A stretch of DNA of 64,000 nt. It comes from Gordonibacter massiliensis (ex Traore et al. 2017). GTDB lineage: Bacteria; Actinomycetota; Coriobacteriia; Coriobacteriales; Eggerthellaceae. Position 1 is the first letter of the stretch. Each line of letters begins with the position of its first letter. This document shows, piece after piece, positions 1-64,000 of the stretch. The stretch covers positions 1,736,001 through 1,800,000 of the forward strand of contig LT827128.1 in the NCBI GenBank assembly GCA_900170005.1. The letters are read 5' to 3'. The notes under the pieces were generated by a model. It was not told the origin of the DNA. It did no database searches and was given only the letters and a program-made list of their open reading frames with translations. Position numbers and translations under genes: made by a program.

Positions 1-3000
1 TCCACGGTCGCCACGTAATGCTTCTGGGATTCCAGATCCACGTACACAGGCTGGCCGGGCTCATGGCTGTAAAAGCTCTGCTCGTACACCACCGAGTTGC
101 CAAGCTCGACCGTGACCTTGAAACCGCCGTCCGGCTGGGTGCGGCCTGCACCGTCGCTCCATGCCCAGTCGATGGCCGCGCGCGTGCCGTCGCCGACGAT
201 GTCCACGGCGATGTCCTTCGGCGCGGGAGCGAACACGGTGAGCTCGCACGGAGACCATTCGCTCACCGTGTCGACGGGCGCCGGCGGCGTGGACAGCCGC
301 ACCCGGAAGCGCGCGTCGTCGAACTTCATATCGGCCCTTACCGTGGCGTACAAACGCGCGCTCGTGCGGTCGTCGTTCCAAGCCACGCCCTTGATGGGGT
401 TGCCGGCGTCATCCTTGACGAAGTACTCGTCGGGCACCTGGGACCATCCGTCCTTGTAGTAATCCCACAGAACGACCGGGTCGCGGTCCAGGGGCTGCGC
501 GAACTCGACGTCCGCCGCGAGGTTGATCGTTTCGTTGGTGAACGCATCGTAGTCCTGATGGAAGTTGACCGGCTTCTTGCCGTTGTCGGTGTCCTTCACC
601 ACGGGCTCGTCCGTCACCTGCACCGGCGTGATGCTGGCGGCCACGTTGTCGGCGTACGGCACCACGAACGGCACGCGGTACGGCTCGCTCTCGCCTTGGT
701 AGTTGCCCTTTACGTTGTAGCGGGGGGACGTGCGCGCCACGCACAGGGTGTAGGCCTGGCCCTCGTGCAGGTGCTGGTTCTCCAGCGTGAACGAGCGGGT
801 CGAGCCGTAGTCGGGTTCGAAATACTGCTTCTTCGTGATTATGTTGGTGGGACCGCCCTCTATCCACGCCAGATGGCCGTAGTCGGAGGAGTTCTCTTGG
901 TCCATGAGCACGGGGATGTCGCCCACGAGGCTCCAATTGACGTCGTAGGAGTGCGTGCCCAGGGCCTCGTCTTCCTCCGTGTCGTCTTTCAGCTCGACGG
1001 ACGAGACTTTCGTCTGCGTCTGCGGGATGTCCAGCACGATGCGCGCCGAGCCGGTGTAGACGGTGCCCTCGTACGGCCACGCCTGGTAGTCTATCTTGAA
1101 GCGGTAGTCGTAGCGAGCCTCGTCCATGGAATCGATGTAGAAGATGTGCTGCGCGTCGTTGTGCCCGACGGGACACACGTCTTCCCACGTGCCGCCCTTC
1201 TTGCGCTGCAGCGTCGTATCGAAGCCGTCCGAGGAGCTGGTCTTGAAGCTGGTGGCGAAGTCGAAGCAGACTTCGTGGATCGCGTCGGCTTCCGCGGAGA
1301 TGAGCGTCCAGTCCTCGGGCTGCCGGAAGATCTCGAACGCGGGAAGCCCCGGCTCGCCCCATTGCGCGTATAGCGTGACGGTGTTTTTGCTGTCCACGTA
1401 GTCGGCAAGGTCGGTGGTGTCCTCGTGAGCCCAGGTTGCCGAGGGGTCGCTCCCGTCGCGCTCGGTGGCCCAACCGAGGAAGGAGCAGCCTTCGTCGGCC
1501 TTCGTGCCCGTGTACGAGCAGACGGGCAGCGCGCCGAGGGGATCGCCTTCCATGACCGTCTTGCTCGCCTCAGTCCCCGTCGGATCCATCTTGTACTGGT
1601 TGATGGACCCGGGAGGGTTCAACTCGAATTTGACAGTGTAGGAGTCGGGCACGCAGTAGGCGTAGAAGACAGGTTCGCCGCCGTAGATGCGGTCGTGGAT
1701 GTCGTTTTGGTCCATATTGTATTTTTTGGGAGGCGCGTCCCACGTGCCGTCGGCCTTGGGAGCCTCGCGCGTCCAGTAGGCCCGATGATAACCGTCCGGC
1801 GAGTACGAGCTGGGAAGCTTGAAGTAGCCGTCGTCGCCCGGAATCATGTTCCAATGATAGCTCGCTTGGTCCACCCTGCTGGTCAGGGGGCTTATCCACG
1901 TCGATTCGATTCTCAGGCCGGCGCCCGTCTCCTTGAGCACCGGATACTCGGAGTTCGTGCACGACCACGACCTGTCGTCTTCGTACACGTCGTAGCCCAG
2001 CTCCGAGAGCACGTGCGAGGAGGAGAGCTCGGCATCTCTCACGATGGTGCCGTTGCGACTATTGTCGCTCACGGCGCTTTCCGGCACGCTTTCGCGAGAG
2101 GTGAAGCTGTGGATGACGTTGCCCATGCCCCCTTCGCTAACACCGCCGATGATACCGCCCGCATGGTCGGCCAAAGCCCTGATGAGGCCCGCGTTGTAGC
2201 ACCCCTCGTGCTGTGAGTTGGAGTAGTAGAACGTGTTCTCGAAGTATCCCACCAGGCCGCCGGCGTACTGGGCGCCGCTGTAGGAGAAAACCGTTCCCTG
2301 GTTGAAGCAGTAATCGAAATCGGCGAGGTAGTTCTCGCCCACGCTCATGCATCCCGCCATGCCGCCGGCGTTGCCGTTGCCCCACGCCGTGATGTAGCCG
2401 TTGTTGGAGCTGTACCGGATGGCGCAATCGCGCCTTACCGTGCCCGGCGTGTCGATGCGACCCACCATGCCGCCGGCGTCGCCGTCATCGGAGGTGACGT
2501 CGCCGAAGTTCGCGCAGTTCGTGACAAGGAGGTTTCCGTGCTCGTTGTCGTAGTAGGCGCCGATGAAGCCGCCGCTGTCCTTCTCGCCGAACACGCAGGC
2601 CTGGCTCGTGCAACTTTCTATTTTGAGGTGGCGATCATCGGAGGGGTTGTCCTTGGTGCCGACGCTTTCGAACAGGGTGGCCGCACGGTCATCGGAACCC
2701 GCGTGGGCGTGCATCACCGAGCCCAGGAGATGGAGGTCCTTGACCGTGGTGGAGCCGCCGACCGCGTTCGGCTTGCCGCCGGTTTTGAACAGGCCGCCAT
2801 GCTCGTGGGTGGTGAGCTGGAGTTCCACAAGGTGGCCGTTGCCGTCGAACTCGGCTGCCTGCAGGTCGGGGTGGGCCATGCGGTTGACGACGTCGTCGGT
2901 GATGGCGCCACCGTACTCCGTGCCGTCGATGCCGGGGCCGGTGAGGTCGTTCATGAGGCGCGCGTACTGGGTGCGCTCCCAGTCGACGCCCTTGGCGGTA

Positions 3001-3209
3001 AGCTCGTTGCACCATGCGATGAGGTCATCGGTGTTGTAGATGAGCGTGGGCTCGTCGGCGGTGCCCTTGCCTTGCAGCTCTGCCGCGAAGGCGGGCGAGG
3101 GGGTCGCAAAGCCGGCGAGCGCGAGCGCCATCGCCAGCACTCCCGTTGCGAGCAACGCCGCGAACGCCGTCCGCTTGCTTCCGTGTTCACGCTTGCATAT
3201 CTGACCCAT
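1..3209 (-). CDS. Large secreted repeat protein with InlB-type repeat (partial, C-terminus off window)
   Basis: The frame is open from an ATG at 3209 to the window edge, more than 1,069 residues, so the C-terminus is not visible. Residues 1 to about 43 form a signal peptide: a basic start (MGQICKREHGSKR), a hydrophobic core and an AFAA cleavage region. The middle has Gly-rich stretches with the GG(L/M)VG / GGIIGG pattern of GLUG-like repeats (roughly residues 230-390). Around residues 560-600 a segment ending in VTLYAQWG, preceded by FLGWAT, matches the InlB B-repeat (Listeria-Bacteroides repeat). Fibronectin-like beta-rich sequence follows. The upstream GAGGTG is a reasonable ribosome site. 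This is probably a surface adhesin-like protein, but its substrate and anchoring cannot be told without the C-terminus. It is divergent from the LytTR regulator next door, which may control it. Confidence 0.8.
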   Translation of the reverse strand, partial: MGQICKREHGSKRTAFAALLATGVLAMALALAGFATPSPAFAAELQGKGTADEPTLIYNTDDLIAWCNELTAKGVDWERTQYARLMNDLTGPGIDGTEYGGAITDDVVNRMAHPDLQAAEFDGNGHLVELQLTTHEHGGLFKTGGKPNAVGGSTTVKDLHLLGSVMHAHAGSDDRAATLFESVGTKDNPSDDRHLKIESCTSQACVFGEKDSGGFIGAYYDNEHGNLLVTNCANFGDVTSDDGDAGGMVGRIDTPGTVRRDCAIRYSSNNGYITAWGNGNAGGMAGCMSVGENYLADFDYCFNQGTVFSYSGAQYAGGLVGYFENTFYYSNSQHEGCYNAGLIRALADHAGGIIGGVSEGGMGNVIHSFTSRESVPESAVSDNSRNGTIVRDAELSSSHVLSELGYDVYEDDRSWSCTNSEYPVLKETGAGLRIESTWISPLTSRVDQASYHWNMIPGDDGYFKLPSSYSPDGYHRAYWTREAPKADGTWDAPPKKYNMDQNDIHDRIYGGEPVFYAYCVPDSYTVKFELNPPGSINQYKMDPTGTEASKTVMEGDPLGALPVCSYTGTKADEGCSFLGWATERDGSDPSATWAHEDTTDLADYVDSKNTVTLYAQWGEPGLPAFEIFRQPEDWTLISAEADAIHEVCFDFATSFKTSSSDGFDTTLQRKKGGTWEDVCPVGHNDAQHIFYIDSMDEARYDYRFKIDYQAWPYEGTVYTGSARIVLDIPQTQTKVSSVELKDDTEEDEALGTHSYDVNWSLVGDIPVLMDQENSSDYGHLAWIEGGPTNIITKKQYFEPDYGSTRSFTLENQHLHEGQAYTLCVARTSPRYNVKGNYQGESEPYRVPFVVPYADNVAASITPVQVTDEPVVKDTDNGKKPVNFHQDYDAFTNETINLAADVEFAQPLDRDPVVLWDYYKDGWSQVPDEYFVKDDAGNPIKGVAWNDDRTSARLYATVRADMKFDDARFRVRLSTPPAPVDTVSEWSPCELTVFAPAPKDIAVDIVGDGTRAAIDWAWSDGAGRTQPDGGFKVTVELGNSVVYEQSFYSHEPGQPVYVDLESQKHYVATV

Positions 3210-3283
3210 ACCGCACCTCGTTCTCGCAGGAAAGCACAACTCAAAGGAAAGTTTACCGAGGTGCGAAAGCGAAAACCGCTTTC

Positions 3284-3313
3284 TGGCACGAAACGAGACG
3301 ATGTGGCACGAAA
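3284..3313 (+). promoter_or_regulatory. Paired direct repeat TGGCACGAAA, copy 1
   Basis: The decamer TGGCACGAAA occurs at 3284-3293 and 3304-3313, exactly 20 bp apart. It lies 75-105 bp upstream of the secreted protein start. Two short direct repeats one to two helical turns apart are the usual layout of LytTR-type binding sites, and a LytTR regulator is encoded next door. The link to that regulator is inference. Confidence 0.5.
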
Positions 3314-3586
3314 GCAGGGCGACCGCGCCGCCAGCGGCGAGTGCGGCGGGGATGCACCTTAAAGGCCAGCGCCGCGTCCGCCGGCCGAACACGGCAGCCC
3401 GCCTGTCGCCTGGATGCGGCAAGCTCGTCCGCCCTTCGGGGCAACCAGTACCCCCTTCCCAACCCCACGGTTCGCCGGCAACCCAACTCCCCTCGAGAGA
3501 GCTTGCCGGCGCGACGATGAAACGTTTCTGAGAATGAGGGGCGCTGCATTATACTGTTCGTCAGGCGATCCCCAGCACGCGCGAGC

Positions 3587-3616
3587 TGGCACGAAACACG
3601 GCGATCTGGCACGAAA
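3587..3616 (+). promoter_or_regulatory. Paired direct repeat TGGCACGAAA, copy 2
   Basis: The same decamer occurs at 3587-3596 and 3607-3616, again with a 20 bp period and in the same orientation as copy 1. It sits 49-78 bp upstream of the LytTR regulator start, which suggests autoregulation. The rest of the 3210-3664 gap holds a TATACT-like hexamer near 3550 and GC-rich inverted repeats; I see no gene in it. Confidence 0.5.
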
Positions 3617-3664
3617 ACATCCGTCGACCTTCGACGATACCGCCAAAATGGAAAGGAGGCTCGA

Positions 3665-4459
3665 ATGACGCCCCGCACAAGCGATGCGCGCCGTCCAGGC
3701 GAGCCTTTCCCTGCAGGCCTGTACCGTAGAAAGAGACCGATGAGAATCGCCATCGTCGACGATTGCACCCATGATGCTGAAACCCTTGAGCAAACGCTGC
3801 GCACGCATCTGGAGAAGCGCGGACGCACCTGCGATATCAGCCGCTTCAGCAGCGGAGAAAGCCTGTTCGAGGCCCCCGATGCGCTCGCCTACGACCTCGT
3901 GTTCCTAGACGTGTACTTGGACGGGGCCAACGGCATCGAGGTGGCCGAACGGCTGCGGCGCGAGAACTACCCCGGCCTCATCATCTTCACCACCATATCG
4001 AGCGAGCACGCCGTGGACGGCTTCCGCGTGCGCGCGTTCCACTACTTGACCAAGCCCTTCTCACCCGACGACATCGCCGCCGCGCTCGACGAGGCCATCG
4101 CGCGCCTGGCCGGCGACGAGACCGTGTTGCGCGTGCACGACGGCGCCACGGCGGTGAACGTGCCGCTGTCGCAGGTGCGCTCCATCACCGCCGACGGGCA
4201 CTACCTGAACCTCAGCACCGTGAACGGGCCGCTGCGCTGGCGCCAGTCCTTCAGCCGGCTCGCAGACCTGGTGGCCCCCTATCCGCAGCTGTTCGTTTGC
4301 AACCGGGGCATCATGGTGAACCTCGCCCACGCCGACGACCTCACCGACGACGGCTGCTTCCTCATGGACGACGGCACGAAGCTGCCCGTGCGCCAGGCAT
4401 CGCGCACTGAAGCACGCAGCCGCTACTTCGACTACCTGTTCTCCCGCGCGCGAGGGTAA
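3665..4459 (+). CDS. LytTR-family response regulator
   Basis: This is a two-domain response regulator. The receiver domain begins at MRIAIVDD (about residue 26). Acidic residues are at 32-33, the phospho-acceptor is Asp82 in FLDVYLDG, and the conserved Lys is about 130 in YLTKPFS. A LytTR DNA-binding domain occupies roughly residues 150-260 (GHYLNLST, FVCNRGIMVNLAHAD). The start at 3665 has a strong AAAGGAGG at good spacing but adds 25 residues before the receiver; a start at 3740 would give the canonical N-terminus with a weaker ribosome site. No histidine kinase is adjacent. LytTR regulators usually control cell-surface or extracellular functions, which fits the divergent secreted protein. 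Target and signal are unknown. Confidence 0.88.
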   Translation: MTPRTSDARRPGEPFPAGLYRRKRPMRIAIVDDCTHDAETLEQTLRTHLEKRGRTCDISRFSSGESLFEAPDALAYDLVFLDVYLDGANGIEVAERLRRENYPGLIIFTTISSEHAVDGFRVRAFHYLTKPFSPDDIAAALDEAIARLAGDETVLRVHDGATAVNVPLSQVRSITADGHYLNLSTVNGPLRWRQSFSRLADLVAPYPQLFVCNRGIMVNLAHADDLTDDGCFLMDDGTKLPVRQASRTEARSRYFDYLFSRARG

Positions 4460-4508
4460 AGGCGGGCGCGCTCGGACGCTTGCGGGGGGGGCACTTCAAG
4501 AGCGGACG

Positions 4509-4587
4509 GACTTTGCAAACCCGAAAACAGGGCGAAATCGCGACTTTGCAAACCGGAAAAGGGCCTGTTTCGGGGATTTTGCAAACC
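4509..4587 (+). repeat. Three 13-bp direct repeats with exact 33-bp period
   Basis: GACTTTGCAAACC occurs at 4509-4521 and 4542-4554, and GATTTTGCAAACC at 4575-4587, so the start-to-start distance is 33 bp both times. The intervening sequences differ, apart from an inverted pair (CCCGAAAACAGG near 4520 and CCTGTTTCGGG near 4564). They lie between convergent genes, so an ordinary promoter role is not obvious. A short frame through them would repeat TLQT every 11 residues, but I do not regard it as a gene. Confidence 0.6.
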
Positions 4588-4605
4588 ACACGCGCCGTCA
4601 GAAAA

Positions 4606-4667
4606 CGCATTGTCGCCCCAAAGACGCGGTTTTGCTGCGAAAAACGCGTCTTTGGGGCGACAATGCG
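4606..4667. terminator. Perfect 23-bp inverted repeat (bidirectional terminator or repeat element)
   Basis: The arms 4606-4628 and 4645-4667 are perfectly complementary, separated by 16 nt whose TTTT/AAAA ends can also pair. It lies between the convergent LytTR regulator and map. It has no clear flanking T-run, so it may be a stable transcription-blocking hairpin or a mobile palindromic repeat rather than a textbook terminator. Confidence 0.55.
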
Positions 4668-4693
4668 GGCGCTCGCTGCGGGGAGGGGGGGGT

Positions 4694-5578
4694 CTACCAG
4701 GATAGCAGCTCGCAGCCGTCCTCGGTGACTACCAGCTGCACTTCCCATTGGGCGGTGTCGCTGCCGTCGGCGGTGCGCACGGTCCAGCCGTTCGGGTCGC
4801 TCATGTCGATCTCCTGCGCGCCGGCGTTGATCATGGGCTCGATGGTGAACACGAGGCCCGGCGCCAGCACCATGCCCGTGCCCGCCTCGGCCACATGGCT
4901 CACGAACGGGTCCTCATGGAAGTCGAGCCCGATGCCGTGGCCGCCGAACTCGCGCACCACCGAGAAGCCCTGCGCCTTCGCGTAGGCGTTCACCGCCGCA
5001 CCCACGTCGCCGAGCAACCCCCAGGGCTTCACGGCGGCAAGCCCGGCCTCCAGGGCCTTCTTCGTCTCGTCCACTAGGCGGCGACGCTCCGGCGACACCG
5101 CGCCGATGCAGAACATGCGCGACGAGTCGGAATAGTAGCCGTCCAGAATGGTGGAGCAGTCCACGTTCACGATATCGCCCTCTTGCAGCACGTCGTCCTC
5201 GGAGGGGATGCCGTGGCACACCACCTCGTTCAGGGAGGTGCACACGCTTTTCGGATAGCCCTCGTAGTTGAGGTCGGCCGGAATGCCGCCGTGCTCCACC
5301 GTGTAGTCGTGCACCCAGCGGTCGACCTGTTCGGTGGTCACGCCGGGCCCGATGCGCTCGGACACGTAGTCCAGCACGCCGATGTTGATGGCCGCGCTGC
5401 GCTTGATGCCCTCGATGTCGGCCACGCTCTTCAACAACGCGCGCTCGGGCACTTCGAAACCCTGCTCGTACAGGCCCTGCAGCCGCTCGTCGAAGTCCAA
5501 GTGGCATTTCTTGTACTTGCGCCCGCTGCCGCACCAACACGCGTCGTTGCGGCCGGGCTGTTCTTCACCGTCGTACAT
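4694..5578 (-). CDS. map: Type I methionine aminopeptidase with N-terminal SEC-C motif
   Basis: The enzyme removes the initiator Met from new proteins in the cytoplasm. Residues 14-26 (CWCGSGRKYKKCH) are a SEC-C zinc motif, fused in front of the catalytic domain in some bacteria and thought to aid ribosome docking. The pita-bread fold shows the metal ligands: Asp residues in NVDCSTILDGYYSD, His in GGHGIGLDFHEDP, and Glu in FTIEPMIN and WEVQLVVTEDG. At 294 residues it has the expected length for a SEC-C fusion. It is monocistronic and convergent with the LytTR regulator. Confidence 0.93.
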   Translation of the reverse strand: MYDGEEQPGRNDACWCGSGRKYKKCHLDFDERLQGLYEQGFEVPERALLKSVADIEGIKRSAAINIGVLDYVSERIGPGVTTEQVDRWVHDYTVEHGGIPADLNYEGYPKSVCTSLNEVVCHGIPSEDDVLQEGDIVNVDCSTILDGYYSDSSRMFCIGAVSPERRRLVDETKKALEAGLAAVKPWGLLGDVGAAVNAYAKAQGFSVVREFGGHGIGLDFHEDPFVSHVAEAGTGMVLAPGLVFTIEPMINAGAQEIDMSDPNGWTVRTADGSDTAQWEVQLVVTEDGCELLSW

Positions 5579-5742
5579 GCTGATTCCTTTCGCTCGCGGC
5601 CATTGTACCGCTTGTTAGACGGAGCGAACAGGTAGAAGGGCGCGATCCGCCGTTTCCGCAGCCGCTTGGAAGGAGAAGCGTACGAAAACCCGACAATTCC
5701 GCCGGCGAAATCGTGTTACCCGATAATGGCCGAGCAGCCACG

Positions 5743-5789
5743 CGGCGTCGCCTGCGGACAGTCGTGCCGACCGCGCGCAGGCGACGCCG
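5743..5789. repeat. 14-bp perfect inverted repeat upstream of the lipoprotein gene
   Basis: The arms 5743-5756 and 5776-5789 (core GGCGTCGCCTGCG) are complementary with a 19-nt loop. The element lies between map and the divergent lipoprotein gene, about 28 bp before the lipoprotein start, where it would form a hairpin in the leader. No U-tract is present. Confidence 0.45.
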
Positions 5790-5817
5790 TGAAGCCCCCG
5801 TCGAAAGGAAGCGCCCT

Positions 5818-6642
5818 ATGCCGCAGCAACCCCGTTTCTCCCTGATCGCCTGGTGCTTCGCGCTCGCCCTCGCCTGCGCGACGATCGCGGGGTGCGGCGC
5901 CGCCCCTCGGGAAAGCAACGACCCGGACGGCCCCGTTTCGCCCGAACCTTTCGGCGAGCAGGTGCGCGACCGCGAAGCCGCCCCTCTTGAAATTGCGGAT
6001 GGCGCAGACAAGGTCGTTGCGCAGCCTTCGTACGGCGTCGACCCCGCTTCGATCGCCTCCGCCTACGACCTCGGCGCCATCCTCTCGCTCGACCCCGCGG
6101 AGACCCCCGCAACCCTGGAGCGCCTCGGATTCGAATACGAGATGGGCGTTCCCATTGGGGCTTGGAAGAGCGTGTCCGCCGACACGTCGCTCTCGCCCGC
6201 CGACTCGACCACGCGCCTGCATACGGGCGTCGGCGGGGGCGAGACCACGCCCGACCTCATGCTCGAGGGAAGGCGACCCGGGGCTATCAGCATGAACGTG
6301 ACGGCTCCGCTCGCCAGCGAGGAGGAGGCGGAAACCGTTTGCGCTGCGCTGCTGGAAGCGGCCGGTTGCGAGGGCGAGCTGTCGCGCACGGTCGTGGACA
6401 ACTATCGGTTCAACCGGCACGAGGTCACGCGCATCGGAGCCTGTCCCGAAGGGGGCGCCGGGGTGCTGTGGCGGCTGGACGTTTGGAGCCAGCGGCTGGA
6501 AGGCGAGTCCTCCTCGTACAGTTCCACCACGTACTCGCTCGCCTTCTACACGCGCGACGGCGTGCTGAGCTCCGGGGATACGAGCCTGATGGAGGCTATC
6601 GGCATATACGAGCCGGCGACGGCCGCATCCGCACAGGGCTGA
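5818..6642 (+). CDS. Putative lipoprotein of unknown function
   Basis: The protein has 274 residues. It begins with a lipoprotein signal: MPQQPRF, a hydrophobic core, then TIAGC with Cys at about residue 23. The start at 5818 is preferred because AAAGGAAG precedes it and it gives a proper signal peptide. After the signal comes an acidic, Pro-rich linker and a mixed alpha/beta domain with two Cys (about residues 182 and 188) that might pair. I recognise no family. It is monocistronic, convergent with the DegV gene, and its stop codon lies in the first of three GGGCTGACG repeats. Confidence 0.72.
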   Translation: MPQQPRFSLIAWCFALALACATIAGCGAAPRESNDPDGPVSPEPFGEQVRDREAAPLEIADGADKVVAQPSYGVDPASIASAYDLGAILSLDPAETPATLERLGFEYEMGVPIGAWKSVSADTSLSPADSTTRLHTGVGGGETTPDLMLEGRRPGAISMNVTAPLASEEEAETVCAALLEAAGCEGELSRTVVDNYRFNRHEVTRIGACPEGGAGVLWRLDVWSQRLEGESSSYSSTTYSLAFYTRDGVLSSGDTSLMEAIGIYEPATAASAQG

Positions 6643-6677
6643 CGTGCAGGGCTGACGCGCGGGGGGGGCTGACGCGC
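6636..6677 (+). repeat. Three near-identical 12-bp tandem repeats
   Basis: GGGCTGACGTGC at 6636-6647 is followed by GGGCTGACGCGC at 6649-6660 and 6666-6677. The first copy contains the stop codon of the lipoprotein gene. It is probably a slippage product. Confidence 0.6.
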
Positions 6678-6698
6678 AGAGTCGGCCCCTCGCCAGCC

Positions 6699-7583
6699 CT
6701 ACGCGAACTGGCGCTTCGCGCAGCCGATGCCCAGGGCGCCGGGGCCCACGTGGCAGGCGATGCTCAGGGGCAGGCGGTCGACGTACACGTCGGGCGTGCC
6801 GAAATGGGCGCGCACCTCGTCGGCGAACGTCCGGGCGTCCTCGTCGCGGTTCGTGTGCGCCACGTAGAGATGCACGTCGGCCACCTCGCCGAAGCGCTTG
6901 GCGATGTCGGCCGCGAGCGCCTTGATCATGGCGCGCTTCGCCGCCTTGAACGTCTTGGCCACCGTGAACGCGTCCAGCTTCTCGCCCTGGATCTGCAGCA
7001 CCGGCCTGATCTTGAGCACCGATCCCACAGCTGCCGCGGCCGGCGTGATGCGGCCGCTCTTGCGCAGGTGCGCCATGGTGTCCACCATGAGGTAGATGCT
7101 GGCGTCCAGCTTCGTGCGCTCCAGAAGCGCGCGCGTCTCGGCGGCCGACTTGCCCTCGCTTATCCAGCGCAGCGCGTCGAGCACCGCCTCGCGCTGCGTG
7201 ACCGAGATGCGCTGGTTGTCCGCCACGTGCACGCGCCCGCCGCTGTGCTCGGCCAGCTGGCACGCCGTGGCGCACGAGCCGGACAGGCCGCTCGACATGG
7301 GGATGTAGATGATCTCGTCGTACGTTTCGAGCAGTTCCTTCCAACGTCGGCCCAGATCGACGATGGACGGCTGCGACGTGACGATGTCGGCACCGTCTGT
7401 TTGGCGCGCGTAGAAACGCCCCGCGTCGAGGTTCACGCCCTCGAAGCACTCCTCGCCGTCCACGACGAAGGGCATGGGCACCACGTACACGCCCAGCCGG
7501 TCGGCCTCCTCCTGCATGATGCCGCTGTTGGTGTCCGTGACGACCGCGACGTTCTTCCCCACCTGCTCCACCCTCTCAAACAA
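6699..7583 (-). CDS. DegV family fatty-acid-binding protein
   Basis: DegV proteins bind a fatty acid and hand it to fatty acid kinase (FakA) in those bacteria that have it. The family signatures are present: VVTDTNSG near the N-terminus, VVPMPFVVDGEE, TSQPS, IPMSSGLSGSCATA and a C-terminal GPGALGIG. At about 294 residues the length is typical. The frame opens at a TTG (7583) with no clear ribosome site. A GTG eight codons or so later, behind GAGGGTGGAG, is an alternative start and would remove only a few residues. No fatty acid kinase gene is nearby. Confidence 0.88.
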   Translation of the reverse strand: MFERVEQVGKNVAVVTDTNSGIMQEEADRLGVYVVPMPFVVDGEECFEGVNLDAGRFYARQTDGADIVTSQPSIVDLGRRWKELLETYDEIIYIPMSSGLSGSCATACQLAEHSGGRVHVADNQRISVTQREAVLDALRWISEGKSAAETRALLERTKLDASIYLMVDTMAHLRKSGRITPAAAAVGSVLKIRPVLQIQGEKLDAFTVAKTFKAAKRAMIKALAADIAKRFGEVADVHLYVAHTNRDEDARTFADEVRAHFGTPDVYVDRLPLSIACHVGPGALGIGCAKRQFA

Positions 7584-7677
7584 TGAGCGACGGGATTCCC
7601 CGCCGCTCGATGCGGGCGAGCGGCCCCCGGCCGCATCGCCCGTTTCTCACGCATATAGACCTATTATGGACGATCTG

Positions 7678-10155
7678 CTAGCCGCGCACCTCGGCGCCGG
7701 TGGCCCCGCACACCTTTTTCACCAAGCGCTCATGAGCCTTGTCCACCTCGTCGCTCGTGAGCGTGCGGTCGGCCGCGCGGTACGTGAGGGCGTAGGCCAT
7801 CGACTTCTTGCCCGCGCCCACGCGCTTCTCGTCGCGGTACACGTCGAACAGGCGCGCGTCCTCCAGCAGCTTGCCGCCCGCCGAGCTCATGCACTGCACG
7901 AGCTTCTCGTGGGACACGCCCTCGTCCACCACGAAGGCCACGTCCATGGACACGGCCGGGAACGACGGGACGTCCACGTAGTCGCGCGCGGGGCGCGACG
8001 CCTTCGCGAGCGCCTCCACGTCCAGCTCGAACGCCACCACGGGCGCATCCGCCTCGAAGGCCTCCACGGCCAGCGGGTGCAGCTCGCCCGCCCAGCCGAG
8101 CACGGTGCCGCCGGAGAGGACCTCGGCCGCGCGTCCGGGCTGCAGGTGCGGGGCCTCGTCGGCGGCGAGCGCCTTAAAGCGCAGCTTCGGCAGCGCCAGC
8201 TCCCGCGCCAGGCTCTCGATGACGCCCTTGCCGTCGAAGAAGTCGAAGGCGGCGGGACGGTCGTTCCAGCCCGCGTCGCGCATGGCGCCCGCGAGCACGC
8301 CCGCCAGGCGGCGGCGCTCCTTGGGCTGCTTGCGTCCCTCGTGCGCGAAGAACACCATGCCCATCTCGTAGAGCTGGACGTTCTTCACGCCGCGGCTCTG
8401 GTTGTAGGCCACGCTGCGCAGAAGACCCGGCACGATGCTCTGGCGCATGACGGACTGGTCGGCGTTCAGCGGGTTGATGAGCTCCACCGGCTCGCCCAGG
8501 CCCTCGGGCGCCATGCGCAGGCGGTCGAGGTCGCCCGGCTCGGCGAACGAGTAGGTCATGGTCTCGTTGAGGCCGCTCGCGCGCATGACGTCGTTGACGG
8601 TGTCCAGCACGTGCTCCGTGTGCGAGCGCGTGCCCACGCGGCCGGGGCCGCCGGGCAGCGTGGCCGGGATGCGGTCCATGCCCCACAGGCGCAGCACTTC
8701 CTCGTACAGGTCGATCTCGCGCTCGAGGTCGGGGCGGAACGTGGGGGCGACCACGGCCAGCACGTCGGCGTCGCCCGCCGGGTCGTCGCTCACTGTGCAG
8801 CCGAGGCGCGCCAGGATGTCGGCGATGTCGGCGCGCGGGATGTCGGCGCCCATCATGGCGCAGAAGCGCGGAATGCGGAAGCGCAGGTCGGGCGGCGTTG
8901 AGGGTGCCGGCCACTCGTCCACGACACCGCCGTCGTTGCCCGTGGCGGCGCACACCGTGCCGCCGGCCACCTCCACCATGAGCGCGGCGGCCGCGGCCGA
9001 GCGCTCCGCGATGCCGTGGTCGTCCACGCCGCGCTCGTAGCGCATGGAGCTCTCGCTGAACAGGCCCAGGTTGCGGCTCGTGCGGCTCGTGCGGCCGGCC
9101 TCGAACGTGGCGGCCTCCAGAAGGATGTCCACCGTCTCGTCCGTGACCTCGGTGTCCAGCCCGCCCATGACGCCCGCGAGCGCCACCGCGCCCAGCTCCG
9201 GCGTGGATATCACCGTCATGTCGGACGTGAGCTCGCGGTCCTCGCCGTCGAGCGTCGTCAGGCGCTCGCCGTCTTGCGCCGCGCGCACCACGATGTGCGC
9301 GAGGCCGTCGGCGTTCTTCAGCTTGGCCAGGTCGAACGCGTGCAGCGGCTGGCCGAACAGGAACAGGATGTAGTTCGTCACGTCCACGATGTTGTTGATG
9401 GAGCGCTGGCCGATGGCCGCCAGGCGCTCGACCATCCAGTCGGGGCTGGGGCCCACTTTGCATCCGCGGATGACGCGCGCCGTGTAGCGCGGGCAGCGCA
9501 CCGCGTCGTCGATGGTGATCTTCACCTGCTCGTCCACGGGCTCCGCGGCGGCGTCCAGCTCCAGCTTCGCCGCCATGTCCGCGAGCGGGCTCGCGTAGTC
9601 GATGCGGTACATGGCGCCCACTTCGCGCGCCATGCCCACCATGGAGAGGCAGTCGGGGCGGTTCGGCGTGATCTCCAGATCGAGCACCGTGTCGGCCAGC
9701 TTCAGGTAGTCGGCGATGGGCATGCCCACCGGCGCGTCCTCGGACAGGACCATGATGCCGGAATGGTCGCCGGAGAGCCCCAGCTCGCGGCCGGAGCAGC
9801 ACATGCCGCTGCTGGCCACGCCGCGTAGCTTCGACTTCTTGATCTTGAAGTCGCCGGGCAGCACCGCGCCCACGCAGGCCACCGGCACCTTGATGCCGGC
9901 CGCGATGTTCGGCGCGCCGCACACGATCTGCACCGGCTCGCCGGCGCCCACGTCAACCGTCACCACGTGCATGTGGTCGCTGTCGGGGTGCGGCTCGCAC
10001 GTTTCCACGAACCCCACGACCACGCCGTCGAGCGCCGCGCCGGTCTTCTCAACCGCCTCCACGCCCGTGCCCGTCAGATCGAGCCGGTCGCAGAACGCCT
10101 TCGTGTCCGCCGGCACGTCCACATACTCAGAGAGCCATTTGAGTGATACTTTCAT
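7678..10155 (-). CDS. pheT: Phenylalanyl-tRNA synthetase beta subunit
   Basis: With PheS it forms the alpha2-beta2 enzyme that charges tRNA-Phe. The 825 residues show the family order: N-terminal MKVSLKWLSEYVDV, the tRNA-binding OB domain (about 40-150, with VDVGAGEPVQIVCGAPNI), the B3/B4 editing region, the B5 domain and catalytic-like core, and a C-terminal FDX-ACB anticodon-binding domain (PAVSMDVAFVVDEGV onwards). The ATG at 10155 is chosen because the conserved start begins there, behind AGGAAG. It is co-oriented with pheS, but 355 bp containing two repeat families separate the two genes. Confidence 0.96.
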   Translation of the reverse strand: MKVSLKWLSEYVDVPADTKAFCDRLDLTGTGVEAVEKTGAALDGVVVGFVETCEPHPDSDHMHVVTVDVGAGEPVQIVCGAPNIAAGIKVPVACVGAVLPGDFKIKKSKLRGVASSGMCCSGRELGLSGDHSGIMVLSEDAPVGMPIADYLKLADTVLDLEITPNRPDCLSMVGMAREVGAMYRIDYASPLADMAAKLELDAAAEPVDEQVKITIDDAVRCPRYTARVIRGCKVGPSPDWMVERLAAIGQRSINNIVDVTNYILFLFGQPLHAFDLAKLKNADGLAHIVVRAAQDGERLTTLDGEDRELTSDMTVISTPELGAVALAGVMGGLDTEVTDETVDILLEAATFEAGRTSRTSRNLGLFSESSMRYERGVDDHGIAERSAAAAALMVEVAGGTVCAATGNDGGVVDEWPAPSTPPDLRFRIPRFCAMMGADIPRADIADILARLGCTVSDDPAGDADVLAVVAPTFRPDLEREIDLYEEVLRLWGMDRIPATLPGGPGRVGTRSHTEHVLDTVNDVMRASGLNETMTYSFAEPGDLDRLRMAPEGLGEPVELINPLNADQSVMRQSIVPGLLRSVAYNQSRGVKNVQLYEMGMVFFAHEGRKQPKERRRLAGVLAGAMRDAGWNDRPAAFDFFDGKGVIESLARELALPKLRFKALAADEAPHLQPGRAAEVLSGGTVLGWAGELHPLAVEAFEADAPVVAFELDVEALAKASRPARDYVDVPSFPAVSMDVAFVVDEGVSHEKLVQCMSSAGGKLLEDARLFDVYRDEKRVGAGKKSMAYALTYRAADRTLTSDEVDKAHERLVKKVCGATGAEVRG

Positions 10156-10230
10156 CGTTCGCTTCCTATCCTTGATGCGCACAGGGCGCATATTACTTCC
10201 GTTGGCATGAGCGCTTTCACGCTCGCATGA

Positions 10231-10270
10231 GATCCTTCGACTCCGCGCTTCGCGCTCCGCTCAGGATGAC
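10231..10270. repeat. Family 1 interspersed repeat between pheS and pheT
   Basis: The sequence contains GATCCTTCGACTCCGCGC and ends in GCTCAGGATGAC. This GTCGAAGGATC / TCATCCTGAGC unit recurs through the window (near 25.3, 42.5, 49.7, 57.8, 58.5 and 60.7 kb). It is a REP-like palindromic repeat. The rest of the 10156-10510 gap, apart from the family 2 copy, holds nothing I recognise. Confidence 0.8.
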
Positions 10271-10283
10271 AAAGTGCAATTCC

Positions 10284-10318
10284 GCCGGAACGGGCGATCA
10301 GGAGATCGCCCCTACGAG
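10284..10318. repeat. Family 2 interspersed hairpin repeat
   Basis: GGGCGATCAGGAGATCGCCC at 10292-10311 is a hairpin preceded by GCCGGAAC and followed by CTACGAGG. The same GCCGGAACGGGCG...CGCCCCTACG layout recurs near 28.43 kb, with variants near 28.36, 40.36 and 54.48 kb. It lies inside the pheS-pheT transcript. Confidence 0.75.
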
Positions 10319-10510
10319 GTCTTCCTCTCATCAAGCGCTTGTCTGCCTGAACGCCCCAAGGCCAGCAGACCCGCTTATCCCTCTAGCAACAGCGCTTGCA
10401 GCTACGTCCACCGTGCGAAGGGGCGCTCGGCGATGCCCACCAAGCGAGTTCCGCAGCGCAGCGAGGACTGTCCGAGCGACTGGGCGTCGCCGAGCGCCCC
10501 GCCAGAAACC

Positions 10511-11572
10511 TTAGAACTGCCGCAAGAAGCGCATGTCGCCTTCCAGCAGCATGCGCAGATCGGGCACGTTGTACTTCAGGCAGGCGATGCGCTCCACCCC
10601 CATGCCGAACGCGAAGCCGGAGTACTTCTCCGGGTCGATGCCCGACATGGACAGCACGTTCGGATCCACCATGCCGCAGCCGAGGATCTCCAGCCAACCG
10701 GTGCCCTTGCACATGCGGCAGCCCTCGCCGTGGCAGATGCCGCAGCTCACGTCCACCTCGGCCGACGGCTCCGTGAACGGGAAGTAGTGCGCGCGGAAAC
10801 GCGTTTTGCGTTCCTCGCCGAACACCTGCTTGCACAGGTAGTCGAGCGTGCCCTTCAGGTCGCCGAACGTGATGCCCTCGTCCACCACCAGACCCTCGAT
10901 CTGGTGGAACTGCGGAAGGTGGCTGGGATCGGCCACGTCGCGGCGGTACACCTTGCCCGGCGCGATCACGTAGATGGGCAGCTCGCGGTCCTCCATCGCG
11001 TGCACCTGCACGCCCGAGGTCTGGGTGCGCAGCAGCACGTCGGACTCTCCGCGCACGCTGGCGGCGTCGCCCGAGCGGTCGACCACGTAGAACGTGTCGG
11101 CCAGACTGCGGCTGGGGTGGTCGGCTGGGGCGTTCAACGCCTCGAAGTTGTAGTAATCGGTCTCCACCTCGGGGCCGTGGGCCACCGTGTAGCCCAGGCC
11201 GAGGAATATCTCGGATATCTCGTCGGTGATGGCGTTGATGAGATGGCGCGTGCCCATCTGCTGTGCGCGGCCCGGCAGCGTCACGTCCACGGCGGCCGCG
11301 TCGATGGCGGCGGCCAGCTCGGCGGCGTCGAGGGCAGCCTTGCGCGCGGCCAGCGCCTCCTCCACGGCGGAGCGCACCTCGTTCACCGTCTTGCCCACCT
11401 GGGCGCGTTCCTCCTTGGCCACCTGGCCCATGCTGCGCAGATGCGCCGTCAGCGTGCCGGCCTTGCCCAGCACCCCGATGCGCACCTGCTCGAGCGCGGC
11501 CGTGTCGGCCGCCTGTGCGATGCGGGCGAGCGTCTGCTCGCGCAGCGCCGCCACCTCGTCCACGATACCCAT
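10511..11572 (-). CDS. pheS: Phenylalanyl-tRNA synthetase alpha subunit
   Basis: This is the catalytic subunit of PheRS, with 353 residues. An N-terminal coiled coil (about 1-90) is followed by the class II core. Motifs visible include HPSRSLADTFYV, the motif 2 region (RTQTSGVQVHAM, KVYRRD, FHQIEGLVVDEGI) and motif 3 (GFAFGMGVERIACLKY). A Cys-rich insertion, CGICHGEGCRMC, may bind zinc. The start at MGIVDEV (11572) is used because an upstream in-frame ATG falls in the T-box terminator T-run. The gene is controlled by the Phe T-box immediately upstream. Confidence 0.96.
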   Translation of the reverse strand: MGIVDEVAALREQTLARIAQAADTAALEQVRIGVLGKAGTLTAHLRSMGQVAKEERAQVGKTVNEVRSAVEEALAARKAALDAAELAAAIDAAAVDVTLPGRAQQMGTRHLINAITDEISEIFLGLGYTVAHGPEVETDYYNFEALNAPADHPSRSLADTFYVVDRSGDAASVRGESDVLLRTQTSGVQVHAMEDRELPIYVIAPGKVYRRDVADPSHLPQFHQIEGLVVDEGITFGDLKGTLDYLCKQVFGEERKTRFRAHYFPFTEPSAEVDVSCGICHGEGCRMCKGTGWLEILGCGMVDPNVLSMSGIDPEKYSGFAFGMGVERIACLKYNVPDLRMLLEGDMRFLRQF

Positions 11573-11626
11573 GTCCTCGCGCTTCCTTTCCGTCTCTTCC
11601 CCGCGCCGCCTGCGGCGGACGCGCAT

Positions 11627-11935
11627 AAAAAAGAGCCTTCTCTCGCCCTGGTTCGCTGGGGATTGCTCCCCGATCCAAGGACGAGAGAAGGCTCTCGCGG
11701 TACCACCTCGGTTGACGGCCGCGCATGCGTCCGCCCGCTCGTTTCGCCCTGTGACGGGAGCGCCCGTCGCGTCCTACTTGGCGTCTCGGCGCGCAAGGCG
11801 CACCGTCCGCGTTCAAACGCGCTGCTCGGAAGGGAATCGCCGTCCTGGTCGTCCGGGTGCTTTCAGCCGGTGGCACCCGTCTCTGGTGACAACCGCGTCG
11901 CACGGCGCTGTCTTCGTCGTCGCATGTAACCGTGA
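11627..11935 (-). promoter_or_regulatory. T-box riboswitch leader (Phe) of pheS
   Basis: On the minus strand the hallmark T-box core GAGGTGGTACCGCG lies near 11696-11710. A terminator follows: GAGAGCCTTCTCTCG (about 11697-11682) pairs with CGAGAGAAGGCTC, followed by a T-run (about 11646-11627). Further 5', Stem I can be drawn with ACGGCG pairing to CGCCGT and an internal loop holding TTC at 11836-11834, a Phe codon, as expected for control of pheST. Uncharged tRNA-Phe would favour the antiterminator. No gene is seen from 11936 to 12133; that stretch holds a palindrome, CGAAAGCGCGCTTTCG, near 12099-12114. Confidence 0.93.
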
Positions 11936-12133
11936 AGTGTAGCACACATCCGACGCTGTGCGCAAAAGGAGCTCATAGCATCGAAAGCGCCGTTTCTTTG
12001 GTTTTGCAGGGTGCTGACTTTGCCCTTGCCGCTCAACAAGGTGCGTTTCCGCAGATAGACGGCAAGGGTAGATGCCCGTGCCCTACGACGCGATCGCCGA
12101 AAGCGCGCTTTCGCCGGCTTATGATACACCTAT

Positions 12134-13330
12134 TTACAAGAACCGGTAGTTCACCGTGCGCAGGCCCCAGTCGTTGCACGACGAGAAGCCGAAGGCCTTC
12201 CACACGCCGGGCTGCAGATCGAGCGAGCGACTGCCGCCGCCCATGTAGCCGCAGTCGTTCACGGTGGCGAGCACGGTCATGCCCATGTAGGATATCTCGA
12301 CGGTGCGGCCGTAATATTGCCAGTACCGGGGCCACGCCATGGGCACGGCCACGCCCATGGACCAGTCGTCGCACACGGCTCCTGTGGCCGTGGTGCCGGG
12401 ATTGGGCGTGTAGGGGTCGGTGGAACCGCCGTAGGCGGAGGCAACGCCCGTCGACCAGCCTATTCCCGGGTCGGGCATCGGCTCCGGATCGGGCGTCGGC
12501 GAGGGGGTCGGGTCGGGCTCGGGCTGCTGCACCTGGTCGCCGGGGCGCATGGTGTTGGTGTTCGACTCCTCAACGGCCACCGGCTCGCTCACCCCGCCCT
12601 GGGCCTCCGCCTCCTCGGCCTTCCGTTGGAGCTCCTCGATGACGGAAGCGTACTCACTCTGCGCCCCTTGCAGCTGGGACGACGCGGCCGTCACCGTCTG
12701 CTCGGCCTCCGCCTTCTTCTCCTCAAGCTCGGCGAGCTTCTTGTCCTGCTCGTCTTTCTGCGCGTTCAGATCCTCGATGAGCGCGTCGAAGCGCTCAGAG
12801 CGTTCTTTCTGCGCCGCTATCTCGTCGGATTGATAGCGCATCACGGCGGAGAGGTAGAAGAGGTTGCGCACGAACTCGTCGAAGTCCTGCGAGTCCAGCA
12901 GCACCGAGACGAGCGATTGCGCGGAGCCGCCGCGGTATTCGTAGGCGGCGGCCTTGCCGAGGGCGGAACGGCCTTCGATGAGCTCCTGCTGGGCCGCCAT
13001 GGCCTGGGCGGTGGTCTCGTCGATGCGTTGCCGCAAATCGGCGACCTCCTGCGCGAGCGCCGCGTGGTCGGCCGAGATGCCCTGCATCTGCGACTCGGCA
13101 CCGTCGAGCGCGCCCTGCGCCTCTTCGACGGCCTTTTGGGCCTCGGCCGCCGCGGCGTCGTCGGGTGCGTCTTCGGCCCAAGACGCTTGCGGGCCCAACC
13201 CGCTGACGAGCGCCGCGGCGAGAACGCAACTCAGCACGGCGCGAGCGGCCGTCTGCCCGGCCCCTCGTGCACGGCTCGTCGCGCCGGAGGGTTCGAGGTC
13301 CCGTGCGATCGTGTGCGTGTTCGGTTCCAT
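12134..13330 (-). CDS. Secreted coiled-coil protein with C-terminal double-psi beta-barrel (3D/RlpA-like) domain
   Basis: The protein is 398 residues long. It has an extended signal peptide (about 1-52, ending ASWAED) and a long Ala/Glu/Gln-rich coiled coil (about 55-240) resembling the N-terminal helical domain of PcsB/CwlO-type cell-wall proteins. A Pro-rich linker (PEPDPTPSPTPDPEP) leads to a C-terminal barrel with TATGAVCDDWSMGVAVP, VLATVNDCGYMGGGSRSLDLQPG and conserved Asp residues, as in 3D/RlpA domains that act on or bind peptidoglycan. Two to three Cys may form a disulfide. It is the second gene of a pair, 10 bp after the serine hydrolase, which supports an envelope role. Confidence 0.82.
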   Translation of the reverse strand: MEPNTHTIARDLEPSGATSRARGAGQTAARAVLSCVLAAALVSGLGPQASWAEDAPDDAAAAEAQKAVEEAQGALDGAESQMQGISADHAALAQEVADLRQRIDETTAQAMAAQQELIEGRSALGKAAAYEYRGGSAQSLVSVLLDSQDFDEFVRNLFYLSAVMRYQSDEIAAQKERSERFDALIEDLNAQKDEQDKKLAELEEKKAEAEQTVTAASSQLQGAQSEYASVIEELQRKAEEAEAQGGVSEPVAVEESNTNTMRPGDQVQQPEPDPTPSPTPDPEPMPDPGIGWSTGVASAYGGSTDPYTPNPGTTATGAVCDDWSMGVAVPMAWPRYWQYYGRTVEISYMGMTVLATVNDCGYMGGGSRSLDLQPGVWKAFGFSSCNDWGLRTVNYRFL

Positions 13331-13340
13331 AGGTAGGTCC

Positions 13341-14462
13341 TTAAGCTGCGAGCAGCCGGTCGTGCGCCTCGTCGAGCGCTGCGATCAGGTTCGTGATGAG
13401 CGGTTCGTTGTCGGTGAAGTACTCGTCGTCGTAATCGGCATCGGACATGACGGCCATGAGGTAGTCGCCGGACGCGGGCTTCACGATGCCCGCGTCGTTG
13501 AGCGCGCCCATAGCGTACCACGGGGTGTCGATCTCGTAGCCCGCCTTCGCGAGCACCTGATGGTCGGCCCCGAGCGCCCGGCGGATGAACGAGGTGCCCG
13601 TTTGCGCGAACAGATCCTCGCACAGGGCCGCCTGCCCGCTGCCGCTCCTCAGGTACTTGCCCACGCCCAGCCACAGCTTGGCCAGGTCGCGCGGCGTGTA
13701 GTACGGGTACCACTCGCCGCCCCAGGCTGCGGCGTCGACCCCGGTGGCAGCCGCCCACTCGTCGAAACCGGCGCCGTAGTCGTCGCGCAGAAGCGCATAG
13801 CCCGTGTTGTCGGAATACACGATGGTGTTGGTGAGCACGGTCTGCAGATCGTAGGTGCTCGCATCGTCGGTGGCCATGATGCCGGTGCCGTCCATCACGA
13901 TGTCCTCGAACACCTCGTCGGTCAAAGCCGCCCGGCCCTCGTCGACGAGCGCCTGCGCCACGTAGGTGACGAACGGGGCCTTGATGGTACTGGCCGAGAA
14001 GCACTCGAAATCGGCGTTGCAGCCCAAACCCCGCTGCGTGGCGAAATCGTACACGACGAAACCGGCCTCGTATCCCGCCTCGCGGAAGGCGTCGAGCGCC
14101 GCGGCAACGCCGGGCACCTCGGACGCGTCCACCGTGCGCTGGGAACCCGACGCGTCGAACAGGTTCACGTCGCCCGAGCCGGAAGCGGCGTCGAGTGCCG
14201 AGGGGGCCACCACGGCCGCCTCGGCACTGGGAGTCGGCGCGGCAGAAGCCTCGGCGTCCACGGCGGGCGCCGCATCGTCGACCACCGTGCCCAACGACGG
14301 GGTCGGCTCCTCGAGACGGTCGGCGGTGGCGCCCAGCGCGGTGGCGATCCCGAAGAACGCCACGACGCCGCACAGAACGGGAACGGCGACCTTCGACCAG
14401 CCGGGCAGGTGCCGCACCCGCCGACGAAGCCGGCGCAATCCCGCGCTCACGTCGATCGCCAC
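13341..14462 (-). CDS. Membrane-anchored serine hydrolase of the class A beta-lactamase/PBP fold
   Basis: The protein has 373 residues. A basic N-terminus and one TM helix (about 25-45) form an anchor, followed by a low-complexity Ala/Pro/Ser linker to about residue 110. The catalytic domain carries SxxK (Ser158-Thr-Ile-Lys161), SDN (217-219) and a KAG triad (306-308) in place of KTG. This layout is that of class A beta-lactamase-like enzymes, which may hydrolyse beta-lactams or act on peptidoglycan. The spacing and the coupling to a cell-wall-domain gene make a murein role at least as likely as antibiotic resistance. It is the first gene of the pair. Confidence 0.82.
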   Translation of the reverse strand: MAIDVSAGLRRLRRRVRHLPGWSKVAVPVLCGVVAFFGIATALGATADRLEEPTPSLGTVVDDAAPAVDAEASAAPTPSAEAAVVAPSALDAASGSGDVNLFDASGSQRTVDASEVPGVAAALDAFREAGYEAGFVVYDFATQRGLGCNADFECFSASTIKAPFVTYVAQALVDEGRAALTDEVFEDIVMDGTGIMATDDASTYDLQTVLTNTIVYSDNTGYALLRDDYGAGFDEWAAATGVDAAAWGGEWYPYYTPRDLAKLWLGVGKYLRSGSGQAALCEDLFAQTGTSFIRRALGADHQVLAKAGYEIDTPWYAMGALNDAGIVKPASGDYLMAVMSDADYDDEYFTDNEPLITNLIAALDEAHDRLLAA

Positions 14463-14672
14463 GTCGCCTCACCCCTTTCCGTCGCATCGCTTCCGCCTCG
14501 CGCCCCGAGCGCATGCCCCGAGCGCAACACGCCGCCTGGGCGGCGGCGCGTTCGAAGTTTTTCTGTTCCGAGTATTCCGTAACGGCCCGACAACGGCAAG
14601 ACGACGCGCGCGAACAACACAACAGCGCCACGGTCTGACCGCAACGTTTCCGCACGCGGCGGAAAGGGCCCG

Positions 14673-14777
14673 TCACTCGTCGTCGAGGTTTTCTTCCAGC
14701 TTCGCGATACGGCGTTTCGCCAGGTGGTAATAGGCAAGCAGCACCAAGAACACCAGAAGCCCGGCTTGCAACCCCAT
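14673..14777 (-). CDS. Possible small membrane protein (34 residues)
   Basis: The frame from ATG 14777 encodes one hydrophobic helix (GLLVFLVLLAYY) followed by a charged tail (HLAKRRIAKLEENLDDE), typical of small membrane proteins. No ribosome site is visible before the ATG; a longer form from an upstream alternative start is possible. It lies between the serine hydrolase and a large inverted-repeat element. The evidence is limited to hydropathy and the sharp charged end. Confidence 0.35.
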   Translation of the reverse strand: MGLQAGLLVFLVLLAYYHLAKRRIAKLEENLDDE

Positions 14778-14833
14778 GACAACGCCGACCGCGTTCGCAG
14801 AGGCTACCTGTCGCAAGCGCGCCCCTGAAGTCG

Positions 14834-14987
14834 CGAAAATCACCGCTGTGAAGCGATTTCGGCGCCTTGGAAAGCCTTCACCGACTCCGCAGCCGCCATC
14901 TTCGCGTGTTCTATACACGTTATCCCAGATCGCGAAGAGCGGGTGCGGCAATTATCGTGTCGCTGAGCTTCACAGCGGTGATTTTCG
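14834..14987. repeat. Inverted-repeat element, 21-bp perfect arms
   Basis: The arms 14834-14854 and 14967-14987 are exact inverted copies containing AAATCACCGCTGTGAAGC. Between them are 112 nt with a nested inverted repeat (TCTTCGCG / CGCGAAGA). The arm closely resembles the arm of the element at 32298-32416. The 14778-15137 gap otherwise holds no gene I can support. Confidence 0.65.
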
Positions 14988-15137
14988 TGTCTTCGAGCAC
15001 CGTTCGCGTGCGTGTTGCAGCTCCTTGCCAAGGATCGGCGCGGACCCGCTCGTGGTAGTATGGGACTGCGTGGATCGACGCAGCGCGCGCGGCCTGCGCG
15101 ACCCGCCTTCCCGCTCCGGCCTGAAAGGATCGAACCG

Positions 15138-15764
15138 ATGGACCCCTCCCCACGCGAGACCTGCATGAGCGTGCGGCTCGCGACACTCGACGATGCGGAA
15201 TCCATGCGCGCGGTGTACGCGCCGTACGTCGAGGCGCCCGTCACCTTCGACACCGCGGCGCCCACCCCTGCGGGGTTCTCCGCGCGCATGGCCGACGCGA
15301 TGCGCGCCTACCCGTGCCTCGCCCTCGAGCAGAGCGGACGCATCGTCGGGTTCGCGTACGCGCACGCCCAGGCCAGCCGGGCAGCCTACCGGTGGAACGT
15401 AGAACTGTCGGTGTACCTCGAGCAAGGCGCAACCGGCTGCGGTTGGGGACGCGCATTGTACGGCGCGCTGCTGGAGCTGCTGCGCGCGCAGGGCATGAAA
15501 AGCGCGTACGGCCTGGTGACGCTGCCGAACACGGCGAGCGAGCGCCTGCATGAGGCCTTCGGGTTCAAGCGTTGCTGGGTGCAGCCGCACGCCGGCTGGA
15601 AGGCGGGCGCATGGCACGACGTGGCCTGGTACGTGAAGGAGCTCGCCCCCTTCGACGACGATCCGGCGGATCCCGTGCCGTTCGACGAGCTGGCCCGCAC
15701 GCGCCTCGAATTCGTGCGGCAGGTCCTCGCGAACGCGGGCGCCGCGCTCGCCCACCGCGCGTAG
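15138..15764 (+). CDS. GNAT family N-acetyltransferase (phosphinothricin acetyltransferase-like)
   Basis: This is a GCN5-related acetyltransferase of 208 residues. It has the PAT-type start (VRLATLDDAESMRAVYAPYVE), GFSARM, the acetyl-CoA loop region GCGWGRALYGALLELL (a diverged Q/RxxGxG/A), and the conserved tail LPNTASERLHEAFGFKR and GAWHDVAWYVKEL. The start at 15138 is chosen for AAAGGA eight bases upstream; ATG 15165 is the alternative. The substrate is probably an amino-acid-like amine such as methionine sulfoximine or sulfone, by family analogy only. It is followed 9 bp later by a WYL regulator, probably in one transcript. Confidence 0.87.
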   Translation: MDPSPRETCMSVRLATLDDAESMRAVYAPYVEAPVTFDTAAPTPAGFSARMADAMRAYPCLALEQSGRIVGFAYAHAQASRAAYRWNVELSVYLEQGATGCGWGRALYGALLELLRAQGMKSAYGLVTLPNTASERLHEAFGFKRCWVQPHAGWKAGAWHDVAWYVKELAPFDDDPADPVPFDELARTRLEFVRQVLANAGAALAHRA

Positions 15765-15773
15765 GGGTCGGCC

Positions 15774-16733
15774 ATGCAGCCCCAGCGCCTGTTCGAGATC
15801 GTGTATTTGCTGATGGAGCGTTCGCCGCGCCCCGCAGGCGAGCTGGCAGCGCGCCTCGAGGTGTCCGAGCGCACGGTGCGCCGCGACGTGGACGCGCTCT
15901 CGGCCGCGGGCGTTCCGGTGTACATGACGCGCGGCAAGGGCGGCGGCGTGCACCTCATGGACGGCTACGTGCTGGACCGCTCGGTGCTGAGCGAGCGCGA
16001 GCAGGACGACATCATGGCCGCGCTCTCGGCGCTCAACCGCACGGGAGCCGCAGGCGTCGCGAGCGACGAGACGGCCGCGCGCCTGGGGCGCCTGTTCCAG
16101 CGCGAGAACGTGGACTGGCTGGACATGGACTTCTCGTTCTGGGGCGCGCCGCCGAACTACCGCGCCGCATTCGACACCATCCGCGACGCCACCATCGGGC
16201 GGCATCCGCTGTCGTTCGCCTACTTCGACGCCGCGGGCAACCGCACCGAGCGCACGGTGGAGCCCGCCCAGCTCATGTTCAAGGAATCGTCGTGGTACCT
16301 GCGCGCATGGTGTCGCGAACGGAATGCGTGGCGCCTGTTCAAGCTGTTCCGCATCGACTGGGAGACGTTGCGTGCGCTGCCGGAAACGTTTCAGGCTCGC
16401 GAGCTGCCCGCGCTGGACGAGGGCGGTCATATGAGGGGCACCGATCGGTTGGTCATGCGCTTCGCCGCTCAGGCCGAGTCGCGCGTCCGCGAGGAGTTCG
16501 CACCCGAGACGATCACGCGCGAGGCCGACGGCAGCTGGCGCGTGACCCTCGCATGCGACATCACCGAGCGCACGCGCTACTACCTGCTGTCGTTCGGCCC
16601 CCCGCTGGAAGTGCTCGAACCACCCGACGTCCGCGTCTGGCTACGCGAGCAAGCGGCAGCCGTGGCGCGCACCTACGCTTCCGACGACCTCCCGTCCAGC
16701 AGCGCTTCGAGCAGCCCCGCCGCGGACCGGTAG
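15774..16733 (+). CDS. WYL-domain transcriptional regulator with DeoR-type HTH (YafY family)
   Basis: The 319-residue protein has an N-terminal winged HTH (about 3-60; LAARLEVSERTVRRDVDALSAAG) and a central WYL ligand-binding domain (about 140-220; SWYLRAWCRERNAWRLFKLFRI), then a C-terminal beta-rich WCX-like region. WYL regulators respond to nucleic acid or small ligands; the target here is unknown. It is coupled to the upstream GNAT gene. Its 3' end overlaps the convergent TorD gene by 61 bp, and the Ser/Ala-rich last 20 residues fall in that overlap. Confidence 0.9.
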   Translation: MQPQRLFEIVYLLMERSPRPAGELAARLEVSERTVRRDVDALSAAGVPVYMTRGKGGGVHLMDGYVLDRSVLSEREQDDIMAALSALNRTGAAGVASDETAARLGRLFQRENVDWLDMDFSFWGAPPNYRAAFDTIRDATIGRHPLSFAYFDAAGNRTERTVEPAQLMFKESSWYLRAWCRERNAWRLFKLFRIDWETLRALPETFQARELPALDEGGHMRGTDRLVMRFAAQAESRVREEFAPETITREADGSWRVTLACDITERTRYYLLSFGPPLEVLEPPDVRVWLREQAAAVARTYASDDLPSSSASSSPAADR

Positions 16734-17371
16734 AACGGCTCGCGCGTTTCTTCCGCGACTTTGCGCGCGAAGCGAGGCATCCACGTGCGCGCGTGCTCTT
16801 CGAGAAAGCGATCGTGCGCGCCGGCCCAACCGCCTTCGGGAGTCCCGACCCCTTCGGGGGCCTCGACCATGCCGTATGCGAGCATGCAGAGCCACTGTAG
16901 GAATTCCAGCTCGGTCGCCGCGTGGTCGAGCGGCTCGTTCGTGCCCTCGGGCCGCCCGACCCCGCACGCCTCCATGAAGTGTTCCACCTCCATGGAGTGC
17001 GGGCTCACGAACAGCAGCGCCTGCACCCCGTCGTCGGCCGCGCGCCACACGCCCTCGAAGGGAGACGCGAGGGGTTCGGGCGCGCCCACGAACAGGCGCG
17101 TGGCCTCGACGCGCAGCGCATGCAAAAGCTCTTCGATTCCGCGCCCGTCAACTTGCCCCGATTGGAAACCATCCCCCATGGGGACGCCCAGCGCCTTCAC
17201 GACCTCGGTCGCCGCCTCTTCCCACTCGCCGCCGGCCACGGCCTTGGCGAGGGTTCGATCGGGATAGCGGAACGAGAGCACCAACAGCTCGTAGGCGACG
17301 GCGCGAACCTGCCACACCGAGGCCTCGCTCGGCTTCGGCGCTTCGCCCACCTTGCGCACCGCATCATTCAT
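16673..17371 (-). CDS. TorD/DmsD-type molybdoenzyme maturation chaperone
   Basis: This all-alpha chaperone family holds the apo molybdoenzyme and its Tat signal until cofactor is inserted. The 232 residues show the family core: LLVLSFRYPD near the N-terminus, RVEATRLFVGAPEPLASPFEGVW, and EHFMEACGV. It is the last gene of the molybdoenzyme operon and overlaps the DUF4405 gene by 8 bp. The expected client is the Tat-exported catalytic subunit at 20189-22660. Confidence 0.88.
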   Translation of the reverse strand: MNDAVRKVGEAPKPSEASVWQVRAVAYELLVLSFRYPDRTLAKAVAGGEWEEAATEVVKALGVPMGDGFQSGQVDGRGIEELLHALRVEATRLFVGAPEPLASPFEGVWRAADDGVQALLFVSPHSMEVEHFMEACGVGRPEGTNEPLDHAATELEFLQWLCMLAYGMVEAPEGVGTPEGGWAGAHDRFLEEHARTWMPRFARKVAEETREPFYRSAAGLLEALLDGRSSEA

Positions 17372-17810
17372 CGCGCATGTCCTTCCTCTTCTTGATCAGG
17401 CCGATAATCCATTTACCATGCACGACCACGTGCAAAAGCAGCAGAGCCAAGAGCACCTTGGCCGCGATGGAGTGCAGCGGATCCCAGAAAAAGTACCCCT
17501 CGGCGTACAGCCCCATCGACGGCAGAACCGCGCCCGAAACGCCCAAGCCCGATACCGTGACCACCATAAACGCAATGAGGACCAACGCGTCGAGCACGAG
17601 GTTGCCCCGCGCGCCCCAGGTCGAGCCCTTAAACCCCGAAACCGCCGACCGCACCCAGTCGACATGCACGGCGCAGTGCACCAAAAGCACCAGCAAGACG
17701 CCGAGCCCCAGCCATTCGTGCGCGCTGATCCCGGTGAGGGCGGGGTTGGCGACGACCAGGTACACGACCAGCATGACCGTATCGATCGCAAGATTCTTTC
17801 TTCCGTCCAC
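17364..17810 (-). CDS. DUF4405-type membrane cytochrome b
   Basis: The 148-residue protein has four predicted TM helices (about 8-27, 33-52, 72-95 and 110-132). His residues are placed for haem ligation: HEWLG near residue 31, HCAVHVDW (about 45-49), DPLHSIAAK, and LLHVVVHGKW. This is the pattern of DUF4405/cytochrome b561-like domains that carry electrons across or to the membrane. It lies between the CX4CH protein and TorD genes, so it is probably part of the same electron-transfer complex. Confidence 0.82.
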   Translation of the reverse strand: MDGRKNLAIDTVMLVVYLVVANPALTGISAHEWLGLGVLLVLLVHCAVHVDWVRSAVSGFKGSTWGARGNLVLDALVLIAFMVVTVSGLGVSGAVLPSMGLYAEGYFFWDPLHSIAAKVLLALLLLHVVVHGKWIIGLIKKRKDMRDE

Positions 17811-17819
17811 GGCAGCCCC

Positions 17820-18185
17820 CTAGAGCTTCTTGACCAACAGCACGAGTCCGACCACGAGCACCACCGGCGCAAGGATCCAAAGGTTCAGGCTCCCGTCGCT
17901 CGGCTGGTAGTAGCGGGTGGCCAGCGTGTCCCACGCATGGCATTCGACGCTCGAGCACGATGCCTCGGGGCACGTCATCTCGTGCACGCCGTCCGGCTCG
18001 GGCACGTTGCCGAAGCCATGGCACTCCCCGCTCGCGCAAGAGGTGGCAGGGCACGGCGACGTTGCCGCAATGGCCTGCGGCAGCCCCACCGACGGGTCGG
18101 CCGCCGTCCCCGCCGCGAACACGCACGCGCCGACGAGCGCGAAGGCGGCCGAAGCTATCAGAAGTTTTCTCACCATAGTCTCCAT
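17820..18185 (-). CDS. Exported protein with two CX4CH motifs, probable di-haem c-type cytochrome
   Basis: The 121-residue protein has an N-terminal signal or anchor helix (about 5-26), a short exported domain, and a C-terminal TM helix (about 98-118). The exported domain holds a duplicated CPxxSCxSxECH motif (residues 45-56 and 72-83). Each contains C-x4-C-H, a spacing known for some haems of tetrahaem cytochrome c3, instead of the usual CXXCH. An extra Cys precedes each motif, so an alternative metal site cannot be excluded. A second ATG at 18176 is equally possible as start. Position in the molybdoenzyme operon supports an electron-transfer role. Confidence 0.72.
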   Translation of the reverse strand: METMVRKLLIASAAFALVGACVFAAGTAADPSVGLPQAIAATSPCPATSCASGECHGFGNVPEPDGVHEMTCPEASCSSVECHAWDTLATRYYQPSDGSLNLWILAPVVLVVGLVLLVKKL

Positions 18186-18307
18186 CGCCCTTCAAGACGG
18201 GAGCGCCCGCGGTGCAAGGCCAGACGAACGGGCAAGCGGGCGCTTCGTCGAACAACGGAGACGCGCCGGGCAGGGAGGGACGACCCGATGCGCCTCCGAC
18301 CGAACGG

Positions 18308-19534
18308 TTAGTGGGACTTCTCGGTCGGCCTGAGCGAAAGGTATTTGAAACCCAGCAGCAGAAGCAGAGCGCCGAGGCCGAACACGCCGAGTACGATGCT
18401 GAATTCGATGGGCTGCGGCCAGTACACCATGCCTCGGTAGGCGTTCGTCAACGAGCCGGTGGCGTCGGTTACGGTGTACGGCGTCATGACGCCCGCATAG
18501 TCGATGTTGGGGATCTGGAAACCGCCCACGAGCAGCTGCACGCGCTTGCAGAAGATGCCGACAATGGCCAAAAGCGAGCCGACCACGATGAGCGGGTTCG
18601 TGCGCAGCTTGGGAACGAAGGCGATAACAGCCGTGATGGCGCACCCGATAACCTCGACCCAGAAGAACGGGGCGAGCGGCCCGGCCACGAGCATGTTGAC
18701 CACCCCGGTTCCCGATCCGCCCGGGAAGGCGGACGTGAGCAGGTCGCAGGCGAAGAAGTACAGGTCAATGCACACGAACGCGCCCAGCATCTTCACCATC
18801 TTGACCACGTTCTCCTGGGCGAGCTCCATGTACCCGGCGCGGCGCAGGGCGATGATGACGACGAGCACGAGCGCGACGCCGCACACGAGCGCCGAGGACA
18901 CGAACCACGGGGCCAGCAGCGCCGTGTGCCAGAGCTCGTGGGCCTGCTGCAACCCGAAGATCCACGCCGTCACCGAGTGCACGAGCACGGCGGTGACGAG
19001 CGCGATGACCGAGATCACGCGCAGGGCCTTCTCGGACCCCTTGCCCCCCTCGAAGCGAAGCGTGGCCCACAGGTACACGATCGACAGGATGAGGTACACC
19101 GCCAGCACGATGATGTCCCACATAAGGGGCGACCCCAGGTTTGAGTACGCGAAGAGCTCCCACAAACGCAGCGGCTGCCCCAGGTCGACGACCACGAACC
19201 CGATGGCCAGCACCGTGCAGCAGATGGACGTCCACACGGCGATCTTCGAGATGCCGCCGAAGCCCTTCATGCCGAAGGCGCGCGGCACCGAGCTGATGAT
19301 GAGGCCGCCGGCCGACAGGCCAACCAGGAACATGAACATGGTGATGTAGAGCCCCCACGAGTCGAGGTTGCGCATACCGGTCTGCACGAAGCCGCCGGAG
19401 AGCTGCACGCCCCAGAGGACCAGGCCCGCAATGGTCACGATCGCGGCCACGACGATGCCGACGTTGAGCCCCTTGCCCCCGAACTTGGCAGCAGGAGCCT
19501 TGGCGGCTTGCGCCGCCTGAGTAGTCTCAGACAT
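18308..19534 (-). CDS. NrfD-family quinone-interacting membrane subunit
   Basis: The 408-residue polytopic protein has about ten TM helices. NrfD/PsrC-type proteins anchor FeS and molybdenum subunits and exchange electrons with (mena)quinone. Family features include WGLYITMFMFLVGLSAGGLIISS near the N-terminus, VVVDLGQPLR, and a conserved second half (HSVTAWIFGLQQAHELWHTALLAPWFVSSALVCG). It follows the FeS subunit gene by 18 bp. Its codon use is GC-rich, unlike the two upstream genes. Confidence 0.9.
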   Translation of the reverse strand: MSETTQAAQAAKAPAAKFGGKGLNVGIVVAAIVTIAGLVLWGVQLSGGFVQTGMRNLDSWGLYITMFMFLVGLSAGGLIISSVPRAFGMKGFGGISKIAVWTSICCTVLAIGFVVVDLGQPLRLWELFAYSNLGSPLMWDIIVLAVYLILSIVYLWATLRFEGGKGSEKALRVISVIALVTAVLVHSVTAWIFGLQQAHELWHTALLAPWFVSSALVCGVALVLVVIIALRRAGYMELAQENVVKMVKMLGAFVCIDLYFFACDLLTSAFPGGSGTGVVNMLVAGPLAPFFWVEVIGCAITAVIAFVPKLRTNPLIVVGSLLAIVGIFCKRVQLLVGGFQIPNIDYAGVMTPYTVTDATGSLTNAYRGMVYWPQPIEFSIVLGVFGLGALLLLLGFKYLSLRPTEKSH

Positions 19535-19552
19535 GTTGTTCTCCTTTTCTGC

Positions 19553-20182
19553 TTAGACGAGGTAGTAAACGGAGGGGTTAGTGCCCATTTCGGGAAGGAG
19601 CTGCATATGCTCGCGTTCGCGTATGAGCCGCGAAACTTCCGAGTCGGGATCATTAAAGTCGCCAAAATGTCGGGCTCGTCCAGGGCAAACCTCGATACAA
19701 GCCGGTTGAAGGCCCTTTGCCAGTCTATGCCAGCACATCGTGCACTTTTCCACTACGTGCTTCTGGTGCTTCGGCACGTCGGCATCGCCTGTGTCAATGC
19801 CGATAGGATACTTAGGTTCCTCCCAGTTAAACGAGCGCACGCCCGTGTAAGGGCACGCTGACATGCACATGCGACAGCCGATGCACTTGTCGTAGTCCTG
19901 TCGCACCACGCCGGTTTCCTCGTCTTTGTACGTAGCGCCGACCGGACACACCTTCACGCAGGCGGGGTTGTTGCAGTGCTGACAGGAGACGGTCAAGTTT
20001 TCCATCGTCAAGTTGGGATACGTGCCCGATGGCGTCGTGAGGTGCTCTCCGCCTATCGTGAGCACTCGATTCCACCATATTCCTTCGGGCTCGTTGTTCT
20101 CAGACTTGCACATCATTGCGCAGGTGCTGCACCCCACGCATCGTTTCGTATCGACGATCATACCCAATCTTTGCGTAGCCAT
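19553..20182 (-). CDS. Four-cluster 4Fe-4S electron-transfer subunit (DmsB/NrfC type)
   Basis: The 209-residue ferredoxin-like subunit has the Cys groups of four [4Fe-4S] clusters: CVGCSTCAMMCKSEN (15-25), CQHCNNPACVKVCPVGA, CIGCRMCMSACPYTGVR, and CTMCWHRLAKG...CIEVCPGRAR. It shuttles electrons between the membrane anchor and the catalytic subunit. It starts 6 bp after the catalytic gene. Its base composition is visibly more AT-rich than most of the window. Confidence 0.93.
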   Translation of the reverse strand: MATQRLGMIVDTKRCVGCSTCAMMCKSENNEPEGIWWNRVLTIGGEHLTTPSGTYPNLTMENLTVSCQHCNNPACVKVCPVGATYKDEETGVVRQDYDKCIGCRMCMSACPYTGVRSFNWEEPKYPIGIDTGDADVPKHQKHVVEKCTMCWHRLAKGLQPACIEVCPGRARHFGDFNDPDSEVSRLIREREHMQLLPEMGTNPSVYYLV

Positions 20183-20188
20183 CAGTTA

Positions 20189-22660
20189 TCACTCCCCGTC
20201 CCATACCTTGACATCGCAGAGTACGTCCATAAAACTTTGGTTCACAGCCGCCGGATCGTAAACCGACGATGACAATTCAGACCACGAACCCGCTTTGTGC
20301 TGATGCCTTTGCCAGTTTTTTGGATAAACCAACGTGCCTGGCTTGATCGCTTCGGAGTACACGGCTCGCGCGACGCAGCGTCCGCGATCGTTGTAGCATT
20401 CCACGTATGCCCCGTCATCGATTCCCTTCTCCAACGCTTGCGCAGGGTTGATCTTGACGGTCGGTTCCGGGTCGAGCTCTCGCAGCCAGCCTGTGCCGAA
20501 CCATTGGGAATGGACCATATACATGGATCGCTCAGAAAGCAGCGTGAAAGGATACTCGCTGTACTTCTCATTTTCCGGCCAAGCTTCAGCGGGCGGGAAA
20601 AACCGCGGTAGGTGCTCGCGCTCAACATCTAGTTTCTTAGCCGTCGCACCAGCCAAAGTGGGAGTCTCCACATAGAATTCTAGGCGTTTGGATGGAGTAG
20701 TGAACACCCCACCCTCCCATCGAATCACGGGATCGCTCGAATGCCAGCCTAAAACCCCCGCCTCCTTGAGTTTGTCATAGGTAATACCGAATTTCTCACC
20801 TGCAGGGGTATCGATATAAGCATGCATCCATTCTTCATCGCTCTGGAAAACTTTGTCGGATAATCCCATCTTGTCGGCCAGCAGGCGGACAATCTCCGAA
20901 TCGGGCTTCGACTCGTAAAGCGGATCGATGATTTTGGGGTTGTGCACAACATAATTTGCCTGGCGGCCACCGAACACGTCCTCGCATTCGAACCACTGGG
21001 CTATCGGCAAAACCAGATCGGAATAACGCGCCGTATCGGTCATGGCGGAGTCGGCCGTGACAAGAAACTCCAGATTCGGAAGCGCATCGAGTAGGGCGTT
21101 TGTGTTCGTTGCGGTACTCAGGGGATTGCCTTCGAGAACGAATGCAGCTTTGATGGGATATTCTTTGCCAAGGAATTTGCCCGTATTCAATACTTCAGGC
21201 AAGTCCATGATGGACACCGTTTTCGAGGTGCTTGCACCTGCAGCGGAGGACAGCTTCGTGTTGAAGCCAGGATATACACCGAGATTGACTGGACCGTAGC
21301 TGGCACCAGGAAAACCATATTGTCCAACTAATCCGGCCAACGTCGCGCCGGCATGGGCGGTATGGACACCGTTATCATAGGCTTGCGAACCCCATCCACA
21401 GCGATGAGTAACGGGGCCATCTGCGGCATAGTGGGCCAACTCGATAATAGTTTCCGGGGGAACCTCGCATAGATCACAGGCAGTTTCAGGAGGATATTGC
21501 GCAATCTCATCGCACAGCAAACGATAGGCCGTGTCGCATTCGATACCTTGGATCGTGAACGTTCCCAGCAAAACTGGATTTGCAGCTCCTTCAGATGGGA
21601 CCGGCGCGTCCGAGCCATCCACCATTACGGCAACCGGATCTACTATCGTAGGCTTCCCCGTTGCCGAGTTCACTGGCCCCTCGGTCGGTTCAATTCCCAA
21701 ATCGCTCATACGAAGGAACTTCCCCGTATCGCGGCGAACAAGGAACGGAGCGACCGTGTGATCTCGCAGAAACGTTTTATCCACCAGGTCCTCTTTGACA
21801 ATCACGTTCATCATTGACAATGTGAGAGCCGTATCGGAGCCGGGTCTTACTGGAACCCATAGATCGGCTTTTGCGGCGATCTGAGTATAGATGGGGTCGA
21901 TCACAATGAGTCTCGATCCCGCTTCAAGCGCATCCGCAACAAAGTGCCACTCTTGCAATTGGGCCGAAGTCAGGTTATTTCCCCACAAAAAAATGTTCTT
22001 TGCATTGACAAGATCGTCGGGACCATTACTCGACCATATGCCTATCCATCCGGTCACGCGCGCCGTACCATAAGCGTTCGCCATATCGACACCAGGACCT
22101 ATGCTTGAAGCATTCATTGCGTTGAATAGCGTTGCGTAGGATTCTTGGACGATCATCCCTCGGTTACCTGACACGGACCACTTCGCAACCGCTTGAGGCC
22201 CATATTCTTCCTGAACCCGCATGAACGTATCAGCAATTTCATTGATGGCATCGTCCCAACTGATTCGCTCCCATACGCCGGCACCGCGCTCCGTACCCTC
22301 TGCGCGTCGCATTGGGTATTTGACGCGCTCGGGATCGTAAATCCTCCATGGATGGCTGATTCCTCGCAAACATATCCGGTTGTTCTTTTCGTCTGGATAG
22401 GGAGCCATGGATGTTTTGACCACTTTGCCGTCCCGAACATGAACGTTGAGGCGACATCCGCCGAAGCAGTTGGGTCGGCAGATTCCCTGCGATATTCGCT
22501 CTTCACTGGATGCCGACTGGCCTGTTTGGCGCTCTTCCGCCAATGCCGTCAGCGTAGGGTACGCTGCTCCAGCAACAGCCGTCGTTCCCACAATGGCACC
22601 AGTGGTTTTCAGGAAGCTTCTACGAGTGAGCCCGCCTTGCGAACTATCCGTTCCCGACAT
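20189..22660 (-). CDS. Tat-exported molybdopterin oxidoreductase catalytic subunit (DMSO reductase superfamily)
   Basis: The 823-residue protein carries a Tat signal (TRRSFLK at 12-18) and an N-terminal [4Fe-4S] motif C61-x3-C65-x3-C69-x27-C97, followed by the bis-MGD-binding domains (FLWGNNLTSAQ, RLIVIDP, PVRPGSDTAL, and a C-terminal dinucleotide-binding domain near residue 700 on). A typical E. coli DmsA is of similar length. The Mo ligand could not be assigned with certainty. The substrate is unknown: in Eggerthella such enzymes reduce sulfoxides or dehydroxylate catechols. It heads the six-gene operon and follows a GAGGAGGAG ribosome site. GC content is clearly lower than in flanking genes. 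Confidence 0.9.
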   Translation of the reverse strand: MSGTDSSQGGLTRRSFLKTTGAIVGTTAVAGAAYPTLTALAEERQTGQSASSEERISQGICRPNCFGGCRLNVHVRDGKVVKTSMAPYPDEKNNRICLRGISHPWRIYDPERVKYPMRRAEGTERGAGVWERISWDDAINEIADTFMRVQEEYGPQAVAKWSVSGNRGMIVQESYATLFNAMNASSIGPGVDMANAYGTARVTGWIGIWSSNGPDDLVNAKNIFLWGNNLTSAQLQEWHFVADALEAGSRLIVIDPIYTQIAAKADLWVPVRPGSDTALTLSMMNVIVKEDLVDKTFLRDHTVAPFLVRRDTGKFLRMSDLGIEPTEGPVNSATGKPTIVDPVAVMVDGSDAPVPSEGAANPVLLGTFTIQGIECDTAYRLLCDEIAQYPPETACDLCEVPPETIIELAHYAADGPVTHRCGWGSQAYDNGVHTAHAGATLAGLVGQYGFPGASYGPVNLGVYPGFNTKLSSAAGASTSKTVSIMDLPEVLNTGKFLGKEYPIKAAFVLEGNPLSTATNTNALLDALPNLEFLVTADSAMTDTARYSDLVLPIAQWFECEDVFGGRQANYVVHNPKIIDPLYESKPDSEIVRLLADKMGLSDKVFQSDEEWMHAYIDTPAGEKFGITYDKLKEAGVLGWHSSDPVIRWEGGVFTTPSKRLEFYVETPTLAGATAKKLDVEREHLPRFFPPAEAWPENEKYSEYPFTLLSERSMYMVHSQWFGTGWLRELDPEPTVKINPAQALEKGIDDGAYVECYNDRGRCVARAVYSEAIKPGTLVYPKNWQRHQHKAGSWSELSSSVYDPAAVNQSFMDVLCDVKVWDGE

Positions 22661-22798
22661 TTCTCCTCCTCAGATTCTGTCGGGATATCCCCTCGATGAC
22701 TTCCGGCCGCATACGCAGGTGCCTCGCGACCGAAAAACCGATTCTTCAGGATACCCCTCCTACACCTTGAGAGAATTGGCCAAATCTCCACTGGCTGC

Positions 22799-22855
22799 AC
22801 AATACCAAGTTATCCTAGGATAATCAAGACTTATCCTAGGATAACTTGGTATTGT
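22799..22855 (-). promoter_or_regulatory. Doubled palindromic operator and candidate promoter of the molybdoenzyme operon
   Basis: A perfect 25-bp inverted repeat (22799-22823 / 22831-22855, 7-nt loop) contains two identical copies of the palindrome TTATCCTAGGATAA (22810-22823 and 22831-22844), 21 bp apart, so on one helix face. On the minus strand TTGATT (22827-22822), a 17-bp spacer and TATTGT (22804-22799) form a candidate promoter with one palindrome inside the spacer and the other just upstream. TSS would be about 130 nt before the first gene. Confidence 0.7.
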
Positions 22856-22896
22856 CTTATTCTATTTTTGGAATAGATCATCGATTATCAGAAAGG

Positions 22897-23844
22897 TCAT
22901 TTCCCGACGATTTTGCTCATATCATCAGGGAAAACATCGCCGAACCCTTCAGAGAACGAGCTGGGCACCACCACAGTACCGCCCGTGTCGCGCACACTCT
23001 CGTACAACAGATGCATGCGTCTGATGGCCAAGGCGTTGTCGTTCTCGTCGTAGGCCTCCCCCACTTCCTTCGCCATCTCGGAGATGGTCTGCTCGGCCTC
23101 CATGAGGATGATGCGGGCCTTCTTGCGCTGCTCGGCTTGCGCCTCGAGCGACATGGCCTCCTGGAGCGACTCGGGCACGACGATGTCGCGAATCTCCACC
23201 GACAAAACCGAGATGCCCCACTGCGACGTCTTCTCGTCCAGCACCTGGGTGAGCTCTTTGTCCAGCTGGTTGCGGCGAATGGTGATCTCGGCCACGCCCG
23301 AGCGTCCGATGGCGTCGCGCAGGGCGGTCTGCGCGGCCAGTTGCACGGCCAGGCTGTAGTTGTTGATTTCCATGCACGCCTTCTCGGCGTCCCACACCAT
23401 CCAGTACAGCACGGCGTCGATGTCGAGGGGAATGAGGTCGGCCGTCAGCGTCTCTTTCGCACCGAACGGCACCGATCTCATGCGCATGTCCACGCTCAGG
23501 GCGCAATGCTCCACGATGGGGAGCGTGAACACGAGGCCCGGACCAGAGACGCGGTTGAGCTTGCCGAACCGCAGCACGACGAGCTTCTCCCACTGCTGGG
23601 CGATGTGCACCGTGGAGATGGCGAGCCACCCTACGATGAGGGCCACCGCCACGCTCACGGCGTCGAAGCCGCCGAACGCAAGCCACCACAGGCCCAGCAC
23701 CAGCGCGAACACAATCGCAAACAGCGCTATCGAGAAGATCAGCGCACCCGCCTTCGAAGCCGTCCGATCGGTTTCGAGCACCTGGGTCTCGGCGACGACG
23801 CCGTGGCTGCTCTGCTTCTGCGCGTTCGCCTTGTCGCTTCTCAT
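22897..23844 (-). CDS. SPFH/band 7 (stomatin-like) membrane protein
   Basis: The protein has about 315 residues. A soluble N-terminus is followed by two adjacent TM segments (about 33-75). The SPFH domain follows (about 80-250; QQWEKLVVLRFGKLNRVSGPGLVFTLP, IPLDIDAVLYW, ALRDAIGRSGVAEI), then a short coiled coil (LEAQAEQRKKARIILMEAEQ). Such proteins form membrane microdomain scaffolds. The start at 23844 is preferred because GAGGGAAGG precedes it; an upstream GTG overlaps the GntR gene. It lies 16 bp after the GntR gene, suggesting a shared transcript. Confidence 0.88.
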   Translation of the reverse strand: MRSDKANAQKQSSHGVVAETQVLETDRTASKAGALIFSIALFAIVFALVLGLWWLAFGGFDAVSVAVALIVGWLAISTVHIAQQWEKLVVLRFGKLNRVSGPGLVFTLPIVEHCALSVDMRMRSVPFGAKETLTADLIPLDIDAVLYWMVWDAEKACMEINNYSLAVQLAAQTALRDAIGRSGVAEITIRRNQLDKELTQVLDEKTSQWGISVLSVEIRDIVVPESLQEAMSLEAQAEQRKKARIILMEAEQTISEMAKEVGEAYDENDNALAIRRMHLLYESVRDTGGTVVVPSSFSEGFGDVFPDDMSKIVGK

Positions 23845-23860
23845 GCCTTCCCTCTTTCGC

Positions 23861-24259
23861 TCAGTCCTTGCCACCGCTTCGTTCCTTCTCCATCTCGCGC
23901 ATCTTCTTCTTGATGCGCTTGTTCACGTCGTCGAACGACAAGCCCATGGCAAGGCAGGCGTCGACGCAATCCTCGATGAGCGTGTCGACCGATTCGAACT
24001 TCTCGCTCTTCTCTTCCTCGATCTCGCGCACGATGGCGCCGCGCCCGGGCTTCGAGTCGATGTACCCCTCGTCCACCAAGCTGATGTAGGCCTTGTTGAC
24101 CGTGTTGAAGTTGATGGATATGTCAGCCGCCAAGCCGCGCACGGTGGGCAGCTTCTCCCCGGGTTTGAAGTAGCCGGTCGTGATCAGGTACACCATGCGG
24201 TTGCGCAGCTGCAGCCAGATGGGCAGATCGCTTTCTTTGTCTACTTCGAACCATGCCAC
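23861..24259 (-). CDS. GntR-family regulator (YtrA-type)
   Basis: A winged HTH of the GntR/YtrA class: DLPIWLQLRNRMVYLITTGYFKPGEKLPTVRGLAADISINFNTVNKAYISLVDEGYI is followed by a short C-terminal helical tail (about 50 residues) instead of a large effector domain. The GTG at 24259 gives the usual short N-terminus, but the upstream GAAGGAG is rather far (about 14 nt); a TTG at 24316 is the alternative. YtrA-type regulators normally control adjacent membrane or ABC transport genes, here probably the SPFH and NrfD-like genes. Confidence 0.85.
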   Translation of the reverse strand: MAWFEVDKESDLPIWLQLRNRMVYLITTGYFKPGEKLPTVRGLAADISINFNTVNKAYISLVDEGYIDSKPGRGAIVREIEEEKSEKFESVDTLIEDCVDACLAMGLSFDDVNKRIKKKMREMEKERSGGKD

Positions 24260-24302
24260 GTTGCTTTGCCGCGCTCCTTCGCTTGCTTGCCGGCGAACCG
24301 CT

Positions 24303-25226
24303 TCATTGTATCCCAAGCGCCGCCATGACGGACGCCGCGATATCCACAGCCATGCCCGCCTCGGAAACGCACCAACGCAGGAAGAACCCTCCCACCAGCA
24401 CGAACGCCCCCGCAGCCACGGCCGGGCGCGCTGCTCCCTTGCGATTGAGGACCTCGCAGACGAACGGAGCGATAAGCCCGAGCGCCACCACGAGCCCGAG
24501 GAACGGCGCGGCCAGGTCTCCTTGCACGAGCCTCTCGGCCGACGCTTGGGCGGTTCCGCCCCCCAGATAGGCCGCGCCCACGAACAGCGCGAGCACGACG
24601 AGTTCGCACACGATGGCCGCCGCGTCGATTTTCCGCAGGCGGTCCAGCGTCGCCGCGAACCCCTCGCCTGCGCCGGTCAGCACGACCGCGCAGATGAGCA
24701 ATGCGATGCCGGTGGAAAGCGCCGACACGACGAACAGGACGGGCAACCAGGGCGATGCCCACAGCGGCACCGACGGCATGCTCGAGAGGAACAGGCCCGT
24801 GTACACCATCACCACGAAGGCAACGATCGCGAGCAGAGGGCGAACGACCAGCACGAACACCCTCGGAAAAGACGGCCATCCGAACGTCCAAACCAACAGG
24901 GGAACCGCTGCGAGCGCGACGAGGACGAGCAGCGCGAAGGCGCCGACCGTGATGAAGGAGAACGTAGGCTGGAAGAGGAGCGCGAGCGCCCGCTCGCCGC
25001 GTCCGAGGTCGAGGAACAAGCAGGCAGCGCCGATGACGACGGCGGCGATCCCGGCTGCGTAGACGGGTCCGAAGAACCGGCGGTACGCCTCTTTCGGAGC
25101 GTAGCGCCTGCCGCATTCGGCAGCGATCGCCTGCGGGGACAGGCATTCGAGTACGGCGGACACGAGCAACAGCCCGGCACCCGCACCGCCCAGGAACAAG
25201 TACCAAACCGTCAGATCCCCCAGCAT
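24303..25226 (-). CDS. NrfD/PsrC-like polytopic membrane protein, orphan
   Basis: The roughly 307-residue protein has eight or more TM helices. The start resembles DmsC/NrfD proteins (TVWYLFLGGAGAGLLLVSAVLE), with a conserved FLDLGRGERAL loop and SALSTGIAL. No FeS or molybdenum subunit is adjacent on this side, although the molybdoenzyme operon lies downstream after the GntR and SPFH genes. It could serve as an alternative quinone module. ATG 25226 is chosen for the Gly-rich AGGGGGTGGGAG site; 25241 and GTG 25265 are also in frame. Confidence 0.78.
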   Translation of the reverse strand: MLGDLTVWYLFLGGAGAGLLLVSAVLECLSPQAIAAECGRRYAPKEAYRRFFGPVYAAGIAAVVIGAACLFLDLGRGERALALLFQPTFSFITVGAFALLVLVALAAVPLLVWTFGWPSFPRVFVLVVRPLLAIVAFVVMVYTGLFLSSMPSVPLWASPWLPVLFVVSALSTGIALLICAVVLTGAGEGFAATLDRLRKIDAAAIVCELVVLALFVGAAYLGGGTAQASAERLVQGDLAAPFLGLVVALGLIAPFVCEVLNRKGAARPAVAAGAFVLVGGFFLRWCVSEAGMAVDIAASVMAALGIQ

Positions 25227-25302
25227 CTCCCACCCCCTCATCGCCCGCTTGCCCGCACGCTCCACGACACCGCACAGCCATTCTAGGCGATGCGCGCTCC
25301 CC

Positions 25303-25348
25303 TGTCATCTTGAGCTGAACAGCGAAGCTGCGGAGTCGAAGAATCCCC
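25303..25348. repeat. Family 1 repeat, degenerate copy
   Basis: TGTCATCTTGAGCTGAAC is followed by GCGGAGTCGAAGAATCCCC. This is a diverged copy of the TCATCCTGAGC / GTCGAAGGATCC repeat, placed between hipA (ending at 25405) and the NrfD-like gene. Confidence 0.7.
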
Positions 25349-25404
25349 GAGGCGCCGCTGACGTCCTCGCCCAGAACGGCAGAACGTGAGCGGCAACATC
25401 CATA

Positions 25405-26688
25405 TCAAGCGAGACCCGAGCCCAAATCGGCGATGCGACGTTTCGCGGCCGCAGCATGCCGGCCTCCCGCCTCCGGATACAAAAGCGAAGCCGCCGTTAC
25501 CCCCTTATCGATATCGTCGAGAACCTCATCGAGCACTCTGCCCACCACGCGAGCAGAGAGACCCCAGCTCGTCGCCTCCCCGATAACGTGTTCTCGGTCG
25601 ATTCGATCGGCGCGGATCCTCCCGTCGACACGCATGCCCAACGTCAGCACGTGCGGCGTTATCTCACGCGCGGGAACCACGTCGTACAGAGGGCTGAGGG
25701 ACACCCCACCCTTCGCGTCGTGCACAAGCGAATAGTTCTTCGCGTGCGCGTCGGTGTTTCCCAAAACGAGGTTGACCGTCATCTGCTGCAAGAGGGTCAG
25801 CATCTGTGCATGCGGATCGAGAGCGTATGCGGAAAGAAGCGCTGCTATGCCCCGAAACGTCGGATCGCTCTTTCGAGCAGATCGCTCGGCAGCGTACTTC
25901 TGCTCAGGTCCCAACCCCAACGCCTGCGCGCAGTCTTCTTGATGCATTCGGATGACGCTCCCCTGCTCGAGCTTCCGGTCGTAGCGCCTGATCACCAGGA
26001 CGGGCGTGCCGTCGCGCAGACGATACAGCGCCGATTCCGCCGTATCTGTCGCATGCCGGGCCGCAACCATGGCCCACGCCTCGCCCTCGCATAAACCGAG
26101 AAGTCGTCCTTGCGGTTGCGGCTTGAGTATATGGGTTGTTGGAGCGCCCGAAAGGGGAAGCCCGACTTCGAGATGTTCCACCCGCCCATCGGCCACCTCG
26201 ACCTCGCGCAAAGCGGTCACGCACAGCTTCTCCTGGTAGCCTCCCAGAGAAACGCGCATAGTGGATGCACTGTCGTAGGGATGCGTTGGTAAAGCGGCCA
26301 ACCGTCGCGCAAGCTCTTCCTCATCGAGCCGTATGGTCGAACCGCTTTCGCCGCTATCAACGGCGCCCGTTGGAACGACCTTTACCGCGCCAGCGCATTC
26401 CCAACCAACCTCGCGAAGCAGATCGAGATATGAGCCCGAAGAAATGCCGAAGAAGCGGCGCAGCTCGTTCAACCTCGTATCTTCAGGAAGGAGCCCGCTG
26501 AACCATCTTCGCGTGGCTTCGCGATCGAACGGTTCCTCTCGCACGGGCAAAGCGCACGACAGCTGCACGCCGCCCGCGTGCGCAGCGACGTAAGAAGGCT
26601 CGTAGCTGAATCGCGCACCGTCTCTCACGGGTTGCAGTCGACCGACAAGATCATCATGAAGGTACACCAGCAGGCAGTCATCGGACAT
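25405..26688 (-). CDS. hipA: HipA-family serine/threonine kinase toxin
   Basis: The 427-residue protein is a HipA kinase. In E. coli the homologue phosphorylates glutamyl-tRNA synthetase and induces persistence. Visible features are the N-terminal HipA domain (about 5-110), MRVSLGGYQEKLCV (P-loop region), THILKPQP, the catalytic loop GNTDAHAKNYSLV and the metal-binding SPLYDVVPA. The start at MSDDCLL (26688) sits behind GGAGG and overlaps hipB by 11 bp, so the two are translationally coupled. hipB lies upstream, as in classic hipBA. Confidence 0.92.
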   Translation of the reverse strand: MSDDCLLVYLHDDLVGRLQPVRDGARFSYEPSYVAAHAGGVQLSCALPVREEPFDREATRRWFSGLLPEDTRLNELRRFFGISSGSYLDLLREVGWECAGAVKVVPTGAVDSGESGSTIRLDEEELARRLAALPTHPYDSASTMRVSLGGYQEKLCVTALREVEVADGRVEHLEVGLPLSGAPTTHILKPQPQGRLLGLCEGEAWAMVAARHATDTAESALYRLRDGTPVLVIRRYDRKLEQGSVIRMHQEDCAQALGLGPEQKYAAERSARKSDPTFRGIAALLSAYALDPHAQMLTLLQQMTVNLVLGNTDAHAKNYSLVHDAKGGVSLSPLYDVVPAREITPHVLTLGMRVDGRIRADRIDREHVIGEATSWGLSARVVGRVLDEVLDDIDKGVTAASLLYPEAGGRHAAAAKRRIADLGSGLA

Positions 26689-26956
26689 GGCCGCCATCCT
26701 CCCGCTCGTCATCCGAAGCAAGTCTCACCGTCGTCTGCGCTGTCTTCGGTACCGCCACCAGGTTCAAACCAAGATAGCTTATCGCTTTCATCACGGTTTC
26801 GGAAGACACCGGCTTTCCGTTCTCAAGGGACGAGAGCGTCGCGTGCGAGACGCCGATCATCTCAGCGTAGTCTGCCTGGCTGATGCCGCGGGCCTTCCTA
26901 CGCTGCTTCAAGAAATCGCCGAGCTGTTTGAGCGAATAGACGTTGCTCCACTCCAT
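26678..26956 (-). CDS. hipB: HipB-type antitoxin (XRE HTH)
   Basis: The 92-residue XRE-family DNA-binding protein has its HTH at about 15-65 (LGDFLKQRRKARGISQADYAEMIGVSHATLSSLENG). It would neutralise HipA and repress its own operon. The start at MEWSNVYS is behind AGGAGCGTGC. Two palindromes carrying ATATCAAA / TTTGATAT lie just upstream and are the likely operators. A longer frame from 27001 lacks a ribosome site. Confidence 0.92.
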   Translation of the reverse strand: MEWSNVYSLKQLGDFLKQRRKARGISQADYAEMIGVSHATLSSLENGKPVSSETVMKAISYLGLNLVAVPKTAQTTVRLASDDEREDGGHVR

Positions 26957-26977
26957 GCACGCTCCTAGCGTCAAAAT

Positions 26978-27014
26978 TATTTGATATTGAGAGTATAGCA
27001 CTCGATATCAAATA
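26978..27014. promoter_or_regulatory. hipBA operator 1 overlapping the -10 box
   Basis: The arms 26978-26991 (TATTTGATATTGAG) and 27001-27014 (CTCGATATCAAATA) pair with one mismatch around a 9-bp spacer. On the minus strand the spacer contains TATACT (26997-26992), a good -10 hexamer, placing the likely TSS about 30 nt before hipB. HipB binding here would block the promoter. Confidence 0.72.
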
Positions 27015-27041
27015 TTCTTTATATTCCTTGTCTGTAGCTAT

Positions 27042-27061
27042 ATATCAAACATATTTGATAT
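27042..27061. promoter_or_regulatory. hipBA operator 2
   Basis: ATATCAAA (27042-27049) and TTTGATAT (27054-27061) form a perfect palindrome with a 4-bp spacer. The half-site is the same as in operator 1. The two operators are about 55 bp apart centre to centre, which would allow cooperative binding. Confidence 0.68.
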
Positions 27062-27169
27062 GCGCAAGAACGATTGTCAGCATCTTTTCTTTTATAACCG
27101 GACACGCCCTGTCCGGTAGCGTTCGGTATCGTGTCTTTCGTCAACGCAACCTAACGAGAGGACACTGCC

Positions 27170-27637
27170 ATGAACTACGAAATCGTCGAGCTTCCCGCGC
27201 GCACCGTCGTCGGGCCCACCGTGCGCGCCTCCAACAACTCGCCGGAGGAAGGCGCCGTCATCGGCCAGCTCTGGCAACGTTTCATGGGCGAGGGCATGGA
27301 CCGCGCCATCCCCGAGAAGCGCGTGGAGCCCTACGGCTGCTTCGGTCTGTACTACGACTACGACATGGGCAACATGAGCTATAAGATGCTCGTGGGCTGC
27401 GAGACCGACGCCGACGCGCCCGAGGGCATGGAGGCGCAGGCCATCGCCGCCGGCCGCTATGCGAAAATCGCCATCCGCGGCGGCGACTGCGTTGCCAGCG
27501 TCCAGAAAGCATGGGAGGACATCTGGGCCGACGAGGAGCTCACGGCGCAGCGCGCGTTCACCGTGGACTTCGAAGCCTACCTGCCGGGCGAGGACATGTC
27601 CTGCGCCGACATCGACGTGTTCGTGGCGCTGAAATAG
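27170..27637 (+). CDS. GyrI-like (AraC effector-binding) domain protein
   Basis: The 155-residue protein consists of one stand-alone SOUL/GyrI-type ligand-binding domain: MNYEIVELPARTVVGPTVRASN at the start, AIPEKRVEPYGCFGLYYDYD in the middle, and IAAGRYAKIAIRGGD. Such domains bind hydrophobic cationic drugs or occur as effector domains of AraC regulators; stand-alone forms may inhibit gyrase, sequester drugs or hydrolyse them. A good GAGAGGAC site precedes the start. It is divergent from hipBA and upstream of a second GyrI-like gene at 28.5 kb. Confidence 0.87.
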   Translation: MNYEIVELPARTVVGPTVRASNNSPEEGAVIGQLWQRFMGEGMDRAIPEKRVEPYGCFGLYYDYDMGNMSYKMLVGCETDADAPEGMEAQAIAAGRYAKIAIRGGDCVASVQKAWEDIWADEELTAQRAFTVDFEAYLPGEDMSCADIDVFVALK

Positions 27638-27649
27638 CTCGCCGCGGTT

Positions 27650-27702
27650 GCTTGCCGAAGCGGCGAGGCACGTTTCGGCAAGCCCGAAGCGCGCCTCGCC
27701 GC
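27650..27702 (+). terminator. Two interleaved, mutually exclusive hairpins
   Basis: GCTTGCCGAA (27650-27659) can pair with TTCGGCAAGC (27674-27683), and AGCGGCGAGGC (27659-27669) with GCCTCGCCGCT (27692-27702). The arms interleave, so only one stem can form at a time unless a pseudoknot does. It follows the GyrI-like gene and may terminate its transcript. No strong T-run is seen. Confidence 0.4.
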
Positions 27703-27810
27703 TCGCTCTTCAGCAAGCCCCGGATAAGGCAACCGACGGTTGCTTGACGGAACCCGGAGCGCATGGTTCCATGGTGGGAGGTTTCGAACAACCCCGGAAA
27801 AGGAGCCAGC

Positions 27811-28284
27811 ATGGCGATCAAAGACACGCTCATCGAAATCAGGGAGCAGAACGGCCTCACGCAAAGCGAGATGGCCGAGCGCCTGTTCGTCACGCGGCAA
27901 GCGGTGTCGCGCTGGGAGTGCGGCGATACGCAGCCGGGCATCGATACGCTCAAGCTCATCGCCACCACGTTCCACGTGCCCATCGAGGCGCTGCTGGAGC
28001 TGCCGATGCAAAGCGTGTGCCAAAGCTGCGGCATGCCGCTTTCGGGCCCCAGCCTGCTGGGCACCGAGGCCGACGGCTCTCCGAGCGAGCACCACTGCAA
28101 GTGGTGCTATGCGGACGGCGGGTACCTGGGCGACTGCACCATGGAGGACATGGTGAACATATGCGTGGAGAACATGACGAAGACCGAGGCGCCGTTCACA
28201 GAGGCCGAGGCGCGCTCCTACATGGAAGCGCTGTTGCCCCGGCTCGACCGCTGGAAGGACGCGGCGCCGACCGAGGCGCGGTAG
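27811..28284 (+). CDS. XRE HTH regulator with C-terminal zinc-ribbon domain
   Basis: The protein has 157 residues. An N-terminal Cro/C1-type HTH (about 3-60; GLTQSEMAERLFVTRQAVSRWECGDTQP) is fused to a putative zinc-ribbon domain beginning CQSCGMPLSGPSLLGTEADG and continuing HHCKWCY with two further Cys, a layout seen in small transcription-associated proteins. The zinc ligands would be the two CxxC pairs. The start at MAIKDTL has AAAAGGAG upstream. It lies between the two GyrI-like genes, so it may regulate them. Confidence 0.87.
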   Translation: MAIKDTLIEIREQNGLTQSEMAERLFVTRQAVSRWECGDTQPGIDTLKLIATTFHVPIEALLELPMQSVCQSCGMPLSGPSLLGTEADGSPSEHHCKWCYADGGYLGDCTMEDMVNICVENMTKTEAPFTEAEARSYMEALLPRLDRWKDAAPTEAR

Positions 28285-28343
28285 CCCGAGGCGCGCGGAG
28301 CCCCGGGAAGGATCGCGTCGCGCGTGCAGCCGGAGCGTCCTTC

Positions 28344-28372
28344 GTAGGGGCGGTGCTTGCGCCGCCCGTTCG
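28344..28372. repeat. Family 2 hairpin repeat
   Basis: GTAGGGGCGGTGCTTGCGCC followed by GCCCGTTCGCG forms the family 2 hairpin, orientation opposite to the next copy. It lies in the 28285-28533 gap. Confidence 0.7.
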
Positions 28373-28406
28373 CGTGCAAGCGCGTAAATGTGCCCTCGGT
28401 TGCTTT

Positions 28407-28447
28407 TCCGGCTTCGCCGGAACGGGCGCTCTGGAGAGCGCCCCTAC
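28407..28447. repeat. Family 2 hairpin repeat, second copy in this gap
   Basis: CCGGCTTCGCCGG is followed by the hairpin GGGCGCTCTGGAGAGCGCCC at 28424-28443 and CTACGGAG. It resembles the pheS-pheT copy closely (GCCGGAACGGGCG in both). No gene is seen in the gap. Confidence 0.75.
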
Positions 28448-28533
28448 GGAGACGACCGCAGATGTGCACGGGGCGACCGCAAAAGGCGCGCGCCTCTGCG
28501 GCGCAACCCCCGCAACGAGAACAGGAGCAAACC

Positions 28534-29238
28534 ATGGCCGGAGCGTTCGACTTCAAGAAAGAGTACCGGGACCTCTACCTGCCGAAAGCCAAGCCGGCGC
28601 TCGTCGACGTACCGGCCATGAGCTTCGTCGCTGTGGCCGGAGAAGGCAACCCGAACGAGGAGAACGGCGCCTACGCCGAGGCGCTTGCGCTCCAGTACGC
28701 CGTCTCGTACACCATCAAGATGGCGAAGATGGGACCTTGGCAGCCGGAGGGCTACTTCGACTACGTCGTGCCGCCGCTGGAAGGCTTGTGGTGGACCGCC
28801 GCGGGCGGGTTCGACGGGCGAAACATCCTCGACAAAGACAAGCTGAACTGGGTGTCCCTGATTCGCCTGCCGGAGTTCGTCACGCCCGACGTGTTCGCTT
28901 GGGCGCTCGAGCAGGTGGCGGCCAAGAAGCCCGAACTCGACGCGGAGAGAGCGCGCTTCCTGACGTTCGCCGAAGGGCCGTGCGCGCAGATCCTGCACAA
29001 GGGCCCGTACGACGACGAGCCCGCCACCGTGGCCGAGTTGGAGGCGTTCATCGCCGCCAACGGGCTGGCCGACGACATCGCCGACCCGAAGAACGCCGCA
29101 GCCCTGCTGGACGCGCTCGACGCAGACGGCGGCGTGCCGCCGGTGCGGCTGCACCATGAAATCTATTTGGGGGACCCGCGCCGCACGAAGCCGGAGAACC
29201 TGAGAACCGTCATCCGCCATCCAGTGAGGTCCGCGTGA
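28534..29238 (+). CDS. GyrI-like small-molecule-binding domain protein
   Basis: The 234-residue protein matches the GyrI-like family represented by YjbI/TIGR-type conserved proteins: FDFKKEYRDLYLPKAKPALVDVPAMSFVAVAGEGNPNE near the N-terminus, GYFDYVVPPLEGLWW, and a C-terminal PVRLHHEIYLGDPRRTKPENLRTVIRHPVR. The conserved C-terminal DPRRT(K)PE(N)L(R)T(I)(L)RHP is diagnostic for this group. A GAACAGGAG site precedes the ATG. It overlaps the radical SAM gene by 4 bp (GTGA), so the two are coupled. Confidence 0.87.
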   Translation: MAGAFDFKKEYRDLYLPKAKPALVDVPAMSFVAVAGEGNPNEENGAYAEALALQYAVSYTIKMAKMGPWQPEGYFDYVVPPLEGLWWTAAGGFDGRNILDKDKLNWVSLIRLPEFVTPDVFAWALEQVAAKKPELDAERARFLTFAEGPCAQILHKGPYDDEPATVAELEAFIAANGLADDIADPKNAAALLDALDADGGVPPVRLHHEIYLGDPRRTKPENLRTVIRHPVRSA

Positions 29239-30149
29239 GCGGGAGCGCGCCCGCACCCTGCCCCACCGTGCGGGCGCGCTCCATCCTGCAGAAGGTGCGC
29301 CATCACGGCGACGAGTGGTTCGGCATCGACTACAACATGAACCTGTACCGCGGCTGCTGCCACGGCTGCATCTACTGCGACAGCCGAAGCGAGTGCTACC
29401 GCGTGGACGACTTCGACCGCGTGCGCGTGAAGTTCGACGCGCTGGCCATTCTGCGTCGCGAGCTGCGAAGCCGCCGCGTGCGCGGCGTGGTGGGCGTGGG
29501 CGCCATGTCCGACACGTACAATCCCTTTGAGCGCGACCTGAACGTGACGCGCGGCGCGTTGGAGCTGCTGGCGGAGCACGGCTTCGGCGTGTCGGTGGAC
29601 ACGAAGAGCACGCTGGTCACGCGCGACATCGACCTGTTGCGCGCCATCGGCGGCGCGGGCGGCGCCATAGCCAAGCTCACCATCACCACCGCCGACGATC
29701 GCCTGGCGCGCCTCATCGAGCCGCATGCGCCAGCGCCTTCCGAGCGCTTCGCGGCGCTGGCCGAGCTCGCCGAGGCCGGCGTGTTCTGCGGCGTGCTGTT
29801 CACGCCCACCCTGCCGTGGGTGACCGACGACGAGACAACTGTACGCGGCGTGGTGGAGGGCGCGGCCGCGGCGGGCGCGCGGTTCGTCTACCATATGACG
29901 GGCGTGACCATGCGCGACCGCCAGCGCGACCACTTCCTCGAGCGCGTCGCCGCGGTCGACCCCGCCTTGCCCGACCGCTATCGGCGCGCGTTCGGCGAGC
30001 GCTACTTCTGCAACAGCCCGCGCGCGGCCGAGAGCCGCGCCCTGTTCCGCGCCCTCTGCAAGGAGCACGGCCTGCTCTGGCGCATGCCCGACATCATCGC
30101 CGCCTACAAGCCCGCCCAGCCCGTAGGCTCGCAGGGCAGCCTGTTCTGA
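29235..30149 (+). CDS. SPL-family radical SAM protein
   Basis: The 304-residue protein resembles spore photoproduct lyase-type radical SAM proteins. The cluster motif C41-x3-C45-x2-C48 is in YRGCCHGCIYCDSR, preceded by GIDYNMNLYRGC, as in the SPL-like family Rv2578c/PA0069. An AdoMet-binding barrel follows (VVGVGAMSDTYNPFE, ITTADDRLARLIEPHAP, GVLFTPTLPWVTD). The reaction is unknown. It begins at a GTG overlapping the stop of the GyrI-like gene. Confidence 0.88.
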   Translation: MSGSAPAPCPTVRARSILQKVRHHGDEWFGIDYNMNLYRGCCHGCIYCDSRSECYRVDDFDRVRVKFDALAILRRELRSRRVRGVVGVGAMSDTYNPFERDLNVTRGALELLAEHGFGVSVDTKSTLVTRDIDLLRAIGGAGGAIAKLTITTADDRLARLIEPHAPAPSERFAALAELAEAGVFCGVLFTPTLPWVTDDETTVRGVVEGAAAAGARFVYHMTGVTMRDRQRDHFLERVAAVDPALPDRYRRAFGERYFCNSPRAAESRALFRALCKEHGLLWRMPDIIAAYKPAQPVGSQGSLF

Positions 30150-30192
30150 GAGGGGCGAACGATGCCCGCCCTGCGCGCGCGCCGCGCCCGTC

Positions 30193-30504
30193 TCACGCGG
30201 CCGTGCCGCTCCAAGGCTTTATCTTCTCCAACTCGTCCGACAGCTCCCGGAGGGCCATCTCGGTATCGTATGCGACTTGCGCGCGCAACCAGTACCCGTT
30301 CGAGAGGCCGAAGAACTTGCACAGCCGAAGATCGGTATCGGCCGTTATCGCGCGCTTTCCGGCCACGATCTGGCCGATGCGTCCCGCAGGAACACCAACC
30401 TCCTTAGCCAACCGATATTGGGTGATGTTCATCGGCTCCAGAAACTCCTCCTTCAACAGCTCCCCCGGCGAGATGGGGACAACCGCGTACTCTATTCTTC
30501 CCAT
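30193..30504 (-). CDS. higA: HigA-family antitoxin
   Basis: The 103-residue XRE-type antitoxin has the HigA layout: PISPGELLKEEFLEPMNITQYRLAKEVGVPAGRIGQIVAGKRAIT, then LRLCKFFGLSNGYWLRAQVAYD. It follows the toxin gene by 20 bp, the toxin-first order typical of higBA. It would bind HigB and repress the palindromic operator upstream. Confidence 0.93.
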   Translation of the reverse strand: MGRIEYAVVPISPGELLKEEFLEPMNITQYRLAKEVGVPAGRIGQIVAGKRAITADTDLRLCKFFGLSNGYWLRAQVAYDTEMALRELSDELEKIKPWSGTAA

Positions 30505-30524
30505 TATGCAAAACCTCCTTAATG

Positions 30525-30797
30525 CTAATCGACCATCTCAACGTCTTGGGCGCCTGCCGTCGTCCAGCGAAAGCATAGTCTGAACTGGTCGTTTATACGA
30601 ATACTGTAACAGCCGTCACGATCCCCCTTCAACGCCTCAAGCCTATTGCCAGGAGGGACGCGCAGATCATCCAGCGTCAGCGCGATTTCTAACTGGCGTA
30701 GCTTGCGGCGCGCCACGCGCTCGAACGACACGAACCGTTTGACGCGAATTCCCTTCGCGAGCTTTTCAGCATCTTGGTCTTTAAAGGAAACGATCAT
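30525..30797 (-). CDS. higB: HigB/RelE-type toxin
   Basis: The 90-residue RelE-superfamily mRNA interferase has the HigB pattern: [62 protein letters not shown]. It probably cleaves mRNA at the ribosome. No ribosome site is present: the start codon follows directly after a promoter, so translation is probably leaderless. higA lies downstream. Confidence 0.92.
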
Positions 30798-30848
30798 GAA
30801 GAAATAGTAACGCTATACGTTAATAACGTCAAGCGTTACTATTTCTTC
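30798..30848 (-). promoter_or_regulatory. higBA promoter embedded in a 16-bp perfect palindrome
   Basis: The arms 30798-30813 and 30833-30848 (core AGTAACGC / GCGTTACT) are perfectly complementary, with a nested ACGTTAATAACGT palindrome. On the minus strand TTGACG (30832-30827), 17 bp, TACTAT (30809-30804) and six bases lead to the higB ATG at 30797. Autorepression by HigA at this site is expected from the family. Confidence 0.78.
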
Positions 30849-30919
30849 GGAACCGAAGTGTTGACTCGCCAGGTGTGCCGGGCGCAGGCGAAAAGAGAAC
30901 GGGAGATGCTGGAGTGCCG

Positions 30920-31957
30920 CTACCGCTCCAGCAGGAAGCCGTGGCCGAGCGGGTCGGCGGCATCCACGAGGCAGGTCCCCACCCCGGTGAGGAACGCCGA
31001 TCCCGTGATGCGCGGGACCACGGCGGGCACGCCGCCCACGGTCGTTTCCCGCTCCACGACGCCCGTGAAGCGCGTGCCCATGAAGCTCTCGCAGACCACG
31101 GGCTCGCCGCGCCCGATGGCGCCGCGTCGGTACAGCGCGGCCAGCTTGGCGCTCAAGCCCGTGCCGCACGGCGAGCGGTCGACCTGCCCGGCGCCGAACA
31201 CCACCACATGGCGCAGCGCCGCAACGGCGGGGTCGGGCGCAGGGCCGTAGAACTCCACCAGATCGACGGCATCGATGTCGAGCGTCGGATGCTCCACGCG
31301 GATCGAGCGGTTCACGGCCTCCCTCACACGCGACCCGAACCGCGCGTAGGCGGACGCCGTCGCCGGCCCGATCTCGCCAAGGCCCAGCGGCGCGGCATCC
31401 ACGAGCGCGAAGAAGCTGCCACCGAAGGCGATGGCCAGCGAAACGGCGCGGCCGTCCACGTCCACCGTCGCTTCATCGCAGAAGACGAACGAGGGCACGT
31501 TCTCGAACGAGACGGACTCCACCTTCCCGTCGCGCACGCGCGCCGCGGTGCGCACGAGCCCGGCGGGCGCCTCAAGCACGACCTCGTTATCGCCTTCGCG
31601 GGCCGCCACGATCCCGGTTTCGAGCACGGCCGCCGCTACGGCCATCGTGCCGTGTCCGCACATGTTCAAGTAGCCGCCCGTGTCCATGAACACGACACCG
31701 ACCTGGGCCTCGGGGTCAACCGGCTCGCAGAGGAACGCGCCGAACATGTCGTGATGCCCGCGCGGCTCGAGCATGAGGGCGCGCCGAAGATCGTCGCAGC
31801 GCTCCTCCATCCAACGGCGCTTCTCGATCATCGTGGCGCCTTGCGGCTCGGCAAAGCCGCCCACGGCCACGCGGCACGGTTCGCCGGCCGCATGCACGTC
31901 CACCACCTGCACCGCCGCCTCGAAGCGATCGAAGTCCACCTTCGCCGTCAGATCCAT
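30920..31957 (-). CDS. Proline racemase / 4-hydroxyproline epimerase family protein
   Basis: The 345-residue enzyme inverts the alpha carbon of proline or hydroxyproline with two catalytic cysteines. Both are present: Cys100 in GYLNMCGHGTM and Cys264 in DRSPCGTGLSA. Other family blocks are VHAAGEPCRV and GGSFFALVD. The 335-345 residue length fits. Substrate specificity between proline and trans-4-hydroxyproline cannot be read reliably. The start at MDLTAKV has GAAGGTGCG upstream. It is a single gene; no proline reductase genes are nearby. Confidence 0.88.
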   Translation of the reverse strand: MDLTAKVDFDRFEAAVQVVDVHAAGEPCRVAVGGFAEPQGATMIEKRRWMEERCDDLRRALMLEPRGHHDMFGAFLCEPVDPEAQVGVVFMDTGGYLNMCGHGTMAVAAAVLETGIVAAREGDNEVVLEAPAGLVRTAARVRDGKVESVSFENVPSFVFCDEATVDVDGRAVSLAIAFGGSFFALVDAAPLGLGEIGPATASAYARFGSRVREAVNRSIRVEHPTLDIDAVDLVEFYGPAPDPAVAALRHVVVFGAGQVDRSPCGTGLSAKLAALYRRGAIGRGEPVVCESFMGTRFTGVVERETTVGGVPAVVPRITGSAFLTGVGTCLVDAADPLGHGFLLER

Positions 31958-32297
31958 GCCCGCACCTTCCGTCGTTTGCCCTGACGCTCCGAGCATAGCA
32001 CAACGACGCGGAAGGCGCGGCTGATGCACCGCCGACGCCCCGAAAGCCCGTCCCCCTCTCCAAGCGCGCCAAAACCCACGCTCATCCATGCCGGACGCCC
32101 GCGCCGCATGAGGCACCCGCCGGCAGGCAGACCCCGCCGCCGCCCCGCCCTTCGCGCCGAGCCGCCCGCACAGGGCCGGATGCGCCAGCCGCGCTTCCCT
32201 CCCCTGTCCGAGCAAGGCGTCCCGGACGAACCGCAACGCCTTGCGGCCGGAAAGGCCGAACGGAAAGCGCGTCTACGGCGGTTCCGACAAGGAGCAT

Positions 32298-32416
32298 TGG
32301 CACGAAATCACCGCTATGAACGATTTTTTGCACACCGATATATCGCGACCTGCGATTATAGGAAGAAGCACGCGAAGAAGAGACGCGAAATCGCTCATAA
32401 CGGTAATTTCGTGCCA
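32298..32416. repeat. Inverted-repeat element with TGGCACGAAA ends
   Basis: The arms 32298-32326 and 32388-32416 (29 bp) match at 26 positions and both begin with TGGCACGAAA, the decamer found beside the LytTR regulator at 3.6 kb. The inner arm (AAATCACCGCTATGAACGA) resembles the element at 14834-14987. The 61-nt centre contains a small palindrome CGATATATCG. It lies 170-290 bp upstream of the LytTR gene. The rest of 31958-32585 shows only high-GC sequence with no supported gene. Confidence 0.7.
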
Positions 32417-32585
32417 CGCGATCGAACCCCCTTCGCCAAACTCCGCGATCCTGCCTAAGAGCGCGGCTTGATGCAACTTGCACGTCGCTGGATGCAGGTG
32501 GGCCCGAGCGGCCTTGTACGGGCAACGCGATTTCGGCATACTGACGGCGTTGGCCAACCGTACACCACCGACCAGAAGGCGCATC

Positions 32586-33023
32586 ATGAACGTGACCATC
32601 ACCGAAAACCCCGCGCTTGACGACATCGAGGTTTCCGTCGCGTGCCCGCGCATCGACGACCGCGTGCAACGCATCGTGGCCTCGCTGGGCGCCTTCGACC
32701 GCAAGCTCGCCGGATCGCGCGATGGAGCCGTGCACCGCATCGACCCCGACGCAATGTGCTACGCGGAAACCGTGGACGGCAAGACGTTCCTCTACACGAA
32801 AGACGCGGTGTTCGAAACGCCGATGCGGCTCTACGAGCTGGAGGATCGGCTGGCCGGAACGGAGTTCGTGCGCGCGTCGAAGCAGATGATCGTGAACTTC
32901 GACCGCGTGGCCTCCATCCGCCCGGCCCTGAACGCGCGGTTGCAGCTCATGCTGGACAACGGCGAGGCCGTGATCGTGTCACGCCAGTACGCGCCCGCCA
33001 TCAAACGCAAGCTGGGGCTGTAG
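32586..33023 (+). CDS. LytTR DNA-binding domain protein without receiver
   Basis: The 145-residue protein has a short N-terminal region and a LytTR DNA-binding domain (about 50-145): DPDAMCYAETVDGKTFLYTKDAVFETPMRLYELEDRLAGTEFVRASKQMIVNFDRVASIRPALNARLQLMLDNGEAVIVSRQYAPAIKRKLGL. Receiver-less LytTR proteins paired with DUF3021 membrane proteins are known as transcription regulators possibly held by the membrane partner. The DUF3021-like gene follows 74 bp downstream. Confidence 0.9.
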   Translation: MNVTITENPALDDIEVSVACPRIDDRVQRIVASLGAFDRKLAGSRDGAVHRIDPDAMCYAETVDGKTFLYTKDAVFETPMRLYELEDRLAGTEFVRASKQMIVNFDRVASIRPALNARLQLMLDNGEAVIVSRQYAPAIKRKLGL

Positions 33024-33097
33024 GCGCCGCGGTCCGCACCGCCCGTTGCCACCCTGCGATCGACATCGCCCGTTCAACGCTCGCCAAGGAGTTCGCC

Positions 33098-33529
33098 ATG
33101 AAGAAGATCCTCGCCCACACCGCCATCGCCGCCTGCATCATGTTCACCGTGATGATGGCGTGGTTTCTGGGGATGGGCTACCTGTTCGCCGGCCCCAGCT
33201 ACGGCCTCAACCTCACCGCCAGCCTGTACGGCGCGGCGATCGGCATGGCCGTGCTCCAGGCTTTCTGGTTCACGGGGGCCGTGTTCAAGAAGCTGGCCTA
33301 CCCTGCGCGCATCGCCGGCTTCGGCGCGTGCCTGCTGCCGGTGCTTGCCTTGTGCGCTTGGCTGGGCCCGTGGATCCCCGCGGACATGCCCGAGGCGTGG
33401 GCTTGCTTCGTCATCATCTACCTGGTCATCCTCGCGGGTATGACCGCCGGTTACACCGTGTACTTCAAGAAGACGGCCGGCGGCTACGACCAGGCCCTCG
33501 CCCGCTACCGCGAGCAGAATCGCCGCTAG
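33098..33529 (+). CDS. DUF3021-like membrane protein
   Basis: The 143-residue protein has four predicted TM helices (about 5-28, 38-58, 66-88 and 98-122) and a basic cytoplasmic tail. Its length, topology and position right after a LytTR-only protein match the DUF3021 family, thought to modulate the LytTR partner at the membrane. CAAGGAG precedes the ATG. Confidence 0.8.
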   Translation: MKKILAHTAIAACIMFTVMMAWFLGMGYLFAGPSYGLNLTASLYGAAIGMAVLQAFWFTGAVFKKLAYPARIAGFGACLLPVLALCAWLGPWIPADMPEAWACFVIIYLVILAGMTAGYTVYFKKTAGGYDQALARYREQNRR

Positions 33530-33550
33530 CCCCTCGAAAGGAACATCCCC

Positions 33551-34060
33551 ATGAAAGAGAAGCTCGCCTTCGGCGCGAAGGTCACGGTCGCGCACGTTCT
33601 CACCTACACGCTGTGCGGCATGCTGGCCATGACGTTGTTCGGCTACCAAAGCTCGGTGGAAGCCATCGGCATGCGCCCTCTGGACGATCCCGTCGTCGGG
33701 ATGGCGCCGTTGTTCCAGATCGCGCGCGGTGCGCTGTTCGCCCTCGTGCTGTGGCTTCTGCGGCCGGCGTTCATGGAACGCAAGCACGGATGGCTCGTCG
33801 TGTGGGCGACCGTCGCCATCGTGGGCATCCTCAACACGCCGGCCACCTCCCCCGGCTCCATCGAGGCGCTCATCTACCTCGAGCCCTCCGGCGAGCCGTT
33901 GAACACGAGCGTCGGCGGCACGGTGGAGATCCTTGCGCAGACGCTGCTGTTCAGCGCGGCGGCCACCTGGTGGGTCAAGCGCCCGGCGCGTCACGCCTCG
34001 GCGGGCTCCTCGCCCGAAGGCTCCGGCACGTCGAAGTCCTCCGACCCGAAGTTGCGGTAG
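33551..34060 (+). CDS. Membrane protein of unknown function in the LytTR/DUF3021 cluster
   Basis: The 169-residue protein has four predicted TM helices (about 10-32, 52-72, 80-100 and 118-138) and a Ser/Pro-rich C-terminal tail. I recognise no family. It starts 21 bp after the DUF3021-like gene behind GAAAGGAAC, so it is probably the third gene of that transcript and a likely output or partner of the LytTR protein. Its last 70 bp overlap the convergent flavin-oxidase-type gene, which may be why the tail is low complexity. Confidence 0.7.
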   Translation: MKEKLAFGAKVTVAHVLTYTLCGMLAMTLFGYQSSVEAIGMRPLDDPVVGMAPLFQIARGALFALVLWLLRPAFMERKHGWLVVWATVAIVGILNTPATSPGSIEALIYLEPSGEPLNTSVGGTVEILAQTLLFSAAATWWVKRPARHASAGSSPEGSGTSKSSDPKLR

Positions 34061-34443
34061 TAGCGCCCCGTGTCGGCCGTGAAGCGCAGCACGCAGTAGT
34101 CGGGGTCGGTCACGCCCAGCGGATAGTACGTCGTGTCGCCCTCCTGCCAGATGAGTTCCTTGGCCCACGCGTCCTCGAGCACCTCCATCGTGCCCTTGAG
34201 CATGACGCCCCGGAAGAAGCGCCGATCCGCGAAGTAGATGCACGCCTGCGGGTGCGCGCGGTAGTGGCGCACCCGCATGGACGACGTGTTCGTGGTGAAG
34301 TAGAACGTGCGCAGGCCCTCGCGCCGTCGCGGCGGAAGCATGGCCTTGATCTCGGGGCAGCCGTCCTCGTCCACCGACCCGACGAACGACGTGTCCTGAT
34401 GGTCGATCAGGTTGCCGATCGTTTGCTCGACATCGCGCATCAT
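33991..34443 (-). CDS. Pyridoxamine 5'-phosphate oxidase-fold protein
   Basis: The 150-residue protein has the FMN-binding split barrel: VEQTIGNLIDHQDTSFVGSVDEDGCPEIKAMLP, RTFYFTTNTSSMRVRHYRAHPQACIYFAD, FRGVMLKGTMEVLED. It belongs to the general stress protein 26-like group rather than true PdxH. It probably binds FMN or F420-like flavins; the substrate is unknown. Its ATG overlaps the stop of the DUF3788 gene (ATGA), so the two are coupled. Confidence 0.87.
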   Translation of the reverse strand: MMRDVEQTIGNLIDHQDTSFVGSVDEDGCPEIKAMLPPRRREGLRTFYFTTNTSSMRVRHYRAHPQACIYFADRRFFRGVMLKGTMEVLEDAWAKELIWQEGDTTYYPLGVTDPDYCVLRFTADTGRYYRNFGSEDFDVPEPSGEEPAEA

Positions 34444-34874
34444 CGCGCCTCCTTCGGTTTCGCCCGCAGCATCATGAGCGCCTCGGCATCGCGCAGGATA
34501 TCCTCGCTCGTCACGTCGATCATGAGCCAGCGGCCGAAGCTGCCCTCGGCGCTGCGCTCGTACAGCTCGCGCACGTACGGGTCGCACGCGGATAGCAACG
34601 CTTCGGCCTCGGGCTTCTCCTTCGTTCCCACCGACACCATGCAGGTGAAGAACCCGTCGCGCGGGTAGACGGTGCACAGCGCCCTGCCGCGCGCCTTGTA
34701 CTTCACGTTCCAGCCCGGCGCGCCGCCGCAGCGGCTGTGCTCGATGCGCGGGGCCGCGTTCCACGTCTCGGCCACGAACGCCGTGAACGCATCCCACAAG
34801 GGGCTCGCGATGTACTGCGTGACGTCGGCCATCGAAGGCTCGCGATCGATCGGATAGAGCTCGTTCCACGGCAT
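34440..34874 (-). CDS. DUF3788 family protein
   Basis: The 144-residue soluble protein matches DUF3788: WDAFTAFVAETWNAAPRIEHSRCGGAPGWNVKYKARGRALCTVYPRDGFFTCMVSVG, ending in a helical region with FGRWLMIDV. Members of this group are small enzymes or binding proteins of unknown function. The start at MPWNELYPID is used because it gives the conserved N-terminus. It is the first gene of a pair with the flavin-fold protein. Confidence 0.8.
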   Translation of the reverse strand: MPWNELYPIDREPSMADVTQYIASPLWDAFTAFVAETWNAAPRIEHSRCGGAPGWNVKYKARGRALCTVYPRDGFFTCMVSVGTKEKPEAEALLSACDPYVRELYERSAEGSFGRWLMIDVTSEDILRDAEALMMLRAKPKEAR

Positions 34875-34970
34875 GGGGACTACCGCCTTTCGGTTGCGGG
34901 GTCGCTGCGGGGAGTATACCATACAGCAACCTTTGCGAACAGTGTTTTAAGAACTAATGTTCCTTTTCTT

Positions 34971-35051
34971 GGCACAAGCGCGGCTACGCCAAGATCGCGG
35001 GCTCCCGCCCGCTCTCGACCCCTTGCCGCCCACCGGCGGTTTTGGCACAAA
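34971..35051 (+). promoter_or_regulatory. Direct repeat TTGGCACAA in the rnf upstream region
   Basis: CTTGGCACAAGCGC (about 34969-34982) and TTTGGCACAAACGCC (about 35041-35055) are direct repeats 73 bp apart, close to seven helical turns. They resemble the TGGCACGAAA motif near the LytTR genes. On the minus strand GGTATACT (34920-34913) is a -10-like box for the DUF3788 gene. The remainder of 34875-35247 shows no gene. Confidence 0.4.
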
Positions 35052-35247
35052 CGCCTCTGAAGTGCGCCTTTGGCGTCAGGCGTCCAACCCACTTGCCGAA
35101 CGCCGCTGGCGCGGCGGAACCCCCGTCTTTAGGATAAGGGCAATCCGCGAGCTCCAACGTCACGCCCGCCTGCGCGCTTCGCCCGCCGGCCGCGTCTCGG
35201 ACTGCGGAGCAACCTGTCAGCACGAGCACTTCGGGGGAGTGATAGCC

Positions 35248-36570
35248 ATGACCATAGCCTCGCGGTTCCGTCGCGCGCGCGGCGCCGCCGTGCCCCATCG
35301 CAAGAACACGGCGGAGCTCGCCACCATCGACATGCCCGTTCCCCGCGAGATCGTGCTTCCCATGCAGCAGCACATCGGCGCGCTCTGCGAGCCCGTGGTG
35401 AAGAAGGGCGACCACGTGGACGTGGGAAGCCTCGTGGGCCACGCGCCGCGCGGGCTTTCGGCCGACATCTTCTCCGGCGTGTCCGGCACGGTGACGGCCA
35501 TCAAGCCCGTGTACTACTCGTCGGGCAAGACCGACACCACGGTGGTCATCGAATCCGACGGCGCCCAGACCGTGGCCGACACGGTGGCTCCGCCCCAGGT
35601 GACCGACCGCGCGTCGTTCCTCGCCGCCATCAAGAAGAGCGGCCTGGTGGGCCTGGGCGGCGCGGGCTTTCCCACCGACATCAAGCTGGCCCCGCCGAAC
35701 CTCGAGGAGATCGACCTGTACGTGGTGAACGGCACGGAGTGCGAGCCGTACCTGTCCACCGACTACCGCGAGATGATGGAGAGCGCCGACGACGTGCTGT
35801 TCGGCATCCGCGAGACGTGCAAGTACCTGGACATCCCGAACGCGATGATCTGCATCGAGAGCAACAAGCCCCGGGCCATCGAGCATTTGCGCGCGCTCAC
35901 GAAAGACGACCCCCCCATCGAGGTGAAGTCGCTGCCGAGCCGCTACCCGCAAGGCGCCGAGAACGTGCTCGTGTACAACGCCACGGGCCGCGTCGTACCG
36001 CGCGGCAAGCGTCAGACCGACGTGGGCGTCATGCTGAACAACGTCACCACCATGGCCTCCATCGGCCGGTTCCTGAAAACGGGCATGCCGCTGGTCAAGC
36101 GCCGCTTCACCGTGTCGGGCGACGCCGTGGAGCGCCCCTGCAACGTGCAGATCGTCATCGGCACGCGCCTGCGCGACGTCATGGACTTCGTGGGGCTGGC
36201 GAAGGAGCCGCGCAAGGTGGTTTTGGGCGGACCCATGATGGGCAACGCCCAGATCGACCTGGACTACCCGGTGATCCGCCAGAACAACGGCGTGCTCGTG
36301 TTCAGCGAGGAGGGCATGGAGCAGCCCAAGACCACGCCCTGCATACGCTGCGGCCGCTGCACGAACTCGTGCCCCATGCGCCTGTCGCCCGTGGCCATCA
36401 GGAAGGCCTACGCCACGCAGGACGTCAAGCGGCTCGACGAGCTCATGGCCGATCTGTGCATGGGGTGCGGCACCTGTTCGTTCGTGTGCCCCGCCAAGCA
36501 GCCGCTCGCCCAGACAAGCAAGCTCGCACGCGACTTCATGCGCGCCGAGATGGCGAAAAGGAGGAACTAG
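35248..36570 (+). CDS. rnfC: Rnf complex subunit C
   Basis: RnfC is the peripheral NADH:ferredoxin-side subunit of the Rnf ion-pumping complex. The 440 residues show the family blocks: an N-terminal barrel (about 25-110), GLGGAGFPTDIKL, YVVNGTECEPYLSTDYREM (FMN/NADH region), KRQTDVGVMLNNV, and two C-terminal [4Fe-4S] motifs, CIRCGRCTNSCP and CMGCGTCSFVCP. It heads the rnfCDGEAB operon, behind a GGGGGAG site, and abuts rnfD directly. Confidence 0.96.
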   Translation: MTIASRFRRARGAAVPHRKNTAELATIDMPVPREIVLPMQQHIGALCEPVVKKGDHVDVGSLVGHAPRGLSADIFSGVSGTVTAIKPVYYSSGKTDTTVVIESDGAQTVADTVAPPQVTDRASFLAAIKKSGLVGLGGAGFPTDIKLAPPNLEEIDLYVVNGTECEPYLSTDYREMMESADDVLFGIRETCKYLDIPNAMICIESNKPRAIEHLRALTKDDPPIEVKSLPSRYPQGAENVLVYNATGRVVPRGKRQTDVGVMLNNVTTMASIGRFLKTGMPLVKRRFTVSGDAVERPCNVQIVIGTRLRDVMDFVGLAKEPRKVVLGGPMMGNAQIDLDYPVIRQNNGVLVFSEEGMEQPKTTPCIRCGRCTNSCPMRLSPVAIRKAYATQDVKRLDELMADLCMGCGTCSFVCPAKQPLAQTSKLARDFMRAEMAKRRN

Positions 36571-37575
36571 ATGGAGCATGAGGACAACGTCTCCCGCGTC
36601 CGCCCGCTCGTCCTCTCGACGGCGCCGCACGTGTTCGACGGGATATCGACCCAGAAGGTCATGCTGAACGTGCTCATAGCGCTCGTGCCCACGCTCGTGG
36701 CCTCGGCCGTCATCTTCGGTTGGCGCGCCCTGCTCGTGACGGCCGTGACCACCATCGCCTGCGTGCTGTTCGAGTACCTGTGGTGCCGGCTGCGCAAGAC
36801 CGCCCAGACCGTCGGCGACCTGTCGGCCGTGGTCACGGGCCTGCTGCTGGCGTTCAACCTGCCGTCCACCATACCGCTGTACATGGCGGTGATCGGCGCG
36901 TTCGTGGCCATCGTGGTGGTGAAGGAGCTGTTCGGCGGCATCGGGCGCAACTTCGCGAACCCGGCCATCGTGGCCCGCATCGTGCTGTCCGTGTCGTTCA
37001 CGGCCGCCATGACGAACTACGCCGCGCCGCAGATCGCCAGCTTCGCGCCCGGAACGGCCGGCGTCGACGCCGTCACCTCGGCCACGCCGCTCGCGCCCTC
37101 GGCGCCCGCGCTGCCCTTCCTCGATTTGCTGCTGGGCGTGCACGGCGGCGTGCTGGGCGAGACGTGCGGCCTGGCCATCTTGCTGGGGCTCTTGTGGCTT
37201 TTGGCCACGCGCACCATCACGTTCACCATCCCGGGCGTCTACGTGGGCACCGTCGTGGTCATGAGCCTGATCACCGGCCACGACGCGGTTGCGCAGGTGT
37301 TCTCGGGCGGTTTGCTCCTGGGCGCCGTGTTCATGGCGACCGACTACGTGGGCTCGCCCACCACGTTCAAGGGCCAGGTGATCTTCGGCGTCGGGCTCGG
37401 CCTCATCACGTGCCTCATACGCTTCTGGGGCAACATGAACGAGGGCGTGGCCTACTCCATCCTGCTCATGAACCTGGTCGTGCCCTACATCGAGGCGCTC
37501 ACCGGGGCCACGCCCCTGGGCGGCCAGAAGAAGAAGCTGTTCGGCAAGAAGAAGGCGGAAGGGGGCAACGAATGA
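36571..37575 (+). CDS. rnfD: Rnf complex subunit D
   Basis: RnfD is an integral membrane subunit carrying a covalent FMN. The 334 residues have about nine TM helices, FGGIGRNFANPAIVARI, and the flavinylation site region VDAVTSATPLAPS, where the Thr before the second Ala-Thr is the expected attachment site. Its stop overlaps the rnfG start (ATGA). The C-terminus is very basic (KKKLFGKKKAEGGNE). Confidence 0.95.
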   Translation: MEHEDNVSRVRPLVLSTAPHVFDGISTQKVMLNVLIALVPTLVASAVIFGWRALLVTAVTTIACVLFEYLWCRLRKTAQTVGDLSAVVTGLLLAFNLPSTIPLYMAVIGAFVAIVVVKELFGGIGRNFANPAIVARIVLSVSFTAAMTNYAAPQIASFAPGTAGVDAVTSATPLAPSAPALPFLDLLLGVHGGVLGETCGLAILLGLLWLLATRTITFTIPGVYVGTVVVMSLITGHDAVAQVFSGGLLLGAVFMATDYVGSPTTFKGQVIFGVGLGLITCLIRFWGNMNEGVAYSILLMNLVVPYIEALTGATPLGGQKKKLFGKKKAEGGNE

Positions 37576-38183
37576 CGGAAGCGAACGGAAGCGCCCGCGC
37601 GCAAGAGCGCGGCGGAAACCCCGGCCTGTGGCAGAGCGCCGTCAAGCCCGTCGTGGTCATCGTGGTCATCTGCGCTATCGTGGGCTTTCTGCTGGGGGCC
37701 GTGGACGACCTCACGCTGCCCACCATCACGGCCAACCGCGAGGCGAAGGCCTGGGCCACGTACTCCGCCCTCATCCCCGAGGCGGACGACTTCACCGAGC
37801 TGCCCTGCGACACGCCCGGCGTCACGGCGCTCATGGAAGCCGACGGCAACCGGGGTTTCGCCGTGACGGCCCAGTCGAAGGGCTACTCGAGCCAGGTTCC
37901 CATGGCGCTCGCCTTCGACGCCGAGGGCACCATCACCAACGTCATCGGCATGGATAACGGCGAGACGCCCGGCCTGGGCACGAAAGTCGCGCTGCCCTCG
38001 TTCACCGACCAGTTCGTGGGGCGCGCGGCCGAGCCGATGGCCCTCGACGACATCGACGCCATCACGGGCGCCACCATCTCGTCGAAGGCGGCGCTCGCCG
38101 CCGTCAACGAGGCCATCGAGGCCTACCGGGCCACGGCGGACGGCACCCCGAGCGCCACCTCGACGGAGAAGGGAGCCGCATGA
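37572..38183 (+). CDS. rnfG: Rnf complex subunit G
   Basis: RnfG has one N-terminal TM helix (about 27-50) and an exported FMN-binding domain. The flavin attachment motif is in DIDAITGATISSKA near the C-terminus, with the Thr of GAT(I)S as the expected site; ApbE encoded downstream would add FMN. It is 203 residues long and overlaps both neighbours by 4 bp. Confidence 0.94.
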   Translation: MTEANGSARAQERGGNPGLWQSAVKPVVVIVVICAIVGFLLGAVDDLTLPTITANREAKAWATYSALIPEADDFTELPCDTPGVTALMEADGNRGFAVTAQSKGYSSQVPMALAFDAEGTITNVIGMDNGETPGLGTKVALPSFTDQFVGRAAEPMALDDIDAITGATISSKAALAAVNEAIEAYRATADGTPSATSTEKGAA

Positions 38184-38890
38184 TGGCAGTCACCTCGAAC
38201 AAGCCCTCGGCGCTCTCGGTGTTCAGCAAGGGACTGCTCGTCGAAAATCCCACGCTGCGCCAGATGCTGGGCCTGTGCCCCACCCTCGCCGTTACCACGG
38301 CGGTCACGAACGGCATCGGCATGGGCGTGGCCACCACGTTCGTGCTCGTGTGCTCCGGCATCGTCGTGTCGCTTTTGCGCAACGCCATACCGTCGAACAT
38401 GCGCCTGCCCGCCTTCATCACCGTCATCGCCGGGTTCGTGACCATCGTCATGATGCTGGTGGAGGCCTACTTCCCCGACTTGAACGCGGCGCTCGGCATC
38501 TACCTGCCGCTCATCGTGGTGAACTGCATCGTGCTCGGGCGCGCCGAGGTGTTCGCCTCGAAGCACCCCGCGCGCGACGCCGCCCTCGACGGCCTGGGCA
38601 TGGGCGTGGGCTTCACCATCACGCTCGTGCTCATGTCGGCCATCCGCGAGGTGCTGGGCGCGGGCACGCTCGCGGGCTTTCAGGTGCTGCCCGACTTCAT
38701 CACGCCCATGAACGTGTTCGTCATGCCCCCGGGCGGCTTCGCCGTGCTCGGCGTGCTCATCGCCGCGTCCGTGGCGCTGGAGATGCGCCGCCGCAAGCGC
38801 GCGGGCGAGCCGGAGGACGACGCCGCGGCGACCCAGGAGGACATCTGCGCCGCGTGCCAGATCTGCGATGCGAAGGAGCGTGAGGCGTGA
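38180..38890 (+). CDS. rnfE: Rnf complex subunit E
   Basis: The 236-residue integral membrane subunit has six TM helices. Family hallmarks: NPTLRQMLGLCPTLAVTTAVTNGIGMGVATT near the N-terminus, IYLPLIVVNCIVLGRAE and DGLGMGVGFT. With RnfA it forms the Fe-S-bearing core of the pump. The C-terminal tail adds CAACQIC, an extra pair of CxxC-like cysteines not needed by the family. The start at 38180 overlaps rnfG; 38183 is an alternative. Confidence 0.94.
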   Translation: MMAVTSNKPSALSVFSKGLLVENPTLRQMLGLCPTLAVTTAVTNGIGMGVATTFVLVCSGIVVSLLRNAIPSNMRLPAFITVIAGFVTIVMMLVEAYFPDLNAALGIYLPLIVVNCIVLGRAEVFASKHPARDAALDGLGMGVGFTITLVLMSAIREVLGAGTLAGFQVLPDFITPMNVFVMPPGGFAVLGVLIAASVALEMRRRKRAGEPEDDAAATQEDICAACQICDAKEREA

Positions 38891-39483
38891 TGGCCGAGTA
38901 CGCAGCGATCCTGTTCAGCATGATCCTCGTGAACAACTACGTGCTGGTGAAGTTTTTGGGCATCTGCCCGTTTCTGGGCGTGTCGAAGAAGCTCGACTCG
39001 GCGGCGGGCATGGGCTGCGCCGTGACGGTGGTCATGCTGCTGGCCACGGCCGTGACCTGGCCCCTGCAGCAGCTGCTGAACGCGCTGGGGCTGGGCTATT
39101 TGCAGACCATCGCGTTCATCCTCGTCATCGCCGTGCTCGTGCAGATGCTCGAGATCGTGGTGAAGCGCTTCCTGCCGCCGCTGCACGAGGCGCTGGGCGT
39201 GTACCTGCCGCTCATCACCACGAACTGCGCCGTGCTGGGCGTGACCATCCTGTCCGTGGACGAGGGGTACAACTACCCCGAGGCGCTCGTGTGCGCGCTC
39301 GGCGCGGGCCTGGGCTTCCTGCTGGCCATGGTGCTGTTCAGCGGCGTGCGCCGCCGCGTGGAGGAAGCCGATCCGCCCAAGGCGTTCAAGGGCATGCCCA
39401 TCACGCTCGTGTCGGCCGCGCTCGTGTCGCTCAGCTTCATGTGCTTCGCAGGCGTCGCCGACAACCTGTTCGGCGTTCTGTAG
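38887..39483 (+). CDS. rnfA: Rnf complex subunit A
   Basis: The 198-residue subunit has six TM helices and mirrors RnfE. Hallmarks are ILVNNYVLVKFLGICPFLGVSKK and VYLPLITTNCAVLGV. The Cys in GICPF and TNCAV are the expected [2Fe-2S] ligands shared with RnfE. It begins at GTG 38887 or ATG 38890, both overlapping the rnfE stop. Confidence 0.95.
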   Translation: MMAEYAAILFSMILVNNYVLVKFLGICPFLGVSKKLDSAAGMGCAVTVVMLLATAVTWPLQQLLNALGLGYLQTIAFILVIAVLVQMLEIVVKRFLPPLHEALGVYLPLITTNCAVLGVTILSVDEGYNYPEALVCALGAGLGFLLAMVLFSGVRRRVEEADPPKAFKGMPITLVSAALVSLSFMCFAGVADNLFGVL

Positions 39484-39501
39484 GAAAGGGGGCGCTGAAT
39501 C

Positions 39502-40305
39502 ATGGACACCATCGTCTGGACCGTTCTGCTCATGGCGGCCGTGGGCCTCGTGGGCTCGGTGCTGCTGTCGATCGTCTCGAAGAAGCTCGCCATCGGCGAG
39601 GACGAGCGGCTCGCGTACCTGGTGAGCATCCTGCCCGGCGTCAACTGCGGCTCGTGCGGGTTCGCCGGCTGCGAGCAGTACGCCAAGGCCCTGCTCGACG
39701 GCACGCCGCCCAACGCCTGCACGGCCGGCGGCGACCGCGTCGCCGAGGAGCTGGCGGCGTTCCTGGGCGTCGAGTCCACGGGCGTCGTGCAGCGCGAGGC
39801 CTTCGTGGCGTGCAAGGGCACCGACGACTTCATCGACCCGCACCTGGAGTTCCAGGGAGTGCCCAGCTGCCGCGTGTTCAACACGCTGTTCTTCACAAGC
39901 CTGTCGTGCCCGTTCGGCTGCCTGGGCTTCGGCGACTGCGCCGAGGCGTGCGCGTTCGACGCCATCCGCGTGGAGAACGGCGTGGCGCGCATCGACACGA
40001 CCGCCTGCACGGGCTGCGGCGCCTGCGCCGAGCTGTGCCCGCGCCACATCATCAAGCTGGTGAGCCAGGGCGAGGCGCCCACCACGGCCGTGGTCACGTG
40101 CCGGAACACCATGGGCGGCAAGCGCACGCGCGAGGTGTGCGGCGCCGGCTGCATCGGCTGCATGAAATGCGTGAAGGCCTGCGAGTTCGAGGCCGTGGCC
40201 GTGGAGAACGGGTGCGCGCGCGTGGACCCGGCGAAATGCACCGGATGCAACGCCTGCGCCGAGGCGTGCCCTACGGGGGCGATCGGCCAACTGGTGTTCA
40301 GATGA
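39502..40305 (+). CDS. rnfB: Rnf complex subunit B (extended ferredoxin type)
   Basis: RnfB takes electrons from ferredoxin. The 267 residues have one N-terminal TM helix, a CGSCGFAGCEQYAKALL four-Cys motif, CPFGCLGFGDCAEACAF, and three ferredoxin-type motifs, CTGCGACAELCP, CIGCMKCVKACE and CTGCNACAEACP. This is the cluster-rich form found in anaerobes. It follows rnfA by 18 bp and overlaps apbE by 4 bp (ATGA). Confidence 0.95.
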   Translation: MDTIVWTVLLMAAVGLVGSVLLSIVSKKLAIGEDERLAYLVSILPGVNCGSCGFAGCEQYAKALLDGTPPNACTAGGDRVAEELAAFLGVESTGVVQREAFVACKGTDDFIDPHLEFQGVPSCRVFNTLFFTSLSCPFGCLGFGDCAEACAFDAIRVENGVARIDTTACTGCGACAELCPRHIIKLVSQGEAPTTAVVTCRNTMGGKRTREVCGAGCIGCMKCVKACEFEAVAVENGCARVDPAKCTGCNACAEACPTGAIGQLVFR

Positions 40306-41480
40306 TCGCACCCGGGCGACAGAAGCGGGCCAGCCGTCGGCCCTTCCGCAGGGCAAGGGCTCTGCCCTTGCCCTACAAAACCGGCAAAGCGCTTACAAGA
40401 TGGCGGGCCGTCGCCGCGCTCGCGTGCGCGGCGGCCCTGCTCGTTTTCGCGTGCGCCGGATGCGCGGACGGAGCCGGCAGCGCGACCTCCTCGACCTCCG
40501 CGACGGCGACCCGTTCGTTCACGTCCATGGCCACCGGCATGACCCTGACCGTCCACGCTTCCAACCAGCAGGCGGCAGACGACGCGGCCGAGGCGTGCGA
40601 AGACCGCGTGGAACAGCTCGACGCGCTGCTGTCGCCCACCGGCGACGAGAGCCAGATCGCCCTCCTGAACAACGCGGGCGGCACCGTCACCTTCTTATCC
40701 GACGACCTCCAGCCCCTCTTCGAGGCGGCTTGCTCCGTGGCGCAGGAGACGGGCGGCGCGTTCGACCCGACGATCTACCCCCTGACAAGCGCCTGGGGCT
40801 TCACCGACGGCAACCATCGTGTGCCGTCCGACGACGAGTTGGCGGCGCTGCTGCCCCGCGTGGGCTTCGAGCGCCTGCGCGCGGACGCGTCCGCCGGCAC
40901 CGTCGTGCTCGAAGACAACGCCCAGGTGGACGCAGGCGGCGTGGCGAAGGGCTTCGCAGCCGACGAGCTGCGGGCGCTCTTGGCCAAGCGCGACGTGACG
41001 TCGGCGCTGCTCGACCTGGGCGGCAACGTGACGGCGCTGGGAACGAAGCCGGACGGCTCGGCGTGGAGGGTGGGCGTCGCGGACCCCGCAGCGCCCGACC
41101 GGCTGGCGGGCACGCTCGAGCTGGTCGACGCCACGGCTTCGACCTCGGGCACCTACCAACGCTTCTTCGTCGACGGCAACGGGGTGAAGCGCCATCACCT
41201 GATAGACCCTGCCACCGGCTACCCCGCCGAATCCGACCTCGCCTCCGTGACGGTGGTGGGCGCGTGCGGCGCCCGCTGCGACGCGCTTTCGACGGCGCTC
41301 TTCGTGATGGGTTCGGACCGCGCGCTCGACGTTTGGCGCGCGCAGGCGGAGGGCGGAAGCGGCTCGTTCGAGGCCGTGTTCGTGGATGAAGGCGGCAACG
41401 TGCTGGTGACGGGGGGAATAGCCTCCGCATTCTCGCCGAGCGCGGACTTCGCCGACCGGGTGACGGAGGTGCGGCGATGA
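40302..41480 (+). CDS. apbE: ApbE FMN transferase (lipoprotein), N-terminus partly encoded by a repeat
   Basis: ApbE attaches FMN covalently to RnfD and RnfG from FAD. The 392 residues show a lipoprotein signal (FACAGC, Cys about 53) and the catalytic domain with LDALLSPTGDESQIALLNNA, GGAFDPTIYPLTSAWGF, VDAGGVAKGFAADELR, LLDLGGNVTALG, TSGTYQRFF and HHLIDPATGYPAES. It starts at ATG 40302, overlapping the rnfB stop. Residues about 14-25 (around RARALPLPYK) are encoded by a family 2 repeat at 40351-40373, so the n-region before the signal core is unusually long. Confidence 0.93.
   Translation: MIAPGRQKRASRRPFRRARALPLPYKTGKALTRWRAVAALACAAALLVFACAGCADGAGSATSSTSATATRSFTSMATGMTLTVHASNQQAADDAAEACEDRVEQLDALLSPTGDESQIALLNNAGGTVTFLSDDLQPLFEAACSVAQETGGAFDPTIYPLTSAWGFTDGNHRVPSDDELAALLPRVGFERLRADASAGTVVLEDNAQVDAGGVAKGFAADELRALLAKRDVTSALLDLGGNVTALGTKPDGSAWRVGVADPAAPDRLAGTLELVDATASTSGTYQRFFVDGNGVKRHHLIDPATGYPAESDLASVTVVGACGARCDALSTALFVMGSDRALDVWRAQAEGGSGSFEAVFVDEGGNVLVTGGIASAFSPSADFADRVTEVRR
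40351..40373. repeat. Family 2 hairpin repeat inside apbE
   Basis: GGGCAAGGGC TCT GCCCTTGCCC is a perfect 10-bp hairpin followed by TACAAAAC. It falls in the 5' coding part of apbE and adds about a dozen residues before the signal-peptide core. Confidence 0.7.
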
Positions 41481-41920
41481 GGCCGCGCGCGGCGACGGCC
41501 GCTTTGGAAACCGCCGCGAGACGGGATCGCGGGCGGCGGGTCGAGATCCTGTTCGCGGTCGCCGTGGCCGCGACGGCCCTCGTGCTGTTCGCCGTCGCGC
41601 AGGCGGCGGGCGCCGCGCCGTTCGGCGCGCACGCCGTGGCGACCATCGCCCGCAACGGCACCGTCCTGGAAACCATCGACCTCTCCGCCGTGGACGAGCC
41701 GTACACGCTGCGGTTCGAGGACGAGAGCGGCGCGAACGTGGTGGCGGTCGAGCCGGGACGCATCCGCGTGGTCGAAGCCGACTGCCCCGACAAGGTGTGC
41801 GTGAACGCGGGCTGGATCGACGCTCCGGGCAGGCCCATCGCCTGCGTGCCCCATGGGCTCACCATCGTCGTCGAGCGCGAAGGGGGTGGCGCCGATGGCA
41901 TCGACGCCCTTGCGCGATAG
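41477..41920 (+). CDS. NusG domain II-containing exported protein
   Basis: The 147-residue protein has one N-terminal TM helix (about 22-45) and a NusG_II-type beta domain: ATIARNGTVLETIDLSAVDEPYTLRF, GRIRVVEADCPDKVCVNAGWIDAPGRPIACVPHGLTIVVE. The DCPDKVCV...CVPH block is the family signature. In many anaerobes this gene accompanies apbE and a Gx-type transporter gene, and may handle flavin or quinone-related cargo. It overlaps apbE by 4 bp. Confidence 0.9.
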   Translation: MRPRAATAALETAARRDRGRRVEILFAVAVAATALVLFAVAQAAGAAPFGAHAVATIARNGTVLETIDLSAVDEPYTLRFEDESGANVVAVEPGRIRVVEADCPDKVCVNAGWIDAPGRPIACVPHGLTIVVEREGGGADGIDALAR

Positions 41921-42461
41921 CGGGGCGCGCAGCTCCACCGAGCGGGTGTGCCGCTGCGCGCTCTTGGCCGCGCTGGCGCTCGCGCTCGCCGCCCTCGAGT
42001 CGCTGCTGCCGCTGCCCATGCCGGTGCCCGGCATGAAACTGGGCATCGCCAACGTGGTGACGGTGGTTGCGGCGTGCTGGCTGGGGCCCGCCTGCGCCGC
42101 CGCGGTTTTCCTCGTGCGCGCGATCTTGGCGGCGTTTCTCACCGGCCAGCTTTCCACGCTGCCGTTCAGCCTGGTGGGAGGCGGTCTTGCACTGGTCGTC
42201 ACCATTGCGTTCGTCCGCCTTGCCTCGACCGACCGGGCAAGGCTCTGCTCCATGGCGGCTGCGGTGGCGCACAACGTCGGCCAGGTGGGCGTGGCCGTGG
42301 CCCTAACCGCCACGCCCCAGATCGCCCTGTACCTGCCGGTGCTGCTCGTGGTGGGCCTGGTCACCGGCTTCCTCACGGGCACGGTAGCCGCCGCGCTGCT
42401 CGAGCGCGTTCCGGCGGCGTATCGCCTCGAACGCAGCCCGAAGGCCCCTTCGTCATCCTGA
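41895..42461 (+). CDS. Gx transporter family / heptaprenyl diphosphate synthase component I-like membrane protein
   Basis: The 188-residue protein has five to six TM helices and matches the Gx/HepT-annotated family (ECF S-component-like): LAALALALAALESLLPLPMPVPGMKLGIANVVTVVAACWLG, VFLVRAILAAFLTGQ, AAAVAHNVGQV. The old name suggests menaquinone side-chain synthesis, but the fold suggests transport. The start at 41895 (after AAGGGGGTG) overlaps the NusG_II gene by 26 bp. Its stop codon lies in a family 1 repeat. Confidence 0.85.
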   Translation: MASTPLRDSGARSSTERVCRCALLAALALALAALESLLPLPMPVPGMKLGIANVVTVVAACWLGPACAAAVFLVRAILAAFLTGQLSTLPFSLVGGGLALVVTIAFVRLASTDRARLCSMAAAVAHNVGQVGVAVALTATPQIALYLPVLLVVGLVTGFLTGTVAAALLERVPAAYRLERSPKAPSSS

Positions 42462-42493
42462 ACGGAGGCGCTCCCTCTGTCATCCTGAGCGGA
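42453..42493. repeat. Two family 1 half-repeats that terminate two convergent genes
   Basis: TCATCCTGAACGGAGG (42453-42468) and TCATCCTGAGCGGAGG (42480-42495) are tandem half-units. The first carries the TGA of the Gx gene on the plus strand, and the second carries the TGA of the histidine kinase gene on the minus strand (GGATGA, 42485-42480). Confidence 0.75.
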
Positions 42494-43958
42494 GGTTGCG
42501 AGGCACCTCGATAACGCAGCGCGCGCCGCCCGCTTCCCCGTTCGACAGCTCGAAGGTGCCGCCGTGCGCGGCGGCCACGTCGTCCACGATGGAGAGGCCC
42601 AGCCCGAAGTGGCCGCTCGCCGCGTTGCGATCCGCCGAGCCGGTGTAGAAGCGCTCCTTGCCGTGCTCGAGAGCACCCGCCGAAAAGCCGGGCCCCTCGT
42701 CCTCCACCGCGATGCGCACCGCGCCGCCGACCTCCGAGAAGCGCACAGCAACCCGCGTCCCCATCGGAGCATGCTCGGCGGCGTTGTCCACCAGGTTCGC
42801 CACCGCGCGCGTCAGCTGCACGCGGTCGACCCGCAGCGTTCCGTCGAGCGGACACGAAAAGTCGAGCGCCAGCCCGCGCGCCTCGCACAGTTGACGCGCC
42901 TGCCGCTCCACTTCCGCAGCCAGCTCCGCAACGTCCACATCGGCCATGGCGGCGCCCGCCGCGCCCGTCTGGGACGCCTCCACCAGCAGCCTCACGTAGT
43001 CGTCCATACGCGCGATGCCGTCGGACAGCTCCCTGGCGCACGCCTCCTGGTCGGCGTCGAGCGGGCCCTCGGACAGAAGGTCGGCGTTCCAGCGGGCGAT
43101 GGCCAACGGCGTCTTCAGGTCGTGGGCCAGCGCGGCCACCTGCCTCCTGCGCGCCTCGTCGGCGGCCCAGCGCGCGTGCAGGGACTCCTCCAGCGCGCCG
43201 CGCATGCGCTCCATGGCCGTGAGCACCTCGTTCATCTCGCGAACGTTCGTGGAACCCACGGCGAAGTCCAGATCCTGCCGCTCTATATGGGCTGCGGCCT
43301 CGGTCAGCGGGCGCATCTTGGCCGAGATCACCCGCGCCGCACGCGTGGCGATGAGCGCCATCGCAACCACGAACATGCCCGCGAACAGGCCCAAGAGCAA
43401 CGCTTGCGGGTCGGGCAGCGCGTCGCGCAGCGCCTTGGACGTGAAGTCGGGAACGTAGTCGAACTGGAGCGCGCACACGTCGCCGCTCGGCAGCACGGCC
43501 GTCGCCTGCTTGCGAACGTCGCCCAGCAAGCCGGACGACCCCACGACGGACGATCCCTCGCGCACCGCCGCCCAGGCCTCGTCCCGGTTCGCTTCGTCCA
43601 TATCGGCGGCCAGCACCGCGCCCGCGCCGTCGAACACGGCCCAGCGATAGCACGAGGGAAGGTCCGCGGGCTCCAGCTCGCCCGACTCCAGCGCCTCCAC
43701 CGCGCCCGCGACGTTCTCGTCGGCATAACTGGCAAGGTAAACGGCGCCGCTGCCCGCCAACACCGAGAACAACGCGAACACCACCACGGCCAGCAGCCCC
43801 ACCGACGCGAACGCGTAGGCGAAGTAGCGTGCGATGACGAGCGCCAGCGGCAAGCCGCCCTTGCGCACCGTCCCGCCCGGGAAGCCCGCGCGCGAGGAAT
43901 CCTTCTTCGCGGACGGGCTCCCGCCGCCGTCTTCGGAGGTCGCGCGCGCCCGGCTCAT
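42480..43958 (-). CDS. Sensor histidine kinase
   Basis: The 492-residue kinase has two TM helices (about 40-70 and 180-205) flanking an extracytoplasmic sensor region of about 110 residues, then HAMP-like linker, H-box ALAHDLKTPLAIARW, N-box NLVDNAAEHAP, G1 DEGPGFSAG and G2 GLGLSIVDD. It is translationally coupled to the response regulator (ATGA overlap). Together with the adjacent ABC transporter it probably senses an antimicrobial peptide or cell-envelope stress. Its stop codon lies in a family 1 repeat. Confidence 0.92.
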   Translation of the reverse strand: MSRARATSEDGGGSPSAKKDSSRAGFPGGTVRKGGLPLALVIARYFAYAFASVGLLAVVVFALFSVLAGSGAVYLASYADENVAGAVEALESGELEPADLPSCYRWAVFDGAGAVLAADMDEANRDEAWAAVREGSSVVGSSGLLGDVRKQATAVLPSGDVCALQFDYVPDFTSKALRDALPDPQALLLGLFAGMFVVAMALIATRAARVISAKMRPLTEAAAHIERQDLDFAVGSTNVREMNEVLTAMERMRGALEESLHARWAADEARRRQVAALAHDLKTPLAIARWNADLLSEGPLDADQEACARELSDGIARMDDYVRLLVEASQTGAAGAAMADVDVAELAAEVERQARQLCEARGLALDFSCPLDGTLRVDRVQLTRAVANLVDNAAEHAPMGTRVAVRFSEVGGAVRIAVEDEGPGFSAGALEHGKERFYTGSADRNAASGHFGLGLSIVDDVAAAHGGTFELSNGEAGGARCVIEVPRNLRSG

Positions 43959-44617
43959 AGCTCCCATCGGTACCCCATGCCCCACACGGTGCCGATGGGG
44001 TTGACCCCGTGCGCTTTGAACTTGGAGCGTATGCTGCTCACATGGGCTGTTATGGTCTCCGCGCTGGCCGTCGAGTCCCAACCCGACGCCTCCTCCAGCA
44101 GCGCTTCTTTGGAGAACACCTGGCCGCGGCGGCGCGCGAGGTACTCGCAGAGGGCGTACTCGGTGGGCGTGAGGCGCACGGGGGCGCCGTCCACCTCGGC
44201 CCGCTTCGCCGTCAGGTCGATGCGCACCCGCCCGAACTCGAGCGAGCTGTGGCGCTCGCGCCCTTCGCGCCGCAGGTGGGCCGTCACCTTCGCGCGCAGC
44301 TCCGCCGCCCCGCAGGGCTTGCGGATGTAGTCGTCCGCACCCAGGCCCAAGCCCATCACGGCATCGCCCTCCTCGGTCTTGGCCGTGAGGAACAGGATGG
44401 GGCAGTCCGCCCGCTCGCGGATGCACCGCACGAGCTCGAACCCGTCCATGCCGGGCATCATCACGTCGGTGACGATAAGGTCGAAGCGGGAAAGGTCCAG
44501 ATCGAGCACGCGCACGGCATCGGTCATGCCCGCAACCGTGTGCCCGTCGCGCTCGAGCACGCGGACCAGCGTGTCGACGATGGCCCGCTCGTCGTCGACG
44601 ATCAGCAGACGCGCCAT
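43955..44617 (-). CDS. OmpR-family response regulator
   Basis: The 220-residue regulator has a receiver domain (MARLLIVDDERAIVDTL; phospho-Asp in IVTDVMMPGMDG; LTAKTEEGD; RKPCGAAEL) and a winged-helix DNA-binding domain (SLEFGRVRIDLTAKRAEVDGAPVRLTPTEYALCEYLARRRGQVFSKEALLEEASGW...GTVWGMGYRWEL). An AAGGGAGAAG site precedes the ATG. The gene lies 70 bp after the second permease gene, in the same orientation, so the five genes may form one transcript. Confidence 0.94.
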   Translation of the reverse strand: MARLLIVDDERAIVDTLVRVLERDGHTVAGMTDAVRVLDLDLSRFDLIVTDVMMPGMDGFELVRCIRERADCPILFLTAKTEEGDAVMGLGLGADDYIRKPCGAAELRAKVTAHLRREGRERHSSLEFGRVRIDLTAKRAEVDGAPVRLTPTEYALCEYLARRRGQVFSKEALLEEASGWDSTASAETITAHVSSIRSKFKAHGVNPIGTVWGMGYRWEL

Positions 44618-44687
44618 GGCGCTTCTCCCTTCTCGAAGGTCAAGTCTGTTTTCGCTCACGCGACGCCCCCATTGTACCCTTCGTCCG

Positions 44688-45509
44688 TCATTCCGCCGCA
44701 CGGCGCTTGTCCTCGAAGCGGTTCGCACGCGCCAACAGCACCGCAACCAGCGCCGCCGTGGCGACGGCGCACACCGCGCCGATGCGCGCGAGCGACCCCG
44801 CAAGCGCCGCGACCGCCTGCGGCCCGAACCCGAGCGGCACGGCAACGGCCGCCTCCACCGCCAGCGACGCCAAGCGCGAGGGCCACGCGAACGGCACGAA
44901 CACGGCGGCATCGAGGCCGAAGGCCCCGCTGAGCGACCCGGTGACCAACCCGTTCGCCAGCCCGCCCATCGAAGCCAGCGCCACGACCAACCCGAGCGCG
45001 CCCACGCCGATGGAGGCGTTGCGACCGAACCGCAGCGCGATCCAAAGCGACACCGCGTACAGAACCACGCTCCCCGCCGCGACGCCTGCCGCCGCGCCGA
45101 CGCAGGCGGCAAGGGGCGGAACCTCCCGGCCCGCAACCGCGAGCAGTGCGATGAACAGCAACGTCGCGACCAGCGCCGCCGTGAAACCCAGCGCCAGCAG
45201 CACCGTGCCCTTGGCCGCGAGCGCCCTGCGGCGCGAGGGCACCCCCAGCAGGTTGGCCCCGTCGCCCGCCTCGCGCTCAGCGTCCACCGCGAGCCCGCAG
45301 GATATCCCCACGATCAGAGGCGCGCCGGCCCCCAGCAGCTGGAAGAACGCGTCGGCCCCCAGCAGGCTGTCCCACGCAGCGCCCGAGAAGTACAGCCCCG
45401 CGCATCCGCCCAAGGCGACCGCGAGCACCAGGTGCATCGCAACGAGGGGCGATCGGCGCAGGCGCACGGCCTCCGAGCGCAGCGCCCGAACGAACGTCAT
45501 CTTCGCCAT
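44688..45509 (-). CDS. Lantibiotic-protection-type ABC transporter permease (MutG/NisG-like)
   Basis: The 273-residue protein has six TM helices and a short cytoplasmic C-terminus. It starts MAKMTFVRALRSEAVRLRRSPLVAMHLVLAVALGG, the usual N-terminal cytoplasmic helix plus first TM of such permeases. It overlaps the preceding permease stop by 1 nt (TGATG). Paired permeases with one ATPase and a nearby two-component system are typical of lantibiotic immunity or bacitracin-type resistance. Confidence 0.85.
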   Translation of the reverse strand: MAKMTFVRALRSEAVRLRRSPLVAMHLVLAVALGGCAGLYFSGAAWDSLLGADAFFQLLGAGAPLIVGISCGLAVDAEREAGDGANLLGVPSRRRALAAKGTVLLALGFTAALVATLLFIALLAVAGREVPPLAACVGAAAGVAAGSVVLYAVSLWIALRFGRNASIGVGALGLVVALASMGGLANGLVTGSLSGAFGLDAAVFVPFAWPSRLASLAVEAAVAVPLGFGPQAVAALAGSLARIGAVCAVATAALVAVLLARANRFEDKRRAAE

Positions 45510-46318
45510 CACCGCGCCTCCCTCTTCGCGAACCACCGCGCGCCGAGCACGCTGAGCGCGCCGAACAGGGCGACGGCGATGGCGAGCCCCAAGGCCGCCT
45601 CCCAACCGAACGCCCCCAACGGGTCCCCCGCCTCGAGCGGCACGCCCGAAGGCGCCACGCCCACCAGCGGCGCCACCGCGCAGAGCGTTGTGGCCGGCGG
45701 GAAGAGGAACCATGCGGAGCTCGTCCACAGGGCCACGCCCGCTCCCAGCTGGATCACGGCGGGCACCGCGATGCCCGCCAGCGTGCCGAACCGGACGGTG
45801 AGCGCGAGGCCCGCCGGCACCATCCAGGCGCTCGCCGCCACGAGCAGCACCGACGTGGCCAAGCCCGCCGCGACCGAGGGCACGGCACCGCCCAACAGCC
45901 CCGTGACGACGCTCGCGGCCAGCACGACCAGGTTCGCGCCGAGGGCGAGGGCGAGCGCGTAGGCGACCTTCGCCCACCAGGTTTCCGCAGGAGGCAGCGG
46001 CAGACCGAGCACCGGCCGCAGCTTCTGGCGCGCGTCGATGTTGGCTACGGACGCGGTGACGAGCGCAAGGGCGATGGGCATCATGAGCGCGTACCAGTAG
46101 TTCCAACCGTACGTCGAGAACGCGCCGATCGCGCCTCCGCCGCCTACGCCCCCGGCCAGCATGCCCATGAGGCAGAACGGCAGCGGGGCGATGAGCGCGA
46201 TCTTGCGAGGCGCGGCATGGCGGCCCTTCAAAGCCTCCGCCTTGAACGCGGAGGCGAAGCCCGCCTTCCGCTGCTCGCCGCCGCATGCGGCGGCGCCCTG
46301 CACGAGTTTCGCCGTCAT
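45509..46318 (-). CDS. Lantibiotic-protection-type ABC transporter permease (MutE/EpiE-like)
   Basis: The 269-residue protein has six TM helices. Its N-terminus (FASAFKAEALKGRHAAPRKIALIAPLPFCLMGML) matches the MutE/EpiE permease pattern, with a conserved WNYWYALMMPIALALVTASVANIDARQKLRPVLGLPLPPAETWWAK loop. It overlaps the ATPase gene by 4 bp (ATGA). Substrate is likely a lantibiotic or other peptide acting at the membrane; no lantibiotic biosynthesis gene is in the window. Confidence 0.88.
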   Translation of the reverse strand: MTAKLVQGAAACGGEQRKAGFASAFKAEALKGRHAAPRKIALIAPLPFCLMGMLAGGVGGGGAIGAFSTYGWNYWYALMMPIALALVTASVANIDARQKLRPVLGLPLPPAETWWAKVAYALALALGANLVVLAASVVTGLLGGAVPSVAAGLATSVLLVAASAWMVPAGLALTVRFGTLAGIAVPAVIQLGAGVALWTSSAWFLFPPATTLCAVAPLVGVAPSGVPLEAGDPLGAFGWEAALGLAIAVALFGALSVLGARWFAKREAR

Positions 46319-47058
46319 CGCAGCACCCCTTCCGTCGCCGCGCCTCGACGCTGGCAAGCCACGTCGCGGCACACGTCCATGAACAGCCGCTCGAGGTCGG
46401 TGCCGGCGCACAGCGGACCCTCGTGGGCCAGCCGGCCTTCGACGATGATGCCCACGTGGTCGGCCGTGTGCGAAACCTCCGCCAAGATATGGCTCGACAC
46501 GATCACCGTGATGCCCTGGCCGGGCAGCGAGCGAATGAGCCCGCGCAGCTCTTCGATGCCGATGGGATCGAGCCCGTTGGCCGGCTCGTCCAGAATGAGC
46601 AGGCGCGGGCTGTCCAGCAGCGCCAGCGCGATGCCCAGGCGCTGCTTCATGCCCAAGGAGAACTGCCCGGCGCGCTTCTTTCCGGTGCCCGTCAGGTCGA
46701 CCGTTTCGAGCACCTGGTCGATGCGGGTCTCGGGGATGCCCAGCAGCGTCGTGCGCACGCGCAGGTTCTCGCGCGCGGTGAGGTTGGGGTAGAGCGGCGG
46801 GTTCTCGATGAGCGAGCCGATGCGGTACAGATCGTCGCGCCGCCACGGGCGGCCCGCGAACAGGATGTCCCCCTCCGTCGGCCGCAGCATCCCCGCCACC
46901 ATCTTGAGCATGGTGGACTTGCCGGCCCCGTTAGGGCCGAGCAGACCGTACACCGCGCCTTCGGGCACGCGCAGCGACACGTGATCGACCGCGGCCTGCG
47001 CGCCCGTGCCGCGGCCGAAGCGCTTGACAAGGTTTCTCGTTTCGAGCAGGTAGCTCAT
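46315..47058 (-). CDS. Lantibiotic-protection-type ABC transporter ATP-binding protein
   Basis: The 247-residue ATPase has Walker A GLLGPNGAGKST, a Q-loop region SLIENPPLYPNLT, ABC signature FSLGMKQRLGIA, Walker B LLILDEPANGLDP and the H-loop SSH. It belongs to the BcrA/NisF/MutF group. AAAGGAAAA precedes the ATG. It is the first gene of the ABC/two-component set. The 47059-47314 region upstream holds a GCAGC...GCTGC hairpin and, for the divergent gene, an extended -10 TGCTATGAT near 47226-47234. Confidence 0.92.
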   Translation of the reverse strand: MSYLLETRNLVKRFGRGTGAQAAVDHVSLRVPEGAVYGLLGPNGAGKSTMLKMVAGMLRPTEGDILFAGRPWRRDDLYRIGSLIENPPLYPNLTARENLRVRTTLLGIPETRIDQVLETVDLTGTGKKRAGQFSLGMKQRLGIALALLDSPRLLILDEPANGLDPIGIEELRGLIRSLPGQGITVIVSSHILAEVSHTADHVGIIVEGRLAHEGPLCAGTDLERLFMDVCRDVACQRRGAATEGVLR

Positions 47059-47314
47059 GCGTTTTCCTTTCGCTCGCCTTCCGTCTCCCCATCCACGATA
47101 GAAGGCGATTCTCAAGGATTCCTCAAGGCGGGGAAAGAAAGCCCGACCGCTTGCCGAAACCGTCCCGCCGCGCATGACGGTTCCCCCACCGCTGACCTTA
47201 CCGCGCACGCAGCAAAGGCTGCTCATGCTATGATTTAACTGGTAATAATAACGTGTATCAATAAGCCTGTCGGCTGCGGAACCGGGCCGGCAACCTGCAC
47301 GGAAGGAAGGACGC

Positions 47315-48094
47315 ATGGGCATTTACGTCATCACCGGCGCGTCGAGCGGCATCGGCGCGAAGACGGCCGAGATCCTGCGCGAACGCGGCCACGAGGTGGT
47401 CAACATCGACCTCAAGGACGGCGACATCGAAGCCAACCTCGCCACGAAGGAGGGCCGCGCCGGTGCCCTGGCCGAGCTGCACGAGCGCTACCCCGAGGGC
47501 ATCGACGCCATGATCTGCAACGCGGGCGTGTCGGGCGGCAAGGTGCCCATCTCGCTCATCATCTCGCTCAACTACTTCGGCGCCACCGAGATGGCGCGCG
47601 GCGTGTTCGACCTGTTGGAGAAGAAGGGCGGCAGCTGCGTGGTCACGTCGTCGAACTCCATCGCCCAGGGCGCGGCCCGCATGGACGTGGCCGGCATGTT
47701 GAACAACCAAGCCGACGAGGACCGCATCGTCGAGCTGGTGAAGGACGTGGACCCCGCCGTGGGGCACGTGTACTACGCGTCGACGAAGTACGCGCTCGCC
47801 CGCTGGGTGCGGCGCATGAGCCCCGACTGGGGTTCGCGCGGCGTGCGTCTGAACGCCATCGCGCCCGGCAACGTGCGCACGGCCATGACGTCCAACATGC
47901 TGCCCGAGCAACGCGCCGCCATGGAGGCCATCCCCGTGCCCACCCACTTCGGCGAGGAACCGCTCATGGATCCCGAGGAAATCGCGAACGCCATGGCGTT
48001 CGTCGCCTCCCCCGAGGCCAGCGGCCTGAACGGCGTGGTGCTGTTCGTGGACGGCGGCACCGACGCCCTGCTCAATTCCGAGAAAGTATACTAG
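47315..48094 (+). CDS. Short-chain dehydrogenase, probable 3alpha-hydroxysteroid dehydrogenase
   Basis: The 259-residue SDR has the cofactor motif TGASSGIG at residues 7-14, an NAG motif in CNAGVSGG, catalytic Ser in TSSNS, and YASTK (Tyr-x3-Lys). Blocks such as [19 protein letters not shown] and the C-terminal VDGGTDALL resemble the 3alpha-HSDH/carbonyl reductase of Comamonas testosteroni. Eggerthella lenta is known to oxidise bile-acid hydroxyls, so a bile-acid 3alpha-HSDH role is a reasonable inference. An Asp (NIDLKDGD) after strand 2 suggests NAD preference. The ribosome site is GGAAGGAAGG. Confidence 0.85.
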
Positions 48095-48104
48095 GAGGCG
48101 CCCC

Positions 48105-48452
48105 ATGGTCATCAACGATTTCGTCACCGCGATGCAGAACAAGGACCACGAGGCGCTTGCGGCGTGCTTCACCGAGGAGTGCCGGTTCTTCGACTACTGC
48201 CCGTCGGTCGTGAAGCGCGAGAACTCGTTTCTGTTCGGTCGCAACGCCATCGAGATGTTCTTCCACAACAAGTTCACGTTCGGGGGCTACGCCATGCGCG
48301 ACCCGCGCGTGACGAACGAGCGCACCGTGAACTTCTACGCCGACTACAACGGCACCATCATCCACGCCCTCGCGCAGATCGAGAACTGCAACGACGGCGC
48401 GTGCAGCCTGGACGACAGCCTCATCCAAGAGCTGGTGATCCGCCCGGCGTAG
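48105..48452 (+). CDS. NTF2-like (SnoaL/ketosteroid-isomerase fold) protein
   Basis: The 115-residue protein starts with the NTF2-like pattern FVTAMQNKDHEALAACFTEECRFFDYCPS, followed by GRNAIEMFFHNKFTFGG and beta strands ending IIHALAQIEN. The fold is shared with ketosteroid isomerase and bile-acid dehydratase BaiE. It begins 10 bp after the hydroxysteroid dehydrogenase gene, with an AGGAGGCGC site, so they are probably cotranscribed and may act on the same steroid. No catalytic Asp/Tyr set could be assigned with confidence. Confidence 0.78.
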   Translation: MVINDFVTAMQNKDHEALAACFTEECRFFDYCPSVVKRENSFLFGRNAIEMFFHNKFTFGGYAMRDPRVTNERTVNFYADYNGTIIHALAQIENCNDGACSLDDSLIQELVIRPA

Positions 48453-48519
48453 CGAAGGCCCGTCGCAGGCCGCAACGAACCACAAGGACGGTCGGCGGAC
48501 CTTGTCGAAAAGCTCGGTG

Positions 48520-48559
48520 GAAATACCGGACGGCCGCTTGCGCGGCCGTCCGGTATTTC
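48520..48559. terminator. Bidirectional terminator hairpin
   Basis: The arms 48520-48537 and 48542-48559 form a perfect 18-bp stem around a TTGC loop, with ATTTC / GAAAT at the base. It lies between the convergent NTF2-like gene and the short minus-strand gene at 48561. Confidence 0.85.
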
Positions 48560-48560
48560 G

Positions 48561-48860
48561 TTATTCGGTTTTCTCCGAGGCGTAGAAGGTGGCTTCTTCG
48601 AACACGTCCTCGATCGACTTGCCGTCCATGAAGGGAAGCCCCATGAACTCGCTCAACGTGGGCACCAGCTCGCTTGCGTCCACGTAGTGGCCCTTGTCGT
48701 TGAACTGGGCCGTGTCCTGCGCGCGCCAGTAGCGGTCGTTCACGTCGGTAAGGTAGTACGTTGCGCCGCCGACTTCCATGTACACCGAATGATTGGCGTG
48801 CAGGTAGTTCGGCAGCTCGTCGAATGACACGTCGAGCGCCTCCGCTGATTTGACTCCCAT
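48561..48860 (-). CDS. Conserved-looking hypothetical protein
   Basis: The 99-residue acidic, soluble protein starts MGVKSAEALDVSFDELPNYLHANHSVYMEVGGATYYLTDVNDRYWRAQD. I do not recognise its family. The start at 48860 follows GAGGAAAGGGG, a good ribosome site, and the reading frame has GC-rich third positions, so I consider it real. It is monocistronic, downstream of metH on the opposite side of a gap of about 96 bp, and ends at the bidirectional terminator. Confidence 0.68.
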   Translation of the reverse strand: MGVKSAEALDVSFDELPNYLHANHSVYMEVGGATYYLTDVNDRYWRAQDTAQFNDKGHYVDASELVPTLSEFMGLPFMDGKSIEDVFEEATFYASEKTE

Positions 48861-48956
48861 AGCGGACCCCTTTCCTCGGGAATAAGCCTTGGCACACATC
48901 ATAGCAAGAACTTCCGCAGGTTGCACCTGCAAAAGCGCCCGGTTTCCGATTCGGTT

Positions 48957-51635
48957 TCAGATTGCCGGGTGCGCGGCGAAGAACCGCTCCGCGATGCGCG
49001 CGGCCTCGGCGGCGTCCTTGCCGTAGTAGTCCGCGCCGATCTCGCGCGCGTAGTCGGCCGTGAGCACGGCGCCGCCCACGAACACGGCCACACCGGGCAC
49101 CTGCTCGTGCAGAAGCTCGATGGTGCGCTCCATCGCCTTCACCGTAGTGGTCATGAGCGCCGAGAGGCCCACCAGGCGCGCACCCTGCTCCCGCACCGCG
49201 TCCACCACCCGCTCGGGCGCCACGTCGCGGCCGAGGTCGACCACGCGGTAGCCGTAGTTCCCCAAGAGCATCTTCACGATGTTCTTGCCGATGTCGTGTA
49301 TGTCGCCCTGCACGGTGGCCAGCACGATGACCTTGCCGTCGTCGGCGGCGGCACCCTCCCCCATGCTCGCGCGCACCACGTCGAAGCCGGCCTTGACGGC
49401 CTCGGCCGACGCCATGAGCTGGGGCAGGAAGAACGCGCCGCGCTCGAAGCGGGCGCCCACGACGTCGAGCGCAGGGATGAACACGCCGTCGATGACGGCG
49501 AGCGCGTCGTGGCCCTCGAGCAAACGCTCGGTCGCGGCGGCCATGGGGCCTTTGCGGCCCGAGAGGATGAGGCGCTCCATGGCGCGCACCTCGTCGGCGA
49601 CGTCGGCGAGCGCGGGCGGGATGGGAATGGCGTCCGCGGGAGCGCCGGCGGTGGCGGGAGCGGGCGACGCGGTCTTGCTGTCATCCTGAGCGTAGGCGCG
49701 CAGCGCGGCCCCCTTGTCATCCTGAGCGCAGGCGCGCAGCGCCGGAGTCGAAGGATCCCCCGCGGCGCCAGCTTGAGCGCTCCCGGCCACGCCCGCGCGC
49801 GCCGCGTACGGGTCGAGCGCATCCGCGTACCGCTCGACGTAGGCGGCGGCCCCGCGGTCGCTGCCGTTCAGCACCTGCCAGGCGGCCAGGGTGTCGCGGT
49901 AGCGGCCGGAAAGCGGGTTCAAGATGGGCAGGTCGAGCCCCGCCCCGAGCGCCGCCGCCAGAAACGTCGCGTTCATGAGGCCGCGCTGGGGCAGGCCGAA
50001 GCTCACGTTCGACACGCCCAGCACCGTGCGCACGCCCAGACGCTCCTTCACCAGGCTCACGGCGCGCAGGATCTCGCGCGCCTCATCCTGGTTCGTGGCC
50101 GCCGCCATGACCAGGCAGTCGATGGCAACGTCGGCGCGCGGGATGCCATGCGCCTCCGCGGCCGCCACGATGCGCTCGGCCACGGCCAACCGGCCCTCCG
50201 CCGTGGGCGGGATGCCGTCCTCGTCGAGCGTGAGGCCCACCACCGCGCAACCGTACCTCTTCACGATGGGCAGCACGGCGTCCAGGTTCTCGCGCTTGCC
50301 GTTCACGGAGTTCACGAGCGGCTTGCCGGCATAGCCGCGCACGGCCGCCTCGATGGCGGCCGGGTCGCTGGAATCGACCTGCAGCGGCAGCGTCACCGTG
50401 GCCTGCAAACGCTCCACCGCGGCCGCGAGCACGACGGGCTCATCCAACTCCGGCAGCCCCACGTTCACGTCGAGAACGCGCGCGCCGGCTTCCTGCTGGG
50501 CCACGGCCTCGCCCACCAGGTAGTCGTAGTCGCCGGCGACGAGCGCCGCCTTCAGCTTCGGCTTGCCCGTGGGGTTGATGCGCTCGCCGATCACCGCCAC
50601 GCCGGCCGAGCCTTCCTCCAGCACCACCGCCTCCTGCGCGCTCGTCACCGCGAACGCGCGCACGGGCTCGTGCGGCGCCGGAGTGCGGCCTGCCACGAGC
50701 GCAGCCAGCTCCTGGGTGAACGCCGGCGTCGTGCCGCAGCAACCGCCCACCACGCTCGCGCCCGCGTCCACGATGCGCGCCATGACGGCGGCGAACTCCG
50801 CCGGCTCCACGTCGTAGCGGGTGCGGCCGTCCACGATGTGCGGCAGGCCGGCGTTGGGGCGCACGACCACGGGGCAGCGGGCGAAGCGCAGAAGCTCGTG
50901 CGCCACCGGCTCCAGCTCGGCGGGCCCCAGCGAGCAGTTCACGCCCACCACGTGCGCGCCTAGGGCCGAGAGCGTGGCCGCGGCCACGGCGGGCGGCGTG
51001 CCGAGGAACGTGCGGCCGTCCTCGCCGAACGTCATGGAGGCGAAGATGGGCAGGTCGGAGCAGTCCTTCGCCGCGAGCACGGCCGCCTTGGCCTCGCGCA
51101 GGTCGGTCATGGTCTCGATGAGCACGATGTCGCATCCCGCGTCGACCACCGCGCGCACCTGCTCGGCAAACACCTCGTACGCGCCCTCGAACGACAGCGT
51201 GCCCAGCGGCTCCAGCAGCACGCCGATGGGCCCCAGGCCGCCCGCCACGTAGCGGGCGCCGGCCGCGCGGGCGTTGGCCGCCGCCGCACGGTACACGTCG
51301 GCGACACTCGCGCGCCCCTCGAGCTTGTGGGAGTTGGCGCTGAACGTGTTCGTGGTGATCATCTCGGCGCCCGCGCGCACGTAGCCGGCATGGATGTCCG
51401 CGATGGCGTCGGGGTCGCTGAAGTTCAACAGGTCGGGCAGCTCGCCGTGCGCCGTGAGGCCCCGCTCCTGCAGCAGCGTGCCCATGGCCCCGTCCTGCAC
51501 GAGGAAGTCCTGCCCGCGCAGCACCCGCTCCAGATGCTCGTCGGCGATGCGCAGGCCGGCAAGCGGGTCGGGCAAGCCCTCCGCGGCGTCGCGCAGGGCG
51601 CGAGCGGCGGCTTCGATGTCGATCGGTTCATCCAT
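48957..51635 (-). CDS. metH: Cobalamin-dependent methionine synthase lacking the activation domain
   Basis: The enzyme transfers methyl from 5-methyl-THF to homocysteine. The 892 residues hold: homocysteine domain (about 35-350; QDGAMGTLLQERGL, zinc ligands in GVNCSLGP and GGCCGTTP), pterin domain (about 370-610; GERINPTGKPKLK), B12 cap (about 680-745) and B12-binding domain (about 765-890; GDIHDIGKNIV). The C-terminal AdoMet activation domain is absent and is encoded as the preceding separate gene. Residues about 626-652 are encoded by two family 1 repeats between the pterin and B12 modules. It overlaps the activation gene by 8 bp. Confidence 0.94.
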   Translation of the reverse strand: MDEPIDIEAAARALRDAAEGLPDPLAGLRIADEHLERVLRGQDFLVQDGAMGTLLQERGLTAHGELPDLLNFSDPDAIADIHAGYVRAGAEMITTNTFSANSHKLEGRASVADVYRAAAANARAAGARYVAGGLGPIGVLLEPLGTLSFEGAYEVFAEQVRAVVDAGCDIVLIETMTDLREAKAAVLAAKDCSDLPIFASMTFGEDGRTFLGTPPAVAAATLSALGAHVVGVNCSLGPAELEPVAHELLRFARCPVVVRPNAGLPHIVDGRTRYDVEPAEFAAVMARIVDAGASVVGGCCGTTPAFTQELAALVAGRTPAPHEPVRAFAVTSAQEAVVLEEGSAGVAVIGERINPTGKPKLKAALVAGDYDYLVGEAVAQQEAGARVLDVNVGLPELDEPVVLAAAVERLQATVTLPLQVDSSDPAAIEAAVRGYAGKPLVNSVNGKRENLDAVLPIVKRYGCAVVGLTLDEDGIPPTAEGRLAVAERIVAAAEAHGIPRADVAIDCLVMAAATNQDEAREILRAVSLVKERLGVRTVLGVSNVSFGLPQRGLMNATFLAAALGAGLDLPILNPLSGRYRDTLAAWQVLNGSDRGAAAYVERYADALDPYAARAGVAGSAQAGAAGDPSTPALRACAQDDKGAALRAYAQDDSKTASPAPATAGAPADAIPIPPALADVADEVRAMERLILSGRKGPMAAATERLLEGHDALAVIDGVFIPALDVVGARFERGAFFLPQLMASAEAVKAGFDVVRASMGEGAAADDGKVIVLATVQGDIHDIGKNIVKMLLGNYGYRVVDLGRDVAPERVVDAVREQGARLVGLSALMTTTVKAMERTIELLHEQVPGVAVFVGGAVLTADYAREIGADYYGKDAAEAARIAERFFAAHPAI
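49680..49758. repeat. Two family 1 repeats inside the metH linker
   Basis: TCATCCTGAGCGTAGGCGCG (from 49681) and TCATCCTGAGCGCAGGCGCG (from 49717), the latter continuing to GGAGTCGAAGGATCCC, lie in frame within metH. Read on the coding strand they give the repeated peptide ALRACAQDD / ALRAYAQDD. Confidence 0.85.
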
Positions 51636-52326
51636 GGCAGGTCCTTCCCTGTGATCTGAGCGGACACCTTTCGGCCAGCCCGCACGAGGCGCACGTCGAG
51701 CGCGCCGAGCCGGCGGGCGGCTCGCCTGCGAACAGGCCCACGACGGCCGTGACGCTTTTCGCGGGCACGAGCAGGTTGGCGGAGGTGACGGAAAGCCCGA
51801 TGCGGCGCGGCGCGTCGAGCGCCGCGAGGAACGCGGGCTGCACGGCGAGCGGCAGGTCGCCGAAACCGGGGCTGAAGCGGAAGTTCGTGCGCAGGCCGCG
51901 CGCAGCGGCGTCCGAGACGATGCGCGCCTCCTCGGCGTCGGCGGCCGCCTCCACGAGGGCCGACGCGGCGGCGTCGTACAGCAGGGCGTCGGTGGGACTC
52001 GTCGCCGCGCGCAGGCGCAGCGCGCGCTCGCTCTCGGCACCCAGCGTGCAGGCCATGAGCGCCACCTCGCACGCCCCGTCCAGATGGCGCGCGATATCGC
52101 GTCCCTCCAGCACGAGCCCGCACCCGGCCAACGCCACGCGGTCCGCGCCGGAGCGCGCGGCATCGACGGGGAACACGGCGTGGACGCAGCGCGCTCGCAG
52201 GTCGCGCTCGCACGCGGCGACGGCCTCGTCGAAGCGCCGTTCGAGGTCGGCGTCCAGCTCCTGGCCCTCGTAGCCCAGGTAGCGCAGGGCCTCGGCGCGG
52301 TCGACGCGCAAACCTTCGGCGTCCAT
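51628..52326 (-). CDS. Stand-alone methionine synthase activation-domain protein
   Basis: The 232-residue protein corresponds to the vitamin B12-dependent methionine synthase activation domain, which reductively methylates inactive cob(II)alamin with AdoMet. Features: VALAGCGLVLEGRDIARHLDGACEVALMACTLG, LRTNFRFSPGFGDLPLAVQP (AdoMet-contact region, RxxPG) and VTSANLLVPAKSVTAVVGL. The C-terminus carries STCASCGLAERCPLR, a Cys set also seen in other split versions. It sits between metF (1-nt overlap, TGATG) and metH (8-bp overlap), so all three are coupled. Confidence 0.9.
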   Translation of the reverse strand: MDAEGLRVDRAEALRYLGYEGQELDADLERRFDEAVAACERDLRARCVHAVFPVDAARSGADRVALAGCGLVLEGRDIARHLDGACEVALMACTLGAESERALRLRAATSPTDALLYDAAASALVEAAADAEEARIVSDAAARGLRTNFRFSPGFGDLPLAVQPAFLAALDAPRRIGLSVTSANLLVPAKSVTAVVGLFAGEPPAGSARSTCASCGLAERCPLRSQGRTCHG

Positions 52327-53312
52327 CAGGCGCGTCCGACGGATGCCCAAGCGTCGGCCGATGCGCCCCCCGGCGACCGATCCGCCTTCGAGGGATCGGC
52401 CGCCTTCGACGTCCGCTCCCCCGATGCCGCCGAGCTCCACGAGGCCCGCAGCGCCGACGTGCACGCGCGGGCGATGTCGGGCTGGTTCATGGTGTAGACG
52501 TGCAGCCCGTCCGCACCGTGCTCCTGCAGGTCCACCAGCTGGGCGCACGCGTACTCGATTCCCGCCGCGCGCAGCGACGCGGGGGCGTCCTCGTACTTGG
52601 CGAGCAGCTTGATGATAGGCGACGGCAGCGAGGCGCCGCACATGAACACCATGCGCTGGATCTGCGCCTTCCCCAGAAACGGCATGACGCCGCACGCGAT
52701 GGGCACGTCGATGCCGGCCGCATCGGCCGCGTCGCGGAAGCGGTAGTAGTACGCGTTGTCGAAAAACAGCTGTGTGACGAAGAAGCACGCGCCCGCGTCC
52801 TGCTTCTGCTTGAGGTGCGCCACGGACGCCTTGAAATCCGTGCATTCGATGTGCCCTTCGGGATACGCTGCCGCGCCCACGCAGAACCCCTCGTCCGCCA
52901 GCCGCATGATCAAGTCCTTCGCGAAGCGGAACGGCGCGTCCTCCGCCGGGGCCGCGCCCGGCACCCTATCGCCGCGCAAGGCGAGCACGCTGGCGATGCC
53001 CTTGCGCTTCAGATCGTCGATGGCGTGCGAGATGGACTCCTCCGTGGCCCCCAGGCACGTGAGGTGCGCCACCGTGGGGATATCGAAGTCGTCGTGGATC
53101 ATGGCGGCCACGTCGGCCGTGGCCTGCTTGTTGCCGCTGCCGCCGGCCGAGTACGTCACGCTCACGAAGTCGGGCACCAAGTCGGCCAGCTGGGCCGCCA
53201 CCTCGTGAGCCGCCTCGAGCGTGAGGTCGCCCTTCGGCGGGAATATCTCGAACGACACGGGTTGACGGCCCGCGGCTTTGGCGATCTCGTATAGATAGGA
53301 CACGCTTCTCAT
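52326..53312 (-). CDS. metF: 5,10-methylenetetrahydrofolate reductase
   Basis: MetF makes 5-methyl-THF, the methyl donor for MetH. The 328 residues form a TIM barrel with FAD sites: VSFEIFPPKGD, VSVTYSAGGSGN, TVAHLTCLGA, VLALRGDRVPG, FFVTQLFFDN, PIACGVMPF. The C-terminal 40 residues are a low-complexity Ser/Ala-rich tail beyond the usual end at MNQPDIARA. The ATG at 53312 lies seven bases after a TATAAT box and has no ribosome site, so the transcript is probably leaderless. Confidence 0.95.
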   Translation of the reverse strand: MRSVSYLYEIAKAAGRQPVSFEIFPPKGDLTLEAAHEVAAQLADLVPDFVSVTYSAGGSGNKQATADVAAMIHDDFDIPTVAHLTCLGATEESISHAIDDLKRKGIASVLALRGDRVPGAAPAEDAPFRFAKDLIMRLADEGFCVGAAAYPEGHIECTDFKASVAHLKQKQDAGACFFVTQLFFDNAYYYRFRDAADAAGIDVPIACGVMPFLGKAQIQRMVFMCGASLPSPIIKLLAKYEDAPASLRAAGIEYACAQLVDLQEHGADGLHVYTMNQPDIARACTSALRASWSSAASGERTSKAADPSKADRSPGGASADAWASVGRA

Positions 53313-53348
53313 GAGGGCCATTATACGGAAGCGCCCGGGCCGCGGCAA
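53312..53348 (-). promoter_or_regulatory. metF promoter, probably leaderless
   Basis: On the minus strand TTGCCG (53348-53343), a 17-bp spacer and TATAAT (53325-53320) are followed by seven bases and the metF ATG at 53312. The predicted start of transcription coincides with the start codon. Confidence 0.75.
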
Positions 53349-53412
53349 ACGGCCGCGGCCCGGGCGGGCGCTGCGCTATCCTCAAAGGCCCGCTCGGGCG
53401 TCCCGCAACCGC

Positions 53413-54249
53413 CTACCGGCGCACCGCCGCCCGCAACCGCCCCGTAGGCACGAACGTGAGCACGGCGCCCACGATGGTCAGGATGAACACGATCGACGCC
53501 GTGAACAGCGACACCTCCGACACGTGCACGCCCACGCCGATGAGGGCCCACAGGAACACGAGTGGAAACGCCACGTCGTCGTACGTTTTCCGCATGATGT
53601 AGCCGAGAGCCAGCACGCCCGCCGTAAGCGCCACCACCGACAGCCCGTTGAAGAACGCGATGCCGCCGTCCAACGCGCGCGTGATGAGGATGGCCATGTT
53701 CGCCAGCGTGGCAACCGTCACCCATGCCGTGTAGAGGGAGATGGGCACCCAGCCCGAAGCCGAGGTCGCCGTGCGGCGCACGTTCAGGTAGAAGGCGGCC
53801 AGCACGGCCCATTCGGCCAGGATGACGATGAACGACACCGCCACCGCGTCCAAGTGCCACAAAGTCAGCCACAGCACGTTGATCGCGCTCGAAGCAATGA
53901 ACAGGACCGATGCGGTGCTGAAGCGGCGCGGCCGCGACGGCGCGCTGCGCGTGTACGCCACGAGCCAGAAGATGAGCGCCACGTAGATGACCGACCAGAT
54001 GGAGAACACGTATCCCGCCGGCGTGAACCAGGTGAACACGCCGTAGGCGATGTCGGCCGACGTCACGCCGCCCAGCTGCCCGCCCTCGATGATGGCGTTG
54101 CCCAGGATCATGAGCGCGTAGACGATCCACAGGGTCACGGTCTCGGCCGTCAGGTAGCCGCTGCGCTCCAGCTTGCGGCCGGCTTTCGTGCTGCGGGCGC
54201 GCTGCACGACGCCCGGAGCGGCCGTTGCATGATAGGCATGGTTGGGCAT
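53413..54249 (-). CDS. TspO/MBR-related tryptophan-rich membrane protein
   Basis: The 278-residue protein has seven predicted TM helices. Trp-rich segments such as GVFTWFTPAGYVFSIWSVIYVALIFWLV recall the F-x-P-x-x-x-F-x-x-x-W pattern of TspO/MBR proteins, in an enlarged form. Substrate unknown (TspO binds porphyrins and cholesterol-like ligands). GAGGTGC precedes the ATG. It is a single gene between metF and the U32 peptidase. Confidence 0.68.
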   Translation of the reverse strand: MPNHAYHATAAPGVVQRARSTKAGRKLERSGYLTAETVTLWIVYALMILGNAIIEGGQLGGVTSADIAYGVFTWFTPAGYVFSIWSVIYVALIFWLVAYTRSAPSRPRRFSTASVLFIASSAINVLWLTLWHLDAVAVSFIVILAEWAVLAAFYLNVRRTATSASGWVPISLYTAWVTVATLANMAILITRALDGGIAFFNGLSVVALTAGVLALGYIMRKTYDDVAFPLVFLWALIGVGVHVSEVSLFTASIVFILTIVGAVLTFVPTGRLRAAVRR

Positions 54250-54460
54250 GATGCACCTCGCTTTCTCTGGGGGCGCGACAACGCCCTCGATTCGATTGGT
54301 GCAGCCCAGTGTAGCGCGCGCCGCAACGAGAAGCCGTTACGGGCGCGTGGCAGCTGCTTATCGCTTTAGCGCAGATGAGAGGCGCAACGCTCAACGATGA
54401 CGAGAGCGCCTTGTTGGTCAGGGTCGAGGTTGCAGTGGAGCTTGGACGGAAGGCACCCCT

Positions 54461-54490
54461 CATAAGGACGGCCTGCTGGCCGCCCCTATG
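54461..54490. repeat. Family 2 repeat overlapping the U32 peptidase stop
   Basis: CATAAGGACGGCCTGCTGGC is followed by CGCCCCTATG, a family 2 hairpin. Read on the minus strand it supplies TAG (54488-54486), the stop codon of the U32 peptidase gene. Confidence 0.7.
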
Positions 54491-55739
54491 AAACATCCCG
54501 TCTTATGCGCAGGTAATCGCCCGGTTCGAGCGGCTCATCGACGGTGAACGCGTACGCCTCGGCCGAGCGGTTCGCCACGGCGACGGGAACGGGCGCGGGA
54601 TACGGATCGCCCGCGTCGGGCGCGGGCAACCACGCCAGATCGCGCACCCGCACGCGGAAGGCGGCGCGGCCGGGCGCGAGCGCCTCCAACTCGTCGCCCT
54701 CGCAAAAGCGGTTGCGGCACACGGCCTCGACGCGCCAGGCGCCCTCCCCCGCCGGCTCGCAGGCGCGCACGTCGGCGGCGTGCAGGCAGGTGCTGGTGTA
54801 GCCGTCGCGCTCGGGCGACTGGTCGGCGCGACCGTAGTAGAAACCGGTGGAGTACGGCCGGTGCGACGCGCACGCGAGCTCGGCCACGACCTCGGCCGAG
54901 TCGGCCCCGTCGAGCGCGCGGCGGTACGCGTGCACCACCGTGGCCACGTAGAACGCCTTCTTGTTGCGCCCTTCGATCTTGAACGAGGACACGCCGGCGG
55001 CGGCCAGGTCGTCCAGATGCTCCGCCATGCACAGGTCGCGGGCGTTCATGACGTACGTGCCGCGCACGTCCTCCTCAATCGGATAGAACTCGCCGGGACG
55101 CTGCTCCTCCACCAATGCGTAGCTCCAGCGGCACGGCTGGGCGCAGTGCCCCTTATTGCCCGAGCGGTCCGCCATGGCCGCGCTCAAAAGGCAGCGGCCC
55201 GACACGGCCATGCACATGGCGCCGTGCACGAACGCCTCGATCTCCAGCTCGCGCGGCGCGTCGGCGCGCAGGCGCGCGATATCGGCCACGCTCATCTCGC
55301 GGGCGCACACCACGCGGCTCGCTCCCAAATCGTGCCACACGCGCGCCGCCTCGGCGTTGCACACGCCGGCCTGCGTGCTTACGTGCAGCGCCACGCCGGG
55401 CGCGTGCCGGCGGGCGAGCGAGAGCGCGCCCAAATCGCTCACGATGAACGCGTCGACGCCCGCGGCGGCAAGTGCCTCCAGGTACGCGGGGAGCGCCGCG
55501 AGGTCATCGGCGTCCATGAGCGTGTTGAGGGCCGCGTACACCCGCACCCCGGCTGCGTGCGCGAACGCGACGGCGCCGGGAATGTCCGCCAGTGCGAAGT
55601 TAGAGGCCCGCTGCCGCATGCCGAACCGATCGGCCGCCAAGTACACGGCGTCCGCCCCGTAGCGCACGGCAGCCTCAAGCTGCGACCGCCCGCCCGCAGG
55701 AGCGAGGAGTTCGGGCTGGGACAAAGACCGTCGGCGCAT
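54486..55739 (-). CDS. U32 family peptidase (RlhA/YegQ-like)
   Basis: The 417-residue protein has the U32 start (QPELLAPAGGRSQLEAAVRYGADAVYLAADRFGMRQRASNF) and the signature block EIEAFVHGAMCMAVSGRCLLSAAMADRSGNKGHCAQPCRWSY with clustered Cys that bind a [4Fe-4S] in related hydroxylases. Relatives act as collagenase-like peptidases or tRNA/rRNA hydroxylation enzymes such as TrhP and RlhA. The second half (about 320-417) is a beta-barrel accessory domain. No ribosome site is clear at ATG 55739. Confidence 0.88.
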   Translation of the reverse strand: MRRRSLSQPELLAPAGGRSQLEAAVRYGADAVYLAADRFGMRQRASNFALADIPGAVAFAHAAGVRVYAALNTLMDADDLAALPAYLEALAAAGVDAFIVSDLGALSLARRHAPGVALHVSTQAGVCNAEAARVWHDLGASRVVCAREMSVADIARLRADAPRELEIEAFVHGAMCMAVSGRCLLSAAMADRSGNKGHCAQPCRWSYALVEEQRPGEFYPIEEDVRGTYVMNARDLCMAEHLDDLAAAGVSSFKIEGRNKKAFYVATVVHAYRRALDGADSAEVVAELACASHRPYSTGFYYGRADQSPERDGYTSTCLHAADVRACEPAGEGAWRVEAVCRNRFCEGDELEALAPGRAAFRVRVRDLAWLPAPDAGDPYPAPVPVAVANRSAEAYAFTVDEPLEPGDYLRIRRDVS

Positions 55740-55813
55740 CGACTATCGCCCCGCTTCGAAAACAATGGACCGGAAGGGCGATCCACCAAAGACAATCAAC
55801 CCGTCAAGAACCG

Positions 55814-55960
55814 TCATGGACAAAAACGGCCGATATGGTAAGAAAAGCGACGCGTTCGAGCAGACCCTTCCGCACCTCACGCGGAAAAGGCCTGATGGCT
55901 TGCCATCGCGAAAAGAATCGCATCTCGACTCGTTGCCATATCTCGACTTTTTGTCCATGA
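55814..55960. repeat. Inverted-repeat element upstream of the U32 peptidase
   Basis: The arms 55814-55838 and 55936-55960 match at about 20 of 25 positions as inverted copies (TCATGGACAAAAA and GATATGG are shared). The centre includes a small hairpin, GATGGCTTGCCATC. Short open frames cross it on both strands but have no ribosome site. It occupies most of the 55740-56070 gap. Confidence 0.55.
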
Positions 55961-55967
55961 TCTTCAC

Positions 55968-55985
55968 CGTTATATTAATATAACG
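55968..55985. promoter_or_regulatory. 18-bp perfect AT-rich palindrome
   Basis: CGTTATATTAATATAACG is a perfect palindrome in an otherwise GC-rich gap after cysS. It may be an operator or promoter region for the U32 peptidase gene, about 230 bp downstream; assignment is uncertain. Confidence 0.5.
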
Positions 55986-56070
55986 TGGCCGGTGGATGCG
56001 CGGGACGCACCGAGCCCCGTCCGCTCCGGCGGGACGCGCCAAGCCCCGCCTGCTTTCACTCGAAGAACCT

Positions 56071-57582
56071 TCATCCCTCGTAGCTCACGCGGGCGCCCTG
56101 CGGGGTGTCCTCGATCACGAAGCCCAGGCCGGTGAGGCCGTCGCGCACGGCGTCGGCGCGGGCCCAGTCCTTGGCGGCGCGGGCCTCGGTGCGGGCGGCC
56201 AGCAGGGCGTCCACGGCCTCGGACGCGCTCGCCCCGTCGTAGCCGGCAACCTCGGCGGCCAGCGCCACGACCTCGGGCGGGTACGCGTCGCCCTCGCCCT
56301 CTGCAGCCGCGTCGTCCGCAACCACGTCGACGCCGAGCACGCCCAGCAAGTCCACCACCAGATCGCGCGCTTCGCGCACAGGCGGCACGTCGGCGAGCGA
56401 CAGCGTCTTGCCCGCCGTCTGGGCGTTCACATCGGCGATGAAGTCGAACACCTCGCCCAGCGCCTTGCACGTGTTGAAATCGTCATCCATGGCCAGGATG
56501 AACGCCATCTTGGCCGCACGCGTGCGCTCCATGAACGCGCGAAGGTCGAGCGGCGAGGGAATATCCTGGGCGTTCTCCAGCAGCCAGTCCAGGTTCTTCA
56601 CGGCGTTCTTGATGCGTCCGAGCGCGGCGCCCGCCTCGGCCAGGCGATCCTCGGAGAAGTCGAGCGGGCTGCGGTAGTGCGTCTGCAGCATGAGAAAGCG
56701 CAGCACAGCCGCGTCGGTGGTCTTCAGCACGTCGCGCAGCAGCTTGAAGTTGCCGAGCGACTTGCTCATCTTCTCGGAGTTGATCTGCAGCATGCCGCCG
56801 TGCATCCAGTAGTTCGCGAACGTGCAGCCGCAGGCGGCCTCGCTCTGGGCGCGCTCGTTCTCGTGGTGCGGGAACACCAAGTCGCCGCCGCCGCCGTGGA
56901 TGTCGAAGGGCAGCCCCAGGTACTTGCGCGACATGGCCGAGCACTCGATGTGCCAGCCGGGGCGGCCCTGACCCCAGGGCGAGTCCCATGCGGGCTCGCC
57001 GGGCTTGGCGGCCTTCCACAGGGCGAAATCGAGCGGGTCGCGCTTGCGGTCCTCGATGCCCTTGCCGTCGGCTCGCAGCTCGCGGTGGCCGCATTCCATC
57101 TCGTCGATGTTGCGCCCCGACAGCTCGCCGTACGCGGGGAACGAGCGCACGCTGAAGTACACGTCGCCGTCCACCTCGTAGGCGTGCCCGCCGTCGACGA
57201 GCTCTTGGATGAGCTCGATCATGGAGGGTATCTCCTCGGTGGCCTTCGGGCGGATGTCGGGGTCGAGCACGCCGGCCGCGTGCATGTCCTCGATGAACGC
57301 CTCGGTGTACTCGGCGGCCACCTCGGCGGCGCTGCGGCCCTCCTCGTTCGCCTTGCCGATGATCTTGTCGTCCACGTCGGTGACGTTCTGCACGAACGTC
57401 ACGTCGAAGCCGCGCCACATGAGGTAGCGGCGGATGACGTCGAACGAGATGAACGTGCGCGCGTTGCCGATGTGGATGTAGTTGTACACGGTGGGGCCGC
57501 ATACGTACATGCCCACCTTGCCGCGCTCGCGCGTCTCGAAGTCCACCTTGCCGCGCGTTTTCGTGTTGTAGAGTCTGATCAT
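56071..57582 (-). CDS. cysS: Cysteinyl-tRNA synthetase
   Basis: CysRS charges tRNA-Cys. The 503 residues show class I features: [16 protein letters not shown], zinc-site Cys in [20 protein letters not shown] (HIGN at the HIGH position), [24 protein letters not shown] and KMSKSLGNF, followed by the DALR-type helical anticodon domain. It lies downstream of ispF and cysE on the same strand, as in other bacteria with cysE-cysS clusters. Confidence 0.96.
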
Positions 57583-57728
57583 GGCGTCCTCGCATCCTGC
57601 CTAGCCCCTGCGCCGCGTTCGCGCGACGAAGCGTTTCGACCGTAGATTGTAGCACAGGAAGGTTACGGAGCCCGCCTGTCCGCCAAAGTCAGTCCTCCGC
57701 CATCCCAAGCGCGGGAGAATGCGCCTTA

Positions 57729-57883
57729 TGTCATCCTGAGCGAGCGACCGCAGGGAGCGGAGTCGAAGGATCCCGTGCGGCGATAGCAGGAAGCGTTACG
57801 GCTGGCGCCGCACGGGATCCTTCGACTCGCTTCGCTCGCTCAGGATGACAGAGGGGCGCTGGGCTCGCTCAGGACGACAGAAA
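57729..57883. repeat. Family 1 repeat array forming a long hairpin between ispF and cysS
   Basis: A full unit (57729-57783) is followed by an inverted full unit (57802-57850), so TGTCATCCTGAGCGAGCGA pairs with TCGCTCGCTCAGGATGACA and the outer parts fold into a long imperfect hairpin. A third half-unit (GCTCAGGACGACAG) ends near 57882. The array fills most of the 57583-57946 gap and could terminate or attenuate transcription into cysS. Confidence 0.8.
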
Positions 57884-57946
57884 GCGCGTTCGCCGCGCTT
57901 GGAGTGGTGGAGGGAAGGCGCGCGCCTTTACGCCTGCTCGGGACGG

Positions 57947-58705
57947 CTAGGAGCTTGAACGGCGAACCAACAGGCACACGGCGGTCGCGGAGATGCCTTC
58001 CTCGCGGCCTTCGAAGCCCAAGTGCTCGGTGGTGGTGGCCTTCACGCCCACGTTCTCCGCCGGAACGCCCATGGCGGCGGCCAGGTTCGCACGCATCTCG
58101 TCGCGGTACGGCGAGAGCTTCGGCGCCTGCGCGGCGATGACGGAATCGACGTCGAGGATGGCGTAGCCCTCCGCACGCACCTTGTCGGCCACGGCGGCCA
58201 GCAGCTTGAGCGAGTCGGCGTTCAGATAAGCAGGGTCGGTGTCGGGGAACAGCTTGCCGATGTCCCCGCCGCGGATGCCCCCCAACAGCGCGTCGGCGAC
58301 GGCGTGCGCCAGCACGTCGGCATCGGAATGCCCCAAAAGGCCGCGCGTATGCGGGATATCCACCCCGCCCAAGATGAGCTTGCGCCCCTCGGCGAACGCA
58401 TGCACGTCGTACCCCTGCCCGATGCGCAGGTTGGCAGGATTGAACGCCTGCGAGTTGTCATCCTGAGCGAAGCGACCGTAGGGAGCGGAGTCGAAGGATT
58501 CCGTGCGGCCGTCAGGCCGAGAGGTTTCCGGTTGGCTCCGCACGGGATCCTTCGACTCCGCGCTGCGCGCTCCGCTCAGGATGACATCATGTCCGGGTTC
58601 GCGCACCCCGCTCAGGATGACATCGTCCGACTGCGGCGCTCCACTCGGGACGACATCGTGTCCCGGCTCGCACGCTCCATTCGGGACGGCGTCGGCGGCG
58701 CTCAT
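57947..58705 (-). CDS. ispF: 2-C-methyl-D-erythritol 2,4-cyclodiphosphate synthase with repeat-derived N-terminal extension
   Basis: IspF catalyses the cyclisation step of the MEP isoprenoid pathway. The canonical domain begins at about residue 93 (LRIGQGYDVHAFAEGRKLILGG, metal ligands Asp and His in YDVH) and continues with HSDADVLAHAVADALLG and VKATTTEHLGFEGREEGI. Typical IspF is about 157 residues; here ATG 58705, which overlaps the ispD stop (ATGA), gives 252. Residues about 10-88 are encoded by family 1 repeats (repeated D(D/V)V(I/V)xSG units). If translation starts further in, no good ribosome site is visible. Confidence 0.92.
   Translation of the reverse strand: MSAADAVPNGACEPGHDVVPSGAPQSDDVILSGVREPGHDVILSGARSAESKDPVRSQPETSRPDGRTESFDSAPYGRFAQDDNSQAFNPANLRIGQGYDVHAFAEGRKLILGGVDIPHTRGLLGHSDADVLAHAVADALLGGIRGGDIGKLFPDTDPAYLNADSLKLLAAVADKVRAEGYAILDVDSVIAAQAPKLSPYRDEMRANLAAAMGVPAENVGVKATTTEHLGFEGREEGISATAVCLLVRRSSS
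58457..58693. repeat. Family 1 repeat array coding the IspF extension
   Basis: A full unit begins with TCATCCTGAGCGAAGCG near 58459, an inverted unit (GGATCCTTCGACTCCGCG) ends in CAGGATGAC near 58585, and three more decaying half-units follow (CAGGATGAC near 58613, CGGGACGAC near 58646, CGGGACGGC near 58682), spaced about 33-36 bp. All lie in an open ispF frame. Confidence 0.85.
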
Positions 58706-59544
58706 TCTTTCGTTCCCTTCATGTACATCGTGCGCACGGCGGCGGCCAGCATGAGGTAGTCCTCGGGCACGGTGAGCTTGATGTTGTCGCGCTTGCCCTC
58801 CACCACGAGCACGCGCCCGCCCAAACGCTCGATGAGCGAGGAGTCGTCGGTGCCCATGAAGCCGTCCGACAGCGCAGAGGCGTGCGCGCGGCGGTAGATG
58901 CCGGCGCGGAACACCTGCGGCGTTTGCGCGTTCCAGAACACGCGCCGGTCGGGCGTGCCCACGATCACGCCGTTCTCCACCACCTTGAGGGTGTCCACCG
59001 CCGGATGCGCCACCACGGCGCCGTCGCAGTCGATGTTGCCCTTCAGCGTGGCGATGGTGTGCGCGATGAGGTCGGGGCTGATGAGCGGACGGGCGCCGTC
59101 GTGCAGGATGACGTACTCGTAATCGTCCGGCACGTACTCGAGGCCCGAGAACGCCGATTCCTGACGGCTGGGGCCCGAGGGCGCCACCACGATGGGCGTG
59201 ACGAACGGGAACGGGTCGACGGCGCGCTTGAGGTACTCGCCGCAACGGTCCTCGGGGCACACGATGACGATGAGCCCGATGTCGCCCACGGCGTCGAACG
59301 CCTCGGCCGACCAGGTGAGGATGGGCTTGCCGGCTATCTCCACCAGCTGCTTGCCGCCCTCCTTGCCGAACCGCTCGCCCGTGCCGCCCGCCAGGATGAT
59401 GGCGGCCGTCTGGGGATTCTTGTCGACCTCGCCCTTGAGTCCGCCCATCGCCTGCGAAAGCGCGTCGAAGTCGAGGTCGTCCGGCGTGAACTCAGGGGCG
59501 CTGAGCACCGCGGACGAGAACACCGGGTCGATTGTCTGCGTCAT
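58702..59544 (-). CDS. ispD: 2-C-methyl-D-erythritol 4-phosphate cytidylyltransferase
   Basis: IspD forms CDP-methylerythritol. The 280 residues include the nucleotidyltransferase motif AAIILAGGTGERFGKEGGKQ (about 48-67), SRQESAFSGLEYV, VILHDGARPLISP and the IspD signature FWNAQTPQVFRAGI, ending with DNIKLTVPEDYLMLAAAV. About 45 extra N-terminal residues precede the catalytic core. GGAGAGGAAG precedes the ATG. It overlaps ispF by 4 bp. Confidence 0.94.
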   Translation of the reverse strand: MTQTIDPVFSSAVLSAPEFTPDDLDFDALSQAMGGLKGEVDKNPQTAAIILAGGTGERFGKEGGKQLVEIAGKPILTWSAEAFDAVGDIGLIVIVCPEDRCGEYLKRAVDPFPFVTPIVVAPSGPSRQESAFSGLEYVPDDYEYVILHDGARPLISPDLIAHTIATLKGNIDCDGAVVAHPAVDTLKVVENGVIVGTPDRRVFWNAQTPQVFRAGIYRRAHASALSDGFMGTDDSSLIERLGGRVLVVEGKRDNIKLTVPEDYLMLAAAVRTMYMKGTKE

Positions 59545-59613
59545 AAGGTCTTCCTCTCCGCCTTGCCTTTTCCTTCCGCCGCCCCGCCCCTGTCGCCTGC
59601 CGACGCCAAGGAT

Positions 59614-60558
59614 CTAGTCCCGCTCGCCGGGCTGGCGCACGGTGATCTCCTGCGCCTTCAGCGACACGCGGGAATGAGGGGGGATCGACGAGGTGACGAA
59701 TGCGGAGCCGGCGATGACCGACCCGGCTCCGATCACCGTTTCCCCGCCCAGCACCGAGGCGTTGGAGTAGATGGTCACGTCGTCTTCGATGGTGGGATGG
59801 CGCCTCACCCCGGCGAGCCGCTGCCCGCCGCGCGTGGACAGCGCGCCCAGCGTAACGCCCTGGTACAGCTTCACATGGTCGCCGATGACGGTGGTCTCGC
59901 CGATGACCACGCCCGTGCCGTGGTCGATGAAGAAGTACTCGCCGATCTGGGCGCCGGCGCCGATGTCGATGCCCGTGCCGCTGTGCGCCAGCTCGGTCAT
60001 GATGCGCGGGATGATGGGCACGTTCTGCTGGTAGAGCACGTGCGCGATGCGGTACACGTAGATGGCGTACAGGCCGGGGTACGAGAAGATGACCTCCTCC
60101 TTCGACCCGGCCGCCGGATCGCCGTCGTACAGGGCCTGCACGTCGGTGAGCAGCACGCGCTGTATGCTGGGAAGCTCGTCGAAGAACACCGTGCACACTT
60201 CCGAGGCGCGCTCGCAGATGTGCTCGGGCGTATCGTCTCCGCACAGGTGACGCGCCGGATCGGCCTCAGAGGCGTCGCGGTCGTCGGAGGTGTACGCCAG
60301 GGCGAGGACGATCTGCTCGCGCAGCACCCGCTCGATCTGGATGAGCGTCTCTCCGATGAAGTACTCCGGACTGGTGGACGGCGTGAGCATCTCCTCGCCG
60401 AAGTAGCCCGGAAACAGCACGCGGCGCAAGTCCTTGAGAACGCTCTTCACGGCCGAGCGGCTGGGAAACCGCCGTCCGGGCTTCGTGAAGAATATCTCGT
60501 CGGCCTCGTAGTTCTTCTCGATGCCCTTCACAATGCGATCGAGGTTGTCTCCGAACAT
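59614..60558 (-). CDS. cysE: Serine O-acetyltransferase
   Basis: The enzyme makes O-acetylserine for cysteine synthesis. The 314 residues have a helical N-terminal domain and a left-handed beta-helix (IDIGAGAQIGEYFFIDHGTGVVIGETTVIGDHVKLYQGVTLGA) with the catalytic His in DHGTG and HPTIEDDV, as in the EpsC/SAT group with a longer N-terminus. The start follows a perfect AGGAGG. The gene lies upstream of ispD-ispF-cysS, giving a link between cysteine synthesis and cysteinyl-tRNA synthetase. Confidence 0.93.
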   Translation of the reverse strand: MFGDNLDRIVKGIEKNYEADEIFFTKPGRRFPSRSAVKSVLKDLRRVLFPGYFGEEMLTPSTSPEYFIGETLIQIERVLREQIVLALAYTSDDRDASEADPARHLCGDDTPEHICERASEVCTVFFDELPSIQRVLLTDVQALYDGDPAAGSKEEVIFSYPGLYAIYVYRIAHVLYQQNVPIIPRIMTELAHSGTGIDIGAGAQIGEYFFIDHGTGVVIGETTVIGDHVKLYQGVTLGALSTRGGQRLAGVRRHPTIEDDVTIYSNASVLGGETVIGAGSVIAGSAFVTSSIPPHSRVSLKAQEITVRQPGERD

Positions 60559-60705
60559 GGAACCTCCTGAAATCGGTTGATGCGCTGCGCCTCCCGCAAC
60601 CGCCAGCACGACGGCTCCTCGGTCGGTTTGCGACGAGCCTAGTATAGCGCAGCGGGCACGGGATCCGCTGGTAAACCACCGCTTGCCCGCATCGTCCCCA
60701 ACCAT

Positions 60706-60753
60706 TGTCATCCCGAGCGGAGCGCCGAAGCCCCGCCTCCACTCAGGATGACA
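60706..60753. repeat. Family 1 repeat downstream of clpC
   Basis: TTGTCATCCCGAGCGGAGCG is followed by CACTCAGGATGACAGC; a shortened family 1 pair. It lies in the 60559-60825 gap between cysE and clpC, next to the clpC terminator. Confidence 0.75.
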
Positions 60754-60774
60754 GCAGGCGGGGCGGCAGGCGTG

Positions 60775-60807
60775 AAAAAGCCCCTGATCCGCTTGGGAAC
60801 AGGGGCT
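60775..60807 (-). terminator. Rho-independent terminator of clpC
   Basis: On the minus strand AGCCCCTG (60807-60800), a 13-nt loop and CAGGGGCT are followed by a short T-run (to 60775). It lies about 20 bp after the clpC stop. Confidence 0.85.
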
Positions 60808-60825
60808 CTCCTATGCAGGTAAAGC

Positions 60826-63393
<2,568 letters not shown>

Positions 63394-63439
63394 GCTAGCC
63401 TCTATTCTCGCAGAGTCTATCGTATGGTTCTGTGCCATC

Positions 63440-63466
63440 TTAGCACTCCTCTTATGAGAGTGCCAA
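63440..63466 (-). promoter_or_regulatory. CIRCE element (HrcA operator) of clpC
   Basis: On the plus strand TTAGCACTC, nine bases, then GAGTGCCAA matches the CIRCE consensus TTAGCACTC-N9-GAGTGCTAA with one mismatch. It lies 47-73 bp before the 63393 start, so clpC is expected to be repressed by HrcA and induced by heat. Confidence 0.88.
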
Positions 63467-63612
63467 TACAGCATATAGCCGCACACGTCCGCTCCACAAG
63501 CGCAGGCGACCGGCGACCGTTCCATCCTATCACGACCCCAGCCGGCGCGCCTCCGTACCGCTCGATGCCTCCAAAAGTGCTCACGTTTGACGCGTGTTTG
63601 AAACGTACGGGA

Positions 63613-63648
63613 AAGGCCGCCCGGGCGACGTTGCGCCCGGGCGGCCTT
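63613..63648 (-). terminator. Terminator hairpin downstream of metG
   Basis: The arms 63613-63627 and 63634-63648 (AAGGCCGCCCGGGCG) form a perfect 15-bp stem with a 6-nt loop, about 27 bp after the metG stop. TTTCCCG follows on the minus strand, a weak U-tract. The rest of 63467-63674 shows no gene. Confidence 0.8.
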
Positions 63649-63674
63649 GTTCGAAGTCGTTTGTCGCAGATGCC

Positions 63675-64000
63675 TTAGTACAGCTTGGCACCGGCGGGGA
63701 TGCGGTCGTCCACCATCAGCAGGTTCAGGCGCTCCTCGGGCTCGCCGTTCTCGCCCGGCTCCTCGTGAATGGCCGAGAGCAGCATGCCGCACGAGTCGAC
63801 GCCCATCATCTTGCGGGGCGGCAGGTTCGTGATGGCGATGAGCGTGCGGCCCACCAGCTCCTCCGGCTCGTAGTACGCGTGGATGCCGGAGAGGATGACG
63901 CGCTCGGCGCCCGTGCCGTCGTCGAGCGTGAACTGCAGCAGCTTCTTGCTCTTGGGAACGGCGACGCACTCCTTCACCTTCACGGCGCGGAAGTCCGACT
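63675..64000 (-). CDS. metG: Methionyl-tRNA synthetase, C-terminal tRNA-binding domain (partial)
   Basis: Only the last 108 residues are in the window; the frame is open to the right edge. They form the EMAP/Trbp111-like OB domain: DFRAVKVKECVAVPKSKKLLQFTLDDGTGAERVILSGIHAYYEPEELVGRTLIAITNLPPRKMMGVDSCGMLLSA, ending GAKLY. This is the usual C-terminal module of bacterial MetG; a stand-alone Trbp111-type protein cannot be excluded because the N-terminus is not visible. Confidence 0.88.
   Translation of the reverse strand, partial: SDFRAVKVKECVAVPKSKKLLQFTLDDGTGAERVILSGIHAYYEPEELVGRTLIAITNLPPRKMMGVDSCGMLLSAIHEEPGENGEPEERLNLLMVDDRIPAGAKLY

Follow-up and report, generated by a model that had tools for sequence, protein, structure and literature searches.

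A dispersed palindromic repeat inserted behind the ispF start codon probably encodes an N-terminal tail of IspF in Gordonibacter massiliensis

Introduction

In-frame palindromic repeats within protein-coding genes have been found in Rickettsia, Wolbachia and an archaeon, while REPs located inside genes have been described from various bacteria (PMC10969869, PMC2229807, PMC4224334, PMC2996958, PMC3733652). Rickettsia palindromic elements (RPE) are described as palindromes of about 105-150 bp that are present in many copies and lie in frame in unrelated genes (PMC10969869, PMC2229807). Where REPs coincide with annotated N-termini, they have often been set aside as wrong start calls (PMC3733652).

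Here we analyse a dispersed palindromic repeat that is located behind the start codon of ispF in Gordonibacter massiliensis, a member of the Eggerthellaceae, and compare this locus with its counterparts in congeners and in other genomes of the family. IspF is essential in the MEP pathway.

Results

The window that we analysed is a stretch of 64,000 nt from contig LT827128.1, and the genome it belongs to is referred to as G000. The ispD-ispF region of the window contains the following features:

57947..58705, minus strand: ispF ORF, 252 aa, with ATG at 58705 and stop codon TAG at 57947; matches Pfam YgbB and TIGR00151
58702..59544, minus strand: ispD ORF, upstream of ispF, with Pfam IspD (PF01128) at residues 47-268
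58702..58705, minus strand: ATGA stop-start overlap of the ispD TGA and the ispF ATG
57947..58426, minus strand: canonical IspF core from R94, containing the columns invariant in a 48-sequence alignment (D100, H102, H134 and others); modelled with high confidence

In profile searches, ispF at 57947-58705 is the only PF02542 match in the genome; its product matches YgbB at residues 93-246 (219.6 bits, cut-off 26.7) and TIGR00151 at residues 94-248 (201.9 bits, cut-off 116.45). Ordinary IspF sequence makes up the last 159 residues of the 252-aa frame and begins with R94, the first residue of RIGQGYDVH. D100, H102 and H134, which are invariant over the 48 aligned sequences, are presumably the metal-site D and H residues. 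The original prediction, made from the sequence alone, had described an ATGA overlap between ispD and ispF, which we found at 58702-58705, and an ispF frame that stays open through at least five repeat units, in agreement with the five repeat heads that we counted (two in the palindromic element and three in tandem). The repeated D(D/V)V(I/V)xSG peptides that it had read from this frame are likewise there, as HDVVPSG, DDVILSG and HDVILSG. Its estimate of an extension of about 92 residues holds for the length ahead of the core, which is 93 residues, but only about 83 of these are inserted. The ispD ORF starts 46 residues before its Pfam domain, and this leading stretch is not made of repeats.

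The repeat-derived part of ispF consists of a full element and a series of half-units:

58451..58699, minus strand: 249-nt insertion, approximately residues 3-85, placed by the distances from the ispD stop codon to RIGQ; borders uncertain by a few codons
58456..58586, minus strand: full palindromic element, 131 bp, with TGTCATCCTGAGCG at both ends in inverted orientation
58601..58693, minus strand: three degenerate tandem half-units (family D1), start-to-start spacing 36, 33 and 36 nt counted from the element

The distance between the ispD stop codon and RIGQ is 275 nt here, compared with 26 nt in the congeners G002, G003 and G004 and 74 nt in G001. ispD and ispF overlap in three of these four congeners, by ATGA in G002 and G004 and by GTGA in G003, and the overlap is absent in G001. 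In the overlapping congeners ispF starts 10 codons before RIGQ, whereas it starts 93 codons before RIGQ here, which argues that 249 nt (275 versus 26 nt, or 83 codons) were inserted behind the native start. Native-looking codons flank the repeats on both sides, M-S before and about Q-A-F-N-P-A-N-L after, and apart from these roughly 10 native codons the first 93 residues of IspF are repeat-encoded. Together with the overlap in congeners, the flanking codons indicate that the overlapping ATG is the old start and that the repeats lie behind it. At the level of the sequence, the insertion, its position and its frame are thereby established.

The three tandem half-units (58601-58624, 58634-58657 and 58670-58693) are 92, 79 and 71% alike. 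The same family is also represented downstream of ispF:

57729..57850, strand not given: second full element, before a cysS-like ORF (56071-57582, cysS named by eye), outside called genes

With up to one mismatch allowed, TGTCATCCTGAGCG has 273 sites in the genome, compared with none for the reversed pattern; the repeat family is far beyond chance. When the 131-bp element was used as a BLAST query, at least 85 rows were obtained from the genome, many elements being matched twice because they are palindromic. At first look, 40 of 191 repeat candidates were scored. We examined 92 stretches, which are places among the matches listed and not all 273 sites, and found 57 paired-end copies in them, 41 of these being 109-132 bp long. 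The exact motif is present in 33 of 138 genomes of the family and absent from 105, with 180 sites in the genome studied here, 136 in G003, 81 in G001 and one each in G002 and G004, and with 358 in G024 (another genus), 207 in G078 and 150 in G032. This distribution is very patchy, with large differences even among genomes of one genus, as would be expected if the repeat is mobile or horizontally transferred.

Two candidate modes of mobilisation were rejected. For a RAYT transposase, as in the GTAG REP type, we found no PF01797 (Y1 transposase) match in the repeat's own genome; the control matched in 5 of 14. For a MITE with target-site duplication, direct duplications at the element borders are not above expectation in the 57 copies, with one at 2 bp (0.41 expected), one at 3 bp (0.68 expected) and none at 4-9 bp. 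As for affiliation with CGTC REPs, a TGTC/CGTC-type tag followed by ATCCT...AGGAT within 56 nt was found in 119 of 150 exact heads, which fits a stem led by A and T. An 8-9 bp stem with a 4-5 nt loop was not found, as the six commonest half-units fold into a 5-bp outer stem, an internal loop and a variable inner hairpin, and the tail does not fit CCA, being CCCG in 77 and CTTC in 24 of the 119. The repeat therefore fits neither REP superfamily fully. It does form a palindrome of about 100-150 bp in many dispersed copies, and in-frame copies lie within unrelated conserved genes, as in RPE.

Gene calls in the fetched stretches were made with a codon-usage score of our own (28 training ORFs). For 115 repeat blocks (head with at most one mismatch), this score gives 74 that lie outside genes, 27 that are N-terminal to an ORF, 12 that are internal and 2 that close a coding frame; the 12 internal blocks include ispF itself and two single 13-nt matches that may be due to chance, and of the two C-terminal blocks one belongs to the ECF-ATPase insert. 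By the same score 83% of the bases around the blocks are coding, so that there is a strong avoidance of genes, as would be the case if such insertions are mostly harmful. In-frame hosts are hypF (two sites) and metH-like, acyl-CoA dehydratase activase, double ECF-type ATPase-like and pcrA-like genes, and the repeat is found at the C-terminal ends of carA and cmk. In cmk (cytidylate kinase; L146, G000:C1 ~768026-768189) the repeat-encoded C-terminal tail comprises about 60 residues. One further host is located within the window:

49676..49799, minus strand: in-frame element in a metH-like gene (~48960-51635), between the pterin-binding and B12-binding domains

The corresponding linker of the metH-like gene is without repeat in G003, but a repeat-derived stretch is present there near the N-terminus, and the G001 linker has the repeat-like SERSAESKDPVR. 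Repeats are also present in the hypF, ECF-ATPase-like and phnL-like genes of G003, where the unit numbers differ. In hypF, G003 has repeats at both sites, the repeat is absent in G001, the G004 linker is longer but not repeat-made, and none is visible in the partly masked G002. The closest parallel to ispF is the phnL-like ABC ATPase gene (L178, G000:C1 ~2291944-2292170), in which six tandem half-units follow the start codon in steps of about 30 nt; two units lie behind MATV in G003 and none is present in G002 and G004 (MALLEIDD), and the gene had no match in G001 at 1e-30. Repeat-encoded sequence is also found on the N-terminal side of a menD-like, two ABC ATPase-like and an ACP synthase-like ORF (L182, L188, L204 and L217 of G000, named by eye), where it would be translated only from an upstream start. 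L200 resembles an AAA-type ATPase by eye, but had no Pfam or NCBIfam match at 1e-10.

IspF was matched in 133 genomes, each representing one species, so that the comparison is one between species. N-termini were compared in 30 of them (own genome, four congeners and 25 other family members); outside this comparison stand 103 genomes, including G124, G042, G053, G082 and G070, whose matches reach unusually far upstream. In G058, which belongs to another genus, ispF begins with MAEP-VILSGARSAESKDPEHQ-PFNPASLRIGQG; this start region is 51 nt longer, and the single half-unit that follows codon 4 is read in the frame used by the ispF repeats of the window. Its congeners G056 and G059 read MADQ(T/A)F(D/S)PASLRIGQG, and G057 is also without repeat. 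By parsimony, the two ispF insertions are apparently independent, with transfer between genera as the alternative. G024, which has the most repeats among the 138 genomes, has none in ispF, and no repeat peptide was seen at 80 IspF loci, of which up to 45 residues were covered. Four of these 80 loci (L071, L075, L077 and L096) continue in frame from upstream coding sequence, at least three of them with an IspD-like tail. Relatives without an open frame through the repeats, the observation that the original prediction had named as speaking against it, were not encountered: the relatives read lack repeats at this place, except for G058 with its own in-frame copy.

For neighbouring tandem heads whose frame can be reached from a coding segment, the spacing is divisible by three in 14 of 14 pairs, one of which is an ispF pair. 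Without ispF, this applies to 13 of 13 translated pairs, compared with 13 of 36 pairs without coding frame (Fisher p = 4e-5, a value that is too small because the 13 pairs come from six genes and the requirement for an open ORF somewhat favours spacings divisible by three). Among pairs on the N-terminal side, 11 of 14 spacings are divisible by three, one being the second pair of ispF, or 10 of 13 without it, and the three spacings of ispF itself (36, 33 and 36 nt) all are. This pattern fits a putative growth in steps that each keep the frame.

According to the original prediction, the repeats would be translated at the N-terminus of IspF, provided that initiation does not take place at an internal start. 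Scanning the frame to residue 105, we found three standard starts beyond ATG1. GTG34 and GTG55 are part of the repeat stretch, whereas GTG101 lies inside the core behind the invariant D100; the nearest non-standard start is CTG93. The one that decides the minimal length of the tail is:

58541..58543, minus strand: GTG55, the final standard start before the core, located 39 residues upstream of R94 in a region predicted to be strongly paired

Since there is no ATG, GTG or TTG between residue 56 and the core, with GTG101 being the next, the core would be preceded by no fewer than 39 residues whichever upstream standard start is used; initiation at GTG34 would leave 60 residues before R94 and initiation at GTG55 39, compared with 10 in congeners. 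For the region around each start, the predicted mean unpaired probability is 0.67 at ATG1, 0.26 at GTG34, 0.06 at GTG55 and 0.21 at GTG101. With the coupled ATG being the most accessible of the starts, the whole stretch is probably translated, and the full extension of about 80 extra residues would very probably be made from this ATG. We rejected the open frame as evidence for translation, because 6 of 73 comparable windows (loci without a called in-gene repeat, each element in both orientations) are also open with a length divisible by three. An open frame would thus arise by chance in about 8% of cases, and the case for translation rests on the start codons and on the relatives. The native start upstream and the lack of a standard start beside the core support what had been predicted.

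Alternatively, the repeats could constitute a 5' leader of ispF, with translation starting at GTG34, GTG55 or CTG93 and a stable hairpin tuning ispF output relative to that of ispD. The sequence GAAGGA lies a few bases upstream of GTG55, the element is predicted to fold into a long hairpin, and most REPs at the 5' ends of ORFs in P. putida, C. koseri and S. maltophilia were inferred to be perhaps non-coding (PMC3733652). We nevertheless consider a leader improbable. Both GTG codons lie in predicted strong pairing and would still leave 39-60 residues before the core where congeners have 10, the native start is located upstream of the insert, the spacings are multiples of three, and the phnL-like parallel keeps its frame at different unit numbers. 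In addition, N-terminal RPE-1 proteins of R. conorii are stated to be expressed in the same source (PMC3733652).

Assuming that the tail is translated, the question is whether it is tolerated or has been recruited. AlphaFold2 (48 sequences) predicts residues 1-89 of IspF to be without regular secondary structure, with blocks at pLDDT 43-71, and the core blocks at pLDDT 84-98 except for the last two residues; low pLDDT is not proof of disorder, and IspF was modelled as a single chain and not as a trimer. In the solved IspD/IspF fusions (PDB 1w55, 8xhu) the IspF core is located behind more than 200 residues, and other solved IspF cores follow about 20 extra chain residues, which are probably tags. 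For the inserts common to G000 and G003, pN/pS is 0.40 in hypF, 0.31 in the phnL-like gene and 0.92 in the poorly aligned ECF ATPase insert, compared with 0.15, 0.12 and 0.19, respectively, in the remainder of each gene. Constraint on the inserts thus appears to be relaxed but perhaps not absent, and the IspF tail is most likely a tolerated, flexible spacer.

It is quite improbable, in our estimate, that the tail is more than tolerated and was recruited for a selected function, such as linking IspD with IspF or controlling IspF. In favour of recruitment, insertion behind the ispF start has occurred twice, apparently independently, and the hypF and phnL-like inserts show fewer amino-acid than silent changes per site. 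Yet constraint in these two inserts is more than two times weaker than in the rest of the gene and all but disappears in the poorly aligned ECF-ATPase linker, unrelated host genes carry similar peptides, and the congeners do without the tail.

An assembly error as the source of the ispF insert is extremely improbable: local errors do exist, as the same assembly has an adapter-like insert with stop codons in ispH, but the ispF insert consists of repeats that are native to this genome, keeps its frame over 249 nt and has similar in-frame counterparts in other assemblies (G003, G058).

The ispH gene itself (L269, G000:C1:769031-770029), the only PF02401 match in the genome, is broken at ~769430 by a 146-nt low-GC stretch with stop codons, which is flanked by a 31-nt direct repeat. 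This stretch contains what we take to be a near match to the end of the Illumina P7 adapter, followed by poly-A, and therefore looks like an assembly artefact and not like a real loss.

Discussion

We propose that a dispersed palindromic repeat of the Eggerthellaceae inserted behind the native ispF start, and that the insert then grew by whole-codon tandem half-units. Ribosomes finishing ispD would restart at the overlapping ATG, translate the repeats in a single frame (DVILSG...AQDD) and proceed to the IspF core, which is unchanged, yielding a catalytic core that is preceded by 93 residues instead of 10, probably without structure. The tail would persist because additions at the N-terminus of IspF are tolerated and because a change in length survives only if it is a multiple of three. 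Taken as a whole, this explanation is, in our judgement, very likely to be correct, with translation, the order of events and neutrality as the parts that we infer.

For N-terminal repeats in general, the obvious objection is a misplaced start codon. In ispF, the native start overlaps ispD, no standard start lies next to the core, and ispF of another genus has received an insertion, apparently independently; together these points make translation hard to avoid, and on these sequence-based grounds the usual explanation is largely excluded.

A broader reading is that the family continually supplies proteins of the Eggerthellaceae with new termini and linkers, with some tails, including that of ispF, being functional or tuning output via a hairpin within the coding sequence. 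We regard this as unlikely. If it were true, the repeat would insert after start codons, at the ends of housekeeping enzymes and between their domains, and would lengthen by whole-codon half-units. The phnL-like gene, with 0, 2 or 6 units, offers a natural series of one gene in which the tolerance of housekeeping enzymes to repeat-encoded sequence can be tested.

Among the matches listed in the open-access literature, we found no prior report of the motif or of such repeats in Eggerthella or Coriobacteriia. A search for TCATCCTGAGCG gave three papers, on mouse and Drosophila judged by listing, and one for an IspF N-terminal extension with a repeat gave nothing on topic, judged by title. The papers listed for palindromes in Eggerthella deal, again by title, mostly with gut microbiota statistics and otherwise with CRISPR, gene regulation or drugs, and MITEs in Eggerthella led to a CRISPR paper. 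The text of PMC3733652 does not mention Eggerthella, Slackia or Actinobacteria. The present case differs from the known in-frame repeats in its lineage, in a repeat that matches no REP superfamily in full, in the apparent growth by whole codons through tandem half-units and in an N-terminal location for which a misplaced start is largely excluded. As far as the open-access literature searched goes, protein-coding palindromes are thereby extended to a lineage without described ones.

How does the locus compare with known systems? The solved IspD/IspF fusions (1w55, 8xhu) also carry extra polypeptide on the N-terminus of the IspF core, but it is a catalytic domain there and repeat-encoded sequence here, where ispD and ispF are separate ORFs. 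The PARCEL coding palindromes (PMC2996958) are likewise tandem palindromic coding repeats of patchy distribution; they are described as amphipathic repeat domains associated with membrane proteins and with genes whose function is unknown, in contrast to the housekeeping-enzyme tails seen here. CGTC-tagged REPs (Di Nocera, PMC3733652) share several features with the repeat, in that TGTC is a listed tag variant, A-T pairs lead the stem, no dedicated transposase is known and intragenic copies exist, whereas the stem, loop and tail of the repeat do not fit. The Wolbachia palindromic elements in addA, addB and priA (PMC4224334) are in-frame palindromic inserts in conserved genes as well, but come from another lineage, and the cases described there lie inside genes and not behind an overlapping start. 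By description, the repeat resembles RPE, palindromes of about 105-150 bp in many copies and in frame in unrelated genes; RPE belong to the Rickettsia lineage, and in the repeat studied here tandem half-units seem to add codons stepwise. By this analogy, the repeat appears to work like Rickettsia palindromic elements and to represent a new family in Eggerthellaceae.
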